This document shows, piece by piece, positions 1 to 64,000 of a stretch of 64,000 nucleotides of DNA. The position numbers and the translations under genes were made by a program. Within the stretch, counting starts at the first letter, position 1, and each line of letters begins with the position of its first letter. The stretch spans positions 1-64,000 of the forward strand of contig UWYS01000007.1 in NCBI GenBank assembly GCA_900291925.1, in the 5' to 3' direction. The stretch comes from Thecaphora thlaspeos. Its lineage: Eukaryota > Basidiomycota > Ustilaginomycetes > Urocystidales > Glomosporiaceae. The notes beneath the pieces were generated by a model. It ran no database searches. It was given only the letters and a program-made list of their open reading frames with translations, and was not told the DNA's origin.

Positions 1-195
1 CCTAACCCTAACCCTAACCCTAACCCTAACCCTAACCCTAACCCTAACCCTAACCCTAACCCTAACCCTAACCCTAACCCTAACCCTAACCCTAACCCTA
101 ACCCTAACCCTAACCCTAACCCTAACCCTAACCCTAACCCTAACCCTAACCCTAACCCTAACCCTAACCCTAACCCTAACCCTAACCCTAACCCT
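1..195. repeat. Telomere repeat, left chromosome end
   Basis: A perfect array of the 6-nt unit CCTAAC (C-strand of TTAGGG), about 32.5 copies, runs from the first base until the pattern breaks at position 196. The C-rich strand reading inward is the orientation expected at a left chromosome end. A single unit in the opposite orientation (GTTAGGG) sits just inside at about 204-210. No subtelomeric repeat family is seen beyond it. Confidence 0.97.
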
Positions 196-285
196 CCTGG
201 CAGTGTTAGGGTTGTCGATGGTGCCGCACACCCGGTCTCTTTCTACAAGCCTCCATGATCGCCTCGCCTCCATGTCGTCGTCCCC

Positions 286-1705
286 TCACGCGCTCCTGGG
301 CTTCAGCGCCTCGTCGGCCTGATTGACCGTCCTGCCGGCGATAAAGTCTTCCACGACCTGGACGAATTCGTTGGGCTTCTCGGCCTGGCACCAGTGTCCC
401 GTATCCATCACGACCAACTTGGAGCGGGGGAAGTAGGCGCGGTTGGTGGGGACGTTGCGTCGGTTGATGTATTTAGACTTGGCCCCTTTGATGAACAGCA
501 CGTCGCCCTCCCACTGTGCCACCGCGCCGCTGCCCCCCTCTTCGCCGCCGGCGCCAGGTGCGTCGTAGGGAAAGTCGCCGATCGACGAAACGTGCTTCTG
601 CATCGTGCGGACAGGGATGCGCCAGCTCCACGTGGGCGAGTCCGGCGGGTTGCGCGTCAGGTTGGTCAGGAGAAACTGGCGGACGCCCAGGTCCTACGGC
701 GGGGCGTCACGGAGGTGAGGGGCAAGCACGGTGGGTCAGCGCGCCGATGCAACAACAGCGAACGAGCCGCACTCAAGGACAGCGTCGGACTTACCGGCTC
801 GATCTTCTGGAGTAGCTGGTCGGCCTCGTGCCGGGTGGTGCACTTTGCCGCTTCGATCTCGACCATGCCATCCATGTATTGCTGGTGTGCCATATGGAAC
901 CGGGGCCCAAAGGACGTTAGTGTTCGAGGACATGCTTTACCCTTCGATACGACGCCTTCCGACGTCGACTCACCTCAAACTCCTTGCTTAGCGGGCCGCG
1001 CCTCGGGCTCATGTCGACGCTAACTAGCTTGCTGACCCTCTTGCCGATCGTCTCGTCGAGCGCGGCGCTCATCACCACCTTGCCGCCCATGCTGTGTCCG
1101 ATCAGGACGATGTCCTCGAGCCCCTTTTCCTCGAGAAAGCGTCCGACGTCTGCAGCCATGTCGCGATAGTGCAAGCCGTCGACGTGCGGCGACGTCCCAT
1201 GGTTGCGCAGGTCCAGCGCAAAGACATCGACGTCGAATCTGGAGGCCATCGCGCGGCCGAGCGAGCGCCAGTTCTGCTTGGATCCGAACAGCCCGTGGCA
1301 TATCACGATCGGACCAGGGACCTTGGCATCGGACGAAGAGGCGGATGACGACGGCTCCTTTGGGTGGTAGGACTCGTAGTCGAGTGGGACGGTCTCGCCC
1401 GTCGGCCCGGCTGGTGGCTTGACGGCCGGGTCAGATGCGGGCGTCGTATAGCAGCGGGGGGAGAGCGGCGACGCTAGAGGCCTAGCAGGACCAGCTGTCT
1501 GCATCGGTAGCGGATGAGACGGTGAGGGAAGAGAAGCTGCTGTTGGGGCGACGCGAGCGTCGGCGGCCGACAAGTAAAATGCGCGGGACGATGAGGCAGC
1601 CGCCGCCGCAGCGGCAGGGGCAGGAGCAGCGAGGGACCGCTGCGTCGAGCGAGCAGAGGCCTTTTCCAGCAGCAGCAGCGGCTTGAGGGCGTTGCGTAAA
1701 GACAT
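286..1705 (-). CDS. Mitochondrial alpha/beta hydrolase, ABHD11/Imo32 type
   Basis: Three exons: 1705-974, 881-795 and 693-286, giving 408 residues; the two introns (92 and 101 nt) have GTGAGT and GTAAGT donors and keep the frame. The N-terminus is rich in Arg, Ser and Ala without acidic residues, as in a mitochondrial presequence. The fold is shown by the oxyanion motif HGLFGS, the nucleophile elbow GHSMGG and the C-terminal catalytic His in DTGHW; the middle exon carries the cap segment ending before VRQFLLTNL, typical of ABHD11. Yeast Imo32 and human ABHD11 are mitochondrial matrix hydrolases; ABHD11 supports the 2-oxoglutarate dehydrogenase complex. The reading frame is open well upstream of the chosen Met, which was picked because it starts a plausible presequence. 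The stop lies 91 bp from the telomere array. The gene is divergent from KEX2. Confidence 0.88.
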
Positions 1706-3390
1706 CGGAAGAGGTTTGGGGTAGTGGCAATGGAGATGCGAGGATGCTGTGAGGGAAGGGTCGACGTCTAAGACGTTGCGTCGAAAGAAGCCGCCTTTGC
1801 CGGCCGTTTGGTGCGTCGGCAGTGGCTCGAGCGCGCGGCAAAGCGCTCCACTATTTCGCGACGACCCGCTCGACCGCCAGCGCACCGCTCTCCTCTCTCG
1901 CGCACACCCAGTCGTGACTGCGGTTGGGCCGGGAGTAGGAGGCGCTGCCATCGCCGCCCAGCTCGTCCGCTGTTTGCCGCAGCCGTCCATACCATGCTCC
2001 GCTGCTACATAAGATGGACGGATCGATAGGCTGGTGGAGCGTCCAGCCGGGCTTCCAGGGCAACAAGCTAGCAAGCAAGCTACTACTGTAAGGCTGTGAG
2101 GGTGCGTCCGCGTCGATCTTGCATTTGAGAGGCTGATCCGAAGCGTCGAGTCTAAAATGGTGAAAGCTTTCGCTACAACAGACGAGGGCAACTTTGCTCT
2201 TTCAATTCAAGAAATTTGTAGTGGAAGGCCCGTTAGGAGGGGGACGGGCGGCGCCAACGCAAAGAGGAACGGGCCCGTCCTTGCATGGACCCCGGGCAGG
2301 GCAGCGTGCGTCGGTGCGTCGGTGTGCGCGCGCCTTGGGCGAGCAGGCGAGCGAGAGAGAGACCAACAGGCTGGCTGGCAACCCTCGCAATCAAGCCTGA
2401 CAGCCACGTACGCCGCCTGGCCATGCACAGGGCCCTTCATGCTTCCTTCTGCTTGACTCACCCGCCTGCCCCGCCCACTTTCCAGGCAGCAAGCTTCCTT
2501 GGACCCACACTACTCCCAACCGCCTCTTCAGCATCCAGACGGACGCAGAACCCGCCACCCATCCTTTTTCTATCGCCACCACCGCACCCACCACCACCAC
2601 GTCGGCCTTCTCTTCTTCGCCTTCCATCGCCACCGCACACTGCCGGTACCCTTTGATTTTTCGAGGCGGCTCGCTGGCAAGCCCACCCTTGTCCTTCTCA
2701 CCTCGCCAAGATCAGACCGGGCAGGCACAAGGCGGCACTTGCAACGCTCCGGCCTTCCACTGCCTTATTGCATTCCCGTTACCTTCTTCGTTGGCAGCTG
2801 TCTCATCGCAGCCGCAGCCTCCACTCCCGGCCTCACCCTCTATCGACCTCCCTCCTCCAGGCCCTCCGTTGGCCCAACTGGTACGGCAGCGCCCACCAAG
2901 GCAAGCTTTAGCTCTCTTGCGTCAAGCTCGGCGACCTTGACCGTCCTCATCGGAGCCAGCAGGTAGGCTAGCCGCATTGCTGCGGCGTTCCGACAGGCCC
3001 GTCCCGCTCCAGGCCCTCTGGCCTCCCCCCCCCCCCCCCCCCCCCCACCCCCTTCGGTTTGCAAAGCACAGTCTACGTGCCTAGCCTCGCTCAAAGGCGC
3101 CATTCGATTGCAAAGCAGTTGCTCCGGCCAGTCTCTTACCCATCACTCCAGTAAGACAGCCAGCCAGTCTCTTACCCTCCACCAGCGCTACTCGTCACTC
3201 CCCGGCGAGTGTACAGAGGCAAAAGAGCGTTCCCTGGGACCCGCAGACCAGCAGCAGCCAAAACCGGCATTCGCCCTTTCTCACTCTCTCTTCACACTCA
3301 GCCTCGCACAGACTCTGACCCCATCCCGTCTGTTTAGCTTGTTGGTTCATCTCGTCCCGCGACGGCACCTCTCGGTCCAAACCACAAGCG
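1706..3390. promoter_or_regulatory. Divergent promoter region ABHD11 / KEX2
   Basis: A 1.7-kb gene-free stretch between two divergent starts. It holds long pyrimidine-rich runs before the KEX2 start, a run of 22 C at 3025-3046, GGCT/CAGC tetranucleotide runs (about 2370 and 3150) and a twice-repeated CCAGTCTCTTACCC at about 3128 and 3163. Open frames here show low-complexity composition and no recognisable protein. Confidence 0.5.
3025..3046. repeat. Poly-C tract
   Basis: An uninterrupted run of 22 cytosines, followed by A and five more C, in the upstream region of KEX2. Such tracts are length-unstable and can stall polymerases. Confidence 0.9.
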
Positions 3391-6300
3391 ATGAAGCTCG
3401 CCTCGTCCCTCTCGCTGATTCTCGGTGGCCTGTTGGTGGCGCTCCACCAGGTGCAGCCTGGCCGGGCGGCCAGCGGGCACACCGACCAGCTCGCCCGCGA
3501 CGCCTACGTACAGAGCCTCTATCTTCGCTCGCCGCCGCCATGGCACAATCAGCGCCGCAGCGTTCCGCTCCCCACGAAGCGCTCCTATGACACTCACCAC
3601 CACTACGTCGTCGAGCTCGATCCGCGGCACGCCGAGGGCGTCGACCCGAGGGACGTCGCTGCAGCGTTGAACGCAGAGTATGTCGAGCCGGCCGGCGAGC
3701 TCAAGCATCACTACCTGATGCGATTCGAGAAGCGGAGCGACCGCGAGGCACTCGAGAGGCGCGATCCCTCGGCGCTCTCTGCGAAGGCGGCCGGCCTCGA
3801 TGTCATTGAGAAACGCGATGACTACCCCTTGCACAACGACCCGGTGATGAAGCGATGGGAGGATCTGAGGCTGGCACGGAGACAGGCTGGCGGCGGCGGC
3901 GGTCCTGCCAGCAACGACAGCTTTAACGACCTCGCTAAGCGGCATAACCGGGCCTCGCTCGCGATCCGCGGCGTCGAGAGGCAGGAGCTCCGCCTTCGGC
4001 ACAAGCGCGACAAGATCTACGTTCCCACGCAGATGCCCGATGTCTATCCAGAGGTGCGGAGTCCCGTTCGCGTGTCCGGCGCGTCCGATGACGACTGGGC
4101 ATGGCACGGCCGGACCGACGAGGAACGGCGGAAGCCGCCAATGATACCGGCGGCCAAGACGGCGTCCATGATGGGCGAGCACGGAATCACCGACCCGATC
4201 TTTGTCGACCAGTGGCACCTGGCCAACGACAAACGCGAAGGCTTCGACCTCAACCTGACAGACGTCTGGAAACAGAACGTCCTTGGGCGCGGGGTCAACG
4301 TCTGCCTGATCGATGACGGCCTCGACATGCACAGCAAGGACCTCGCCGAGAACTTTTTTGCGGCGGGATCGTACGACTTCAACTCCCACACCGAGTTGCC
4401 GGAGCCGCGCGAGTCGGACGACCAGCACGGGACGCGCTGCGCCGGCGAGATCGCGGCGATCAAGAACGATGTCTGCGGCGTTGGCGTCGCCTACAGCGCC
4501 AAGGTCAGCGCGGTCCGGATCCTCTCGGGGCCCATCTCGGACGTCGACGAGGCGGCCGCGCTCAACTACGCCTACCAGGACAACCACGTATACAGCTGCA
4601 GCTGGGGTCCGCCTGACGACGGCCGCAGCATGGATGCGCCCAAGGGATTGATCGCCAAGGCGATGCTCAACGGCATCCAGAATGGCCGCGACGGCAAGGG
4701 GAGCATCTTTGTCTTTGCCGGCGGCAACGGCGGCGCCTCGGACGACCAGTGCAACTTTGACGGCTACACCAACAGCATCTACTCGATAACGATCGCTGCC
4801 GTCGACCGCGAGGGTCAGCACCCGTACTACTCGGAAATGTGCTCGGCCATCCTGGCCACCGGTTGGAGCTCGGGCAGCGGCGACCATATACACACCACCG
4901 ATGTCGCCTGGAACGGCATCAACCGGTGCTCGGCCACGCACGGAGGTACGAGCGCCGCCGCGCCTCTGGTCGCCGGCGTGGTGGCGCTCGCCCTCGACGC
5001 GAGGCCTGAGCTGACGTGGCGCGACATGCAGCACGTCGCGATCCGCAGCGCCGTCATGGTCAACCCGGAGGACAAGGACTGGCAGCGCACCCAGGCAGGG
5101 CGACACTACAACCACAAGTACGGCTACGGCTTGGTCGACGCGTATCAGTTCGTCGAGGAGGCCAAGCGTCACAAGCTGGTGACGCCACAGGCGTGGTACG
5201 AGAGCCCGCAAGTCACGATCCCTGCCACCGAGACGCTCATCAGCGACGTCGGGACGACGAGCACGATGAAGATCACCAAGCCGATGCTCGAGGCGGCCAA
5301 TGTCGCTGCGCTCGAGCACGTCACCGTAAAGGTGTGGATCACGCACCAGCGTCGCGGCGACGTCAACGTCGAGCTGACTAGCCCGCACGGGACCAAGAGC
5401 GTCCTCGCGCGCTCGCGCCGCTATGATGACGCGACCACCGGCTTCCCCGGTTGGAGCTTCATGACACTCAAGCACTGGAACGAGTCGCCGATCGGCGAAT
5501 GGACGATCCGCGTCTTTGACCCGGCCCACCCAGAGCGGACGGGCAACTTCAACACCTGGTCGATGACGCTGTGGGGTGCGAGCATCGATCCGTCCAAGGC
5601 CGTCGCGTGGAACTTCCCGTCGGACTCGGTCGAGCACCACGAGACGCTGGCCGCTGCGCCTACCACGACCATCGTGTACGGCGCCGTTCCCGCGGCGGCC
5701 GCCACCCCGACCGATGCCGCTGGCGCTGCCGCATCGACCGCAACCGCGGCGAGGCCGTCGAAGCCGACCGACCACCTCCCCGCCGACCACGGCGTCGCGC
5801 CGGGCGAGAACCACATCGACTTTACCAACGGCAGCGGCGGTGACCAGGTCCGGCCCGAGGCGGACACGGGCTACATCTCTGGATTCAAGAGGAACAGCAC
5901 ATGGATCATCGTTGCGCTCGGCGTCGTCGTCATCTTTGGAGCGTCGCTGGGCGCCTTTTTCATCCTGCGGCGCAGGAAGGGCGGCGAGCGTCGGGCGGGC
6001 GCTGGTGCGGGCGAGTATCAGTTTGTCCCCGAGGATGAAGGGGTGCAGATGTCGGCGCTGGAGCGTGGGGCGAGCCGAGGAGGCGGAAGGGGAGGAGGTC
6101 GCGGTCAGCGGAGGACAAAGGAGCTTTACGATGCCTTTGCGGCCGGGAGCGACGAGGACGATGACGACGAGGATGGCGACGAACGGGGCCTGCTACGGGG
6201 CGGTGCTGGTGGTGCGGGTGGCAGGGGGGAAGGGAGGGGTTTCGACCGATTGTATAGGGATGACGAAGTGAACGAGAACGCGGAAGAGGACCAGAGGTTC

Positions 6301-6504
6301 GTGGTCGACGACGAGGGCGACGAGACGGCCGCGACGGCGGGTGATGCCGACAAGGAGAAGGAAGGGACCGAAGGCAGGCCCGAGACATCGACCATTGTCG
6401 CTATCGATGACGAGGCCGAGGACCTGATCGACCGTGACAGTGCGGCAGGGAGTGGTAGCGGGAGCGGGAGCTGGCAGGACGCTGTGGCCGACGCCAAGGA
6501 GTAG
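3391..6504 (+). CDS. KEX2: Kexin, Golgi proprotein convertase
   Basis: Intronless, 1037 residues. Cuts secreted precursors after Lys-Arg or Arg-Arg in the late Golgi. Order of parts: signal peptide (about 1-26), prodomain ending at a dibasic site K205-R206, subtilisin-family catalytic domain, P domain (about 600-740), a Ser/Thr/Ala/Pro-rich stalk, one membrane helix (about 838-860) followed by RRRKGG, and a long acidic cytoplasmic tail. The catalytic triad is D308 (LIDDGLD), H346 (DDQHGT) and S521 (GGTSAAAP), with oxyanion N446 (AGGNGG). The first ATG fits a signal peptide directly. The tail has Asp/Glu-rich and Gly/Arg-rich stretches and presumably carries Golgi retention signals, which is an inference. 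The product is longer than the 814-residue yeast enzyme, mainly through the prodomain and tail. Confidence 0.96.
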   Translation: MKLASSLSLILGGLLVALHQVQPGRAASGHTDQLARDAYVQSLYLRSPPPWHNQRRSVPLPTKRSYDTHHHYVVELDPRHAEGVDPRDVAAALNAEYVEPAGELKHHYLMRFEKRSDREALERRDPSALSAKAAGLDVIEKRDDYPLHNDPVMKRWEDLRLARRQAGGGGGPASNDSFNDLAKRHNRASLAIRGVERQELRLRHKRDKIYVPTQMPDVYPEVRSPVRVSGASDDDWAWHGRTDEERRKPPMIPAAKTASMMGEHGITDPIFVDQWHLANDKREGFDLNLTDVWKQNVLGRGVNVCLIDDGLDMHSKDLAENFFAAGSYDFNSHTELPEPRESDDQHGTRCAGEIAAIKNDVCGVGVAYSAKVSAVRILSGPISDVDEAAALNYAYQDNHVYSCSWGPPDDGRSMDAPKGLIAKAMLNGIQNGRDGKGSIFVFAGGNGGASDDQCNFDGYTNSIYSITIAAVDREGQHPYYSEMCSAILATGWSSGSGDHIHTTDVAWNGINRCSATHGGTSAAAPLVAGVVALALDARPELTWRDMQHVAIRSAVMVNPEDKDWQRTQAGRHYNHKYGYGLVDAYQFVEEAKRHKLVTPQAWYESPQVTIPATETLISDVGTTSTMKITKPMLEAANVAALEHVTVKVWITHQRRGDVNVELTSPHGTKSVLARSRRYDDATTGFPGWSFMTLKHWNESPIGEWTIRVFDPAHPERTGNFNTWSMTLWGASIDPSKAVAWNFPSDSVEHHETLAAAPTTTIVYGAVPAAAATPTDAAGAAASTATAARPSKPTDHLPADHGVAPGENHIDFTNGSGGDQVRPEADTGYISGFKRNSTWIIVALGVVVIFGASLGAFFILRRRKGGERRAGAGAGEYQFVPEDEGVQMSALERGASRGGGRGGGRGQRRTKELYDAFAAGSDEDDDDEDGDERGLLRGGAGGAGGRGEGRGFDRLYRDDEVNENAEEDQRFVVDDEGDETAATAGDADKEKEGTEGRPETSTIVAIDDEAEDLIDRDSAAGSGSGSGSWQDAVADAKE

Positions 6505-6866
6505 TCGGGCCGAGCCCACGGGCGGTCGGAAGCAGGACTAAACCCCGTCCCCTCTTCTCCCTGCGTCTGTTGTGGTATGGCAGTCTGGCCTTGTACAAAG
6601 CTGTACACGTAATCCCTCGCTCTTCGTCTCTCGTCTCTCTTGCTTTACCTCCTCGACGTACTCATCTGCGCAAAAACAAGACAGCTGCCTACCTATTCGC
6701 TCTGCCGTCCTCTCTCTGCGTCAATCTCTGCCTGCTCGTCGATGCGCGTCAAAGGTGCAGCAGGAGGGCGATGCGATTGCCAGTGCGATGCCCATGCCGA
6801 TGACGATACAATTGCAGCAGCTCCTCTTCCTTCTCTATGTGCCGGTCCGCCACGGCCCTGGCCCGC
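6505..6866. other. Convergent 3' region, no gene seen
   Basis: 362 bp between the KEX2 stop and the stop of the opposing APC15-like gene. It presumably holds both 3' untranslated ends. No coding sequence, RNA gene or repeat was recognised. Confidence 0.4.
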
Positions 6867-7652
6867 CTAGTCGTAGTCTACCTCGTCTCCGTCATCTTCG
6901 TCGAGATCCTCTACGTCGGCATCTAGGTCGACTGCGTCCTGTTCCATCTGGAAGGCCGCCTGTCTCTCGGCGGTACTCCTCGCGGCAACCGCGACGGCGG
7001 CAGCGCGAGTCGCTTCGGCCTCTGCCTCTCTTATTCTCCTCTCTACCGCTTCCATCTGTCTTCTTGCCGTCTCGGCGGCGGATGCTGCTGTCGTCGTCGT
7101 CGTTGTTGTTGTTGTGGTTGTGATGCTGTTTCTGATACGGTCTGAATCTTCGCCCACACCCATGCTGGCGTGTTGGTGGTGGTGGTGGTGTTGTGGATTT
7201 GCAAAGTCTACCTCGACCTCTTCCTCGGCTCCTGCACGATACGATGCGCCTGGACCGGATGAGAGGGAAGGTCTCTGAGCGTCTTCATCTTCGCTCATCT
7301 CCTCCTCGTGCAAGGTCCTACGTCGACCTATCTGGACGATACGTCGATCTCCGAAGCGGACCAGTGAATCTTTGAGCACATCGAGAGATTCTTCGAGATC
7401 GGAAAGTTGGTCTGCTTCAGCACTGGTGTAGAGCGGTGGGTAGCCTTGAAGTGCGCGTGTGAGAGATGCGCGTGAGGCCGAGGGTGGTAGAGAGGGGAGA
7501 TGTGCTCGTCGTGTTGAGAGGAGGTGGAGGGTGGCGCTTTGATGCGAGGACGACGAGGCGGTCGAAGAGGGAGAGGGGGCCGGACAGAGACGCGTAGATG
7601 GGTGAGAGGCATAGAGACGGAGAGTGTCGATGGGTGGGAGATGGTGCGTCAT
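6867..7652 (-). CDS. APC15/Mnd2-like protein (probable APC/C subunit)
   Basis: Intronless, 261 residues. The best landmark is LVRFG followed by IGRRRTLHEEE at residues 97-118, which resembles the RFG...G..TLH core I know from fungal Apc15 proteins. An N-terminal segment PIDTLRLYASHP also fits, as does the strongly acidic C-terminus (VEDLDEDDGDEVDYD). APC15 helps the anaphase-promoting complex turn over the mitotic checkpoint complex. Between these lie a His run, a run of 12 Thr and an Ala/Arg/Glu-rich predicted helix at about 200-240. The gene is divergent from ARPC2 and convergent with KEX2. The assignment rests on a short motif, so an unrelated acidic nuclear protein remains possible. Confidence 0.5.
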   Translation of the reverse strand: MTHHLPPIDTLRLYASHPSTRLCPAPSPSSTASSSSHQSATLHLLSTRRAHLPSLPPSASRASLTRALQGYPPLYTSAEADQLSDLEESLDVLKDSLVRFGDRRIVQIGRRRTLHEEEMSEDEDAQRPSLSSGPGASYRAGAEEEVEVDFANPQHHHHHQHASMGVGEDSDRIRNSITTTTTTTTTTTAASAAETARRQMEAVERRIREAEAEATRAAAVAVAARSTAERQAAFQMEQDAVDLDADVEDLDEDDGDEVDYD

Positions 7653-8091
7653 TGTATCGCTGATAGAGAGGTTTGAGGGGGGGGGGGGGGGCTAGGAGGA
7701 CATGCTTGAAGGCGGTGGACGGGGAGGTGTTGAGGGTGCGAGGTGTGGATGGCGCCAAGTGTTGATGCGCTTAAGCCAAGTGGAGGGGGCAGCGTCGGTT
7801 CCGCATGTTGGGCTGGCGTGGTGCGGCCTCGCGCGGCGCGGCGGGCGAGGCGGTCTCGAGCCGTGGCGCACGGCCTCACTCCACACGCTGCCGCCCAAGC
7901 GCTGGCTGGCTGGCTGCCTCGCTCGATGGCGTGCCCCGCCGTCCCATCTTCCAACCCTCACCAACGTCGACCACTTCAGCATCACCACTCGCCCATCCAG
8001 CTTCCCTCGCCCGACTCAACTCGACACTCGCTTGCTCCTCTTCCCGCACCTCCGCTCACTGCAAAGGCCTTCCACGTCCGACCCGCCCGCC
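7653..8091. promoter_or_regulatory. Divergent promoter region, APC15-like / ARPC2
   Basis: 439 bp between two divergent start codons. It contains a run of 15 G at 7677-7691, a CTGGCTGGCTGGCTG run near 7905, and a pyrimidine-rich leader just before the ARPC2 start. No coding sequence was recognised. Confidence 0.45.
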
Positions 8092-9492
8092 ATGATCCTT
8101 CTAGGCACCGAAAACATCATCATCCGCGATGTCCTCACGGATAAGTTCAACCGGTGCGCACTGCCCTCCAACCCTCACTCCCGCACTTCTTACCTTGACC
8201 CTACCCTCTGACATTGAATCTGCCGTCCTCCACCTTCTGCCCTCCACACTCCCTCCCGCAGCCCCACATCGGTCGATCAGACGTTCACCGACTTCGATGG
8301 TGTAGCCTACCACCTCGAGTCCACAAAGGCCGGCCCGCTCACCCTGTCCATGGACATCAAGTGCTGGAGTGACCTCGCCGCAGCAGGTGCAGACGACGTC
8401 CTCAAGCGCGAGTACGGACAGTGGATCCGCCCAGAGATCGAGCCCGAGTACAGCGTCACGCTTCAGTTCGACTATGCACAGGTCCCGCCCGCCGGTCGTG
8501 AGTGACGGTCGACGGCCATCCCCAACCCACGTCGAGCATTGATCGCGCTGACCGCTTCTTTCGAAACCCTATCCTCTGCGCATCCGCCTTTTCCCCTGCC
8601 GACAGCCGAACGAGATGCCCTGATTCACTCGGTCTCGCTCCTGAAGCGCAATGCTATGGCCGCCTCCTTTGAACGCGCCTTTGCGCTCCAACGCCAGCTC
8701 GAAGCCTTTGCCGAAGGGACTGCCGACCCATCCGCCCCCGCCCCGCCTGCAAATGCCACCGACATCATGTCGGTCAACTACCGCGAAGACGAGGCCATCT
8801 ACGTCATCCCTTCCGTCGACCGCGTCACTGTCATCTTCAGCACCGTCTTCAAGGACGAGACCGACAAGATCCTAGGCAAGGTGTTCCTCCAGGAATTCGT
8901 CGATGCGCGGCGTCAACCTTCGATTCAGAACGCACCTCAGGTCCTGTACTCGAATCGTGAGCCTCCCTTGGAGATCCGGAGCATCAAGGGGCTTAGCAGG
9001 GGCGAGGATGTGGGATACGTCACGTTTGGTGAGTTGCAGCGGCTTGGACGCTCGGTGCGGAGGAGAGAGAGATGAGCCGTTCATGACTGACTCCTTCCGT
9101 TCCACCTGCCACGCCACCGCCCTCTGGCTTATTCGCCCCTCGCCCCGCACGCACAGTCCTCTTCCCGCGCCACTTCCAGAACGCCGACGTTACGGCCGCC
9201 ACCATCTCGCGCATCCAGCTTTTCCGCGACTACCTCCACTACCACGGTACGTCCACCCGCCAGCGCTGATTCGCTTTGCTTACGTTCCGTCCTCGTCCAC
9301 CTTTCGCTAACGCACGACGTTCACCTTTATACGCCCGCCCTTACGCGTCCAGTCAAATGCTCGAAAGCCTACCTTCACAGCCGCATGCGCCACCGCGTCG
9401 CAGAGTTCCTCAAGGTGCTCAACCGCGCCAAGCCCGAGCTCGCCGAAAAGGAACGGAAGACGGCGAGCGGTAGGACGTTCCGACGCGCGTAG
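8092..9492 (+). CDS. ARPC2: Arp2/3 complex subunit 2 (p34-Arc)
   Basis: Five exons: 8092-8153, 8262-8497, 8606-9028, 9157-9246 and 9353-9492, giving 316 residues (human 300). All four introns are 106-128 nt with good GT-AG ends. Family signatures appear in order: MILL at the N-terminus, FADFDGV-like TDFDGVAYH, the YREDEAIYV segment, the highly conserved [29 protein letters not shown] and the C-terminal [15 protein letters not shown] followed by [10 protein letters not shown]. p34-Arc forms the structural core of the Arp2/3 actin-nucleating complex and contacts the mother filament. Frame continuity across every junction confirms the splice sites. The region from 7653 to the start is shared with the divergent upstream gene. 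Confidence 0.95.
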
Positions 9493-10686
9493 ATCGGTCT
9501 TGCCCGTGCCTTGCTGCGCTTCCTTTGCGTGCGGTCAAGCGTTTCGTCGTTTCGGACAAAGTGCGATAGCATAGTTCGGGACCGCGGGAGGCGGAACGAT
9601 GTAGTATAGACAGGTCGACAGGCGTAGTGGAAGCGAGAACGACAGATTGTGGCGAGTGAAGAAGGGTTCGTGTAACTCGCTGCCTAATTGCTATAGACGG
9701 ACTCGTGCATGTGCCACCTCCTGTTCCTGTGACGGAGCCTGACCGAGCGCTCGGTCGGGGCCTAGAGAGTCGAGACGCGCGCGCGGTGTTGGATCGGGCT
9801 ATGGATCGGGAGGGAAGAGCGTCGCGTAAAGCGCTCTGCTGGGCTGCGCTCCTCGATTCGCGGCCTCTCGGAGGCGGCACGGCAGGCTGTCGCTCGGCGC
9901 GCCGACAGAGAGCGAGCCAAAAAGGGCGCGGCCAGCCGCGGTCGAATCAATTATTAGGCCCGGCCGGCTGTGGCTTGAGCTCAGCCTGCCTCGCCTTGCC
10001 TTTGCCTTGCCTTCGCTTCGCACCGAGATCGCGGCCATCAGCACCGTCCCTCGAGCCGGCCGACCACCACACTACGTACTCTACCAACACCCACCAACCG
10101 GCCGTTCCTTCCGCCACACAGCCCCGACAGACCCGTGGCATTCCATATTCGTTCCCATTCCGTCTCGTCGTCTTGACAGCATTTCAATCGTCTCCCACGC
10201 GCGCTATTGGACGACGCCCGCCCGTCCGTCCACGTCGTTCCACACCATCGAGATCGCCCCGCCCTCACGCCACGCCCCTTGCCATCACTCGCCAGACCCG
10301 CTCTCCTCCCGGCAAAGAACCAGCACCATCGTAGCATGAGCTCGCAACGCTAGTGTCTGCGCCACCTTGCAGCCCGCTCTCTCCCACCCGGACATCGGCC
10401 CCACGAGACGTGTCGTTCTCGCATTCCGTCCTCGCGTGCCACTTCTTCTCGAGAAGCCGTCCGCCCAGCTCACTCGCCCTCTATGAGCCGACGCACGTAG
10501 TTCTCCTCTCTCTGCTCCTAGCAACCACCGCACTCGCCTTCTCCCCTTATTAGCACTGTCCGTAAAACGAGTAACGGCTAGGGATACGCACCTGCCCCAT
10601 CTCACCCTCCCTCGGTCAGTCCACGGACCGACACCTGCACACCCATTACCGTCGCCGATCGACTAGCGAGCGCCGCAGCACCAGAC
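9493..10686. other. Gene-free stretch between ARPC2 and the SAP kinase
   Basis: 1.2 kb holding the ARPC2 3' end and the upstream region of the next gene. From about 10,030 onward it is C/T-rich, as in a 5' leader. Open frames on both strands have no recognisable domains and look like GC-driven shadows. Confidence 0.4.
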
Positions 10687-13600
10687 ATGATAGCCAGGCG
10701 CACCCGCCAGGTCCTCTCCCCCGTCCAGCAGCACCAGTCGCCCGAAGAGCAGGACTCGCCCCTCTTTCTCAACACCGCTCAGTTCCGTTGCGCTGGCTTC
10801 GCCGCATCGTCCTCATCCCTATCCTTCAAGCACTGCAACGAGGCCAGTCCTTCGTCGCTCTACCTCTCTAGCCTATCGTCGCACCCATACCAATCTCAGC
10901 GTGTCTCCTGCTTCGTCGAAGTCCCAGCAGGCACGATGGGAACAGCCAGCAACAGCGGCCATGGTGCGGGCACCAAGCGCAAGCGGGTCGGCGCCGGCGC
11001 CTCTACCACCATGTCTACCGATCTCCGCGGCAGACGGACAGCGACGGCACCGACAGCGGAGCGCAGTAGGAGAGGCCGCGTCGGGAAGGGAACCGGCACC
11101 GGCAATGGCGATGCCAGCAGCAGCGTGTCGACGGGTCTTCGCCGCAGGGGCTTCCCCCCCTCGACACCGCAAAAGGCACCCCTCTCCAACGCCAGCAACA
11201 ACTCGGACTGGTCCTCGCTCGCCTCCAACTCTCCCTCCAATTTGCGCACCCAGACTCTGCTCGAACACGACCGCCTCGATGCCCGCGACGTCCACGACCA
11301 GCTCGTCGAGAGCTGGATCAACGGAGGCGGCAGGGGCGGCAACGGATCGAATCAACTCTCGCTGCGCCAGAGCATGCGCGGCATGACGCTCGAGGACGGC
11401 CCGGCGTCTTCCACAGGTATGGCAAGCGGCAGCGGTGGCGGCGGCGGCGGCCGAGAGGGCAGCATTGGTAGGCGCAGAATCGGCGGACACCGTCACGGAC
11501 CGCATGACGCTCGCTCCACCACGGGTCACCGCAACATCGACGACCCTGCTGCAGTCAGCAGTCGCAGCCACAACTGCAACGACAGAGGCGTCGATGACGA
11601 AGACGAAGACGACGAGGCAGAGGACGAGCGCCTCCTGACGACGGCGCCCAACTGGCAGCTTTCCCGACTGCGGAAGGTCGACTTGATTCGCCTCAATCGA
11701 CTCGCTGGCGCCTGGGACGACAAAGACGATGACAGAGAGATCGATCCGGATCTCTACACCAAGCAGGAGCTCGTCAACAGCATCATTGTCGGTCGCTCGC
11801 GCCTTGACAAGGGCAAAGGCAAGGGCAAGCACACGGCAGCGGCAGCGGCCGAGGACCTCGATCTCGACGGCGGTCGCGCCGAGAAGAGCCACGGCCACGG
11901 ACCGGTCTCTGCATCGTTATCGTCGCTCCGAGCGACCCGCGGGTCGGCTGCTGCTGGCGGCGCTAGCGCTAGCGCTACCGGACAGCGCAGTCCTACCAGA
12001 CCGCTGCGAGACAGGGCAGCGAGATCGCGCTCCCGCTCTCGAACTCGCGGCTCAGTCCACCACGACGCCGTCCAGGGCGGAAAGAGAGGGGAATCTACTA
12101 GGAGAGGTTGTGCACGTCGGGCAGACGCCACCAGCGACTCCGAGGGCTCCAACGAGGGCGGAGGCGAAGAGACGGAAGCCGAGCCCGCTCGGGCAGCGGC
12201 CAACAGGCGGAGGACCACGATGGCCAGGAGGCCTCATGTCGGCGGCGGCGGCGGTACTCTTCGTCGCATGGACTCTTCGATGTTCGAGGAGGCGGAGCTG
12301 ATGCGGCACTCGTCCGCCACCGATGCTGATCAGGACGTCGACCACGACGGCGATGGCAGTTCTTGGCGGCGACGCCAGCGACCGGACTGTGCCGCACCTC
12401 GCCTCGGTCCTCACCGCCAGTCGCGGGCTGGACAGGCCGCCTCAATCCTCTCCGCCAGCCGCTCCAGCAGGCGCGGCCGTGATCGATCGATATTTGGAGG
12501 CTCGGACGCTGACGGCGGCGCCAACGACTCCTCCACCACCTCGCTCGCCTTCACCAGTTCCGGCGTCTCTCCGCTCGGGCCCCATTTGCTACGCAGGCGT
12601 GGCTCGAGGCGAAACCTTTTTGTCGCCTCATCGCCCGTCCGGGCGACCGGCTCGCGCATCCCCCTCGGCGGCGGCGGCAACGGAGGCATGACCGCCCGAC
12701 GCCGTCCGATGACGCGAGCCACGGCGGCGGCGCTGCAGGGGACGTTTGCCGGCGGTGGCGGTGGGGAGAGCTCCAGCAGCCGGACTTCGCGCGCGATGTG
12801 TCCATCTGGCCGCCGCACCACGAAGCATAGGGGCGTCGCCGTCGCCTTCCGCGAAGGGGCCGAGCTCTTTGGCGGCGACGATGCGCCAGCCGCCCGCGCC
12901 ACGGCCACGGCCACGGCCGCAGCTACAGCCACCACCGCTGCCAGCCGCTTAGGCCATCGCCGGACCCGCGATCCCAACACCATGGAAGAGGACTGGGAGG
13001 AGGAGGAGGAGGAAGAGGGGGAGGAAGAAAACGATCCGGCCACCCGCAGCAACGGCTCGCGGGATCATAGGGCAGCAGTCAGGGCGACGGAGGCCAAGGG
13101 GCCCGAGAGACGCTTGACGCGGGCCAAAGCGCGGCAAAACAGCTTGCATGAGCAATCTGCCGACGATGCTGACTGCGAGCTCGTGAGCAGCCAGCTCAGC
13201 GTCGCCGACGAGGAGTCGAATGAAGAAGGCAGCATGAATGTGGCCCGACGCCGAGGCGGGCAGCGCAAAGGCGGCCTGAACGGCCTCGAAGACATCGGTG
13301 ACGAGGAGGAGACACCCGGCAAGTCGGCCCGCAAGCCCCTGCGGGCTTTGCGAAGGGGATCGCAGAGCGGACAGCAACAGCAGCGCCGAGGAATCAAGGC
13401 GTCGAGTCACGTAGGCGTCAGCGGACATGGCGAAGACGAGACCGACACGACGACCGACCAAGCAGGGGAGGCGATCGGCGATGATGCCGAGGACGATTCT
13501 CCGAGCGACATCTCCTCGAGCGAAGAAGCGGAAACCCCGGTCAAGTTCCGCAAGCTGCGAAACGGCAAGCTCCGGATGCCGCCGTCGAAACGCGATGCCA

Positions 13601-15261
13601 TAGCCATTGACGACGACAACGGGGACGACGGCGACGACAAAGACGGCCCGCGTCAGCAGCTCAAAGAGGGTGGCGAGGAGGGAGGGGTCGATGTCGAGAT
13701 GGAGGCGGCCGATGTCGACGCCGACGTCGAAGCGGTGGCACGCGGGGATGTCGGGTCGGACGATGGCGGTCGGGGCATTGCAGTCGCCACAGCAGCCGGT
13801 GGGACCCGTCTATCGCCGGCGATCGAAGAGGCAATGTTTGAGCCGACAGCCAGTTCCCTCTCGCGGCTCCGGCGGGCGCAGCTCGTCGACCTGTGCGAGG
13901 CCCGCGCCCTACCGACGGACGAGGCCGACCGCAAGGCGGACCTGATCGACCGTCTGCTCCAGTGGTACTCGGTTCACGTCTCGCCGCCGGCCACCGCACG
14001 ACTGGGGCAGGACCATCGGGTGAATTCCAGCAACGACGACGAGCCCGATGCCGAGGCCGAGCAGTCCGACGCCGCCGGCTCCGACTGCAGCTCCGCCTCG
14101 ACGGCGAGGCAGGGGTCCGACTTCAACGCCAACGGCGACGGCGACGCGACCACACCGCGCACCGCAGAAAAGAAGAAGCGGGTCCCTGGCGGGGGCGGCC
14201 ATCGCCGGACGTACGCCGAGCGCGAGCCTACGTCGAGCGAGGTGCCGCTGCTGCTGCGCGGGCAGGCAGACAAGGTCGGGTCGGCGAGCAAGCTGCCAAC
14301 GCCGCCGCTGACGAGTCGCAACGACGAGGGGCATGCGGCGGAGCCGGGCGACGGCGTCGACGAGCTCAATGGGCTCGACCTTGAGAGCCTGGACCTCTTG
14401 GACAAGGAGATCCCGGCGTCGAAGCTGGAGAAGCTGGAAAAGATCGGCTCGGGCGGCTTCAAGGACGTCTACGTGGGGCGGTACCGCATTTCGAAGGCAC
14501 GCGTCAACCGCGTCGCCATCGCCGACATCCGCGACCAGCTGACGGAGATGGACATCAAGGAGCTGAGCCTGCTGCGCGACCTGAGGCACGAGAACATTGT
14601 TCGCTTCATCGGCGTGAGCATCCCGGACGACCCGAAGACGAGCGTGCCGTGCATGATTGTGAGCGAGCTGTGCGTCAATGGCGACCTGTTCGACTACATC
14701 CGCAACGTCGCGGCGCCCAACGACTACGAGGTGTTCCGCATCCTGCTCGAGACGGCGAGGGGGCTCGAGTACCTGCACACACGCACGCCGGCCATCATCC
14801 ATCGCGACTGCAAGTCGACGAACGTGCTCATCACGCGCAACCGGACGGCCAAGATCAACGACTTCGGCCTGGCCAAGGTGAAGAACACGCAGAGGTCGAT
14901 GATGCGTTCGCTGGTGGGGACGGTCAACTGGCAAGCAGTCGAACTGTGGGTGGCGAAGCCGCACTACAACGAAAAGGTGGACGTGTGGAGCGCAGCGATG
15001 ACGTTTTGGGAGACGTTACAGTGGCATCAGCCGGAAAAAAGGTATCCCTTTCAGGGCATGAATGAACATCAGATCTACCAGGACGTAGGTGGGCCGAAGA
15101 AGGTCAGACCGTATACGGGCAAGATCAGGAGACAGTTCGGAGCGGAGATCGTAGAACTCTTGGAGAGGATGTGGCATCATACTCCCAGGGAGAGACCGAG
15201 CATGACGCAGGTGTGCGAGGAGTTGGAGGCACTCGTAGCGATCAAGAAAGCAGAGGTGTAG
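10687..15261 (+). CDS. Large SAP-motif protein with C-terminal TKL-like kinase domain
   Basis: Intronless, 1524 residues from the first ATG; a second in-frame ATG at 10,936 (residue 84) has a strong context (A at -3, G at +4) and may be the true start. The N-terminal 1200 residues are low-complexity, with Arg/Lys-rich, Gly and acidic tracts, and hold two SAP-like helix pairs (about 325-368, and about 1056-1093 with LSRLRRAQLVDLCEA), suggesting chromatin or DNA association. The kinase domain begins at about 1247: glycine loop IGSGGF (1253-1258), HRDCKSTN (H1372, R1373, D1374), DFG (1392-1394) and GTVNW in the activation segment. The usual VAIK lysine is alanine here (VAIADI, A1279), while the alpha-C Glu seems kept. 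Substrate and pathway are unknown. Confidence 0.8.
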   Translation: MIARRTRQVLSPVQQHQSPEEQDSPLFLNTAQFRCAGFAASSSSLSFKHCNEASPSSLYLSSLSSHPYQSQRVSCFVEVPAGTMGTASNSGHGAGTKRKRVGAGASTTMSTDLRGRRTATAPTAERSRRGRVGKGTGTGNGDASSSVSTGLRRRGFPPSTPQKAPLSNASNNSDWSSLASNSPSNLRTQTLLEHDRLDARDVHDQLVESWINGGGRGGNGSNQLSLRQSMRGMTLEDGPASSTGMASGSGGGGGGREGSIGRRRIGGHRHGPHDARSTTGHRNIDDPAAVSSRSHNCNDRGVDDEDEDDEAEDERLLTTAPNWQLSRLRKVDLIRLNRLAGAWDDKDDDREIDPDLYTKQELVNSIIVGRSRLDKGKGKGKHTAAAAAEDLDLDGGRAEKSHGHGPVSASLSSLRATRGSAAAGGASASATGQRSPTRPLRDRAARSRSRSRTRGSVHHDAVQGGKRGESTRRGCARRADATSDSEGSNEGGGEETEAEPARAAANRRRTTMARRPHVGGGGGTLRRMDSSMFEEAELMRHSSATDADQDVDHDGDGSSWRRRQRPDCAAPRLGPHRQSRAGQAASILSASRSSRRGRDRSIFGGSDADGGANDSSTTSLAFTSSGVSPLGPHLLRRRGSRRNLFVASSPVRATGSRIPLGGGGNGGMTARRRPMTRATAAALQGTFAGGGGGESSSSRTSRAMCPSGRRTTKHRGVAVAFREGAELFGGDDAPAARATATATAAATATTAASRLGHRRTRDPNTMEEDWEEEEEEEGEEENDPATRSNGSRDHRAAVRATEAKGPERRLTRAKARQNSLHEQSADDADCELVSSQLSVADEESNEEGSMNVARRRGGQRKGGLNGLEDIGDEEETPGKSARKPLRALRRGSQSGQQQQRRGIKASSHVGVSGHGEDETDTTTDQAGEAIGDDAEDDSPSDISSSEEAETPVKFRKLRNGKLRMPPSKRDAIAIDDDNGDDGDDKDGPRQQLKEGGEEGGVDVEMEAADVDADVEAVARGDVGSDDGGRGIAVATAAGGTRLSPAIEEAMFEPTASSLSRLRRAQLVDLCEARALPTDEADRKADLIDRLLQWYSVHVSPPATARLGQDHRVNSSNDDEPDAEAEQSDAAGSDCSSASTARQGSDFNANGDGDATTPRTAEKKKRVPGGGGHRRTYAEREPTSSEVPLLLRGQADKVGSASKLPTPPLTSRNDEGHAAEPGDGVDELNGLDLESLDLLDKEIPASKLEKLEKIGSGGFKDVYVGRYRISKARVNRVAIADIRDQLTEMDIKELSLLRDLRHENIVRFIGVSIPDDPKTSVPCMIVSELCVNGDLFDYIRNVAAPNDYEVFRILLETARGLEYLHTRTPAIIHRDCKSTNVLITRNRTAKINDFGLAKVKNTQRSMMRSLVGTVNWQAVELWVAKPHYNEKVDVWSAAMTFWETLQWHQPEKRYPFQGMNEHQIYQDVGGPKKVRPYTGKIRRQFGAEIVELLERMWHHTPRERPSMTQVCEELEALVAIKKAEV

Positions 15262-16022
15262 GCGGGTTCAGCGGGTGGAGGCAAGAGATGAAACGCCTCA
15301 CTCGACAATCGATGTGTCAAGACCTCGCGATGACCATGCCACCTTGCGAAAAAACATCCCTCCATCCCGCAAATCCCGCCAATCTCACTCACCATGATTC
15401 GTCTTGTACTTCCATCTTCTCCGCTTCACAACGTCCATCCCATCCCAAATCTGCACCTATCACCATCCCATACACGTCCAAAAGCACAGAACCATCGTCC
15501 TTCCACATTTCATCAATGTATCTAATTTGTTGCATCAACCTGATCGTCGCATCTTCAGGGAAAGGCAGAGTCGAAGCTTTGATGATATTCGCTTTCCATC
15601 GAGTCGATTCGAGGTGACGAGCCCTCGATCAGCGATGGTCGACTCGCTCCTCTCGCCTAAGACAGAACGGACGGGATACGGCTGGACATGCCGTGCGGCA
15701 TTTCTCATGGCACATACAATAGGTCGTAGAGCGGAGCGGCGGAGACGCTATTGTACAGTGCGGGCGGGAAAACCGGCGGATAGTAGTGGTGTTAGGTTAT
15801 AGTAGTGATGGGTCGGGCTCGTCGTCGTCGCTGATTGCTTGCCGCGGGGAAAGGAAACGTCTCTCTCTTCTGCGTTCTTCTTCTACGACCGCCGGCTCTT
15901 GCTCGACTCCTTCGACGTCGACGAGCTTTTCGTTCTTTGCGACGCACTCCGCGTCACGGCCCCCCTCTCGCTGACCACCCATTTCGCCGTCCCGTCCGCT
16001 AGTATAACAGCTCGTGGATGAG
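15262..16022. other. Convergent 3' region, no gene seen
   Basis: 761 bp between the kinase stop and the CRM1 stop on the opposite strand. AT content is higher than in the flanking genes, as expected for 3' untranslated sequence. No protein or RNA gene was recognised. Confidence 0.4.
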
Positions 16023-19000
16023 TCACAGCTCCTCGTCCTCCTCCTTGATCTGCGACGGCTTGAGCATGCCAGGGACCTGGGCGGCCGCCTCGCGCTCGGC
16101 CGCCGCCTTGCGCTGCGCCTCGGCCTCCTTGTCCTCGAGGAAGAGGTCGGCGTTGTCCACCTCACCGCCGCCGTTGGTGCCTGCCACCTCGCGCGACGTG
16201 ATGAGGAAGTCGCGCAGGTGGAGCTTGTAGGCGCCCAGGTCGCTCGAGTGCATGCAGAGGCCGTTGACAAACTTGTCAATGTGGCTCGGCTGGACGTGCG
16301 AGAAGGCGGTGCGCAGCAGATTGGACGTGTACTGGCGGATAAAGAGGCGGTTGTTCATGTCGGGGTCCGAGACGGTCGCCGGATCCCAGAGCGGCGCCGT
16401 GACGCGATCCGTCTCGATAAGCTCAAAGATGCGCGCAAGGAGGGCGCATTGCGTCTTGAAGCCGCTCTTGTGGTCCGAGTCGGTCAGCACAAAGAAGATA
16501 TCCTGGATGACGTTGAGAAGGTACTGTTGGTAGAAGCCGTTGGCCACCTCGAGCGTTGAGCCGGAAATGTTGTTCAGCAGCTCGAGGCAGATGTTGAGGC
16601 CTGTGTCGGCAATGTCGCGCATCGTGTGCTTGATGGCCCAGATGATGCTGTCCATCGTCAGCTTGAACTTGGGCGGCGGGAGCTCGAGCAGCGCCGGGAA
16701 GCAGTGGAGGTTGATGGCGCGCAGCAGCTTGAAGAAGCCGACGCGATGCTCGGGGAACTCGGCAAAGTCCTGGTTGATCATGTTGAGCGTCGGTTCGAAG
16801 ACGGCGTCAAGCACCGGCGGAATCTTGTCAGTGAGCAGGTCCTGGAGGCGTGTCGTGATCGTCGCCATCACGTTGAGCACCTCGGCATCGCGCGCGGCGG
16901 GGACGTTGCGGTGGTAGTCGCCGAGGATGGCGTCGAGCAGCGAAGGGATGAGGTTGACGTTGACCGATTCGAGGTCGTCGGCGCGCTTGACGTACGTCTC
17001 GACGAGGCGGAGGATGTCCTTCTTGATGGTCCGAAGGCCACGAACGAGGGGTGTCTTCGTCGCGATCAGGCCTTCGGCCTCGACCTTGGAGCTGATGATG
17101 CCGCTGACACTGCGATAGAGGGCGAGCATATCGAGGTAGATCCGGCCAATCTGTGGGAGGAAGTAGGTACCGATCGAAGTGCAGGCCGAGACGTTGGTCT
17201 TGAGGACGTTAGAGAGAATCTTGATGTTCTCCGGGCTCCCGAGAACGTCGACGTTGTTGTGCGCCTGCTGCATCAGGTTGTCCCAGGCGCTATTGGGCAG
17301 CTCCATGAGCTTGGCAATGAGGCGCTCCTGCGTCGGCCGGTTGGGCTGCGCCGAGATCATGTAGCCGACCGCTTCATAGAAGGTGTGCACTTGAAGCGGC
17401 GTCAGGTCAAGCGTGATGCGGTGGAGGCTGCGAAGGATTTCGTCGATGAAAGGCTCCTGCTCGCCCGCCTGCTGCATCACAAAGTGGCGGCGACACTTTT
17501 GGGCGATCTTGATGAAGGTATCGCACGCCATGTCCTGGACGCCTTCGTGCGTCTCGTGCATGAACTCAAAGTTCTTGTTGACAACCGTCTTGAGGAACTT
17601 CCAGTGCGCCTTGAGGAAGCGCGGATACTGACCGACGATGTACATGATGTTGGAGGCGACGACCGCCTTGTTGTCCTTGCCGCGCTTCATCTCGCAGAGG
17701 CCGAGCAGATCCTTGATGACGGTGACGAGGAAGCGCTTCTCGGTCTCCTCGTTCATCGCGCCCGAGATTGACCCGAAGGCCCAGCAAAGCGTGTTGAGGT
17801 TGGCCCAGGACCACTCCGACCCGTCGACCTGCTTCAGGAGCTTCTCGTTCATGATGTTCTCCGTGTCGAGCACGTCGAGGTGCGTCAGGTAGACGAGGAC
17901 CTCGCGCATGCTCTTGTACAGGACGATGGTGTCGCTTTCCTTCATAAACTCGCGGACGATCTCGCCCTCGTCGTTCTCGACAATCAGCACCTCCTCCGGC
18001 TTCACCATCCGCTCGATCATGACCAGGCGCAGGTTAGAGAGGATGTTGGCGTAGATGTTCTTGCGGAGGGTGACCTGGCTGCTACCGCCGCTGCCGCCAC
18101 CGCCGTAGGCGCCGCCCAGATTGAGGCCGAGGATGGGGTTCATCTCGGCGTTGGGGAGCGCCCGAAGCTCCTTGTAGAGCTCGCTCACAAGCTTCGACCA
18201 GTACTCGAGGCAAATCTTGAAGACCTCGCGCTCGGGCACCTGCGAGACCTTGATGAGGTAGAGGTGGGCGTTGAGGAGGACGTCCTTGTTTTCGTCGTTC
18301 TCGACGAGCCCGAGGTGGCTAGTGAGGAAGTTTGAGAGGAAGAGGGCGAGGTTGAGGATGAGCTCCTGTTCGGCGTCAGAGCTCTTCTCGTAGGCGGCGG
18401 CAATGTTGGTCGAGGGCGGGATCATTCGGTTTACGGACGTCATGACCATGTTGAAGAGGACGACAAACTTCTGGTCATACTCGGGCCCGACGTTGAGGTT
18501 GGCGATCTCCGAGAGGCACTTGAGCGTGACGTTGCGGAACTCTGGGACCTCGAGGAAGCGGACGATGAGGTTGTCGATGACGTTGGTCTCGAAGATGTAG
18601 CCGAGCGGAATCCAGTTGAGGAAGCGGAGCATCGTCTCGAGCGTCGCCTTGATCAGGCTCGGCTTCTGTGCCTTTTCGAGCACCTCGGAGCAGAGCTGGA
18701 AGACCTCGCCAAACTCGCCGCACATCTGGTTCTTGAGGCTGGTTGTCTTGGACGTCGTCATCTGCTCGGCCGAATAGTCGAAAATCTCCTCGGAGAGGAG
18801 GCGGAGGATGGTCATGTTGTTTTCGCAGATCGAGAGCGAACCCTTGCTTGACGAGACAATCTCCGGGATGAAGGACGGCCAGTTGTGGGGCCACTCCTGC
18901 TTGAGGATCTGGACGAGGGTGGTGTCGAGCTTGCCAATGTATGTCTTTTCGCGCTTGAGGTTGGCCTCGTCCGACGACTGCTGGAGGATCATTTCGACGA

Positions 19001-19629
19001 TGAAATTGCGGATACCCTGCTGCTGGTCCTCGGGCAGGACCTTCCACCGGGTCGTGATCAGCTTGTCGAGGATCTGAAGCGCGATGTACTGTAGGCAGCG
19101 GTGGCGGCGACGGCAGCAGAGGCAGAGGCAGAGGGCGGAGATAAGCGAGGCAGGTGGAGAGAGGTGATGCAAGAGAAGGTTGCAGTGCAAAGATAGTCAG
19201 CGGCGGCGAGCAACGACGAACAAGGCATCGGCCGGCCAAAGGAGGACCGGGCTAGCGGCGTTTAACGGTCTCTGCCAGCGCACCGCTCCGACTCACCTTT
19301 GTCTGCGAGTTGCCGCTCTGCTGAAGGATGGCGGGTACTCTTTGCCACGCTTCGGGGTGTTCCTGAAACTGTGCGAGGGTCTGCTGCGCCATCTTTTGCT
19401 GTTGGGAGGGCGACGGGCGGGATCCAGGAAGGCAAGCAAGGGTCGGTTCGGGGATGGTGGTGGCGGAAGGGTTTGGTCAGCCTAGGGCGCTGGTGGAGCA
19501 GGGGCAAACAGCGGAGAAGGAAGTGGCGTTGGTACTCACGTCTGGGCCTACACCGGTGTACATTGCGGCGACGACGCGGTCGAGAAGACCGATGTCGAGG
19601 TCCTGACTAAAGTCGAGGATGGCCTCCAT
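16023..19629 (-). CDS. CRM1: Exportin-1, nuclear export receptor
   Basis: Three exons: 19629-19540, 19398-19297 and 19088-16023, giving 1085 residues (yeast Crm1 1084, human XPO1 1071). It carries leucine-rich nuclear export signal cargoes out of the nucleus with RanGTP. Exon 1 encodes ILDFSQDLDIGLLDRVV, exon 2 the segment ending WQRVPAILQQSGNSQTK, and exon 3 starts YIALQILDKL, the importin-beta N-terminal (CRIME) region. Very conserved HEAT-repeat segments include WPHNWPSFIPEI and VTVIKDLLGLCEMKRGKDN. In the NES-binding groove the residue matching human Cys528 is Cys529 (codon at 17696-17694), which predicts sensitivity to leptomycin B; the yeast protein has Thr here. All junctions are phase 0. 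The gene is divergent from PHO81. Confidence 0.97.
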
Positions 19630-21445
19630 CTTGGTGTCGGTGTCCGGCTGCGGAGTTGTAACGACGATGGTGATTGACTGCAGATCTGCGAGTGGGACGC
19701 CGTGGCCAAATGAGCGTCGAGCCTGGTGCGGAATCCGGTGCTGACGCAGCTGCCAGAGGGTGGGTCGGATGGATGAATGGGTCTCTCCGGGACGGGTAAG
19801 GGCGGGGTGGCGGGAGGTGTAACGAGAGCGGTCTGTGGGTCAGAGGTGTACACAGTGGCGCGGTGGCGTGAAAGAGTTGTGTGACAAGGGAGGGGGGGCG
19901 AAGACACGGCTGTGGTAGCAGGCGGCGATGGGGCCGGTCGGCAAGGAAGGCAGGGGTGGCGGAAACTGTATGTGATGCTGGTGGTATGGGTGGTGATGGT
20001 GGTGGTGGAGATGGTGTGAAGTGGATCGGAAAGGAAAGGCGCAGTAGCTCTGGGCCAGGGTTCGCTGCGCTGCGTCGCCTGGGCCTGTCGGTCCGTGTGG
20101 GAGTGGGTGTGTCCGGGCCGCTGGCCCATCTGGCCGGCCTTTTTTTTTTTTCTCTGTCGAGAAAGATCCACCAGCTCAGCGGCCAGCGCCAGCGCGCCGT
20201 GTCCGTCGACCCTTTTTTTTTCCGCAAAGAGGCCGGTGGCTGACAGGCTCACACACTCGAGCTTCATCCCGACATCAGCGTAGAGTCGAGTGCAATTTTG
20301 AATCGCGCTCTTGGCTCGCCGACCTGTACATACTGAGGTGGCGGCGACTGCGCCCCCCTGCGCTCATCATCCTCCACCTTCTGCTACGTCAGTTGACAGC
20401 TCGCCTCGTCGCTGCGTCGCGAGATGCAGAGGCCGCCTCCTCACCTCTTCCTTAGTCGAGAAAGGTTTTGCCACCGAAGCTGGGAGCGCCTCTACCGCAC
20501 ACAGACCGATGTAGAGAGGGGTGGGCAACAGGCAAGTCGCCGCTCGAGCGGATCGGATCGGATCGCTCTTCCTTTTCTGAGGGTTATCGGGGAAGCCGCC
20601 TCGGCGGATCGCGCCACCACCAGCAACGTATGTACGTAACAGCATTTGGCGCCGGCACTCGAGCACAGGACCCTGGCTTCCTTTGATCTGCCTCCGTGTC
20701 AGGCTCGCTCGCCCAGATCATGGAGACGAGTCGATCTGGCGGCGTCTGGCTGGCACGCTTGGAGGTGAGCGTCGCTTCGGACGTCGCATCGACGATGATG
20801 GTGATGACGATGGTGGGCTTGGGTGCGTTGTTGGAGGGGGAGGGGGAAGGTGTAGTGTAGAGTGCAAGGAGCCGATGCAGGGGAGCGCTGTCGGGCGAAT
20901 GGGCGAATGGGCGGAGCGCACCCTGCAAGCGCGGGGCAAGGCGCTGGGGGGAGCCGTGCGTCGGTGGCCGCCCGCCCTTTTCGCCCATGAAAGCAGGCGC
21001 AGCCCTTTGGGCTGCCTTCCTTCGAGGCTGGCCCTTGCTCAACGCTTCGCCACCCTCCCTGTCGTCGACGACAAGCCATGGCCTTTCCTACTCTGCTTCC
21101 TTCTTCACCAGCCAACCTCTCGACCTAGACCGGCTCAGCACAGATCCACCACGTCCTCATCGTCCCCTCCAGCGCACCGCTCCCCTTCTTCTGCCTTCCC
21201 CCCGCCGCCGCCGTCGTCGTCTCGCGTCCCCGCCGCCTGCCTCTCTCCCCTCGCCAACAGCCGCGCTGCAGCGCCATCCGTAACCCCCTTCCCTCCCTCG
21301 ATCGGCATACGCCCACCCTCCGCACTCGTCCTCCTTCCCGCGAGGCGGGGCGACAAGCCCTCTTTCTTCCGGATCACGGCGACGCTTCCCTCGCTCCTCG
21401 TCCCACTACCGCCCAGCCGCCGGCTGGCTGCACCGAGTTGCAAAG
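19630..21445. promoter_or_regulatory. Divergent promoter region CRM1 / PHO81
   Basis: A 1.8-kb stretch between divergent starts. It holds T runs at 20140-20151 (12 nt) and 20213-20221, a purine-rich and G-rich block (19.7-20.05 kb), and a pyrimidine-rich leader before PHO81. Long open frames in it are compositionally odd and have no recognisable domain. Confidence 0.45.
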
Positions 21446-24400
21446 ATGAAGTTCGGAAAGCACATCCTCAGCCAGCAGATCTCCGGCTGGGGTGCATTCT
21501 ATCTCGACTACAAGTTCCTCAAAAAGGTACGTGAGCTTCTCTCTCCCATCCCCTCGCAGGCGCACATTTGCTGACCGCCGTCTGGTCAGCTCTTCTGACC
21601 CACCCATGCCTTTGTCACGTTTCGCCCTCTCGTAGATCATCAACTCACTTGAAAAGGGACGCTTGGCCGATGCAGCTTTGTTCGCCACGGGCATCCGACC
21701 CGACTACAGCGCCGCAGATGCAACAGCCGACGGCGGCGAGGCCGCCGAGGCCCTGGCCCGCGATGCCGATCCGCAGCTGCTCCCCAAGATCGAAGGCTCC
21801 GACGAGCTCCAGATCCACAAAGCCGCCTTCTTCTTCAAGCTGGAGCGTGAGCTGGAAAAGATCAACACTTTCTACCTTCAAAAGGAAGCCGAGCTAAAGG
21901 CCCGCCTAAAGACGCTCATCGACAAGAAGCGCCTCATCTTCCAGGCGCGCAACTCGGCCAAGCTCAGCAAGGATTCGCCCTCCTACGTCGCCCTCTACGA
22001 AGGCTTCCGCTACTTTGAAAAGAACCTCAGCAAGCTGCAGCAGTTCATCGAGATCAACGCCATCGGCTTCCGCAAGATCCTCAAAAAGTGGGACAGGCGC
22101 TCAAAGTCGCAAACAAAGGAGCTCTACCTCGCACGTCAGGTCGAGGTGCAGCCCTGCTTCAACCGCGAGTTCATCGCGGAGCTCAGCGATATAGCCGCCG
22201 CCAACCTGCTCGAGCTCGAGAACCTCTCGCACGGCCGCAACGGCGGCGGCGGCGGCGACCTCAGCGGCGACAAGAAGCTCGACTTTGCCGCCGCCCAGAG
22301 CCAGGACTTTGACGCGCTCGCCGAGCTCGAGGCCAACCTGGCCGAAGCGATCAAGGCGGGGCGGGTGCGCCCGGCCGCCGATATGGTGCGGATCGCGGCG
22401 CAGAACGAGGACAGCACCAGCGTCTCGCGCATCGTCTGGCGGGCGCTGCTCGAGTCGCCGCCGCGCGCCGTCGAGGCGGCGCTGGCCCAGGGCCTGGTCG
22501 ACTACGCCTTCGTCGACGACATCAGCTCGCGCACCTGCCTCCACGAGGCAGCGCTCGCCGGCAAGATCCAGCTGGTGCGCGCCTGCGTCGACAACGGCGT
22601 CGACGTCGCGCGCCAGGACATCTATGGGCGCACCGCCCTCTCGTATGCCGCCATGACCGGCCACACAGACGTCTGCGCCCATCTCCTCTCGCTCCCGGGC
22701 GTGACAGCGGCCACCCACGACCTCGACGGCTTCTCGCCCTTGGTGCTGGCCGTGATGAACGGCCAGACCGAGGCCGTCAGGATTCTCGTTGACCACGGCG
22801 CCAGCGTCGAGCCGCGCGACACGACGGACCTGATCCCGCTCTGCCTCGCTTCGTCGGGCGGCCACGTGGAGATTACCCGCTTGCTGCTGCAAAAGGGCGC
22901 CCGGATCTGCGCCAACGCCGAGGGCCTCTTTCCACAGGCGTTGGCCGCACGCGCGGGTCACACCGACGTCCTCCGGCTGCTGGTCGAGTCCGGGGCCGAC
23001 CTCGACGCACCGGAAAAGGGGACGCAGTGGACGCCCGTCTTCTTCGCCGCGGAAAACGGCCACGTCGAGTGCCTCAAGGTGCTTGTCGACGCGTGCTGCC
23101 GTGTCGGGCTGGTCGATGAAAAGGGGCGTAACGCCGCCTTCTACGCCGCCTGGAACGGCAAGGTGGCGTGTCTGTTGCTGCTGCTCGACGCCGCGCAGAG
23201 GGCGGGCCCTGAGGCCGGAGAAGAAGCGCCAGGCGGTGCAACCGCCGCCAAGTCCAAGTCGTCGTCTGCCAAGGCCCACAGCACAGTCAACGACGGCAGC
23301 GGCGCTAGCGGCAGCGTAGACGAGACGATGGAAGATCTCGACCTCGACGGCGAGATGGACGGGATACCGTCGCTCTCGCTGCCGCCGCCCATCATACCGT
23401 TCCGCACGTACGGCCACAACTACCTCGACAAGCGCATCCTCGTCTCGGTCTCGCTCTCGAACAATTCGGTGAGGCTGTACAAGCAGCAGGACCCGAACCG
23501 GCCAGAGCAGTTCTCGACATCGTCGTTCAAGCTCGTGATGACGTCGCGCCCCGGCGAGTCGAACTCGGCGGTCCCGCACAACGTCGTACTTCCGCTGGCC
23601 GACGAGCGCGAGGTCTTTTCGTTCCAGATCGACAGCCTCGAGACGTTCTCGATCGAGTGGGAGCTGATGCCGATGTTTGGGTCCAAGGTGATTGGCAAGG
23701 CGGTCGCGCTGCCGAGCTCGTTCGAGGGGATGACGGACCGGAAGCGGTTCGTCCTGCCGCTGCAGGACGTCTACCTTAAGGTGGTGGGCGAGGTCTCGTT
23801 TGAGCTCGACTTTGTCAAGCCGTTCGACAACGTCCAGCTCGAGATTGGCGGACGCGTCGAGACGTATTGGAAGAGCATGCTTCCGAGTGTCGCAACGGCC
23901 TCCTCTGCCTCGAGCGGCGCGGAGGCGGGCAGCCTCGGCGGGCCCGCTGCAGCCGTCGGGGCGACGACGCGGATGACGCCCAACAGCGGCGTGGGAGCGT
24001 CGTCGATCCTAGGCCAACACTTTGCCCTGAGCCCGGCCGGGCCATCGAACACGGCGACGACGACGACGACGGCAGCAGCAGCAGCAGCAACGGCGACAGC
24101 AACGGCAGGATCACAGCTGGCGACGCCAGTGGCGGTGGCCGCTGGCCCACCCACCCAGCCGACGCTCGTGACGGGCTCGTCGATCTCGGGCGAGTACCTG
24201 CGCGTGGTGGTACAGGTGACGCGGGACGGCGTCGCCGTCGTGTGGCCGCACAGCTTCCTGCCGCTGGAAGGGATCGAGATGTACGTGGGGAGCGCGACGG
24301 CGGCCGAGTTCCTGTCGCTCGCGCGGTCTAGCGGGACGCTGCTCGACTGGGATGCGGAGAGGGGCGAGCAGGCGTCGTGGTCGGATTGGAAGACGGCGCT

Positions 24401-25204
24401 CAAGGGGAGCGTGGCGTCGCTCGAGAAGCTCTTTGAGGTGAGTAGCAGCCGCTGCGTGTCTCCAGCACCGTTGGTCGTTAGCGCGTTGCGTCTGACCTGG
24501 TATGTTGTCTCTGCTCCTCGGCCGCCGCGATGCCAACAGGTGCTGCCGGTGTCGATGGGCGTCAACATTGAAGTCAAGTATCCCTCTACGGCCGAGGTGC
24601 GCTCGAAGCCGGGCATGCCCAAGATGGAGGTCAACGCCTTCGTCGACACCATCCTGCACACGGTGTACGCAGCTGCGACGCACAAGCAGCAGAGCCGCAA
24701 GATTCTCTTTAGCAGCGCCAGTCCGACGGTATGCACCGCGTTGAACTGGAAGCAACCCAACTGTGAGTGCAAGCGCATGCTTTCCCAATCAGCCGCGCCT
24801 ACGTTTCAAAAGTATTTTACACTGACACAAAAAAAGACGGCTACGCCGCCGACCGGACGAACGACCAAGCAGACCCGGTATTCTTTTCTTCCCACTGTGG
24901 CATTTCATCCATCTCTACCGATACGATGGTTCTTGCACCTACGGAGAGACAAGAGACGGACGCCCGACGCGAATCCATCTCTGAAGCGGTCCGGTTCGCA
25001 AAGAGCAACAACTTGCTCGGGATCATGGTACACGTTGCGCTGTTGACGCGCGTTCCTAGTCTGGTACAAAGCGTTAAAGCTGCCGGGTTGTTGGTCATTA
25101 CGATGGGGAGGTGGGGAACGTCTGTGAAAAAAGGAACGAGACAGGGAGAAGGGGAAGGGGTGGATGGAGAGGTCGTGGAAGGTGTGGTTGTTTGTACGAG
25201 TTAA
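21446..25204 (+). CDS. PHO81: PHO81/NUC-2-type phosphate-sensing CDK inhibitor
   Basis: Four exons: 21446-21526, 21636-24437, 24540-24762 and 24837-25204, giving 1157 residues (yeast Pho81 1178). Exon 1 starts the SPX domain with MKFGKHI and SGWGAFYLDYKFLKK; the SPX domain (to about 190) senses inositol pyrophosphates. Ankyrin repeats follow at about 316-555 (for example GRTALSYAAMTGHTDVCAHLL). A C2-like part starts near 612 (PPPIIPFRTYGHNYLDKRI), then a GDPD-like C-terminal domain containing RKILFSSASPTVCTALNWKQPNYPVFF and FAKSNNLLGI. Pho81 inhibits the Pho80-Pho85 kinase when phosphate is low. A Thr/Ala repeat near 830-850 is an insertion. The last intron ends in an A-rich stretch just before its AG, and the frame resumes cleanly. 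Confidence 0.93.
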
Positions 25205-25907
25205 GTTGAGAGCGTACATATGTAGAGGGTGTGTGTAATTCTATATGTGACCTTTTTCTTGTACCTCGATGTGAGAGTGAAGGGAGGAGGACTGACCTGT
25301 CGGACAGTGTCACGACGTTTCTGCGAGACGACGGGACGTGTTTGAGCTTTGCAGGGTGGCGGTGTATTCGGTGTGGATGCTATAGTACAAGATATGGACA
25401 GACGGAGAGGGGGGAAGTGTATCGTGTGGTGGAACGAGAGGTGCGGGTGGAGTGAGGAGACATGCGCAAGAGTGTCGAGATTGTTGGTCGCGATCGCCTT
25501 GGACATGGTCGAGCGAGCAGAATCGTGAGCGAGCGAGAAAGAGAGACTCCCTGACGATAAGACGGAAAGTGTGGCGTCGCAAAGCGTTGCCAGACTGTTT
25601 CGTCCGTCAAGCGGAGAGACGCTCTATCGCTTTCCGCCAGAGCTATCCTTCTTGGTGTGTTTACCGCGCTTGGTCTTGGTCTTTTTCCAGCGCGATCGAG
25701 CATTGTCTCTTGGTCCAGAGGTGCTGATCTTCTTTGTCGTCGCTGCCGAAAGGAAAAGAAGACGGAGAGAGAGAGTAAAAAATAAAATAAAAAAGGACAG
25801 GGTGCGTAGGTGGTGGTGTGGTGGTGTCAGTTGAGAGGATGTCCATAAAGTGGGGAGGGGGGTTGGGCTGCGGCCTCCCTCTTAAGCCAGCCTGTACGAC
25901 TGAGGGA
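25205..25907. other. Convergent 3' region, no gene seen
   Basis: 703 bp between the PHO81 stop and the stop of the opposing small gene. An A-rich tract lies at about 25,775-25,795. Nothing coding was recognised. Confidence 0.4.
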
Positions 25908-26363
25908 TCAGTCGGAGAGTAGCCAGTTCAGGTTGACGCCAGTGCCGAGGCCAAGGACGACGCCGAGGCCGAGGCTGACGCCGCCTTGGGAGGGATGGAG
26001 ATCGAGGGATTGACACGCTATCTCATCCGGGTGCACGAGTGCCAAGGATAGTAGAAAGGGGTGCACCTCGTCTTGCGCTGCGCGTGGGCGCGCGTGACGA
26101 TACCAACCTTGTTGCTCTGTCTCTTGGTCTTGGTCTTGGTCGTACATGTCTTGGTCGCGGTTTTGCTGCTCTTGGGCGTCCTCTGCCGCTTGGATGTCGG
26201 CGACAGAGTAGACCTGCATCTTAGGAGCTGCGAGACCGGCAGCGAGACGGGATTGGATGGCGCTGATGCGTGCCGCTTCGATGACGCGGTAGTCTGACTT
26301 TTCGTCGCGCCGCTTGGCGTTGCGGTGTGCGAGCTTTGCTTGTGATCGAAGTCCCTTTGCCAT
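25908..26363 (-). CDS. Small DUF2423/YBL028C-like nucleolar-type protein
   Basis: A 151-residue frame. The first 45 residues, MAKGLRSQAKLAHRNAKRR followed by a VIEAARISAIQSRL helix, match the basic N-terminal signature of the DUF2423 family (yeast YBL028C, animal LLPH), small nucleolar proteins tied to large ribosomal subunit assembly. Then comes MQVYSVADI and a Gln/Asp-rich stretch. The last 50 residues end in a hydrophobic Gly/Leu/Val-rich tail that does not look like the family's basic C-terminus, so an unrecognised intron or another 3' frame near 26,100 is likely. Another frame opens there with VGIVTRAHAQRKTR. The start is well supported; the C-terminus is not. Confidence 0.5.
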   Translation of the reverse strand: MAKGLRSQAKLAHRNAKRRDEKSDYRVIEAARISAIQSRLAAGLAAPKMQVYSVADIQAAEDAQEQQNRDQDMYDQDQDQETEQQGWYRHARPRAAQDEVHPFLLSLALVHPDEIACQSLDLHPSQGGVSLGLGVVLGLGTGVNLNWLLSD

Positions 26364-26649
26364 GGTTGCGTCGGTGGTGGTGGTGGTGGCAAGGAAGGAA
26401 CGAGGGAACGGTAAATCCGAATCAAAAGTTTCGCACGCGCTGCCTGGCTGCAGGTGCGCCGCCTGTGCGCCGCCTGTGTGATGCAGGCAGCTGGTTGAGT
26501 TGGCCAGAAATTCCAAGATTTGTGTGTTGAGAAAAAACAAAAAGGAGCCCCGATCGACGCGCAAAGGAAAAGCGTTTCGCAGCGGCTTCGATCGGGCTTG
26601 CTCTCGGGCCGCTGGCGCGCCGTTGGACCGGCTCGAAGGGAAAGGGGAA

Positions 26650-26718
26650 ACGCGTCTCCCTGGGAAGCTGTCCTCCCTTTTCTACCACCATCTCCTCGCC
26701 ACCATGGCGCACCATCTC
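26650..26718 (+). repeat. Left inverted repeat of element A
   Basis: Outer 21 bp and inner 47 bp separated by one base; both are found inverted at the right end. Confidence 0.85.
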
Positions 26719-26834
26719 TTGTGTTGATGACCACACCAAAAAGGCAACTACATGCAATGCACAACTAGTCCGGCTTGCCAAGTCCTCCACAGCCGCCATA
26801 GGGGTCACGGAAGATCAGGGGGACGTTGTAGGCC

Positions 26835-27392
26835 TCAAGACTGCTTGGCCCAGGTAGGGAGGGATCCAGTGCAAGTGAGTTGGTCATTGTGGGTGGTGAG
26901 CCACTCTCCCATGGCCCTGCCGATCATCTGGTCCTTGCAGATGTAGCGGCGGTCGCCTGGCTTGGCAATGGTCTTGAGCGGTGAGGCACTGCGACACTTC
27001 TTCTCGTTGGCAAGCTCGGTCGCATGATGCCAAGTCTCGGCTGCCTTGAGCAGCTTGCGCCGGACAAGGCTGCCCTTTCTCTCATCTGTGCTGCCCTGCA
27101 GTTTGCACAGGAGGTGGTCAAAGGGCAGGGAAGCAGACCGGCACAATCCAAAGCGCCCAGCACTTGTTGCAGAAGTCGAGATCTTCTTTTCTGCCGGCAC
27201 AACAACCTTTTGCCTCCCAGAGAAGCCCATGATCACGCCCGTCTCGTCCATGTTGTACAGCTGGTCCCGTGCAATGTCATACTCCTTGATGGTGCGGGCG
27301 AAGACGTTGTAGAAGGTGGCAAGGTTGACAAGCTTTGCTGCCTCTTTGCGGACGGCTCGGTGGTGTGACGGTAGGACTGTGTGGCGCGGCAT
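26835..27392 (-). pseudogene. Transposase fragment, pogo/Tigger DDE family
   Basis: A 185-residue open frame inside element A. The motif DQLYNMDETGVIMG followed by KVVVPAE is the signature around the first catalytic Asp of pogo/Fot1-type DDE transposases, preceded by the usual FYNVFARTIKEYDI helix. The N-terminal CENP-B-like DNA-binding domain is missing, and the second and third catalytic Asp of the DDE core are not found. Downstream sequence (ICKDQMIGRAMGEW) may be a scrambled remnant. It cannot encode an active enzyme. The frame is on the minus strand, opposite to the neighbouring hydrolase. Confidence 0.7.
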
Positions 27393-27462
27393 GACGGCAG
27401 AAGAGCAGTCAAGACCACTTTGGCAACGGTGCAGTCAGAGAGAGGAAATAACAATACAGGAG

Positions 27463-27563
27463 GAGATGGTGCGCCATGGTGGCGAGGAGATGGTGGTAGA
27501 AAAGGGAGGTGGATAAGAAATCTGCCAGCTTCCCAGCGAGCACAGCTTCCCAGGGAGACGCGT
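27463..27563 (-). repeat. Right inverted repeat of element A
   Basis: Inverted copies of the two left blocks, separated by 33 bp that include a partial duplicate of the outer block (CTGCCAGCTTCCCAGCG). The duplication suggests a local rearrangement after insertion. Confidence 0.85.
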
Positions 27564-27780
27564 AAAGCCGGTCGTTGGCCGAGCGCCGACACCTTCTCCC
27601 CCTCCCCCCCTCGCCCGCACTTTGCTCACGCACACCAAACACCATCCTTGCCCATCTTGGCTTGGACGCCGCCGGTGGTCGAGCGTCACCTCGCCCTTCC
27701 CTTTCCTTCCACTTTTCTTGACAGTTCAGCCACGTCGCCGCCGCCCGCCGCCGCCCGCCGCCGCCTCACCGCAACTCAAC

Positions 27781-29179
27781 ATGTTCGCCACCATGCACCA
27801 AACGAAGCTGCACATCCCACTCACCCTCCCCTCTCCGTCCGACACCAGCTCCGCTTCGAGCTCCGATCGATCCTCCAGCTCTACCATCAACATCGTCGGT
27901 ATCCTCACACAGATCTCCCTACCCAAGCACCATGCCTCGCACGACAGCGTCGACCATCGTGTTTCCATCCTGTACCCGCTCGCACCCGTCTCGCCCTCGA
28001 CTACACGCGGACGCAAGATTGCCTTGATCCTCCACGGCGTATTGGCGCACAAGGACCAGACCTACCACCGTCTCCTCGCCTCTCGCCTGCCCATGGATTC
28101 GTTCCGCTTCGACTTCCGCGCCAACGCCGAGACGCCCGGTCCCTGGAACATGGCTAGCTTCGACCTCGACCTGCACGATATCCGCACCTGTGTCGCCTTC
28201 CTCACGCAGACGTTGGGATACCAGGTGGAACTCATCGTAGCTCATAGCAGAGGCGCGCTCGATGCGTTCAAGTACCTCGCGACAGAGTGTGGTGACGATA
28301 TCCCGCCGGAGAGTCGGGTGCCGTACTATGTGGCGTTGGGCGCAAGGTGGAGGATGCAGGTGAGTCGCTCGGCGAGATGTGGTGCTGCCTCGTGCTGAGC
28401 GTCGTGAACCGTCTAGACTGACGCCAGTCTCCTCCCCCTCCCCCTCCCCCTCTTCGCATCGTCACCATCCATCGCCACCAGAAAATCCACGGTAGGTCCG
28501 ACCACTCTATCCGCCTCGACGCCTTGCGCTCTTTCCTTTTCTTACCGATTCCCCTGGACCCTGCCTGCTGCCCTCAACAGACCGCGACCGCATCTACGCA
28601 CCCGCCTTTGCGTCCGAAGGTTTCTACCGCTGGAAGGTAAAGGTGGCGGGACAAGAGCGAGAAGTGCACATCTTTCCGAAAGACGTTGAAGACTTTGCAT
28701 CGTGGCCGATCGAAGACTACGTCCGACGTTTCCCGACCAAGACGGATGTGTACGTTGCCGCGCCTTTTTTCTCCCTTTCCTCTCTCTCTTCCTCTCTCCC
28801 TTGGTATCCTTACTTACACTTTGCCCCCTCCCTCTCCACACGTGTGATATGTAGTCTCCTAATCGCAGGAACGTCCGACGAAACGGTGCCCGTCTCCGAC
28901 GCGAGCTACTACATGAACGCACTGACGTCATCTTCGCGTCGACCAGGTTCTGCTACGTTGCGGATGATAGATGGTGCCAATCACAACTTCAAGGGATATT
29001 TCGAAGAACTCGTCGATATCATCACGTCGTGGATCCAGCAGAAGCTCGGGCCTGGCCAAGACCACAACGACGACGTCAGTATCACGGCTGGGGTCTTGAG
29101 GGATTGTGATGTCAGGTTGCAACAGTCTTGGTCGCATAATGCTGCGGCTGGGTCGTTGAGTGACAGGGGCAAGTTGTAG
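27781..29179 (+). CDS. Fungal alpha/beta hydrolase (serine hydrolase), unknown substrate
   Basis: Four exons: 27781-28359, 28482-28491 (only 10 nt), 28581-28749 and 28855-29179, giving 360 residues. Catalytic parts are the nucleophile elbow AHSRGA, the acid in AGTSDETVPV and the histidine in GANHNF, with HGVLAHKDQ as the oxyanion region. The spacing and the motif ALGARWRMQKIHDRD fit a widespread fungal family of soluble hydrolases. The tiny second exon supplies Lys-Ile-His and one base of the next codon; leaving it out breaks the frame. The 28750 donor (GTACGT) was preferred over the adjacent GTGTAC because only it keeps TDVLLIAGTSDE in frame. The stop lies 50 bp from the opposing GEN1 stop. 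Substrate unknown. Confidence 0.85.
28482..28491 (+). other. 10-nt micro-exon of the hydrolase
   Basis: AAAATCCACG, flanked by CACCAG on the left and GTAGGT on the right. It joins phase 0 to phase 1 and supplies the conserved basic-hydrophobic step between the RMQ and DRDR segments. Confidence 0.75.
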
Positions 29180-29229
29180 TTTATTTAATCAATCAAGGAA
29201 TAGCAATAGCCTAGAAACCAGGACCGGCG

Positions 29230-32116
29230 TCATTCACTATCATCACTAATGGTAATGGCGTTACTGATCCTACCACGATACTTCGTCGTTCGCGAGAACG
29301 CCGATGACGGCCAACCTTTCGTCGTCCTCGTCGTCCTTGTCTTTGCTTCTTTCTCGTCCTCGTTGTCATCATCTTCGTCGCTAGATATCAAAGTCATGAC
29401 CTTGTACGACGCCATCTCCTCCCTCCTCACGTCCGCGTCCACGTCCGTGTTCGAGTTCGTCTTGATCCTCCCTGTAGACCGTTTAGCCATAGCGAGATCG
29501 TCGACGAATTTCGTCTTCTTCCTTGGACTTTTCTCCAACACCCTGTCGATGGAATCGCCTTGGAAATTATTCAAGTCAAAGGTGCAGTCTGGATGAGGAG
29601 AAGAAGAGGTAGACGTCACCTCGACGGCATGCATACGATCGGCAGGTAGGATCGTCTTGAATCGTACAAATTCAACCGACTCGTCCCCCTTCTCTTCCTC
29701 TTCTCGCTCCCTATTCGAATGGGACTTGGACTTGGACGTGGACATATCGTCAAAGGAACCGCGTCGCATCGGTGGTAGCGAGAACATTTCGTCCTTCCTC
29801 GTACGTTCTAGCGTCGGTTTGGTAGCATTGATCAACTCTCGTATTGTGCTCTGTGTCTTGCCTTTCTTCTTGCCGATTGGTTTCGTGTCGTTTTTACCAC
29901 GTACCACTTTGGTCCGTCGAGGTTGTTGGCTTGTTTTCTCTTCGAACCGTCGTAAGGCTCGGTGTCCACTTTGACTTTTGCGCAGTACCGATTCGACTAT
30001 CCATAATAACATCGGTTCATTGACGTCCACGTCGGCATCACGTCTCGCTGCGTTGGTAAGAGGTTCGGTAACCTCTTCGACTTGTCCTCCTTCGTCTGGA
30101 TCACCAAGAGACGAAGGCGTAGCGTCGACGTCGTGGTCGATATAACATCGTACCTCCGACACTAAGGGGGATACGTCAATCAAAGCTCGTACTTCCTCGT
30201 GTGGACTATACGCTACGTGATGACGTCGTCGTGAGATCGACAGGATGCGGATTGGTCTTGTTTCGGCGTCGGCGGTGTCGGCGGTGTCGTTTTCGTGCTC
30301 TTCGGAGGAGCACGACAATGACGAGGAGCACAAGGGGTTCGCCCTGCTATTGCTGGTCTTGCAGAGAGAAAAAGACCCTTTCGACAACCCCGACGCCGAC
30401 GACGACGACGACGACGACGACGAGACGAGATTCACCTTTGCGAAAAAGTTCGTGATTCGTGTTGCCTGTGGACTGTCGTGGATGGATCTCTCCTTGTCCT
30501 TGCCCTTGTCCTTGCCCTTGTCCTTGTCACTGTCCTTGTACCGGCTATTGGCCTTCGGCATTTCGCCAGCTTTCGCCAATGTCTCGGTGTGGACGACATC
30601 GCGGCCGATGCACCTAGCCTTTCTGATCGCCTTGCTAGCCGGACTCTCTACGAGTTCCGCCCAAGGTCCGCATCCCTGCGCCTTTCCGTCCGTGTGCAGT
30701 ATCTCTTCTCTCAGCTTGCGCAACACGATTCCGCTCCAGATTGTCGATCTGAAGCGCGCCAGGAGCGTATCTGCGTTCCATTCAAAGCAGTGTTGCGCGA
30801 TGCGTACCAAGTCCTCGAGCGAGGGCGTAGAGGGCCAGTGTATCTCGACTTTTCCCTCGTTTAAGCCCGAGGCCGAGGAGGAGGAGAGCGATCCAGTAGT
30901 GACGGGCCAGACGTAGTAGCTCAATACCCTCCTCAACGACTGTGTCGCCGTGAAGCCAGAGAGGCTCGCTGCTAATTTGGGTTGTTTCCTCCCTCTTAGA
31001 AAGCCTCGTGAGTCCGTGCGCAGCTCCTCTTCCACTTCTTGACACCACGTTCTGAGGAACGCTTCGAAGCGCGCGCATCCCTTCTTGACTGCACCATCGG
31101 CAGCGCTGGCGACGAGGGCAGAGGGATAGCTTCGTTTGAAGGCATCAACGAGTCGGTCGCCGAAGCCGGCCTGCGCTAGGGCGATGGCGATCTTGACGCC
31201 GCAGCGCAGTAGACCGATGCCGTCGTAGTCGCCGCCGGAAAGGAGGGCGACAAGGATGAGGCCAGAGTGGGAGAGACTGAGTTCAGGCATGTGGCGGATG
31301 TCCCACGCCTTGTACAGGGTGATCAAGCTGTCTTTGAGCGTGCCCGTGAGGGGGAGCATAGAGTCGGACGGTGGGATGGCGGTTTCGCTCGACGTAGCGG
31401 GAAAGGGATTGGAACGGTCGCCTTCGTCGTCAGAGGAGAGGAAGGAAGAGGATGAAGATGGTGGCTGCCGCTGCTGCTGCTGCTGCTGTGCGGCCGCGCG
31501 CTTGGTCCGGGCAATGGTACCGGAGAGGTTCTTTCCCCAGCTGTTTGTGGGCAGACGGAGAGAGACGATGAGAGCGTGTCAACGATAACCCCCTTGTCGG
31601 GAGGCGGGCACGTACGATCAACCTATGTACTCACTTGCGAATGACAGTCTGAGCTCCAAAGACAAAGACGTCTACATCGTCCGTAACGATAGCCTGAATT
31701 GTCTCTTTTCTTTCCAACCAGACCAACTCGGCCTCGGCCTCAGCGGGAGCCTTCCAAACTACGAAGCCAAAGGCTCTAATGAGGAGCTTGAAGTCTCTCT
31801 CTAGACCGCTCTGTCTCTTGAGGACCTTTTTGCCTCTCTTCCATTCTGGTCTTTTGGGACCGTCAAAGACGAAGACGGGTAGGAGGGGAAGGGAGAGGAG
31901 ACGGGCAAGTCGAAAGAACAACGTGCGGAGGTGTGGATGGGAGCCGCCGGTGGACTGTTGTGAGTGGAAGAGCCATAGTGAGGCGTCGATGCCGAGACGG
32001 AGGGAACGGTGTGGAGAGGTGGCTGAGTATGTGTAGAAGGAGGTGTAGAGGTAGGAGGGCAGGGGGACGTCGGTCGCGGCTGGGTCGAGTTGGGACCATA
32101 GGCCTGGGACGCCCAT
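29230..32116 (-). CDS. GEN1: GEN1/Yen1 Holliday-junction resolvase, Rad2/XPG family
   Basis: Two exons: 32116-31635 and 31540-29230, giving 930 residues. The N-terminus MGVPGLWSQL starts the XPG-N domain. Metal-binding acids are visible: D44 (GIDASLW), E126/E128/E130 (EAEAELVW), D147/D149 (TDDVDVFVFGA) and D265/D267 (GGDYDGIG). Exon 2 opens with NWGKNLSGT, completing VIRNWG of the family, then a Gln run encoded by CTG/CAG repeats and a helix-hairpin-helix region. HLRTLFF near residue 65 is typical of GEN1 rather than FEN1. The long C-terminal half is low-complexity (a KDKGKDKGK repeat, Ser runs, basic patches) and probably regulatory. GEN1/Yen1 cuts four-way junctions symmetrically late in the cell cycle. 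The 3' end is convergent with the hydrolase. Confidence 0.9.
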
Positions 32117-32696
32117 CTCGATGCTGGGGCCGTGGCTTGGCTTGGCTTGGGCTGAACTGGACGGGACGGGACGGGCCAATGTGCGCGAGGTGGGTCAACA
32201 TAGCATGGCTGGGTATGAGTGGTGGTGCGAAGGGGCCAGCCGGCGTTTGATGGTTCAGAGATGACGGCGGTGGATGGTGGTGGTGCGAAGGGGAGCAAGA
32301 AAGTGTGCTGGTCTCTGGCGTGGGAGCCCGCACTGCGCGCTCGCTGGTACAGGTAAACAGCCATGTAAAGTAGGCCGCGTCCAAAAACAAGTCGAGCAGC
32401 GCGCCCTCGCGCCACTCAGGGTCCCAAGCCTCGTGGCGCTGCCACCGCCGCCGCCATCGTCGGCCCAAGAGAATCTTCTTGCTCCTCCGCTCTTCTCGTC
32501 CTTCTCGCCTCGACCAAGGCGCAACCACACGCGCCACGCAAGCACACCGACCACACAAGCAAATAGCAGAGCGTTTCGGCTTTCAGCTTGGGCGCTCATC
32601 ACGAGCTGCGATGGACAGATCAGCGCAACTCGTCAACGCGCGCCGATGCCCGCCCCCCCTCTCCTGTCCCCCCTCTTGTCCTTCCCTCGCCCAGCC
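32117..32696. promoter_or_regulatory. Upstream region of GEN1 / 3' region of RNF10-like gene
   Basis: 580 bp between the GEN1 start and the RNF10-like stop, both on the minus strand. It must hold the GEN1 promoter. It contains GGC-rich and GGCTTGGCTTGGC repeats near 32,140. No further gene was recognised. Confidence 0.4.
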
Positions 32697-35600
32697 TCAC
32701 CAAGCTCTCCTTCCCCCGCCACCGGTCAGCACCAGTTTCTTGTTGTTGTTGTTTCTCTTCTTCTTCTTCCATCCTCCCCCCGCATCCGCAGCCGCACCAG
32801 CTGTCGAGCTAGGAGTCTGCGCGCCAGATGTCGTCCCTTCCGCGTCCTTCTCTTCTTCTGCCTTCGCCGCAGATCCCCACGACGCTCTACCTTTTGGCGT
32901 CCCATTCCCGCTCCCCGTAGTCCCACCAGCCTTCTTCGCTCCACCACCGCCGGTGAAACCGTGACTCATCTGCCTGTTCAATCCTCGACCCTCTTTCACC
33001 GAGCCGTTGGGCCGCCTGCCCGACCCCGTCGAGCCCAAGATAAAGTCTTCCTCGAGCTCGTGCCAGGCATCCTCAATCTCTTCGTCCCACTCTTCCTGGC
33101 CTCCACCGCCGCCCTTGCCGCGTGGCGCCCGGTCGAACGCGTCTCGCGCTGCCGGCGTGCCCCATACCGTCTTCTTCTTGGCGCCACTGCCACCCTCGCC
33201 GCCGCCGCTTCCGTTCGACGCGATAGTGCGCCCGCCAGAGCCTTGCTGCCCCTGCTGCGCCACGCCACCCTGCGACGACAGTGCACCCAGCGAATCGGGA
33301 AAGTTTTCTATCGCCGAGGTACCCGGGTGCATCGGAAAGTCGCGCTCCGCTCCCCACAGCGCCGCTTCGCGGAACGAAGGTGATGCGCTGCCGCCGCTTA
33401 AAGCGGCACCGTCACCAGCGCCCTCTCCCTCGTGCCCACTGGCGAGGCTGCTGCTCCCGTAGCTCCACGACAAGCCGTCCGAGGGAAAGTTGATCTCGCT
33501 GTCAAAGCCGCCGCCGCCGCCGCCACCGCCATCGCCAGCCTCGCTCCGACCGTAGCGCTGCATCAGAGTGCCGCCGCCACTGCCGCCACTGCCGCCGCCG
33601 ATGCGAGACCCTCCCGTCCCGCCCTCCTCGGCCTTGATCTTGGCGCGGTCCTCTCGACGCTGCTTGTCGCGCCGCTTCGTCTTGCGCTGCCGCAGCGCCT
33701 GCTCGTACGACCGCAGCGTCGACCTGTCCACCAGGTCCATCCCCTCCCAGTCCACCTCGATGAACACGACGTCCGTCGCCATCGGGATGTGGCTCAGGTA
33801 ACGGCAGCGTCGGCGCAGCTCGTCGTTCATGCTCCCTTCGTCCGCGCCCTGAACTTTGACCGAGAGGTCGCGCGGCAGCGCCGCATACGAGCCGTAGTGC
33901 GACAGGACGATTTTGATATCGAGCGGGTGCAGGAAGATGTTCTGGCCCGACGCCGCCTGGAAGAAGAGGTAACTGGATGAGCTCGGCGGCGGCGGGTTGA
34001 CGTTCCGGCGATGGTGCTGCCCTCGTGGCGCTGCACCACCAGCGCGCTGGCCGTTGCCGCCAATCGTCGTCGCCGCCGATGTCATCGTCGTTGTAGCAGC
34101 AGCTGCTTGACCTTCGAAAGGGGCGGCGGCCTGCGATCCGACAGCAGCGGTGGTGGCGACGGCGGGATGGTTGCCTCCGTGCGCCTGGGAGCGCAAGGCG
34201 AGGAACTCTTCGGTTCCGTGCGCCCTCTCTGGTGCCCCCTCGTCGACGCCGTCGTCTACCAGTCCGCCCTTCCCGGCGTCGTTGAGGCCAGCGGCGGTGG
34301 CGACATCATCGCCTGGCTCCGATGATGCGCCGCCCAGCCGTGCCTCGTCGCCCTCTCCCTCCCCTTCGTCTGCCGTCTGGCGGCGCTCCAGCCTCTTTCG
34401 CTGCCTCCGGCTGATCTGCTCGTCGAGCCTCGAGATCCTGCCAGACTCGACCGCCTCGTGGTCCTTGAGGTCGTTCTTGATCTGACCGATGGTGCTGCGG
34501 ACAAACGCAGTGTCGAGCTCGGTCTGCACGTTTTCAATCTGCTCTCTGACCTTGCGCTCGGCTAGCCGGACAAACTTGAGGCTTGCCTCGTCGGCGCCGA
34601 AGCCCTTGAGCGTCTCGAGCTCCTGCTCGAGGTGGACGAGGTCGCCGGTCAGCGACTCGATCAGCAGGTCCGGCGACGCCAGCATGAACTTGGCGAAGCC
34701 CATCACGTCCGGTTGGAAGTGCCAAGGGGCAGAGTGGAGCGGGATGAGCGGGTGGTCGAGGCTCGAGGAGGGCCACGTCGGTGAGCGCGGCAGGGCGAGC
34801 GTGGTGAGGTGCGGTCGCTCGACGAGCCTCAGCGCGAGCACCTCGTCGCTGCCGCGCGACGCGCCGCTCGAGCCAGCACCGTGGCCAGAGGCGGCAGCGT
34901 CGAAGCTACTGCTGGCGTAGCCCTCTGCATCGGCGGAAGCGACGGCGGCGGTGCTGCAGTTGGTGTCGCCGCGGACGCCGGCCTGTTGCTCGTGATGCCG
35001 CTCGTGCTCATGCCTGCTCCGATGCAGCGCCTCGACCCTTTGGCGCTCCTGTTCGACCTCTGCCTGGTGCTGCGACGCTACGGCGCGCGGATTCCACCAC
35101 TTGACCGCCTTGAGGTCCCTCGCGTAGACGGCGTCCCAACAGATGGGGCAGCGACGCCACTTGTGGCTGAGGGCGGTGCCGCCGTGACTGTTGCCGGCGC
35201 CGGCGCCAAGGGTGGAGCTGCCGCCGCCTGCACCATCTGGGGAGAGGGTGAGGTAGTGGAGGATGCAGGGATAGCAGAAGACGTGTCCGCACTTTGTCAT
35301 GCGCGGTGCGGTGGGCGGCGAGAGGCAGATGGGACAGGCTGCGCCCTCATGCTCGTGGCTGGAAGAGCCCGACGACGTTGATGGCGGCTGATCTAGGAAG
35401 AGAGGATGGGCGGCAGCAGCGGCAGCAGCTGCTGCTGCTGCGCTGGCGCCCGAGAGAGCGGAAGTGGTGGGGATGAGGACCTGGAGGATGTCTGCCCAGT
35501 TGAGGTAGATGTCCGAGTCGGCAAAGTAGGCGGTGTAGTCGCCGGCGGGCTTGACGAGGAAGCGGTACTGTGCGTTGATGTAGCGCTCCTTGTTGAAGGG

Positions 35601-35882
35601 TGCGCCGCCTCCCGCGCGCCTCGAGCGTCTGGCGGCGGGTGGCGGTGGGCGGGAGCGCGGCGGAAGGGTGAAAGAGAGGAGGTGATTCATCCTCTGTCCT
35701 CCTCGCTTGCCGGCGGCCTGCTGGACAGAATTGGCGTTGCCGCCGCCGCCACCGTGCGGACCATGGTTGCGTGTGGTGTTGTGGTTGCGCGATCTGCGGG
35801 GCTCGCCATTGGTGGTGGTGCTGCTCGGTTTGACGCTGCTATTAGCGGGCATGGAGGCCATGGTATGTCCGAGCGCGCTCAT
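32697..35882 (-). CDS. RING finger protein, RNF10/Mag2 family
   Basis: Intronless, 1061 residues from the chosen Met (the frame is open further upstream but there looks like untranslated sequence). A conserved block precedes the RING: FNKERYINAQYRFLVKP and YFADSDIYLNWADILQV, as in RNF10 and yeast Mag2. The C3HC4 RING spans about 183-246 (ACPICL, KCGHVFCYPCILHYL, RRCPIC). A second family block lies further on: LFFQAASGQNIFLHPLD and CRYLSHIPMATDVVFIEVD. RNF10/Mag2 ubiquitinate 40S proteins on stalled small subunits. Between and after these are Gly/Ser/Ala-rich tracts and Lys/Arg-rich coiled segments. The gene is divergent from the HAD gene. Confidence 0.9.
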   Translation of the reverse strand: MSALGHTMASMPANSSVKPSSTTTNGEPRRSRNHNTTRNHGPHGGGGGNANSVQQAAGKRGGQRMNHLLSFTLPPRSRPPPPAARRSRRAGGGAPFNKERYINAQYRFLVKPAGDYTAYFADSDIYLNWADILQVLIPTTSALSGASAAAAAAAAAAAHPLFLDQPPSTSSGSSSHEHEGAACPICLSPPTAPRMTKCGHVFCYPCILHYLTLSPDGAGGGSSTLGAGAGNSHGGTALSHKWRRCPICWDAVYARDLKAVKWWNPRAVASQHQAEVEQERQRVEALHRSRHEHERHHEQQAGVRGDTNCSTAAVASADAEGYASSSFDAAASGHGAGSSGASRGSDEVLALRLVERPHLTTLALPRSPTWPSSSLDHPLIPLHSAPWHFQPDVMGFAKFMLASPDLLIESLTGDLVHLEQELETLKGFGADEASLKFVRLAERKVREQIENVQTELDTAFVRSTIGQIKNDLKDHEAVESGRISRLDEQISRRQRKRLERRQTADEGEGEGDEARLGGASSEPGDDVATAAGLNDAGKGGLVDDGVDEGAPERAHGTEEFLALRSQAHGGNHPAVATTAAVGSQAAAPFEGQAAAATTTMTSAATTIGGNGQRAGGAAPRGQHHRRNVNPPPPSSSSYLFFQAASGQNIFLHPLDIKIVLSHYGSYAALPRDLSVKVQGADEGSMNDELRRRCRYLSHIPMATDVVFIEVDWEGMDLVDRSTLRSYEQALRQRKTKRRDKQRREDRAKIKAEEGGTGGSRIGGGSGGSGGGTLMQRYGRSEAGDGGGGGGGGFDSEINFPSDGLSWSYGSSSLASGHEGEGAGDGAALSGGSASPSFREAALWGAERDFPMHPGTSAIENFPDSLGALSSQGGVAQQGQQGSGGRTIASNGSGGGEGGSGAKKKTVWGTPAARDAFDRAPRGKGGGGGQEEWDEEIEDAWHELEEDFILGSTGSGRRPNGSVKEGRGLNRQMSHGFTGGGGAKKAGGTTGSGNGTPKGRASWGSAAKAEEEKDAEGTTSGAQTPSSTAGAAADAGGGWKKKKRNNNNKKLVLTGGGGRRAW

Positions 35883-36991
35883 GCAGGGGAGGAGGGATCT
35901 AGTGACGATGGAGACGGTGTACGGGCGAGCTGTGAGGGCTGTGACCGGAGCAGATTGCAGCTGAGGGGGACGAGCGAGGCGGAGGGGAAAAGGCAATGCA
36001 ATTACGTAGGGTCCGAGGTCGACGAGAGGCGAGGCGAGGCAAAGTGTAGGTGATAGGTGGCGGGGCAACGATGTGGGGGCGTGGTAAGCGTGAGTGGAGA
36101 GGTGGGTGGCGATGCAACGATGAGGAGGCGTGGTCGGCGGCAGTAGCACTGTAGTGGGAGTGATGCGGCTATGAGAGTGTCGGATGAAGGCGAAAGGGGA
36201 GCCCAGACCGCGTCGAGTCGAATTGAGCCTTGGCTCGTCTATGGCGTCTGGATGGCCGAGCCAAGGGGCAGGCCAGGGTGTATGTGTGGCTGCAGTTGGC
36301 TCGATGCTGCGCGATGGTGAGCGGTGAGAGATGATAGGATAGGGATGATGGGGATGCTGGGGTGAAGTGTTGTGGCGATGGATGGGAATATCGCCGTTGA
36401 GGAGGTGCTGGGTGGAGGAGAGTTGAGAGTTGGAGGAGTGGCAGGAGACGAAGGAAGACGAACGAGGACACACGAGCAAAGGCAAGGCGAGGCACGTGTG
36501 GGGCGCTGGCTGGCTGTGTGGCTGAGATGATCGATGTCCATTCGAAAGGGCTGAGGCGCGCGAGCAAGTCCAATTTACAGAGGCCTCTTGCGGGCTGGCT
36601 GCGGTGGCATGTCCGGCCACAGCTGGCCAACTGGCTGGCTGGCTGGCTGTGCGCGTGCTGTGCGCGTGCTGCGCCTGTCGACGGCGGCGGCCTGCTCCTG
36701 CCTTGTGCCTTTTTGCTCAGCACTCGCCGCCGCTCAGAGGTCAGCGTGCGTGCCGTGCTCTCACCGTCCGAGGTCTGTGTCGGCTCGTGCCGCGGCGCGC
36801 TGAAGAAAGGTGGAGGTTTTTATTCTCTTCCGGCACGGCTCAGCGCACCCGAGAGCCGGTCCGCCTCCGCCGCTCCTCGCTCCTTGCTCCTCTCTCGTCT
36901 TGTTATTATTACTCACGCTGCCTCTCGTGTCTGCTTTCTTTCCCTCCACCACCAGGTCCGACCGTCCATCCACCCTCTACCACCGCCCACC
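35883..36991. promoter_or_regulatory. Divergent promoter region, RNF10-like / HAD gene
   Basis: 1.1 kb between divergent starts. GGCTGGCTGGCTGGCTGTG tetranucleotide runs lie at 36,500-36,660, next to a tandem of GTGCGCGTGCT. The end nearest the HAD gene is pyrimidine-rich. The minus-strand frame continuing upstream of the RNF10-like start looks non-coding. Confidence 0.45.
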
Positions 36992-38117
36992 ATGTCCGGC
37001 CACCCTCTCGCCTCGGTCACCGTGCTCTACCACGACGTGTTCGGCACCGTGGTAGACTACCACGGCTCCATCACCCGCTCCCTCGTCTCTCACCTCGAAC
37101 GCTTTCCCCCTGGCTCGCCAGCCAATCAATCTTCCCTACGAAGCTATGACTGGCGTTAATTCCACATGTCACTGGCGCAAAGGCTACACCGACACGACCT
37201 CTCGCCTCGCAAAGACCGCTAATCCAGACAAGATCACCGTCGACCAGATGCATCGAACCATCTTCGACAAGCTGATCGACCATCTTCCACCGACATCGTC
37301 ATCGCATCACACCACCTTTTCGTCGGAGCAGCTCACACAGCTCTCCACCGCACTCGGTCAAGCGTGGAACGAAGAGACACGTCACTCTCTCACCTTGGCT
37401 TGGCATTCCCTCGACGCGTGGAGCGACACGCTAGACGCTCTCACGATGTTGCGACAGCGTTTCGCCGTGGGGACCTTGACCAACGGCAACCTATCCCTCA
37501 TGGTCGACATGGCCAGGAACGCCAGGCTTCCGTGGCACTTTATACTCACTGCAGACGCGCTCGGTAGCTTCAAGCCGAACGACCTTATGTACCAAAGGGC
37601 GCTCTCCCTCATGGCTCTCCAACAGAGTCCGGAGAAAGGCGCAATGGTTGCTGCACACGTGAGTCAAGATCGTCGGTCCGCCTATTCTTGTTAGCCGAGC
37701 ACATCGAATACACGGTACTGCCAGCTCGCCCCGCCTTCCCTCCAAGATCGATTCGACACGACACCGCACCATCTTTTTCGTCCAACGTCGAACAGTTCTA
37801 CGACCTCGAAGCAGCAAAACGCAACGGCATGACGACAATGTTTATCTCGTCCAGCTCCACCGAAGACCATCTGCCAGCAGAGGGAAAACCCGACTATGTC
37901 GACGTGAGCGATGAAACTCGTCTCTCCCCAACTTTCTTTCGTTATTGTTTCGATTGTTTTTTTCTTTCTTTTTCTTTACGCCCCTTTGTCTTGAAGACTG
38001 ACTCGCGACGACGCGAAACGACACCCCACCCACCCTCGCCTCTCGCTCGGACAGATTGTCGTCAAGGATTTCAAAGAGTTGGCGCAGCTGGCTGATCAGG
38101 TCTTTGCCGATAGGTGA
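36992..38117 (+). CDS. HAD-superfamily 2-haloacid dehalogenase-like protein, frame broken by a 22-bp insertion
   Basis: Exons: 36992-37658 (minus a 22-bp interruption), 37796-37903 and 38055-38117. Conserved HAD parts are present: nucleophile loop HDVFGTVVD, the TLTNGN motif, the lysine loop GSFKPN and the acid motif FYDLEAAKRNGM. As written the first frame stops at 37157-37159, directly after SYDW. Removing 22 bp flanked by the 7-bp direct repeat ACTGGCG (37149-37155 and 37171-37177) restores YDWRKGY, the family's expected motif, and 271 residues in frame through all exons. A 28-nt GT-AG excision (37155-37182) would also restore the frame but lose Lys-Gly. Whether this is a mini-intron, a recent mutation or an assembly error is open. 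Family members are soluble dehalogenase-like hydrolases; substrate unknown. Confidence 0.7.
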
Positions 38118-38981
38118 GATGGTGGGATATGACGGTTCCAGTGACGATTGGTGACGAACAGGACAGCCGTTTGTGAGGCGTCGGCGCGTGTGTGCATGCC
38201 TTTTCACCGACGAGGAACGTGGCAGTTCTCTTGCATTGCACGGGCATCTACCGGGTCCTTTTATCGCGCATCCTCATCGTTCTCCAGAATCAATCTCAAC
38301 AATCTCTCCAGCCTATGGCGCAATAACATATATCTCATCGCCCGTTGCCAAACCCTCTCTAACCTGTTGTACGGTATATCTAGACCTCTGTATCAGTCTA
38401 GCCACCAACCCTTCCGCCTTTTTCTCTTCATCATGCGTGCTCAATACCACAGTTGGTTTCCAAACTTTGGAAAGTGCCTGGATGTTGAGATATCCGCAAG
38501 AGACGATACCGATTAGAGGAAGAGTTTGACGGTCGAATGAGTGGAGTAGGATACGGTGACCTTTTGATGATGCGGAGGGATGGAGTGTGCGAGGAGGTGA
38601 GGTTGGTGCTAGACCGTGTGGCGTGTATAGCACTTTGTGTTGCGTCTCTACGACAGAGGAGGAGGGAGAGGGAAAGGAAAAATGGATACCGCCGTGAAGT
38701 TTGCTCCAAGCGGGACTGGAGCTCCATTCCCTCGCCTTTCAAGTGTCGAGTGCGAGCCGAGGGCCGTCGTGTGGAGGCTGTGGGCACATGGGCGCGTCGA
38801 GATTATCGGCGCTTGTTTGGCTGCTGCGCTCGTGCGTGACGCTGCAGCCTCACCTCACGGCGCGCCGCCGCCGCGCTTTGGCCTCGACCCTGACTGAGCC
38901 ACGCACCTCGTCACCAACCACCACCACCACCACCACCGCCCTGTCCCCTCGCCCCGTGTCACATCCACCCTACACCCCACC
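38118..38981. other. Gene-free stretch between HAD and F-box genes
   Basis: 864 bp with the HAD 3' end and the F-box gene's upstream region. The first 500 bp are AT-richer than coding sequence. A CCA trinucleotide run lies at about 38,922-38,938. No gene was recognised. Confidence 0.4.
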
Positions 38982-40021
38982 ATGTCCAACCTCCTCCACA
39001 GCGTACTCAACTCGCGTCTCGCAAACGCCAGCCTCCATTCCACACCATCCACGCCTAGCTCGCACAACAACAGCAACAACAGCAGCAGCAGCAATCACGC
39101 CACAGCATCACCTCACCCCTCGCACGCACAAAAGGGCCTCCACGACTGGGAGGCCGTCGACAGCGATGACGAAATAGTAAACGTCGCCAGCTTACCCGCC
39201 ACCTCCCCCGCCACTCCCGCCGAGCTGTCCAGGCCATCCTCGCCCGGCCCCAACGCTTCCAAGCTCAGTTATGCCATCTCCGCAGGACAGGATGCGCAAG
39301 ACGACAGCAACGCCGACGGCGACGCGAGCAGGAAGAGGGACAAGCCCAGCAACAGAAATAGGCACAGCAAGACTGATCCGCTGCATGTCTTCAACAGCGA
39401 GGTGAGTGGCCGCGCCGCATGCCTGCCGTGCGGAGACGCCGGTGTCCGACGATCGCTGACTCTCGTTTCGCCCCGGCCGCCTCGCCCCGCTCCACACGGC
39501 AGATCTCGCAACACATCTTCCTCCGCCTCCCACAATTGACGCTAGTGGCGTGCTCGCAGGTGAATCGGCACTGGCGGCGCAGTGCGACGCTCAACTACTG
39601 CTGGTACCGTCTGTACCAACACGCCTTTTCCATCGACTCGCTCCTCACCGTCCAGCCAGGTCTGCCCGCCTGGGGCAGCGGCGGCGCAAAGTGGACACGC
39701 AAGGAGAGCAAGACGGACTGGAAGACCTCCTTCGCCAAGGCAAAACGCATCGAGGCGCGTGATGCCGAGCGCGCCGAATCGCTTCCAGGCAGCGGAGCCA
39801 CCACGCCGAGCAGGACGCAACGCATGCAGGACAAGGGCATCATGACGGCGCACGAGTATCGCATGGAGCAGTGGAAGGCCGAACTCGACAGTGGAACCTC
39901 GAAGGAAGAGATGCGAGGTTACTACAAGAGCGCTAGTAACAAGGGCGGAAAGGTCAAGGGTAAACGCGCAAAGGGCGGAGTCAAGACCAACGCAGACGGC
40001 GATGGCGGCATCTGGCAATGA
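38982..40021 (+). CDS. F-box protein
   Basis: Two exons: 38982-39401 and 39503-40021, giving 312 residues; the junction is phase 0 with a GTGAGT donor. The first 125 residues are Ser/Asn/His-rich with an acidic patch DWEAVDSDDEIVN. The F-box straddles the intron: LHVFNSEISQHIFLRLPQLT then CSQVNRHWRRSATLNYCWYRLY (about 133-180). F-box proteins bind Skp1 and select substrates for SCF ubiquitin ligases. No WD40, LRR or Kelch substrate domain follows; the rest is a Trp/Lys-rich stretch (WTRKESKTDWKTSFAKAK), a helical part and a basic tail. Substrate unknown. The gene is convergent with CHS5. Confidence 0.75.
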
Positions 40022-40307
40022 GACGGGCACGTCAAAGCTCGAACGATATCCCTGCTTTCACCGCTTCGCTTCGCAGTTCGTCTCTGTTCGAACATCTCTT
40101 CGTCTCTATTCCCCATATCGATCCACCCGTCCATGCAATTCTCTGTTCGTTCACTCTCGTCCTGCTCCACGATATCGAAATACCACCATGACCATGACAT
40201 ATCTCCCCTCTATCTTCCCGGAGCGATTGACAAGGATCCCTTTCATTGCCAAAAAGGGAAAAAAGGCAAATGGCTAAACCAACAAGATAGACGTCTGTTT
40301 CACATCC

Positions 40308-42097
40308 TCAAGTGGCACCACTGAGGGAAACATCATCCATCTCACTTTCCTCTTCCTCTTCCTCTTGATGCTGTTGTTGCTCTACCTGTTGTTCCAATCT
40401 ACTCGTCACCGTCTGCTCCACCTCCTTCTCTTCTTCCCCTACTTCCTCCTCTTGCTCCTCGTCGCGATGATCCGTTCGGGAATGATGGATCTCCTCCCCC
40501 TCTTCATCGAATCCTATCAGCGTACCACGTTCTTCGTCCGGTGCAGTAACTTCAATCGAAGGATTAGGACTTCCCGTTCCGATTGTCGTTGATTCCACTC
40601 GATCAGCAGCAGAAGCACAAGGAGCAGCGCCAGAAGAGGAAAGGTCAAGTCCCGGTTCGTTCTCCATGTTCTCCATCCCAGAACCAGCAAGGTCCGGTGT
40701 CGTATCGATGGCTTCGTGCGTCGTCGTGTTCATCATGGAGAGTGGGATGGGTGGGAGGTCGTATGCCGAATCGGAATGGACGTGTGTCTCTCCTTCTCTT
40801 TCTTCCGCCTCGATGGTCGAGGTATTGCTGGTCAGCGTCAAAGGGTCGACGTGCGGAGGCGAAGGGGGGACGGCGCTTGTGTCCATATCTTGTGCTACTG
40901 TTGTCGCTGCTTCTTGTGCTTCTTCCATCGTCGTCGTCTTCGTCGTCGAAGGTGCTTCCGGCGCCGGCGCCGCCGCTGCTGCTGACGTTGTGGCGTCGTC
41001 GGTCGCCGGTGCTGGCGCCGCGCTGCTGCCTCGTAGTTTCGCGATGCTCTCCCTAAACGTAGCGGCATTCGGCGGGTCTTGGTCGAGGTAGTAGGGCGAG
41101 ATGTTGACCATCTTCTTCTGATCGTGACACGCTACGATCCAGTGCGGCTTGACCACAGGTATGCTGAGCTGCATCGCCTTGGCATAGCCGTTGCCTTGAC
41201 TCGTGCCGACGTTGGTGTCGCCCGGGTTGCGCGGATCGGTGCAGACGAAGTGGGTCGTATCGATCTGGATCCTATCCGACCACTTGGCCTGCATGTTCTT
41301 GAGTGCCTCCTTGGCGGCGGCCAGCACTTCGGGGTCGGAGATGTGGCCGAAGCAGACAGAGATGCCAGAGGTCTGGTGGATGGTGTGCGTGCGCGTCCGG
41401 ATGATGGGCGAGGAAAAGGTCCCCGCCGACGTCTTGAGGACGAGGTGGAAGGTGTAGTCGGCGTCTAGCTCTAGGCCGGAGAGTTTGGTAGAGGTGTTGT
41501 GCAGAGGGTTGGGGATGGGAGCGAGGCGTTGGCCGTTGCGGTAGATGTCGAGGGAGAGAAGAGAGGCGGTGGCCAGCGAGAGGCGGTCCCATTCCAGCGT
41601 GACCGAGGTCTGGGTGACGTTGCGTAGGCGCAGCGACGGAGCTGTGGCAGAGGGATGTTGACGGCAGGTGAGATGGCAAGGTGGAAGGGAGTCGGTGTCA
41701 GTTGGAAGCTCGAGACAACGACGACGGCAACGACTACGACGAAGCCTCGCGCCCCGTCGCATCGCCGGCTGCGAAGCTCACCTTTCGGCGCCTCAGTCCC
41801 AAAAGTAGAGAGAATATCGTCCTGGAGCTGCTCGAACTCGCTCTTCTGTTTCCTCTCTTCGTCCTGATTCCTCAGCACGCGAATGTTGACGACGCTGCCA
41901 GACGACACGCCGGGTGGGAGGAGGAGAGATGGGAACTCGATAAGCGACGCGCGTTCGCCGATGAGGATGGCCATACCGGCGTCGAGCTTGCCGACGGTGA
42001 AGGTGAAGCTGTCATCGTTGTTGGTCGACGAGGAAGAGGGACGCATCTCGGCGTGGACGTAGTTGGGCGCTACCTGTTGGGCGTAGTGGGTCGCCAT
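40308..42097 (-). CDS. CHS5: CHS5, exomer scaffold (FN3 + BRCT)
   Basis: Two exons: 42097-41782 and 41641-40308, giving 549 residues. The N-terminal segment FTVGKLDAGMAILIGERASLIEFPSLLLP is the Chs5 Arf-binding/dimerisation region. The intron falls just before the fibronectin-III domain (PSLRLRNVTQTSVTLEWDRL), followed by a BRCT domain (GISVCFGHISDPEVL ... THFVCTDPRNPG ... VVKPHWIVACHD). After about residue 310 the protein is acidic and rich in Glu, Ser and Thr. Exomer moves cargo such as chitin synthase III from the trans-Golgi to the plasma membrane, so this links to cell-wall building with KEX2 and GNA1 in the window. The start Met at 42,097 was chosen; the frame extends 8 codons upstream only from a GTG. 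Confidence 0.93.
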
Positions 42098-42642
42098 GGC
42101 GGGCGGCGGGAGGTCGGTCACGGGAGGCGGGTGGGAACGACACGGGACGGGATGAGGCGGAACGATATGTACGTATAGGGGGATGGAGGAGGAACAGGGG
42201 CAGGGGCAGGGGGAGGAGGAGGATGAAGGGAAGAAGAAGGCGGGTTCGCGAGCGGCTGGCTGCCCTCGTCTTGGCTCGGCTGGCGCACGGACTTGACGCG
42301 TAGGCAGGCTGCGCTCGGCTGGCGCTGCGACCGCGTGCCGTCGAAAAGGGCGACGCCCACTTCGCCGCGGCTCCGAACGGGCCCCCGCCCCGCCACCACG
42401 GCCATCCTCTTTTACGTCCCTATCCCACGCACGAATCTTAGCACACTTCTCTGAGCGCTACAAAAATTGCTCGGCACTGCTAACTCTGCCTCTTAGCTCG
42501 TCGAAACCTACGGCAGAGGATCGAGCGAGAACGGTGTGGATCATTGCAGTCTTGGCAGATAGAGAGATGATCAAGAGCTCGTTGTTGACAGATGGACGCT
42601 CAGTCCTTCTTGCACCCATCCGGACATCCACACGCCACTTAG
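42098..42642. promoter_or_regulatory. Upstream region of CHS5
   Basis: 545 bp between the CHS5 start and the 3' end of the next minus-strand gene. It is GC-rich close to CHS5 and more AT-rich near 42,430-42,640. No further gene was recognised. Confidence 0.4.
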
Positions 42643-45483
42643 CTACGCCCCGAACACCTCCCTCTTATCGAGCCACCACCTCACGCCTTCCTCCCTCGTC
42701 GCGGCATTGAGCGCCTGCAGCGCCTCAAACGTCTTTTCGCACAGAACGTTCCTATACCCTTTTCCGACGCTTTCCGTCTCTTCCGTTTTGTGTTGGACAA
42801 TGTACCCTTCCACCTTGGAAAGGATCGAGCGGAGCAGTACCAGGTTGACGCACGGGACGCAAGCGATCAGGACGAGTTGCAGCGTGACTCGACGTGGGTA
42901 GATAGCTGCCTTGTCGGCGACGGCAGTGGAACGGGCCGAGGTCGCGGGCGACGGCGACGCAGAGTCCGAGACGCTCTGCAGCAGCTCGGTCCGTGTTGGC
43001 TCAGCAGCGGGATCGGTAGCCGTCAGCTCTGTGCCAGCTCCCGTCCTACCCGTCTCATTCGCCTTGCCCTTGCCGCTGTCGCTCTCCCTCTGCCGCTCGT
43101 CGTCAATCTCCTTGGCCACCCTCTCGACGACCCACCAGCACACCGAGTCGCTCTTGTCCGCCAGCGCAGCGACGACCATGGTGACCGCAAACTCGAGCTG
43201 CGTCTCGTCGAGGCGCGTCGGGTAGCAGCGTATCAGCAGGTCGGTGTAGAACGGCGCGAGGTCAAACATCGACCGCTTCCGGTGCGTGTACACGGCAAGC
43301 GCAACCGAGTGCGCCGACTCGAACGCCTCCCTGTACTGCGTATCCTCGAGGTAGGGGCGGCAGGTGGGGAGGAGGAGCTGTTCGATCACCTCGTCCGGCA
43401 GCGCAGGGAGCAGCTGCTCGGCGACGTCGAGGAAGTAGGTCGAGAGCGAGCGCCGCGCCGAGTTGGTCTCGGTCGCGAGCGACGGCGAGTCGTCGGGCCG
43501 GATGCGCTCCAGCAGCGCAACGCATCCTTCGCCGTCGCGGCCCAGCACGTCGAGCGCAGAGAGGAAGACCTTGCGGTAGACGTCGAAACCATGCGCGCCG
43601 AAGCTCGACGTGATCCAGTAGAGGTGCGAAAATATCTCAAGAATCGACTGGACGATTTGAACGTAGGCCGGCGGCAGGTTCGACGTGTTTGCGGGCGGCC
43701 ATCGGCTTGATGCCGTATCAGAGCCGCTCCGCTCCGGCGCGGGTGGAAAGGTGACGGTGGGCGAGGGACACATCTGCAGGATCGCGTCCAGCAGCGAGTC
43801 GAATGCCATCGTGTACGAGAACAGGAGCGTCTTGAAGATGGTCCACAGCTGCGTCGTGTGGACGCGCGAGGCTTCGGCGATCCCAGCCTCGGCGACGCCG
43901 GCCAGCGGGCTGGAGAGCCAGCTCCGCTCGAGCTCCTTGGCGAGGCGGTCCATCCGCACGAGGATGGGCGCCGTCGCAGCGCAGCCTCGTTGCTGCGAGA
44001 GAGACACGGCGTCATTGTTGTGGTCGACACCAAGCAAGAGCAGGCCCAGGCTTGCTGGGTCCTTGAAGGTAGCTTCGCGGGCGAGCGCCTTGGAAAGCAG
44101 CTTCGAGAGGGGCCCCAGCGATGGGAAGAGCGTCGTCTGCACCAGCCTCTGCGCCCTCTGCACAGTCGTGCAGCCAGGATCGAGCCGCACATCCTTGTCG
44201 TCGGCGTCGATGTGTGCATCCTGCGGAAGGCTCGAGAGGAAGCTGTAGCCGGCCTGGCCAGCATCGTGGCCACTGTCACCGTAGTCAAACAGCGACAGCA
44301 GCGCCTCCGAAGCCACCCTGGCCAGCTGCTCGGTGTTGAGGGCCTGCAGCTTCCTGTCGGGCATCAGCGGTGCTAACTGGGCCGCGAGGAAGAGCGGGAC
44401 GTCCTGGATCTCTTGCACGGCGCGCAGCCTGTCCGACTGCGAGGCGAGAGCGGTGATCTGGGCCGAACCGGCGAGCTGCGCGGTACGCTTCTGGAATTCC
44501 TTCTCCCAGTCGTCTGCCTCGCCATCTTCCGCAGAGCCGGTCGAAGAGGAAGAGGGAGGAGGGTAGCCAGGGATGAAAGCGGCAGCGCCGTCGCGGACGT
44601 CGGATGACTGGCCGCTGAGTGCATCGAGGATCTCTGCCAACGAGACTATCCACTCGTTTTCGACAAAGTCGCGGTAAGGCCTAGTGCGGAGGGCGAGCGA
44701 GGGTGTGGCGCGGAGGGCGGCCATCTCTTCGAGGAGCGACATGTTGCGCCTGCGCCTGCGCTGATCACGCAAGAGGTAGAGCCCCTGCAGGAGTCCCGTG
44801 AGGACGGCGAGGCGCGGGATGGGGAGGCCCCGGGCGGCCTTGTACGACTCTGGCAGTGAGCTCGCCTCAATGTCGGTCATCCCGGCGACAATGGCCTCGA
44901 TCCACAGCTTGAGGGCGCGACGGACCCTCCATCCTGTCGAGCCATCGTTGGAGTCGATGAGCAGCGCGACGCGGCGATCGAAGGCGGCAGCAACGGCGTG
45001 CGAGATTGAAGCGGAGCGAGAGACGAGGAAAGCCGAAAGACTCTGGGGTAATCTGGTTGTGCCTTGCTGCTGCTGAGAAGCGGCGGCTTGATCTTCTGTG
45101 TCGCGTGTGTCGGCTGCGAAGGAGGAGGGAGGGGTGGTCTCTTGACTCTCGGTGGACCACGCTACCTTGCCTTCCTTTTGCGTCTGGCTGCTGTTTGCGC
45201 CTGGCTGTGCTGGGCTGTGGGAAGGCGGGGGAGGAGTCCACATGCAGCCGGAAGCTGTGAGAATGCCGACAAAGTCTGCAACGTGGTCGATCTCGAGCTT
45301 TGAGAGGTAGTATGTGATGGATCCGTATAGAGTGTCTGTGGAGAGGAGGGAGAGGTGTTGTGTGCTGGTTGCCGGGGCCGCGAGGAGGCGACGGAGGGAC
45401 TGGAAGGTAGGGTCATCTACGGGGTCGATGAAGATGGGTTCCTGCTGCGGTGCGGCGGCGGACCGCTTTGTTGATGCAGACAT
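42643..45483 (-). CDS. Pex8-like peroxisome biogenesis protein (tentative)
   Basis: Intronless, 946 residues, almost entirely predicted helix. The stretch LLLPTCRPYLEDTQYREAF followed by ESAHSVALAVYTHRKR, then a PFYTDLLIRCYP segment, resembles what I recall of the C-terminal half of fungal Pex8, as does YWITSSFGAHGFDVYRKVFL. Pex8 links docking and RING complexes on the inner side of the peroxisomal membrane. No C-terminal SKL-type peroxisomal signal is present (it ends in VFGA) and no clear N-terminal PTS2 was seen, which weakens the call. A Ser/Thr/Pro-rich loop lies at about 800-850. The identification comes from remembered motifs only. The gene is divergent from the 45,815 gene. Confidence 0.45.
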   Translation of the reverse strand: MSASTKRSAAAPQQEPIFIDPVDDPTFQSLRRLLAAPATSTQHLSLLSTDTLYGSITYYLSKLEIDHVADFVGILTASGCMWTPPPPSHSPAQPGANSSQTQKEGKVAWSTESQETTPPSSFAADTRDTEDQAAASQQQQGTTRLPQSLSAFLVSRSASISHAVAAAFDRRVALLIDSNDGSTGWRVRRALKLWIEAIVAGMTDIEASSLPESYKAARGLPIPRLAVLTGLLQGLYLLRDQRRRRRNMSLLEEMAALRATPSLALRTRPYRDFVENEWIVSLAEILDALSGQSSDVRDGAAAFIPGYPPPSSSSTGSAEDGEADDWEKEFQKRTAQLAGSAQITALASQSDRLRAVQEIQDVPLFLAAQLAPLMPDRKLQALNTEQLARVASEALLSLFDYGDSGHDAGQAGYSFLSSLPQDAHIDADDKDVRLDPGCTTVQRAQRLVQTTLFPSLGPLSKLLSKALAREATFKDPASLGLLLLGVDHNNDAVSLSQQRGCAATAPILVRMDRLAKELERSWLSSPLAGVAEAGIAEASRVHTTQLWTIFKTLLFSYTMAFDSLLDAILQMCPSPTVTFPPAPERSGSDTASSRWPPANTSNLPPAYVQIVQSILEIFSHLYWITSSFGAHGFDVYRKVFLSALDVLGRDGEGCVALLERIRPDDSPSLATETNSARRSLSTYFLDVAEQLLPALPDEVIEQLLLPTCRPYLEDTQYREAFESAHSVALAVYTHRKRSMFDLAPFYTDLLIRCYPTRLDETQLEFAVTMVVAALADKSDSVCWWVVERVAKEIDDERQRESDSGKGKANETGRTGAGTELTATDPAAEPTRTELLQSVSDSASPSPATSARSTAVADKAAIYPRRVTLQLVLIACVPCVNLVLLRSILSKVEGYIVQHKTEETESVGKGYRNVLCEKTFEALQALNAATREEGVRWWLDKREVFGA

Positions 45484-45814
45484 GGTGGGAGGGTGTGATG
45501 GTCGTGGTCGGAACGGACGAAGGGGGAAGGCGACGCCCGCTTGGTTCCGGCCCAGCTAGCCGGCGAGACGACCGTTTCACGCAACGTGCAACGGCGCGCG
45601 GCCAAGCGGTCCGGGAGCCTGGCGCATGTCCGAAAGCCGAGCCCGGCCACTGTTCCACCTTTTGACGCGTTGATTTTTACCTCGATTTCTGGAGGCTTAG
45701 CTCGTTGCTTCGTCCCGTCGTCCCTTCCACATTCGCCTTCACCCTCGGGCGACCAACCGACCAACCGTCCAGCACCACCGCCAGTCACCCTCACACCTCT
45801 TCGTTCCAGTCAAG
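45484..45814. promoter_or_regulatory. Divergent promoter region, Pex8-like / 45,815 gene
   Basis: 331 bp between divergent start codons. The half next to the plus-strand gene is pyrimidine-rich. No known site recognised. Confidence 0.4.
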
Positions 45815-47324
45815 ATGCCACAGTCAAACGGCTCGCCCTTTTCCTCACCGGGCGCAGGAAAGGCAGCCAACGTCCTCTCGCCCTTCAAAAACAGCCAGAA
45901 CGCAGCAACCTTCCTCGCCGCCGCCGCCAAAGCCGGCGCTGCCTCCCCCTCCCCCTCCTCCTCCTCTTCCTTAGCAACAGCCGCTCCATCTGGAAAGAAG
46001 GCCAATCTCCACAACCTCACTTCGTCTCCCAAAACCGCAAAGCCCTCCACCTCTTCAGTAGGCAATGGAGGTGGAGGCGGAGGCAGCAGCAGTGGGAACC
46101 GCTCCATTTCCGGCTCTTCGTCGCCCTACAACCAGCGGATCGCCAGCCTGGCAGCCGCAGCGACAGGACACGGTGTACCCGAATCGCCCCTCTTTCCGCG
46201 CGAGCAGGAGACGACGTACCACCGCAAGCTCAGGACGTTGCTGCAGCGGTACGCCGTCCAGGCAGAGGCTTGGGAGGAGGTCGTCACGTACGATGGCCTC
46301 AAGTACGCAAAGCAGGCCGTAGATGCTTGGGAGGATCTAGAGTGAGTTCCCTCGGCAGTCCGCACGACCGGCTCTGACTGTGACCGAAACTCACCAGTTG
46401 TACACTGACGTCGGATTCTTTCGCATCACCTTCTGATGCCCCTGCAGATCAGCAAAGAACCTAGGGTCGAGATCGGTCTTGGCAGCGCCGCGCGCCAGAC
46501 AGTGGAAGGCAGCAACGACAAACACGGTCCTCCCAGCTTCGCACGATCCAGTCACCGGTCCAGGCGGACTCAAGGAGCGCAGGATGGCCGATGCCCTCCT
46601 CGCGATAGAAAAGGCAGAAGTCGGCCTCAACGACGTCACCACAAGCCTGGTGAGTGCGAGCGCAGTCTTCAGAGCGCTTCTCGCTTCCTCCCCCTTTTGT
46701 GCTCTGCTGAGGTGTTTCCTTCGACGTGCGACCTCGAAAACAAACAGGAAAGACACCTGGCCAAGATCGTGCAGACCAGCGACGCCATCGCCGCGCTCCT
46801 ACCGGAGGTGGCCAAGGCCAAGGGTCTCGAGTTTGCCTTTGAGGAGCCAATGTGGGGGACGTGGCCGTTGGAACGCTTCGGTGAGTGACAGCGGTCAGCC
46901 TGGTCGTACAAGTCCGCCGGGAAAGGCAGTCTCGTTCACACGCTCGTCATTCCCTCTGCTCCCCTTTCCCATCGCCGCTCCCTTCGTCTTGACTCGGCTC
47001 GACTTGACAGTCTCACACGTGACAGCCATCACACCTTCCTACGTCCTATCGACTTCGCACTTCTCCCTCCTGGTCCCAATCCTTCTGCGTGCCAAAGCGT
47101 CGAACGTACCGTCGTCGACTGCACCCAACCGCATCTCCAAGGCGAGTTTCGCCAGAGAAGATGCATCCGCCCAACGGGACGGCAAGGCGAGCGATCCCAA
47201 CGCGCATCGGCGCAAAGCCTTTGAAGACTGGATCGCCCTGCCGTACCTCGAGACAAAGGGACAGGGGAGCATTGCTGGTCTAGAAGCCGTCTGTCGTGTC
47301 GAGGTTGGGAGATATGTAGAGTGA
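45815..47324 (+). CDS. Conserved-looking protein of unknown function
   Basis: Four exons: 45815-46341, 46448-46649, 46748-46880 and 47011-47324, giving 391 residues; every junction keeps the frame and three of the donors are GTGAGT. I do not recognise the family. Residues 1-110 are Ser/Ala/Gly-rich. A structured part follows: YHRKLRTLLQRYAVQAEAW then YDGLKYAKQAVDAWEDL, a possible coiled coil ERHLAKIVQTSDAIAALLP, an aromatic segment EEPMWGTWPLERF, and a C-terminal part beginning VSHVTAITPSYVLSTSHFS. No signal peptide, membrane helix or known catalytic motif is visible. The 3' end is convergent with GNA1, 77 bp apart. Confidence 0.7.
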
Positions 47325-47401
47325 GGTGAATATCATCGTTGCTTCGGATGTCGTGTGATTGTCTCTAAGCATGTCGTGTCTTCTACTGGGCTGGAACGTC
47401 T

Positions 47402-48212
47402 CTAGACGCGATACTTTGCCATCTCTACGCCGGCGTTCTTGTAGCCGCACTTTTCGTAGAAGGCTAGCAGTGGTGTGCGGTGGGTACGTGGATGGATGTG
47501 CGCCAACGTGGAGGTGAAGGGCGAAAGAGGATGGGATCGAGTCGACAGAAGGATCATCGAGCCGCAAGCCGGTCAGTCGAACCGTCAGTCAGACAGCCGT
47601 CGATGGACACTCCTCCGCATCGCCTTCCTGCTGGTACCACGAACTCACCTTCGTTCTCGACACTACAATCGAGAATCACCTTATAACACCTGACGGCTTC
47701 ACCGATAGCGGTGAGGATTTCAATGATCATCTTTCCGAGGCCCTTTCCTTGACCATCCTTGTGCACGACGATATCCTCGATATGTCCGACGATGCCGTTG
47801 CCGCGGAGGAATTTGAGCTCAATAAAGATGGTTCCTAGCGCTACGATGCGGTCGGTGGAGGTGTCAAGAAAGACGATGGGGTAGTATGTGTTTGGGATGG
47901 AGAGAAGGTGGGCGAAACGGTCGGACCACGCTTCCACGCCGACGTCGGGAGCTTTCGTCAGGTCGGCGAGGACGGCGAGGTGGCCTCGAGCATAGTCGGT
48001 CGAAGAGAGGGGCCGGACCTGCGTGATGAGAGAATCAGCCGAGCGGGAAAGGGGGAGGGTAATCAGCGAGGGGGGCACATAAGGACGGACGAAGGGAAAG
48101 GGGGCCGGGGTAGACTTACGTGGAGACCGGCTGGGAGCTTGTGCTTGAATGCTTGCGGGATGAGTGCAGCGTCAAAGGCGAGCTTGAGGTCGGAGTCTGG
48201 CGTGAGGGGCAT
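47402..48212 (-). CDS. GNA1: Glucosamine-6-phosphate N-acetyltransferase
   Basis: Three exons: 48212-48120, 48018-47649 and 47463-47402, giving 174 residues; introns of 101 and 185 nt. It makes N-acetylglucosamine-6-phosphate in the UDP-GlcNAc pathway, feeding chitin and glycan synthesis. The GNAT fold is clear: FIELKFLRGNGIVGHIEDIVV, the acetyl-CoA loop DGQGKGLGKMI, and the C-terminal FYEKCGYKNAGVEMAKY, typical of Gna1. The last exon is short (19 codons plus stop) and is reached only by splicing; the unspliced frame stops earlier. The gene is divergent from the AIM18-type gene. Confidence 0.93.
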
Positions 48213-48545
48213 GTTGTGCTGCGGTGGCGGATGGAAAGGAATGACGTCGGTGATGGTGGACGGGAGGCGGCAAGAGGAGGAGGAGGGGAGGAGAGGATGG
48301 CGACGTGGTGTTGGTTGGTGTGTTGGTGTTGGTGTGGCGCTGCGCTGCGCTGGCCCGTGCTGGCCAGGGCAGGGCGTGCGTGGCTTGGCTCCACTTTGTT
48401 ATTTTTCTTTTATTTCTCTTCGAGCGAATTGCTGCTCGCAACGCGCGGATCCTCTCTTCTTCCGGTCCTCTTCTCTTTCCCTCCCCCTCCGCCATCTAAC
48501 CTCGCCTCGCCTCTCCTCGCCGCCTTCGCCGTACCACCCACGACC
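48213..48545. promoter_or_regulatory. Divergent promoter region GNA1 / AIM18-type gene
   Basis: 333 bp between divergent start codons, with a GTTGGTGTGTTGGTGTTGGTG repeat-like stretch near 48,305 and a pyrimidine-rich leader on the right. No known site recognised. Confidence 0.4.
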
Positions 48546-49727
48546 ATGAGCGCACCCCGAATCGCCTCCAGCCTCTTCGGACAGGGCCGTACAGCCGGCC
48601 TCTCCGCCCTCCGCCGTGCTGCGTTCAACAGCTCCCGCCCCGCGTGCCGCTACCACTCCACACGGAGCCGTCCCTCGGACGCTGGCGCGTCGTTCGGCCT
48701 CGTTTCGACCGTGACCGCATCCCTCAGCCTGGTCGCAGTCTACGCTTACTACTCGAGTCGCTCTTCCCCCATCCACCTCGAAGCAGTCGCAGCGCCCAAC
48801 CACCTCTCCCTCCCCAGCTCGTCTCAAATGGTTGTCGACGGCGATACCTATCAGGCTCTCCCTCTCTACCTCCCCACGCCCGCCTCACCGCTGCCGGCGG
48901 GTACGGGAAAGCTGAAGCTGGTAGGCCTGGGAGTGCGTACCGTCTCGTTCCTCAGCGTTCGTGTCTACGTCGCTGCTTTCTACGTTGACGAGCACAGGCT
49001 ACAGCAGCTCGCGGCGGCAGACGGGGGCGATAGCATCGAGAAGAAGGTCAAGGCGCTCATCGACGACGGGGCTGTTTGTGCTATCCGGATCGGTGAGTTT
49101 TCGCTTCGGCGCGATGTGCTACGAATTGGACGCCGTCGCGTTGCTGATAGCGTCTCTTCTGTCGGCCTCTTCCCTGGGCCCTTCGCCACAGTCCCTGTGC
49201 GATCGACCGACTTTGCGCACCTGCGGGACGGATTTGTGCGTGCGCTCCAGGGTCGTCTGAAGAAGGCTCTGAAGGACTCTACCATCGTCTCTGGATCCGA
49301 CTCGGAGGAGGCCTTCTCGCGTGGCGTATCGGCTGTCAAGGAGGCGTTCCCGCGCGGCTCGGTGCCAAAGGGATCGGCGCTCGACCTGATCCTGCTGCCG
49401 ACCGAGCGTGGGGCGAGCCTACACTTTGAGTACGATGGCAAGTCGTTTGGCTCTGTCGCCGGCGGAGAGGGCGAGAAGGGGTTCAGCGTGGCGAGGGAGC
49501 TGGCGTTGGCGTACTTTAGCGAAAAGGGCGAAATTAGTGCAAAGGTGAGTGCTAGAGTTGGGTCGCTGTCGTGTGTTGGATGGCTGCGTGACGGGTGACT
49601 GAGGGTTGTGATTGCTTTCATGGACGTACTATCACGCGTGGTACTTGGCCATGCTGTGTGACGCTCACGGTGGCAACAGTTGAAGAAGTCGGTCGAGCAA
49701 GGTCTGGCGCAGGCTGCGGACGTGTAG
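48546..49727 (+). CDS. AIM18/AIM46-type mitochondrial chalcone-isomerase-like protein
   Basis: Three exons: 48546-49092, 49192-49544 and 49680-49727, giving 315 residues. The N-terminus is an Arg/Ser-rich mitochondrial presequence ending near CRYHSTRSR, followed by a hydrophobic segment (VSTVTASLSLVAVYAYY). The chalcone-isomerase-like fold shows in KLKLVGLGVRTVSFLSVRVYVAAFYVDE and GSALDLILLPTERGASLHFEYDGK. In yeast Aim18 and Aim46 bind heme and are mitochondrial; no plant-type isomerase activity is implied. Intron 1 is 99 nt without an in-frame stop, so an unspliced product would stay in frame but carry 33 extra residues. The last exon gives only 15 residues. Confidence 0.88.
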
Positions 49728-49926
49728 CTTGCATGGCTGTTGTAAAGCTGACGGAACAGAGGTGGAACGAGTCAGAGGTGAGTCAATGCTCTTGCGCTCC
49801 TGGATGGACCAAGGCAGCGTCGCCGCCGGGGGTTTGAACAGGCATGGGCGCAGGGCTTGACGAGGCGGTCATTAGAGGTTACGTATGGAGTGACTCGGTC
49901 GTGTAAACTACAGTAAGCTACTACTA

Positions 49927-49997
49927 ACGCGTTTCCCTGGGAATCCGGCCTCGAAATCTACTCGTCGGCCTTCCTCACCACCACCACCCTTGCCGTC
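49927..49997 (+). repeat. Left inverted repeat of element B
   Basis: 71 bp identical to the inverse complement of 50315-50385. Confidence 0.92.
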
Positions 49998-50314
49998 TTC
50001 TTTGACGGCAAGGAAGGCAGCATCAAGCAAGGCAAAGGGCAAAGCCAAAGCGGCTGATGTTGCGCAACCACCCCCTCTAGCACCTGCTGAGCCTGCAGAG
50101 TCACTGCCAGCACCACCCCAACTTGCTGTTGATCCTGCTTCTGCTGGACCAAGCTCTCTTGCCTTGTATGACCCCCTGGCTCCTCTTCCCCAACCCATTT
50201 GGCAGCAGTTCTGGACCAGGCAAGCAAAGCTGAGCATGTACTATTTGCAGCAAGTGTTGAACTGATTGCAGTGCTTGTCTGGTGTGCTTGATAGAGTGCA
50301 GATGGTGTAGCAGT

Positions 50315-50385
50315 GACGGCAAGGGTGGTGGTGGTGAGGAAGGCCGACGAGTAGATTTCGAGGCCGGATTCCCAGGGAAACGCGT
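50315..50385 (-). repeat. Right inverted repeat of element B
   Basis: 71 bp identical to the inverse complement of 49927-49997. Confidence 0.92.
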
Positions 50386-50424
50386 TAAATGACTCGTTTC
50401 GATTGGCCGGCTGGTTACAGCTTG

Positions 50425-50955
50425 GAGATGTCTACGAATGATACGTTTCTAGTGCCATGGCGGCACAATCATGCCTGTACGTCCCCGCTCCCCCCCTCGC
50501 CCCTTTTCCTGCCTCATCTTCTTCTTCACCCAATCCCTCTCCTAACACCCACGCCATTCCTCCTGCCCCTTCTTCTGCACAGTTGAAACTTCCTTGGAGG
50601 CGTCTTCCCACTCTTCTCCGCTGGCATGTACCACCAACTCACACCACGAATCGCCTCGACCGTCCTAGCCTCTCTAGCCGCTGTACTTGGATGTGTACCT
50701 TTTCTCCTCTTTCACTTTGGTGATAGGATAAGAAAACATTCCAAGGCTGCTATGGCTTTGCAGAGGGAGGAACAGTTGACAAAGAAGTTTTTCGAAAAGG
50801 AGGAAGAAAATAGATTGGCTGGAGAGTTGAAAAGGGAAAAGAGAAGGAAGATGCAACAACATACAGAGCAGCAGGAGGAGCAGCAGGGAGAAGAGGAGGA
50901 GGAGACGTATAGGAGTGAAAATGGTAATCAAGACGGACAAAGGAGACGGATATAG
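50425..50955 (+). pseudogene. MFS transporter C-terminal remnant with two in-frame TGA codons
   Basis: Two exon remnants remain: about 50425-50476 (ending SSAMAAQSC before a GTACGT donor) and 50583-50955 (NFLGGVFPLFSAGMYHQL, a last membrane helix VLASLAAVLGCVPFLLF, then a Glu/Lys-rich cytoplasmic tail). This matches the last two membrane segments and tail of fungal DHA1-type major facilitator drug or polyamine transporters. The frame is interrupted by TGA at 50439-50441 and at 50584-50586. Both stand where the family has Arg, consistent with CGA to TGA changes. Everything upstream of the penultimate helix is missing; element B ends about 40 bp before the homology begins. No functional protein is expected. 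Confidence 0.65.
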
Positions 50956-51846
50956 AGGCGGCTAGGAGAGGCGATACGTTGACGAGAATCAGATCGTCCT
51001 CGTGCGACTGTAACACCCTAGGCGGTTTTCCTTCTTTCAGTATCTCCTAACCTTTCCCTCTGCTGCTTCTCTCTCTCTCTCACACACACACACCTCTCTC
51101 TAATACACACGATACAAGGTACCATTGACAATCTAATCTGATTTTTACTCTCATCGACACACAAAGGCATTCTATACCATCCTCTTTTCTTCCACTGAGG
51201 CATCCGAAAGTCTCCAACCCCTTTCATCACCAAAAAGCATCCTTCGGAGGGGGGAAAAGCAATGTTCCTGTTCTCCGAAATCCGCCATGGCAACCAGGTA
51301 AAACGTACAACCTACCCCGGCCATTCCGCCGAGCAAGTTGGCTATGCGTTGCCACCGTGCTGGCGGGACGTTTTCGTTCTTCGTTACTCGACGGAAGAAT
51401 TTGGCCGATTGCGAAGAAGATGAAGGACGAGAGGAGGATGATGGTGGAGAGGATGGGTGGAGATGCGATTGAGGCGCTGTCCAGACGCTTGGTTCGTCGA
51501 TGGGCGAGGCGAGGTGCGGTGACGAGGAGGTCGTTTTCGGACAGGTGCTCCCGTCGATTTCTGCGTTGCGGCGCGCGATGGGCGTCGAGCGCTGTAGAAA
51601 GGCGGAGAGTGATACGATAAAGATAGCGACACCTCAGTTATCCGTCGACTCCATAGGCTATGCGCAGCGCAAGACTAGGTTTGCAGAAGGAAGGCAGGGT
51701 CGATGCGAGATCGAGGAGCTGTGTGCGGGCATGTGTCTACACCTCAAGCCCTCAAGCCCTCACGCCGTCCGCCGCGCACCTCTTTCAACTCATCCCTCGA
51801 TCCCGGACCGACCCCTCACCTCGTTCGCCCCAAGTTGCCTGCGCCG
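50956..51846. other. Mostly gene-free stretch with CT/CA microsatellite
   Basis: 891 bp between the MFS remnant and the bL9-BolA stop. A (CT)n(CA)n microsatellite lies at about 51,069-51,092. A weak minus-strand reading frame is listed separately. Confidence 0.4.
51172..51324 (-). CDS. Possible short ORF, 50 residues, unidentified
   Basis: From the only suitable ATG at 51,324 the frame gives MAGVGCTFYLVAMADFGEQE and continues to a stop at 51,172. It stays open upstream without ATG to about 51,637 (..FFRRVTKNENVPPARWQRIANLLGG), so it could be the last exon of a spliced gene. The first 17 residues could form a membrane helix. No family was recognised and no splice junction could be fixed; it may be chance. 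Confidence 0.22.
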   Translation of the reverse strand: MAGVGCTFYLVAMADFGEQEHCFSPLRRMLFGDERGWRLSDASVEEKRMV

Positions 51847-52218
51847 CTAGTTGCTGCTCACATTGGCTCTCTCTACCTCCTTCCGTGTCTTGGTCCTGAG
51901 GCTGAGCGCGTGTAGGCCCCTGTCGAACTCGTCCGACAGGAGAGCATTGACGGCGCGATGCCTCTTGATCTGCGTCATCCCCTCGAACGCATCACTGATA
52001 ACCTCGATGTAGAAGTGCGTCTCGCCGTTGCCACCACCCTGCGCGGCCATGGCGGCGTGGTGTGCGTGCTTGCTCGAGTCGTTTCGGATCGTGACTTCGG
52101 CGGGGGCAAAGGCGCTTTCAATCTTGGAGCGCATCGAGGTCTCCATGCCCGTAGGCTGGGCGGCACGGCGCGAGGCCGACGTGGAAAAGGAGCGCGTGCC
52201 GGTAGGTGCAGCGGACAT
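51847..52218 (-). CDS. BolA-like protein, possible separate product from internal ATG
   Basis: 123 residues if translation starts at 52,218. It begins with its own mitochondrial-type presequence (Arg/Ser-rich, no acidic residues for about 25 positions), then the BolA fold with KHAHHAAM, the conserved IEVISDAFEGM and the IKRHRAVNALL helix containing the cluster-ligand His region. It is the C-terminal part of the fused frame; there is no separate stop or obvious promoter except exon 3 and its preceding intron. Confidence 0.6.
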   Translation of the reverse strand: MSAAPTGTRSFSTSASRRAAQPTGMETSMRSKIESAFAPAEVTIRNDSSKHAHHAAMAAQGGGNGETHFYIEVISDAFEGMTQIKRHRAVNALLSDEFDRGLHALSLRTKTRKEVERANVSSN

Positions 52219-53236
52219 GGTCGCAGTGCCGGTAATGCTGGCGGTGCTAGAGGAAGCACTGGGTGTGGGCCGAGAAGGGGTCGCCGAAAGGCTGGGAAGG
52301 ACGATGATGGGAACGTCGACGACGGCCTCGGTCGCGTGGAGGCGTGTTCGCACTGCCAAGAGAGGCGACCAGCGTGAAGAAAGAAATGGTCAGAGGCGTC
52401 CTTCAACGGCACCAACGATAGAGGACCCGATCCGGCGGCGTCGGTGGAAACTGGACACTCACAACTGTACCTTCCGGTCTTTTTGATCCTGCCGCTCTTG
52501 TCTAGCGAGTCGGGTTCCTTGTTGTCCTTTGCGGGGACGACTGTGAACTCGCACGCCGTCGCAATCTGCTGTGCGGTGAGCCTGTTGAGGGGTGCGGCTG
52601 CTCCTGGCTGGGCGAAGCTGGTCTCAAGGTCGAATACGCCGTGGGTGTCTCGGATGTGGTTGACAACCTCGTTGGTCGAAATGCTTCCCTGGATCGTGAG
52701 CGGAGAGTCGGAGAGCTGTCCGGCAGCAGCGGCGGCGGCGGTCGAGGAGGGTGCGACGGTGGTGGAGCGCGAGTAGGTGACGGTGGGTACGCTCTCTAGC
52801 TTGCGGCGGAGCGAGAGGAGCTGGACGGGACCGAGTTGCTTTTGCAGCTGTTCGCGGACCTTGTGCTTGTCGAGGCGCTGCTGTGCCTGTTCTAGCTGCT
52901 GTTGGACGAGGCGAGAGGCGGTCTCCTCGCGGCTCCGTGTGGAAGGTGTGGGGAGGGGCTGGTAGATGGCTTGCTTGGAAGGAAGCAGCTGGTTGCGCAT
53001 ACGACCCGGCTGGACCAGGCAGACTTGACCGGCCTTGCCGAGGCCAGGAGTATCGGCGATGAGCTGAACACGGACGAGTCGGCGTTGCGATAGTGTTGTG
53101 GCCTGAGGTGGGTGAGGGGGACGGTGGTAGGGAAGATGGGGGTCAGCACAGGTCGTCAGGGCTTGGAGCCATCGGTCTGAGAGGAGAGCGTGCTGCTCAC
53201 CGATTGTGCGATGGATCGGATTGCGGTCGGCCTCAT
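51847..53236 (-). CDS. Mitochondrial ribosomal protein bL9 fused in frame to a BolA protein
   Basis: Three exons: 53236-53201 (36 nt), 53102-52463 and 52352-51847, giving 393 residues without any stop between the two parts. bL9 part: LSQRRLVRVQLIADTPGLGKAGQV and the linker helix with QQLEQAQQRLDKHK, then the C-domain GSISTNEVVNHIRDTHGVF. Exon 3 supplies its last strand, RTRLHATEAVVDVPIIVLP. A Ser/Thr/Pro-rich linker of about 20 residues follows, then residue 271, an ATG in good context (ACC before it) that opens a second presequence-like stretch, TRSFSTSASRRAAQ. The BolA domain ends the protein: HFYIEVISDAFEGMTQIKRH and ALLSDEF. BolA1/BolA3-type proteins help iron-sulfur cluster delivery in mitochondria. 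Either one polyprotein is made and cleaved, or BolA is made from the internal start. Confidence 0.82.
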
Positions 53237-53875
53237 TTCGAGGGCAAGCGTACAGATCGGCAGAAGTGAGACGCCGGAGGAGAGGGGAAGCGAGTTGGGG
53301 ATGATGGTGTCGGTCGTGAGCGAGCCGAGAGGTGGTAGGCGGCGAGCTCGACTCGGGAGTTCGTGATGCGCCGCCAGAAGAAGCGGGGAGCGCCGCGCCC
53401 CACCTCGCCCCGCCGGCCGCCCAGCGAAAACTTTGTTGCGCCTCGCCCCCTCGACCCGCGCGACAAGAGAAAGACGGTGCAAGCTGCCAAATGCTCGGGA
53501 GACGGCGGAGAGAGCCCCTGCCAGGGTCCTTTTTCGCATTTGGCGTCTCGCCTCCGGGCAGAAGAGGAAGAAAAGAAAGAAAGAAAAAGGCCCGAAGTGG
53601 TGGGCGTGATCGCATCTCGACGAGAAGAACGGTGGGCCGGCAATACCTAGACTGCCTCTTGCTTTGCCTTGACGTAAGCCTCCGGCGCTAGCGCCGGAGG
53701 CCTTTCGAAGCCTCGAGATACATTCACACGATCCTTGCTTGTGAAGCTCACACCTTGCCACGCTGCTCTACAGACGCACACCCTCCCTCTCTCGCTCTCT
53801 TGGGCCACCCTTCCGCTCCTTTCTCTCCCCGCCCATCCGGCGACTCGATTCTGATACACATACGGCAAACACGTC
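53237..53875. promoter_or_regulatory. Divergent promoter region bL9-BolA / COQ1
   Basis: 639 bp between divergent start codons. It contains a 24-bp perfect palindrome at 53678-53701 (listed separately), a GAAAGAAAGAAA run near 53,572 and a pyrimidine-rich leader before COQ1. No gene was recognised. Confidence 0.45.
53678..53701. promoter_or_regulatory. 24-bp perfect palindrome
   Basis: Left half GCCTCCGGCGCT, with its exact inverse complement directly following and no spacer. It lies about 175 bp upstream of the COQ1 start in a promoter shared with bL9-BolA. It could bind a dimeric regulator or extrude a cruciform; both are inference. Confidence 0.45.
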
Positions 53876-55713
53876 ATGTCATCCAGGCTCCCTCCCTCGG
53901 TAGCCAGTCTGGCCCGTTCCACAGCCACAAGACGGATCGCCGTTACCTCGAAGTGCCCTGGCGCAACAGTCTGCGCCACCAGCACCAGTGGCGTAAATCG
54001 GCGCTGCCGCCAGCAGTCGACATGGGCTGCCGTCGTCGACCAGGCAAAGACGCTCGTCCAGGACCAGATCCGACACATGCCCTCTAGCTCGCCCTCGTCT
54101 CCGTCGTCATCAGTATCACCGCCGGACGCCTCGGGCTCCTCGTCGTTCTTCGGGACGACGTCACCCTCTACATCGTCTGCCCAGATCATCACCGACCCCC
54201 TATCGCTCGTGTCTTCCGAGCTCTCGTCGCTCCGCTCCAACGTCTCTTCGCTCCTCGGCTCCGGCCATCCCTCGCTCGACACAATAGCAAAGTACTACTT
54301 CCAGGCAGATGGCAAGCACGTCCGCCCTCTCATTGTCCTCCTGATGAGCAAGGCTACGAACGGCATCTCGCCCCTCTGGCCCGAGCTCGTCGACCACGCC
54401 CTACGCACCGAGCGGCGCACCGACGATGCGGGCAAGGCAATCGAGCGTGACATGGGCATCAACGAGCCTCTCAGCCCAGAGGCCGTGCTCAACGACTTTA
54501 ACCCGCACATGGAAGCCATTGAGGGGTCGCTGGGGCTTGGCGGCTCGTCCGGTGTCTCGCCGAGCGATCTCAGCGGGCCGACGGCGACAACGACCACTGC
54601 GGCGGCCGACTTTAGCGGCATCCTTCCGACGCAGCGGCGGCTGGCCGAAATCACCGAGATGATTCACGTCGCCTCGCTGCTGCACGACGATGTGATTGAC
54701 GCCTCCACGCTCCGCCGCGGCGCGCCCTCGGCCCCCTCGGCGTTTGGCAATAAGCTCAGCATCCTCGGCGGCGACTTCCTCCTGGGGCGCGCATCGGTGG
54801 CGCTGGCCCGGCTGCGCGACAACGAGGTGGTCGAGCTGCTGGCCACCGTCATCGCCAACCTGGTCGAGGGCGAGGTGATGCAGCTCAAGAGCCAGGCGGC
54901 CAGCGACGGCCAGCAGGCGCAGGCAAAGAGTGGCCACGCCGCCTTCTGGGAGTCCGAGGGCCTCTCGGCGCACAACCAGGGCATTGAGAGCGGCAGGGCC
55001 GTCGGACCGTCCGAGATGCCGGAGCTGGGACCGACGCCGGCCCACTTTAGCCTCTACCTGCAGAAGACCTACCTCAAGACGGCCGCCCTGATCGGCAAGT
55101 CGACGCGCGCTTCCACCATTCTTGGTGGCTGCGGCGCAGAGGCGATCGGCCGCGCCGGCCTGTCGGGCGACGTCGCAGAGAGAATGCGCCAGGTCCGCGA
55201 CGCCGCCTACGGCTACGGGCGCAACCTCGGCATTGCTTTCCAGCTGGTAGACGACCTCCTCGACTTCGAGGCGACGTCGGCCGCGTTTGGCAAGCCGTCG
55301 GGAGGCGCGGACTTGAGGCTCGGGCTAGCGACAGCGCCTGTCCTCTATACGTGGCAGGAGACGCCCAACGAGGGGATTGCAGAGATGGTGGCGAGACGGT
55401 TCGAAGGTCCCGGCGACGTAGAAAAGGTGAGTAGGCGGTCGAAGGCAAGAGGCGTAGCCGCACAGACCCCGAGTAGGGGGGTCCGTCCGTTTCTTTGTTC
55501 GCTGACCCAGTCCTGTCGTCGCTCCCTGCCGTCGTTGTTACCCGCGCACAGATGCTCCACCTGGTCTCGAAATCGCGCGGTCTCGAACGGACCGCTTCGC
55601 TGGCAAAGGACCACGCTCGACGGGCAAGGGAAGCCCTCGACGTCTTACCCGACAGTGACGCCAAGCAGGCCCTGCTAAAGCTCAACGAACAGGTCGTCAA
55701 GCGTGTCCGGTAG
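53876..55713 (+). CDS. COQ1: COQ1, mitochondrial polyprenyl diphosphate synthase
   Basis: Two exons: 53876-55426 and 55552-55713, giving 570 residues, longer than the usual 430-470. It makes the isoprenoid tail of ubiquinone. The N-terminus has a presequence (SLARSTATRRIAV) and a Ser/Pro-rich stretch. The catalytic core carries ADGKHVRPL, the first Asp-rich motif D271-D272-V-I-D275 in LLHDDVIDAS followed by RRGAPS, and the second, D459-D460-L-L-D463 in QLVDDLLDFE. The extra length comes from the N-terminal linker and a low-complexity insertion at about 185-255 and another at about 345-385. Exon 2 encodes the final helices. Chain length of the product cannot be read from the sequence. Confidence 0.95.
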
Positions 55714-56227
55714 ACCTCTGGCGCGCCCTCACACCCCGTACACGACACGACCACTGCTTAGACATGCTTCCTCTGACTGCATTTACCTTGTTAGTTCACC
55801 ACTTGGATGCAATTGCACTCGACCTCGCCCCGAGGTTATCCCCCATGATCACGGCGGAGTGTCGAAACGGCCGGTCGTAGCTGTGTAGTGCGTGCGGCTG
55901 GCTGACCTCGTAGAGTCTTTTTTTGCTCATGTTATCGGGATGATGTCGGGCTGGTCGCTGTCCGATTTGCGTTTGAAGAGCATCCCGACGTCGCCCGATC
56001 CTGGCCGGCAAGGACCAGGACGGGTTGGCAAACGGGGCTCGCTCGCCGGGCTTACGTGATACAGGATCATTTCTCCACATTTTTGGGTTGCGCGACCTCT
56101 GAACCTTCTTGATTCCACCTCGCTATGGACCTTTCTTACCTTCCTTTCTATATCATACAGATTACAAACGAAAGCAAACACAATCGCCACCACACCGCAC
56201 ATCCCAGCACGATCAAGGACCACCATC
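55714..56227. other. Gene-free stretch between COQ1 and SDHAF4
   Basis: 514 bp holding the COQ1 3' end and the promoter of the next gene. A T run at 55,918-55,924 is the only notable feature. Nothing coding recognised. Confidence 0.4.
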
Positions 56228-56693
56228 ATGCTATCACGCACCATCCTCTCATCCCGCCTCACTCGGGGAACGACACTCACAACATCTTCGCTTCGCTACC
56301 TCAGCACATCCACGCTTCTCCGTAGCGGTAAATTCAACCGACCTGCCCCACCCTCCCTTCCACCAAAAGAGCAGCGAGAGTTTGAAAAGCTGGTAAAGGA
56401 GAAACAAAGTACGTCCCTTTCCACCTCCCGCTGTCTTCCTTTCCGATCTCTTTCAGACATTGCCTGCACACAGTGATACACAGAAACTGATATTAAGGCT
56501 TCCGTCGATGACGATAGACACGTTGCAGTTCACATCAGCAGAAGAACAGTTTCACCCAGACGCAAGGAAGAGGCCTCAACCGGATTTTGAGGGCGACACG
56601 AACCCCAGCACGGGAGAGGTGGGCGGCCCTAAGAAGGACCCTCTGACCTATGAAAAGGAATGGACGTACGGTGGAAGAGCTACCGACTTCTAG
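56228..56693 (+). CDS. SDHAF4: Succinate dehydrogenase assembly factor 4
   Basis: Two exons: 56228-56408 and about 56539-56693, giving 111 residues. The N-terminus is a mitochondrial presequence (SRTILSSRLTRG). The C-terminal signature is clear: HPDARKRPQPDFEGDTNPSTG then EVGGPKKDPLTYEKEWTYGGRATDF, as in Sdh8/SDHAF4 (DUF1674). It binds FAD-loaded SDHA before assembly of complex II. The donor is GTACGT. The acceptor is uncertain: 56539, 56542 and an earlier AG at 56484 all keep the frame, changing only a few to about 20 residues in a poorly conserved linker. Confidence 0.88.
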
Positions 56694-56955
56694 CTCTCAC
56701 TTCCACACACAGCTCAAGCTCGACCTTCGGACATGGCGCGCATTGTTATCTTTCACATCTTCTTGTTATTAAAGGCGGCCGGTCGCTTCTTTCGAACGGA
56801 TGATAGGTTGAAGTAAAGTACATGGATTGAGAGCAATGTCGCGGTTCAATTTGTGATCGATGGATGGTGTAGTGCTTGCCTGATCAGGCCATACGATGAC
56901 CATGTTTTTTAGACATGTGATGGATGGGGGCCTGATGTGGGTCGGAGAACGCTTT

Positions 56956-59805
56956 TCAGGACGTCTGAGACTCTGATCGTGGCGTGCGGAGCTCGCCGGG
57001 GTTTCCCTCGTGCTGCTGCTGCTCTCGCAGCGGGTCTCCCTGCTGTAGCGTCGTTGGCGGCCGATGCTCAGATCGCTCTTGCTGCTCTGTCTTGGCGAGT
57101 CTTGAGGCGGTGTGCTCAGTCGTGGGCTCTGCGGTGGCAGTTGGCTCCGCGAGCTCCGCGACGGCAGGCTGTGGCTGCGGAACGACGCCCATTGCGAGCA
57201 GCGCCCCGAGGTCGAAATCAGGCATAGAAAAGTCCATCATAGCCTCGAGGGACGGTCCCTCGGCCCCTTGCTCGGCTGGTCCCGCGCCGCCGGCGTCGAT
57301 GGGTGCATCGAGCAGGTGGGAAAGATCCATCGGCTCCAGCCCCTGCTGCTGCTGCTGCTTGCCGCCTTTCTCCGCCGCCGGTGCTTCTGCTGAGGTCGTG
57401 GCGCAAAGTGCCTGTGCGCCTTCGAAAGCAGAGTCGAGAGGTAGTGGCGCTGCCGCCGCGCCCGTCGGGCAGGAGGAGTTGGGTTGCGTGTAGTTGGACA
57501 GATCAGTGAGCGAGATGCCCAGAAATGCGGCCAGTTCGGCCTCGTCGACGATTTGACCCTGGGATACCGCCGGCCCGCTTTGACTGTCGAGGGCGGCGGG
57601 GATCGGCAGGACGCTCGACATCGCCGCGCCGGCGTTTGCAGAGTCGAGCTCCGTGCTATACTGCGCCTCGTCGCCGGCCTCGGCCTCGGCGTCGAGGCGA
57701 TCGACCTCCTCCCACTCGCGCTCTCGCTCGCGCCTCGCCTCCTCCTCAGTGGCAATCTGCGCCTCAATCATCAGATGCTGGGCCTCGAGTCGCCTCTCGG
57801 TCCTCTCGGCATCCTTCAGCCGCTCGGCCGCCTTACGGTCCTTCTTGACCTGCCGGGCCTCCTCCCTCGCTTTGCGGTTGGCTTCACGCTCGCGGTAGAG
57901 GTCCTGGCTCCGCGCAGCAATTCGGTCGCGTAGCACCTGGATGCGTTCCTCGACGGTTTTCTGCGCATTGTCAAAAAACTGCTTGTCCACCTTGAGCCGG
58001 AGCATCTCTTCGCGCAGGCTGTCGTGCCCTGAGGCAATCTCCGTCATGCGCTTCTCGACCTCCCCGCGAAGGTCGGAGTTGGTCTCGGAACGGCGGCGTT
58101 TGCTCGCCGGGCCGGAAGTGGAGCCAGAGGCAACCTGGCCCAGGGTTCCCGAGATCGAATTGGCGCGCTTTGCGGGCAGCACGGCAGAGCTAGCCGTGGC
58201 ATCGGCAACGGCTTGCGCCACCACCTGAGAAAAGTCTCGCTCGAGCGGGTTCGTCGACAGGCTTGTCGAGAGAACGGTCGAATCGCCAATCGACAGACTG
58301 GAGGGACCGCTCGGGGCCTTTAGCGCCGCCGCTAGGCCAGCAGATTGCACCGACGACATAGCAGAGGAGCCGCTTCCCTCCTTTGCTGGCGAGAAGAGCC
58401 CTGGGCCGGTCGAGGTGCCGAGGGGAAGGAGGGGTGGGGGAGCAGACTGCCCGCGTGTCGGCGGAGGTGGGTGCGGCAGCGACATCGACGCCGGCGCGCC
58501 ATTCTCAGCGGCCGCGATACCTGCCGACGACGCCGTAGTGGCAGGAGCGGCGCCGACCGAGCGGCTGCGGGTGGTCCCCTTGAGCTCGTCCTTTGCCCGT
58601 TCGCGTTCGGTGCGACCATCGCTCGCCTGCTTCTGGAGCGCCATGAAGAGGTCGGCAAAGAGCTGAACATGCTTCTGGATGAAGGCCTGAATCGCCTCGG
58701 GCGAGGCGCTTTTTGGAATCATCCGACCAAGGTCGGCAATCGACACGGGGACAGCGGCTGCCTTGCCCTTGCCCTTGGCCGCGCTGCTGACCTTCACCGC
58801 TTTCTTCGGGGCGGTGCCGCCCTCGGTCGCGGAGGCCTTGCGCTTGGCCGCAGCCGGCTTCTTGGGAGGCGCCGGAGTGCCGTCTGGGCGGGGGTATTTT
58901 GGCGGTCTTCCGCGCGGACGCTTCGGCGGTGGGCCCAGCATGGCTTCTATGGCGGTCGTCGTTGATGAGAGGCCGACCGTCTGCGTCACCGACAATGCGG
59001 ATGCCACCGCCGCAGGCGCAGCCAAAGCGGCTGGACGCGCAGCCGTGCCCCTATTGGCTGTGAGGAACCCGGGAGGCGCTGGAGCGATCGGCACCACTGC
59101 CCTCTGGCCGACGTTTGCGGGCCGAGACGGTGCGCTTCTGGTGGGCTCCGCAGCGACCCGCGGTGTTACTTGGATCGGCACCTGGGGCCGCGAGCTGCCA
59201 TCGCCCTGCGGCAGCACCAGGCCGCCGAGCAGAGGTTGCTGCGGCTGCTTCGTTGTAGCGGCAGCGCTGTTGGTGGTGCTACTTGTTCCCTCAGCAGCGT
59301 GGGGCAAGGTTGTTGCCGGTCCGGACGGTTCGACATCCTTGCTCGGGGCAGTAATGGTGTTGCTGGCGGTCGCTTCAGTCGTGGCGAGGGGCCCATCGCC
59401 GAAAAGCAGGTCGATGTCGTGGATGTGGCTTGCTTCATCCTCGTCGCTGGCCTGCACAGCGGCGCCCGACTGCGGCAGCTCCGTTGGACCAAATGGGAAG
59501 CTCAGGCCAACATCTTTGATCTGGCGGGAACTGGTGGCGGCGGAAAAGGTGTCGGACGGGGTCCGTCCCACGCAGGCCGAGTCGTCGTCTCCGGACAGCG
59601 ATCGGGCCAGGTCTGGCGTCGTTGCCTGCGACATGGTGGCCTGCTCTGTGCCGCTCGTAGGGCCCCACGCTCCGTCGAGAGAGAACGTTTCCGTTATGAG
59701 AGATTCCGGAGCCGTGGCGGTGGGCGGGCTGGCCATGACTGCGGGCCGCGGTGGCTCGCCTATAGACAGAGAATCATCTGGGTTCGGATCTGGTCCGATG
59801 AACAT
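56956..59805 (-). CDS. AT-hook protein with central coiled coil and acidic C-terminus, unknown function
   Basis: Intronless, 949 residues. A canonical AT-hook, KRPRGRPPKYPRP, lies at about 296-307, followed by Lys/Ala/Pro-rich basic segments. A predicted helix follows (AIQAFIQKHVQLFADLFMAL). A long Arg/Glu/Lys-rich coiled coil runs at about 610-720 (for example RLKVDKQFFDNAQKTVEERI, EEARREREREWEEV). The C-terminal 200 residues are acidic and hydrophobic in patches (MDFSMPDFDLGALLAMG), like an activation domain. It looks like a nuclear DNA-binding or chromatin protein, but I do not recognise the family. The gene is divergent from the RecQ gene. Confidence 0.75.
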   Translation of the reverse strand: MFIGPDPNPDDSLSIGEPPRPAVMASPPTATAPESLITETFSLDGAWGPTSGTEQATMSQATTPDLARSLSGDDDSACVGRTPSDTFSAATSSRQIKDVGLSFPFGPTELPQSGAAVQASDEDEASHIHDIDLLFGDGPLATTEATASNTITAPSKDVEPSGPATTLPHAAEGTSSTTNSAAATTKQPQQPLLGGLVLPQGDGSSRPQVPIQVTPRVAAEPTRSAPSRPANVGQRAVVPIAPAPPGFLTANRGTAARPAALAAPAAVASALSVTQTVGLSSTTTAIEAMLGPPPKRPRGRPPKYPRPDGTPAPPKKPAAAKRKASATEGGTAPKKAVKVSSAAKGKGKAAAVPVSIADLGRMIPKSASPEAIQAFIQKHVQLFADLFMALQKQASDGRTERERAKDELKGTTRSRSVGAAPATTASSAGIAAAENGAPASMSLPHPPPPTRGQSAPPPLLPLGTSTGPGLFSPAKEGSGSSAMSSVQSAGLAAALKAPSGPSSLSIGDSTVLSTSLSTNPLERDFSQVVAQAVADATASSAVLPAKRANSISGTLGQVASGSTSGPASKRRRSETNSDLRGEVEKRMTEIASGHDSLREEMLRLKVDKQFFDNAQKTVEERIQVLRDRIAARSQDLYREREANRKAREEARQVKKDRKAAERLKDAERTERRLEAQHLMIEAQIATEEEARREREREWEEVDRLDAEAEAGDEAQYSTELDSANAGAAMSSVLPIPAALDSQSGPAVSQGQIVDEAELAAFLGISLTDLSNYTQPNSSCPTGAAAAPLPLDSAFEGAQALCATTSAEAPAAEKGGKQQQQQGLEPMDLSHLLDAPIDAGGAGPAEQGAEGPSLEAMMDFSMPDFDLGALLAMGVVPQPQPAVAELAEPTATAEPTTEHTASRLAKTEQQERSEHRPPTTLQQGDPLREQQQHEGNPGELRTPRSESQTS

Positions 59806-61065
59806 GGTAGTTGGTTGGCCGGTAGAGGACAGCAGCCCAAAGCTTGTTAGGTAAGCTGTGATACACGGATACTATCTGAGACCACCCCCCCAACCCCCCT
59901 TTTCACCTCCCTCCCCTCTTTCTTCTTGTCAACTCACTGGGACGTGTGCGTGGTTCCGTGCAGGGCCGAGAAGCGAGAGAGCGAATGGGCGACTGTCTTG
60001 CTGGTCTGCAAATGGAGACGGACGATGTCTCTTGAAGTGTCGTAGGAGGAGGGGAGGAGGAGGTGACGTTTGTTCCGTATCGGTCGAAGAGAGGAGAGAG
60101 AGAGAGAGATGGAGTCGAGGCTGAGCTGTTGTCGTCTCGTCAAGATCCTTCTCAACTTTTTTTTTTCCTCGAGAACGCTCGACGAGGTCCAGCGACACAA
60201 AACCGGACGTCTCTCCAAAAAGAAAAAAAAAAAAAACCCCCCTCCGACCTGTGCGCCAGGCGCCCGCCACACGCGCCCGCCACACGTGAGGGCCAAATGT
60301 CTAAACCTGGCTTTCGTCCAGAGAGGTGTTGGTGTTGAGGCAGGCCAGGACTCTGGCGACGCGTCGCGGCAGGCTAGCCGCAAGGGCGCAAGCAGGGTGA
60401 CGGACGCGACAGCTGGGAGCTGGAACGGCTTGCTTGCGTGCCGTCCTATTTGCCACCGACAACCATCATCATCACTCCTCCTTCCCCTCACCAGGTAGTC
60501 TCGCCACCTCGGTCTACCACAGTCTAGCCTTGACGGCCCGCTTCCGCCCTCAGCCCTTCGCCCTCTCCGCCCCTTGTCCGCGACTGGTCCACCTTCGCCC
60601 GACCTGTCTTGCTTGCGCCACAATCCCATCGAGCGAGCTGAGCTTCCGCATCGGCCCGGCCCGCCTTCCGCCCTTGCGAGTCTGTCAAAGGTGCTGCGGA
60701 AGAGCACTTATTACCTCTCCTCCGCTGCCTCACGCTCGGAATCGATTCGACCGGCCTTCACTGTCACGCCGGCTGACTCCATACGCACGTACGCACGCAG
60801 CTACCGACCGACCGACCGACGAAAGGCAAGCGAGGCTGTCTCCACCGCTTCATCCGACAGAGAGTGGCGTGGCCACAAAGAAGAGCCCCGCATCGACCCT
60901 CGGTCCCGCCGCCCATCCTCAGCTAAATGCGCTCGCGATAGGTTACCGAGACATTCTGTTCCACCTCGACTTCCACCACCACGATCGGCCTCCTACCTCC
61001 CCAGATAAGTAATATACTGCGTCACGCGCCTGCGAAAGGACGAGTCGGAAGAAGCGACAGCGGCG
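59806..61065. promoter_or_regulatory. Divergent promoter region, AT-hook gene / RecQ gene
   Basis: 1.26 kb between divergent starts. It holds a GA microsatellite near 60,088, a T run at 60157-60166, an A run of 14 at 60223-60236 followed by C6, and a pyrimidine-rich leader before the RecQ start. No gene was recognised. Confidence 0.45.
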
Positions 61066-64000
61066 ATGCCGACACGAACGCCCACCTCCAGCAGCCTGAG
61101 GCGCGAGCTCCGCCGACACGATGGCGACGACGTCGACGACGATTATGCGGCCAGGCCGAAGCGGGAGGAGGCATCGACCGAGCCCGGCATGCGGTCGTCC
61201 GCTCAGTCAGGCCCAGTGGCCACGGCTGGCCCGAGCAGGCATTGTGCTTCTGTGTCCGGGTGGCCATCGCCAGGACCGGCGGCGGCGGACGTCAAGCCGG
61301 CCGTCCCCGGCTGCAGTCCAACCATCTCCATCGACCTCAATGACTACGACTACGCGTGCCCCTACGATGACGACGACGACGTCGTACTGATCAAGACCGA
61401 GAACATAGCAGCTTCCGTCAAGCATGAGACCGACGTCATGACGGTCCCTGCGAAGCGCTCGTCGCCGCTCCTGAGCACGCCCCGCGGCGTCGAAGAACCA
61501 ATGAAACGGCCGCGGGCCTCCGCGGAAGGCAGCAGCTGGTCCGGTCACGCCTCGATCGCCACCACCTCGTCCCGCAATGTACTGGCCAAGGAGGACGACG
61601 TTGCCTCCTCGCCGGCCCGACCCGCCTCGACGACGGGCAGCGCCAGCGCTAGCAGCAGCAAGCCGGCTGACGATCTCGCGAGAAGGTCCGACCGCGACCT
61701 GGTCGAGTTGTGGCGACAGAACAAGGCCAACCTGAAGCGCGTGCTACAAGAGCTCATCGGCCTGCTCGACGATCCCACCTCGGCCGACGAGACATACGTC
61801 AGGATGCAGGAAGCTTTCCTAAACCAAAGGTCTAAGCAAATCCAGGAGGAGCTTGATTCGCGGGGGATCGATCCGGCCAGCTTCACCTCTGCGTCGACGC
61901 CGCTGCGTCCGCCATCACCATCACAGCAAGCCCCATCTTCGGGCACCATCACCACCATCGAGCCTGTGCGGCCCATCACGCTTGCAACCAGCACTGTCCC
62001 GGCGCGCGGCGTGTTTGTGCCCGCCGTTCGCACGTCGGAAGACGCCGTCGGGCGCCGCGAGCCGTCACGACCGGGCCCTGCGCCTCGCGCCGACGAGCGC
62101 GAGCTTGTCCGGCATCGGCCGGATGTCGAGCAGCACCGACCTCGAGCTGCGACGCCGACGTCTCGTCCGCAGAACGCCGGACAGGACGCTCCGCGATCGC
62201 CCATCCCGGACGACGACTTCGGCTTCGATGACGATGCATTCGCGTGGAACGACGTGCCCGACGAGCTTGATGCCGGCCCCTCGAACGCGCGGCGGCCAGG
62301 AGATAAAAGAGGAGGACAAGAAGAAGAAGCGGCCATCGACCTCGACAAGCTCTACGGTGGCGACGACGACGGCTTCAACTACGAAGACGCGTCGCCTGAG
62401 GTCAGGGCCAAGATCCTTGGCCCGTCGATGGACGAGCTACCAAAGCGTAAGGAGACGCGGAACCAGCTGATCTACCCGTGGTCGGAGCAGGTCGTTCAAG
62501 CACTCCGCAAGCTTTTCAGGCTCAAGGACTTTCGCAAGAATCAGCTCGAGGCGATCAACGCGGCCCTCGGCGGCAAGGATGTCTTCTGCCTCATGCCAAC
62601 CGGCGGCGGCAAGAGCCTCTGCTACCAGATTCCCGCCGTCTGCACCACGGGCAAGCAGGACGGCGTCACGGTCGTCATCTCGCCGCTCCTCTCGCTGATC
62701 CACGACCAGATCAAGACGCTCGTCGAGCGCTCCATCCCATCCGTCGCGCTGATCGGCAAGATGTCGGTCGCGGATAAGGAGGACGTCTACCGTCTCCTGC
62801 TGAAGCCGGACACGCCGATCCGCCTACTCTATCTCACGCCCGAGTTCGTCGGCAGGTCGAGCAGGGCCCCCGAGATCTTTGGATTCCTCCACCGCCGCAA
62901 GAGGCTCGCCCGCTTCGTCGTCGATGAGGCCCATTGTGTCAGCCAGTGGGGCCACGACTTCAGGCCTGACTACAAGGACCTCGGCAAGCTGCGCGACCAG
63001 TACTCGAATGTACCCTTCATGGCGCTGACGGCGACGGCCAATACGCGCGTCCTTCAGGACGTCACCCACCAGCTTCGGATGAAGAACGCTGTTCTGCTGC
63101 AGCAGTCGTTTAATCGCCCGAACCTCGAGTACCAGGTGCGCGCGAAGCCAAGCAAGGGCAAGCTGATGGAGGAGATTGCGACGTTCATCAAGACGCACCA
63201 TGCCGGGACGAGTGGGATCATCTACTGCAACAGCCGCAAGAGCTGCGAAGAGGTCGCGCACGACCTCAGCGAGACGCACGACATCCGCGCCAAGCACTAC
63301 CACGCCAGTCTCTCGGACGACGACCGCACCATGATCCAGGATCAGTGGAAGTCGGGCGAGTTCGAGGTCGTGGTCGCGACCGTCGCCTTCGGGATGGGCA
63401 TCGACAAACCAGACGTCCGCTTTGTCATCCACCATTCGCTCCCGCGTTCGGTCGAGGGCTTCTACCAGGAGACGGGACGCGCCGGAAGAGACGGCAATCG
63501 CTCCGTCTGCGTCCTCTACTACACCTACAACGACTACCGCACGCTGCAGGGTCAGATTGAAAAGGACGACGTCCCGCGGGAGCAAAAGACTCAGCTGCTC
63601 GAGAATCTCCAAGAAATCCACAACTACTGCGAGAACCAGACCGAGTGCCGCAAGGTGCAGATCCTTCGCTACTTCAACGAGACGTTCTCCGCCGACAATT
63701 GCCACGGCACTTGCGATGTCTGCACCAGCAGGAGCGGGCCCGCCAGGATGGAGGACGTCACCGAGCTCGCCAAGAAAGCTCTCCGGCTCGTCAAGGCGGT
63801 CACTGAGAGCGGAGGCCGCCACACGCTGATCCACTGCGCCGACGTCTTCCGCGGCTCCAAGAAGGGTACTGTCAAGGCCGCGGGGCACGACCGGGACAAG
63901 TTTTTCTGGGGCGTCGGGTCACACCTCTCGCCCGACCACGCCCGTCGGCTTTTCCAGGCGCTCCACTCACAGAAGGCGCTGCACCAGTCGCTCCAAAGGC
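61066..64000 (+). CDS. RecQ DNA helicase, Sgs1/BLM type (partial, runs off the window)
   Basis: 978 codons are present with no intron and no stop by the window end. The N-terminal 450 residues are acidic and low-complexity with a helical stretch (DLVELWRQNKANLKRVLQELIG). The helicase core starts near 485: FRLKDFRKNQLEAINAAL (motif 0), MPTGGGKSLCYQ with K516 (motif I), DEAH at 620-623 followed by CVSQWGHDFRPDY, MALTATA (motif III), GIIYCNSRKSCEEVA (IV), VVVATVAFGMGIDKPDVRFV (V) and QETGRAGRDG (VI). The zinc-binding RQC region follows (CRKVQILRYF, CHGTCDVC). It unwinds recombination intermediates with topoisomerase III. The start ATG at 61,066 is the first in frame. It resembles genuine Sgs1/BLM rather than telomere-linked helicases. 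Confidence 0.93.
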   Translation, partial: MPTRTPTSSSLRRELRRHDGDDVDDDYAARPKREEASTEPGMRSSAQSGPVATAGPSRHCASVSGWPSPGPAAADVKPAVPGCSPTISIDLNDYDYACPYDDDDDVVLIKTENIAASVKHETDVMTVPAKRSSPLLSTPRGVEEPMKRPRASAEGSSWSGHASIATTSSRNVLAKEDDVASSPARPASTTGSASASSSKPADDLARRSDRDLVELWRQNKANLKRVLQELIGLLDDPTSADETYVRMQEAFLNQRSKQIQEELDSRGIDPASFTSASTPLRPPSPSQQAPSSGTITTIEPVRPITLATSTVPARGVFVPAVRTSEDAVGRREPSRPGPAPRADERELVRHRPDVEQHRPRAATPTSRPQNAGQDAPRSPIPDDDFGFDDDAFAWNDVPDELDAGPSNARRPGDKRGGQEEEAAIDLDKLYGGDDDGFNYEDASPEVRAKILGPSMDELPKRKETRNQLIYPWSEQVVQALRKLFRLKDFRKNQLEAINAALGGKDVFCLMPTGGGKSLCYQIPAVCTTGKQDGVTVVISPLLSLIHDQIKTLVERSIPSVALIGKMSVADKEDVYRLLLKPDTPIRLLYLTPEFVGRSSRAPEIFGFLHRRKRLARFVVDEAHCVSQWGHDFRPDYKDLGKLRDQYSNVPFMALTATANTRVLQDVTHQLRMKNAVLLQQSFNRPNLEYQVRAKPSKGKLMEEIATFIKTHHAGTSGIIYCNSRKSCEEVAHDLSETHDIRAKHYHASLSDDDRTMIQDQWKSGEFEVVVATVAFGMGIDKPDVRFVIHHSLPRSVEGFYQETGRAGRDGNRSVCVLYYTYNDYRTLQGQIEKDDVPREQKTQLLENLQEIHNYCENQTECRKVQILRYFNETFSADNCHGTCDVCTSRSGPARMEDVTELAKKALRLVKAVTESGGRHTLIHCADVFRGSKKGTVKAAGHDRDKFFWGVGSHLSPDHARRLFQALHSQKALHQSLQR

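Follow-up and report, generated by a model that had tools for sequence, protein, structure and literature searches.

A bL9m-BOLA1-type fusion frame in smut fungi, probably a tandem mitochondrial precursor

Nuclear genes that place two mitochondrial proteins in one frame form a known class. In Schizosaccharomyces pombe, Rsm22-Cox11 joins a mitoribosome-related protein to a mitochondrial metal-cofactor assembly factor in a single nuclear frame, and the chain is reported to be cut after import (PMC12375894). In Saccharomyces cerevisiae, the mitochondrial processing peptidase (MPP) is described as removing the presequence of Arg5,6 and also cutting within its chain, giving two matrix proteins; the same account gives the two-step MPP/ICP55 motif as RX(F/Y/I/L)↓(S/A)(S/T) (PMC8847149). 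A designed polyprotein cut by MPP is reported to use sites such as RGGGRRAFHT (PMC10450427). BolA domains are also found in fusions, since in the SufE-BolA proteins of plants the BolA part lies C-terminal to an organelle protein (P0025; 4pui). As for function, yeast Bol1 and Bol3 are reported to help insert [4Fe-4S] clusters into some mitochondrial proteins (Uzarska and others, PMC5014550). Here, we describe a gene of Thecaphora thlaspeos that joins the mitochondrial ribosomal protein bL9m to a BolA domain. It lies in the window, by which we mean the whole 64-kb stretch of DNA that was analysed, and has the following features:

53201 to 53236, minus strand: exon 1, with the start codon and the opening half of the putative bL9 presequence (MRPTAIRSIAQS); the MR-start is conserved in the relatives possessing that end
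52463 to 53102, minus strand: exon 2, with the bL9 N-domain, the long helix and most of the C-domain (from the frame, Pfam and the secondary structure of the homologue P0002)
51847 to 52352, minus strand: exon 3, with the rest of the bL9 C-domain, the linker, the BolA domain and the stop (from the frame and Pfam)
52216 to 52218, minus strand: ATG of Met271, proposed in a preliminary description as an internal BolA start
52183 to 52194, minus strand: RSFS, an MPP/Icp55-type motif at residues 279-282
51877 to 52122, minus strand: BolA domain of the BOLA1/UVI31 type, residues 303-384 (Pfam, E 2.2e-28)

Splicing 53236-53201, 53102-52463 and 52352-51847 on the minus strand gives 1,182 nt encoding 393 residues (calculated mass 42.3 kDa) with no internal stop. 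This single frame comprises a complete bL9m, a linker of low conservation and a BOLA1-type BolA domain. The coordinates and uninterrupted frame of the preliminary description were correct; the MPP-type motif, the conservation across smuts and the third module (see below) are additions to it. Introns 1 and 2 measure 98 and 110 nt, and both have a GTGAG donor and a CTGAC branch-like site. The preliminary description would have fallen if an intron closed bL9 before 52,218 or if a sequencing error hid a stop. A donor scan of 52472-51847 found only two GTRAG donors, at 52462 (intron 2) and at 51861 (the end of BolA), with none between them; thus no intron with a GTRAG donor terminates bL9 ahead of BolA. 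The sequencing error is ruled out because the same fusion occurs in relatives that are 49-69% identical to the T. thlaspeos protein. GC3 is 0.74 in the bL9 part, 0.69 in the linker and 0.81 in BolA. A scan for bacterial promoters and terminators, of a type unsuited to a fungus, found nothing. An unspliced frame of 546 codons (51975-53615, minus strand) also crosses both bL9 introns; after intron 2 it is off the BolA frame, so retaining the introns would lengthen bL9 by an unrelated tail.

Pfam places Ribosomal_L9_N (PF01281) at residues 23-59 (E 5.6e-10), and the N-terminal 26 residues, described by composition and hydrophobic moment, contain Arg and no acidic residue and have a moment of 0.62. 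The structure prediction for P0002 (22 rows, mean pLDDT 66, pTM 0.36) contains a helix at residues 65-101 and a C-domain whose strands finish at residue 243, followed by a stretch with pLDDT <50 (residues 249-280) and then the BolA fold. With Foldseek, the bL9 part matches bacterial and mammalian mitochondrial ribosome chains over about 220 columns at an rmsd of 15-24 Å, a high value, as two domains linked by a flexible joint would be expected to give. Pfam, the model and Foldseek agree on the bL9 architecture of L9 N-domain, long helix and C-domain, and the frame, Pfam, the alignment and the model together place two separately folding mitochondrial proteins within one frame.

The nearest solved structures to the fused BolA are UVI31+ and BOLA1 chains, with UVI31+ and plant, mouse and human BOLA1 outranking most BolA2 and BolA3 entries, and the BolA His residues at 321, 323, 324, 338, 357 and 373 are invariant in an alignment of 23 sequences. 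Ranked by these best solved relatives and by the His pattern, the module is classed as BOLA1 type, not BOLA2 or BOLA3. A search of the 32 contigs of its own genome found one bL9 locus and no second. A six-frame search at E up to 10, in which exons may be missed, returned three BolA loci (the fused gene and one locus each on contigs C15 and C5), none of the other two being a second BOLA1-type locus. The C15 locus (L002, G000:C15, 647335-647520) encodes an Arg-rich presequence-like start (MLSSLTAPLRFARRLSTF) and the C5 locus (L004, G000:C5, around 1082152-1082226) is a gene in very small exons that falls under the Pfam cut-off in the six-frame search; reading their motifs by eye, we take them to be Bol3-like and Bol2, respectively. 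When yeast Bol2 was used as the query, the fused locus was the sole match in this genome (E 7e-4) and the C5 locus was missed, so claims of absence from such searches are weak.

The preliminary description had suggested looking for smut bL9 frames that lack a stop before BolA, and these are abundant. In a protein database search with the fused protein, 22 of 25 matches carry both modules in one frame; here, as in the searches with the third module (see below) and with a bL9 profile, the candidates scored were those of 0.55-1.75 times the query length sharing most words. The closest match, from T. frezii, has 68% identity over 99%, and the 12 carriers with organism names include Thecaphora, Sporisorium, Ustilago, Kalmanozyma, Testicularia, Moesziomyces, Pseudozyma hubeiensis, Melanopsichium and Violaceomyces. 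Three genera were looked up, and they place the fusion in three orders, the Urocystidales, Violaceomycetales and Ustilaginales. Seven of the 22 records (P0015-P0021) begin inside the L9 N-domain or beyond it, which is why Pfam shows BolA alone for them. The alignment of 23 sequences comprises T. thlaspeos and these 22 relatives, and omits P0023 (BolA only), P0024 (broken frame) and the plant-type SufE-BolA protein P0025. A search with the bL9 profile alone gave 16 matches, 12 of them fusions already found; none was a clear unfused smut bL9 halting before BolA, and none such carried a named species. Among the matches, P0037 and P0038 are distantly related bL9 proteins that lack BolA; P0036, with a smut-like RIKKTGEY motif, continues into an apparent intron and was counted as neither fused nor unfused. 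P0035, a 273-residue record outside the 23, reads R-G-Y-G at the motif and extends to where BolA begins, beyond which it diverges and loses the BolA frame. Judged by these sequence comparisons, the bL9-BolA fusion is real and old within the Ustilaginomycetes. Database records label the protein either L9-domain or BolA protein, which means that the fusion has been deposited but apparently not described.

The linker is predicted to be disordered in the P0002 model, and across the 23 sequences it is poorly conserved and variable in length. Between P245 and E296 a single column is invariant, R279, which sits in R-x-[F/Y]-[S/A/T] in every sequence. The slightly wider pattern R-x-[FYL]-[SAT] occurs once per linker in 23/23, where shuffled linkers are expected to give 0.93 of 23; the sequences are related, hence we attach no p-value. 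Up to the motif, 21 of the 23 linkers contain no Asp or Glu. Thus, a conserved internal motif of the MPP type lies between bL9 and BolA, and it fits the MPP-then-Icp55 rule as given in PMC8847149.

From the single frame, the conservation of the fusion and the invariant motif, we infer import, cleavage and a function for both products, and consider it probable that the protein is a mitochondrial tandem precursor whose linker is cut by MPP and then by Icp55. In this model, the putative bL9 presequence would carry the whole nuclear-encoded chain into the matrix, MPP would cut the linker at R279-S280↓F281, and Icp55 would then take off F281. The first product would be bL9m, set free with a short tail and measuring about 30 kDa until its own presequence is removed, for the large mitoribosomal subunit, and the second a BOLA1-type protein of 12.2 kDa starting at S282 and helping Fe-S cluster delivery, so that one mRNA would give two proteins at a 1:1 ratio. 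Of the three options raised in the preliminary description, the polyprotein cut by MPP is thus the best supported, having gained a motif present in 23/23 linkers, with cleavage itself still a prediction. Some observations fit this model less well. The hydrophobic moment of the linker is 0.54 in T. thlaspeos but weak (0.25-0.42) in the five relatives checked, so their linkers resemble a cut site more than a full second presequence. In addition, the motif could be left over from a presequence that BolA carried when it was still a separate protein, and a Met before it is kept in 21/23, as an internal start would need.

That Met is the basis of an alternative we regard as unlikely, in which BolA would come mainly from the internal ATG of Met271, by leaky scanning or from an internal transcript, and the long frame would give bL9 with a C-terminal passenger; the short BolA form might then remain partly outside mitochondria. 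The ATG at 52218 has an A at -3, and up to codon 271 the spliced frame contains three ATGs (53236, 53000 and 52218), so that two others precede it and none is out of frame. We rejected this lack of out-of-frame ATGs as evidence for leaky scanning, as synonymous shuffles give none in 37% of cases for the whole CDS and in 58% for codons 1-270. Moreover, P0018 and P0022 have no Met before the motif at all, and in 19 of the 21 sequences that do, the nearest one lies just 5-9 residues ahead of the motif Arg, which is short for a presequence. An internal start would not call for an open frame from bL9 through the linker, yet all aligned relatives keep one. The internal start is therefore weakened as the main source of BolA, and it could operate in addition to the long frame.

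Ranked next, and also improbable, is a stable uncut fusion, in which bL9m would bear BolA on the mitoribosome and couple cluster supply to translation. Both parts keep complete folds, yeast Rsm22 is reported to require an Fe/S cluster (PMC12375894), and GLRX5 and BOLA3 are named as cluster delivery factors for the mitoribosome in human cells (PMC11452305). However, the human link concerns BOLA3, not BOLA1, and the cluster motif of bS18m is reported to be absent in fungi (PMC11791143). The linker also speaks against an uncut protein, being disordered in the model, poorly conserved and variable in length, with a protease-type Arg as its sole invariant residue. This second option of the preliminary description survives, at low probability. 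Very improbable is alternative RNA processing, with an exon or poly(A) site ending bL9 and a separate 5' exon for BolA: alternative ends are common in fungal genes, but no GTRAG donor lies from intron 2 to the BolA end and the linker is open and in frame in 23/23 despite its varying length.

Downstream of BolA, the locus may extend into a third module, with two candidate features:

51592 to 51861, minus strand: candidate intron 3 of 270 nt, with donor AAT/GTGAGC within the last BolA codons and acceptor CTTTCTACAG/CGC, phase 0
51172 to 51591, minus strand: candidate exon 4, the third module, with a conserved KFFRRVT motif and a hydrophobic helix

The frame of the third module is open from 51633 and its first ATG is at 51324, so none precedes the helix, and the donor at 51861 and the acceptor at 51591 are both in phase 0. 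Nine of the 22 relatives are annotated as, or can be read, continuing past BolA into the KFFRRVT motif and a hydrophobic stretch; the other 13 are short, and several of these are unspliced or automatic records. All 14 sequences that end after BolA, T. thlaspeos included, have Val-Ser at one tail position, as a GTNAGN donor would encode. A protein search with the third module gave nine matches, five of which include upstream sequence, and in all five a Gln, as from CAG, precedes V-x-D-P. Two close pairs comprise both forms: SNN-VSI at the end of P0009 corresponds to SNN-ADD in P0013, and NN-VSL at the end of P0011 to NN-IGD in P0012. P0016 is joined across intron 3, whereas other records of its source (lgn), such as P0009 and P0011, keep intron 1, so P0016 may derive from cDNA. 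On the other hand, candidate intron 3 contains no CTRAY branch-like site, unlike introns 1 and 2, and the GC3 of candidate exon 4 is 0.59 (0.55 in its conserved part), below that of bL9, linker and BolA; composition thus gives the exon no support, and protein conservation is what supports it. The third module has no Pfam family in any of the three versions searched, up to E 10, and a PDB search with it gave chance matches alone (E 1.3 and 1.4).

In the P0002 model, residues 486-508 form a helix with pLDDT of 70-86 by block and K/R on its N-side, which suggests an inner-membrane span with BolA on the matrix side. There may thus be a soluble BolA and a membrane-anchored one. It is tempting to speculate, if only tentatively, that intron 3 works as a splicing switch: kept, it would leave bL9m and soluble BOLA1; spliced, it would join BOLA1 to a single-helix protein and anchor it in the inner membrane. 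In that case, a single gene would govern where the Fe-S delivery factor acts as well as how much of it is made relative to a mitoribosome protein. A separate first exon for the third module is also possible, as an ATG at 51732 opens a 24-codon frame in register with it, and P0034 (172 residues), which has Met residues upstream of the module, may be a free-standing third-module protein.

Other genes in the window include a polyprenyl synthetase gene (53876-55678, plus strand; PF00348, E 2.1e-52), presumably COQ1, the ubiquinone side-chain enzyme. It is oriented away from the fused gene, the two starts being 640 bp apart, and a common promoter region is possible. At 40308-41762 (minus strand) lies a gene for a protein with fibronectin type III and BRCT domains (PF16893, PF00533), an arrangement that we take to be the Chs5 layout, and at 10687-15261 (plus strand) there is an open frame of 1,524 codons with a protein kinase domain at its C-terminus.

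If the predicted cleavage occurs, the smuts would have a natural, class-wide mitochondrial polyprotein joining the mitoribosome and Fe-S delivery, a link under active study, and their sequences would be a ready test of what an internal MPP site requires. The third module would add possible splicing control over where the BolA protein acts. The cluster requirement of yeast Rsm22 and the role named for human GLRX5 and BOLA3 make a functional tie of BolA to the mitoribosome plausible, with the reservations on BOLA3 and bS18m given above. The gain may also lie wholly in providing two unrelated matrix proteins in equal amounts, and a neutral fusion is another possibility.

The preliminary description knew of no standard fusion of this kind, and our literature search agrees: judging by titles and abstract openings, with little cover of subscription journals, we found no report of a bL9m-BOLA1 pair. 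Tandem mitochondrial precursors are nevertheless an established class, and the smut protein is a new pair within it. Taken separately, its parts are familiar. The bL9 part resembles bL9 and bL9m (yeast Mrpl50) in its Pfam N-domain and overall two-domain architecture; unlike the smut frame, the clearer non-smut bL9 matches P0037 and P0038 stop without BolA. Similarly, yeast Bol1 and human BOLA1 are the best-matching type for the fused BolA module; they are encoded by a separate gene with its own presequence, whereas in smuts the module is the C-terminal part of the bL9 frame. SufE-BolA of plants pairs BolA with a partner that is an Fe/S factor too instead of a ribosomal protein, and in Arg5,6 the partners are two arginine-pathway enzymes, with no ribosomal or Fe/S factor. 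The designed MPP site RGGGRRAFHT, as given in PMC10450427, resembles the VRAFSTS found naturally in T. frezii. Rsm22-Cox11, as described in PMC12375894, differs in its partners, which in smuts are bL9m and BOLA1, and in that its cleavage has been demonstrated while that of the smut protein is predicted from its linker; the smut precursor has, besides, a possible third module.
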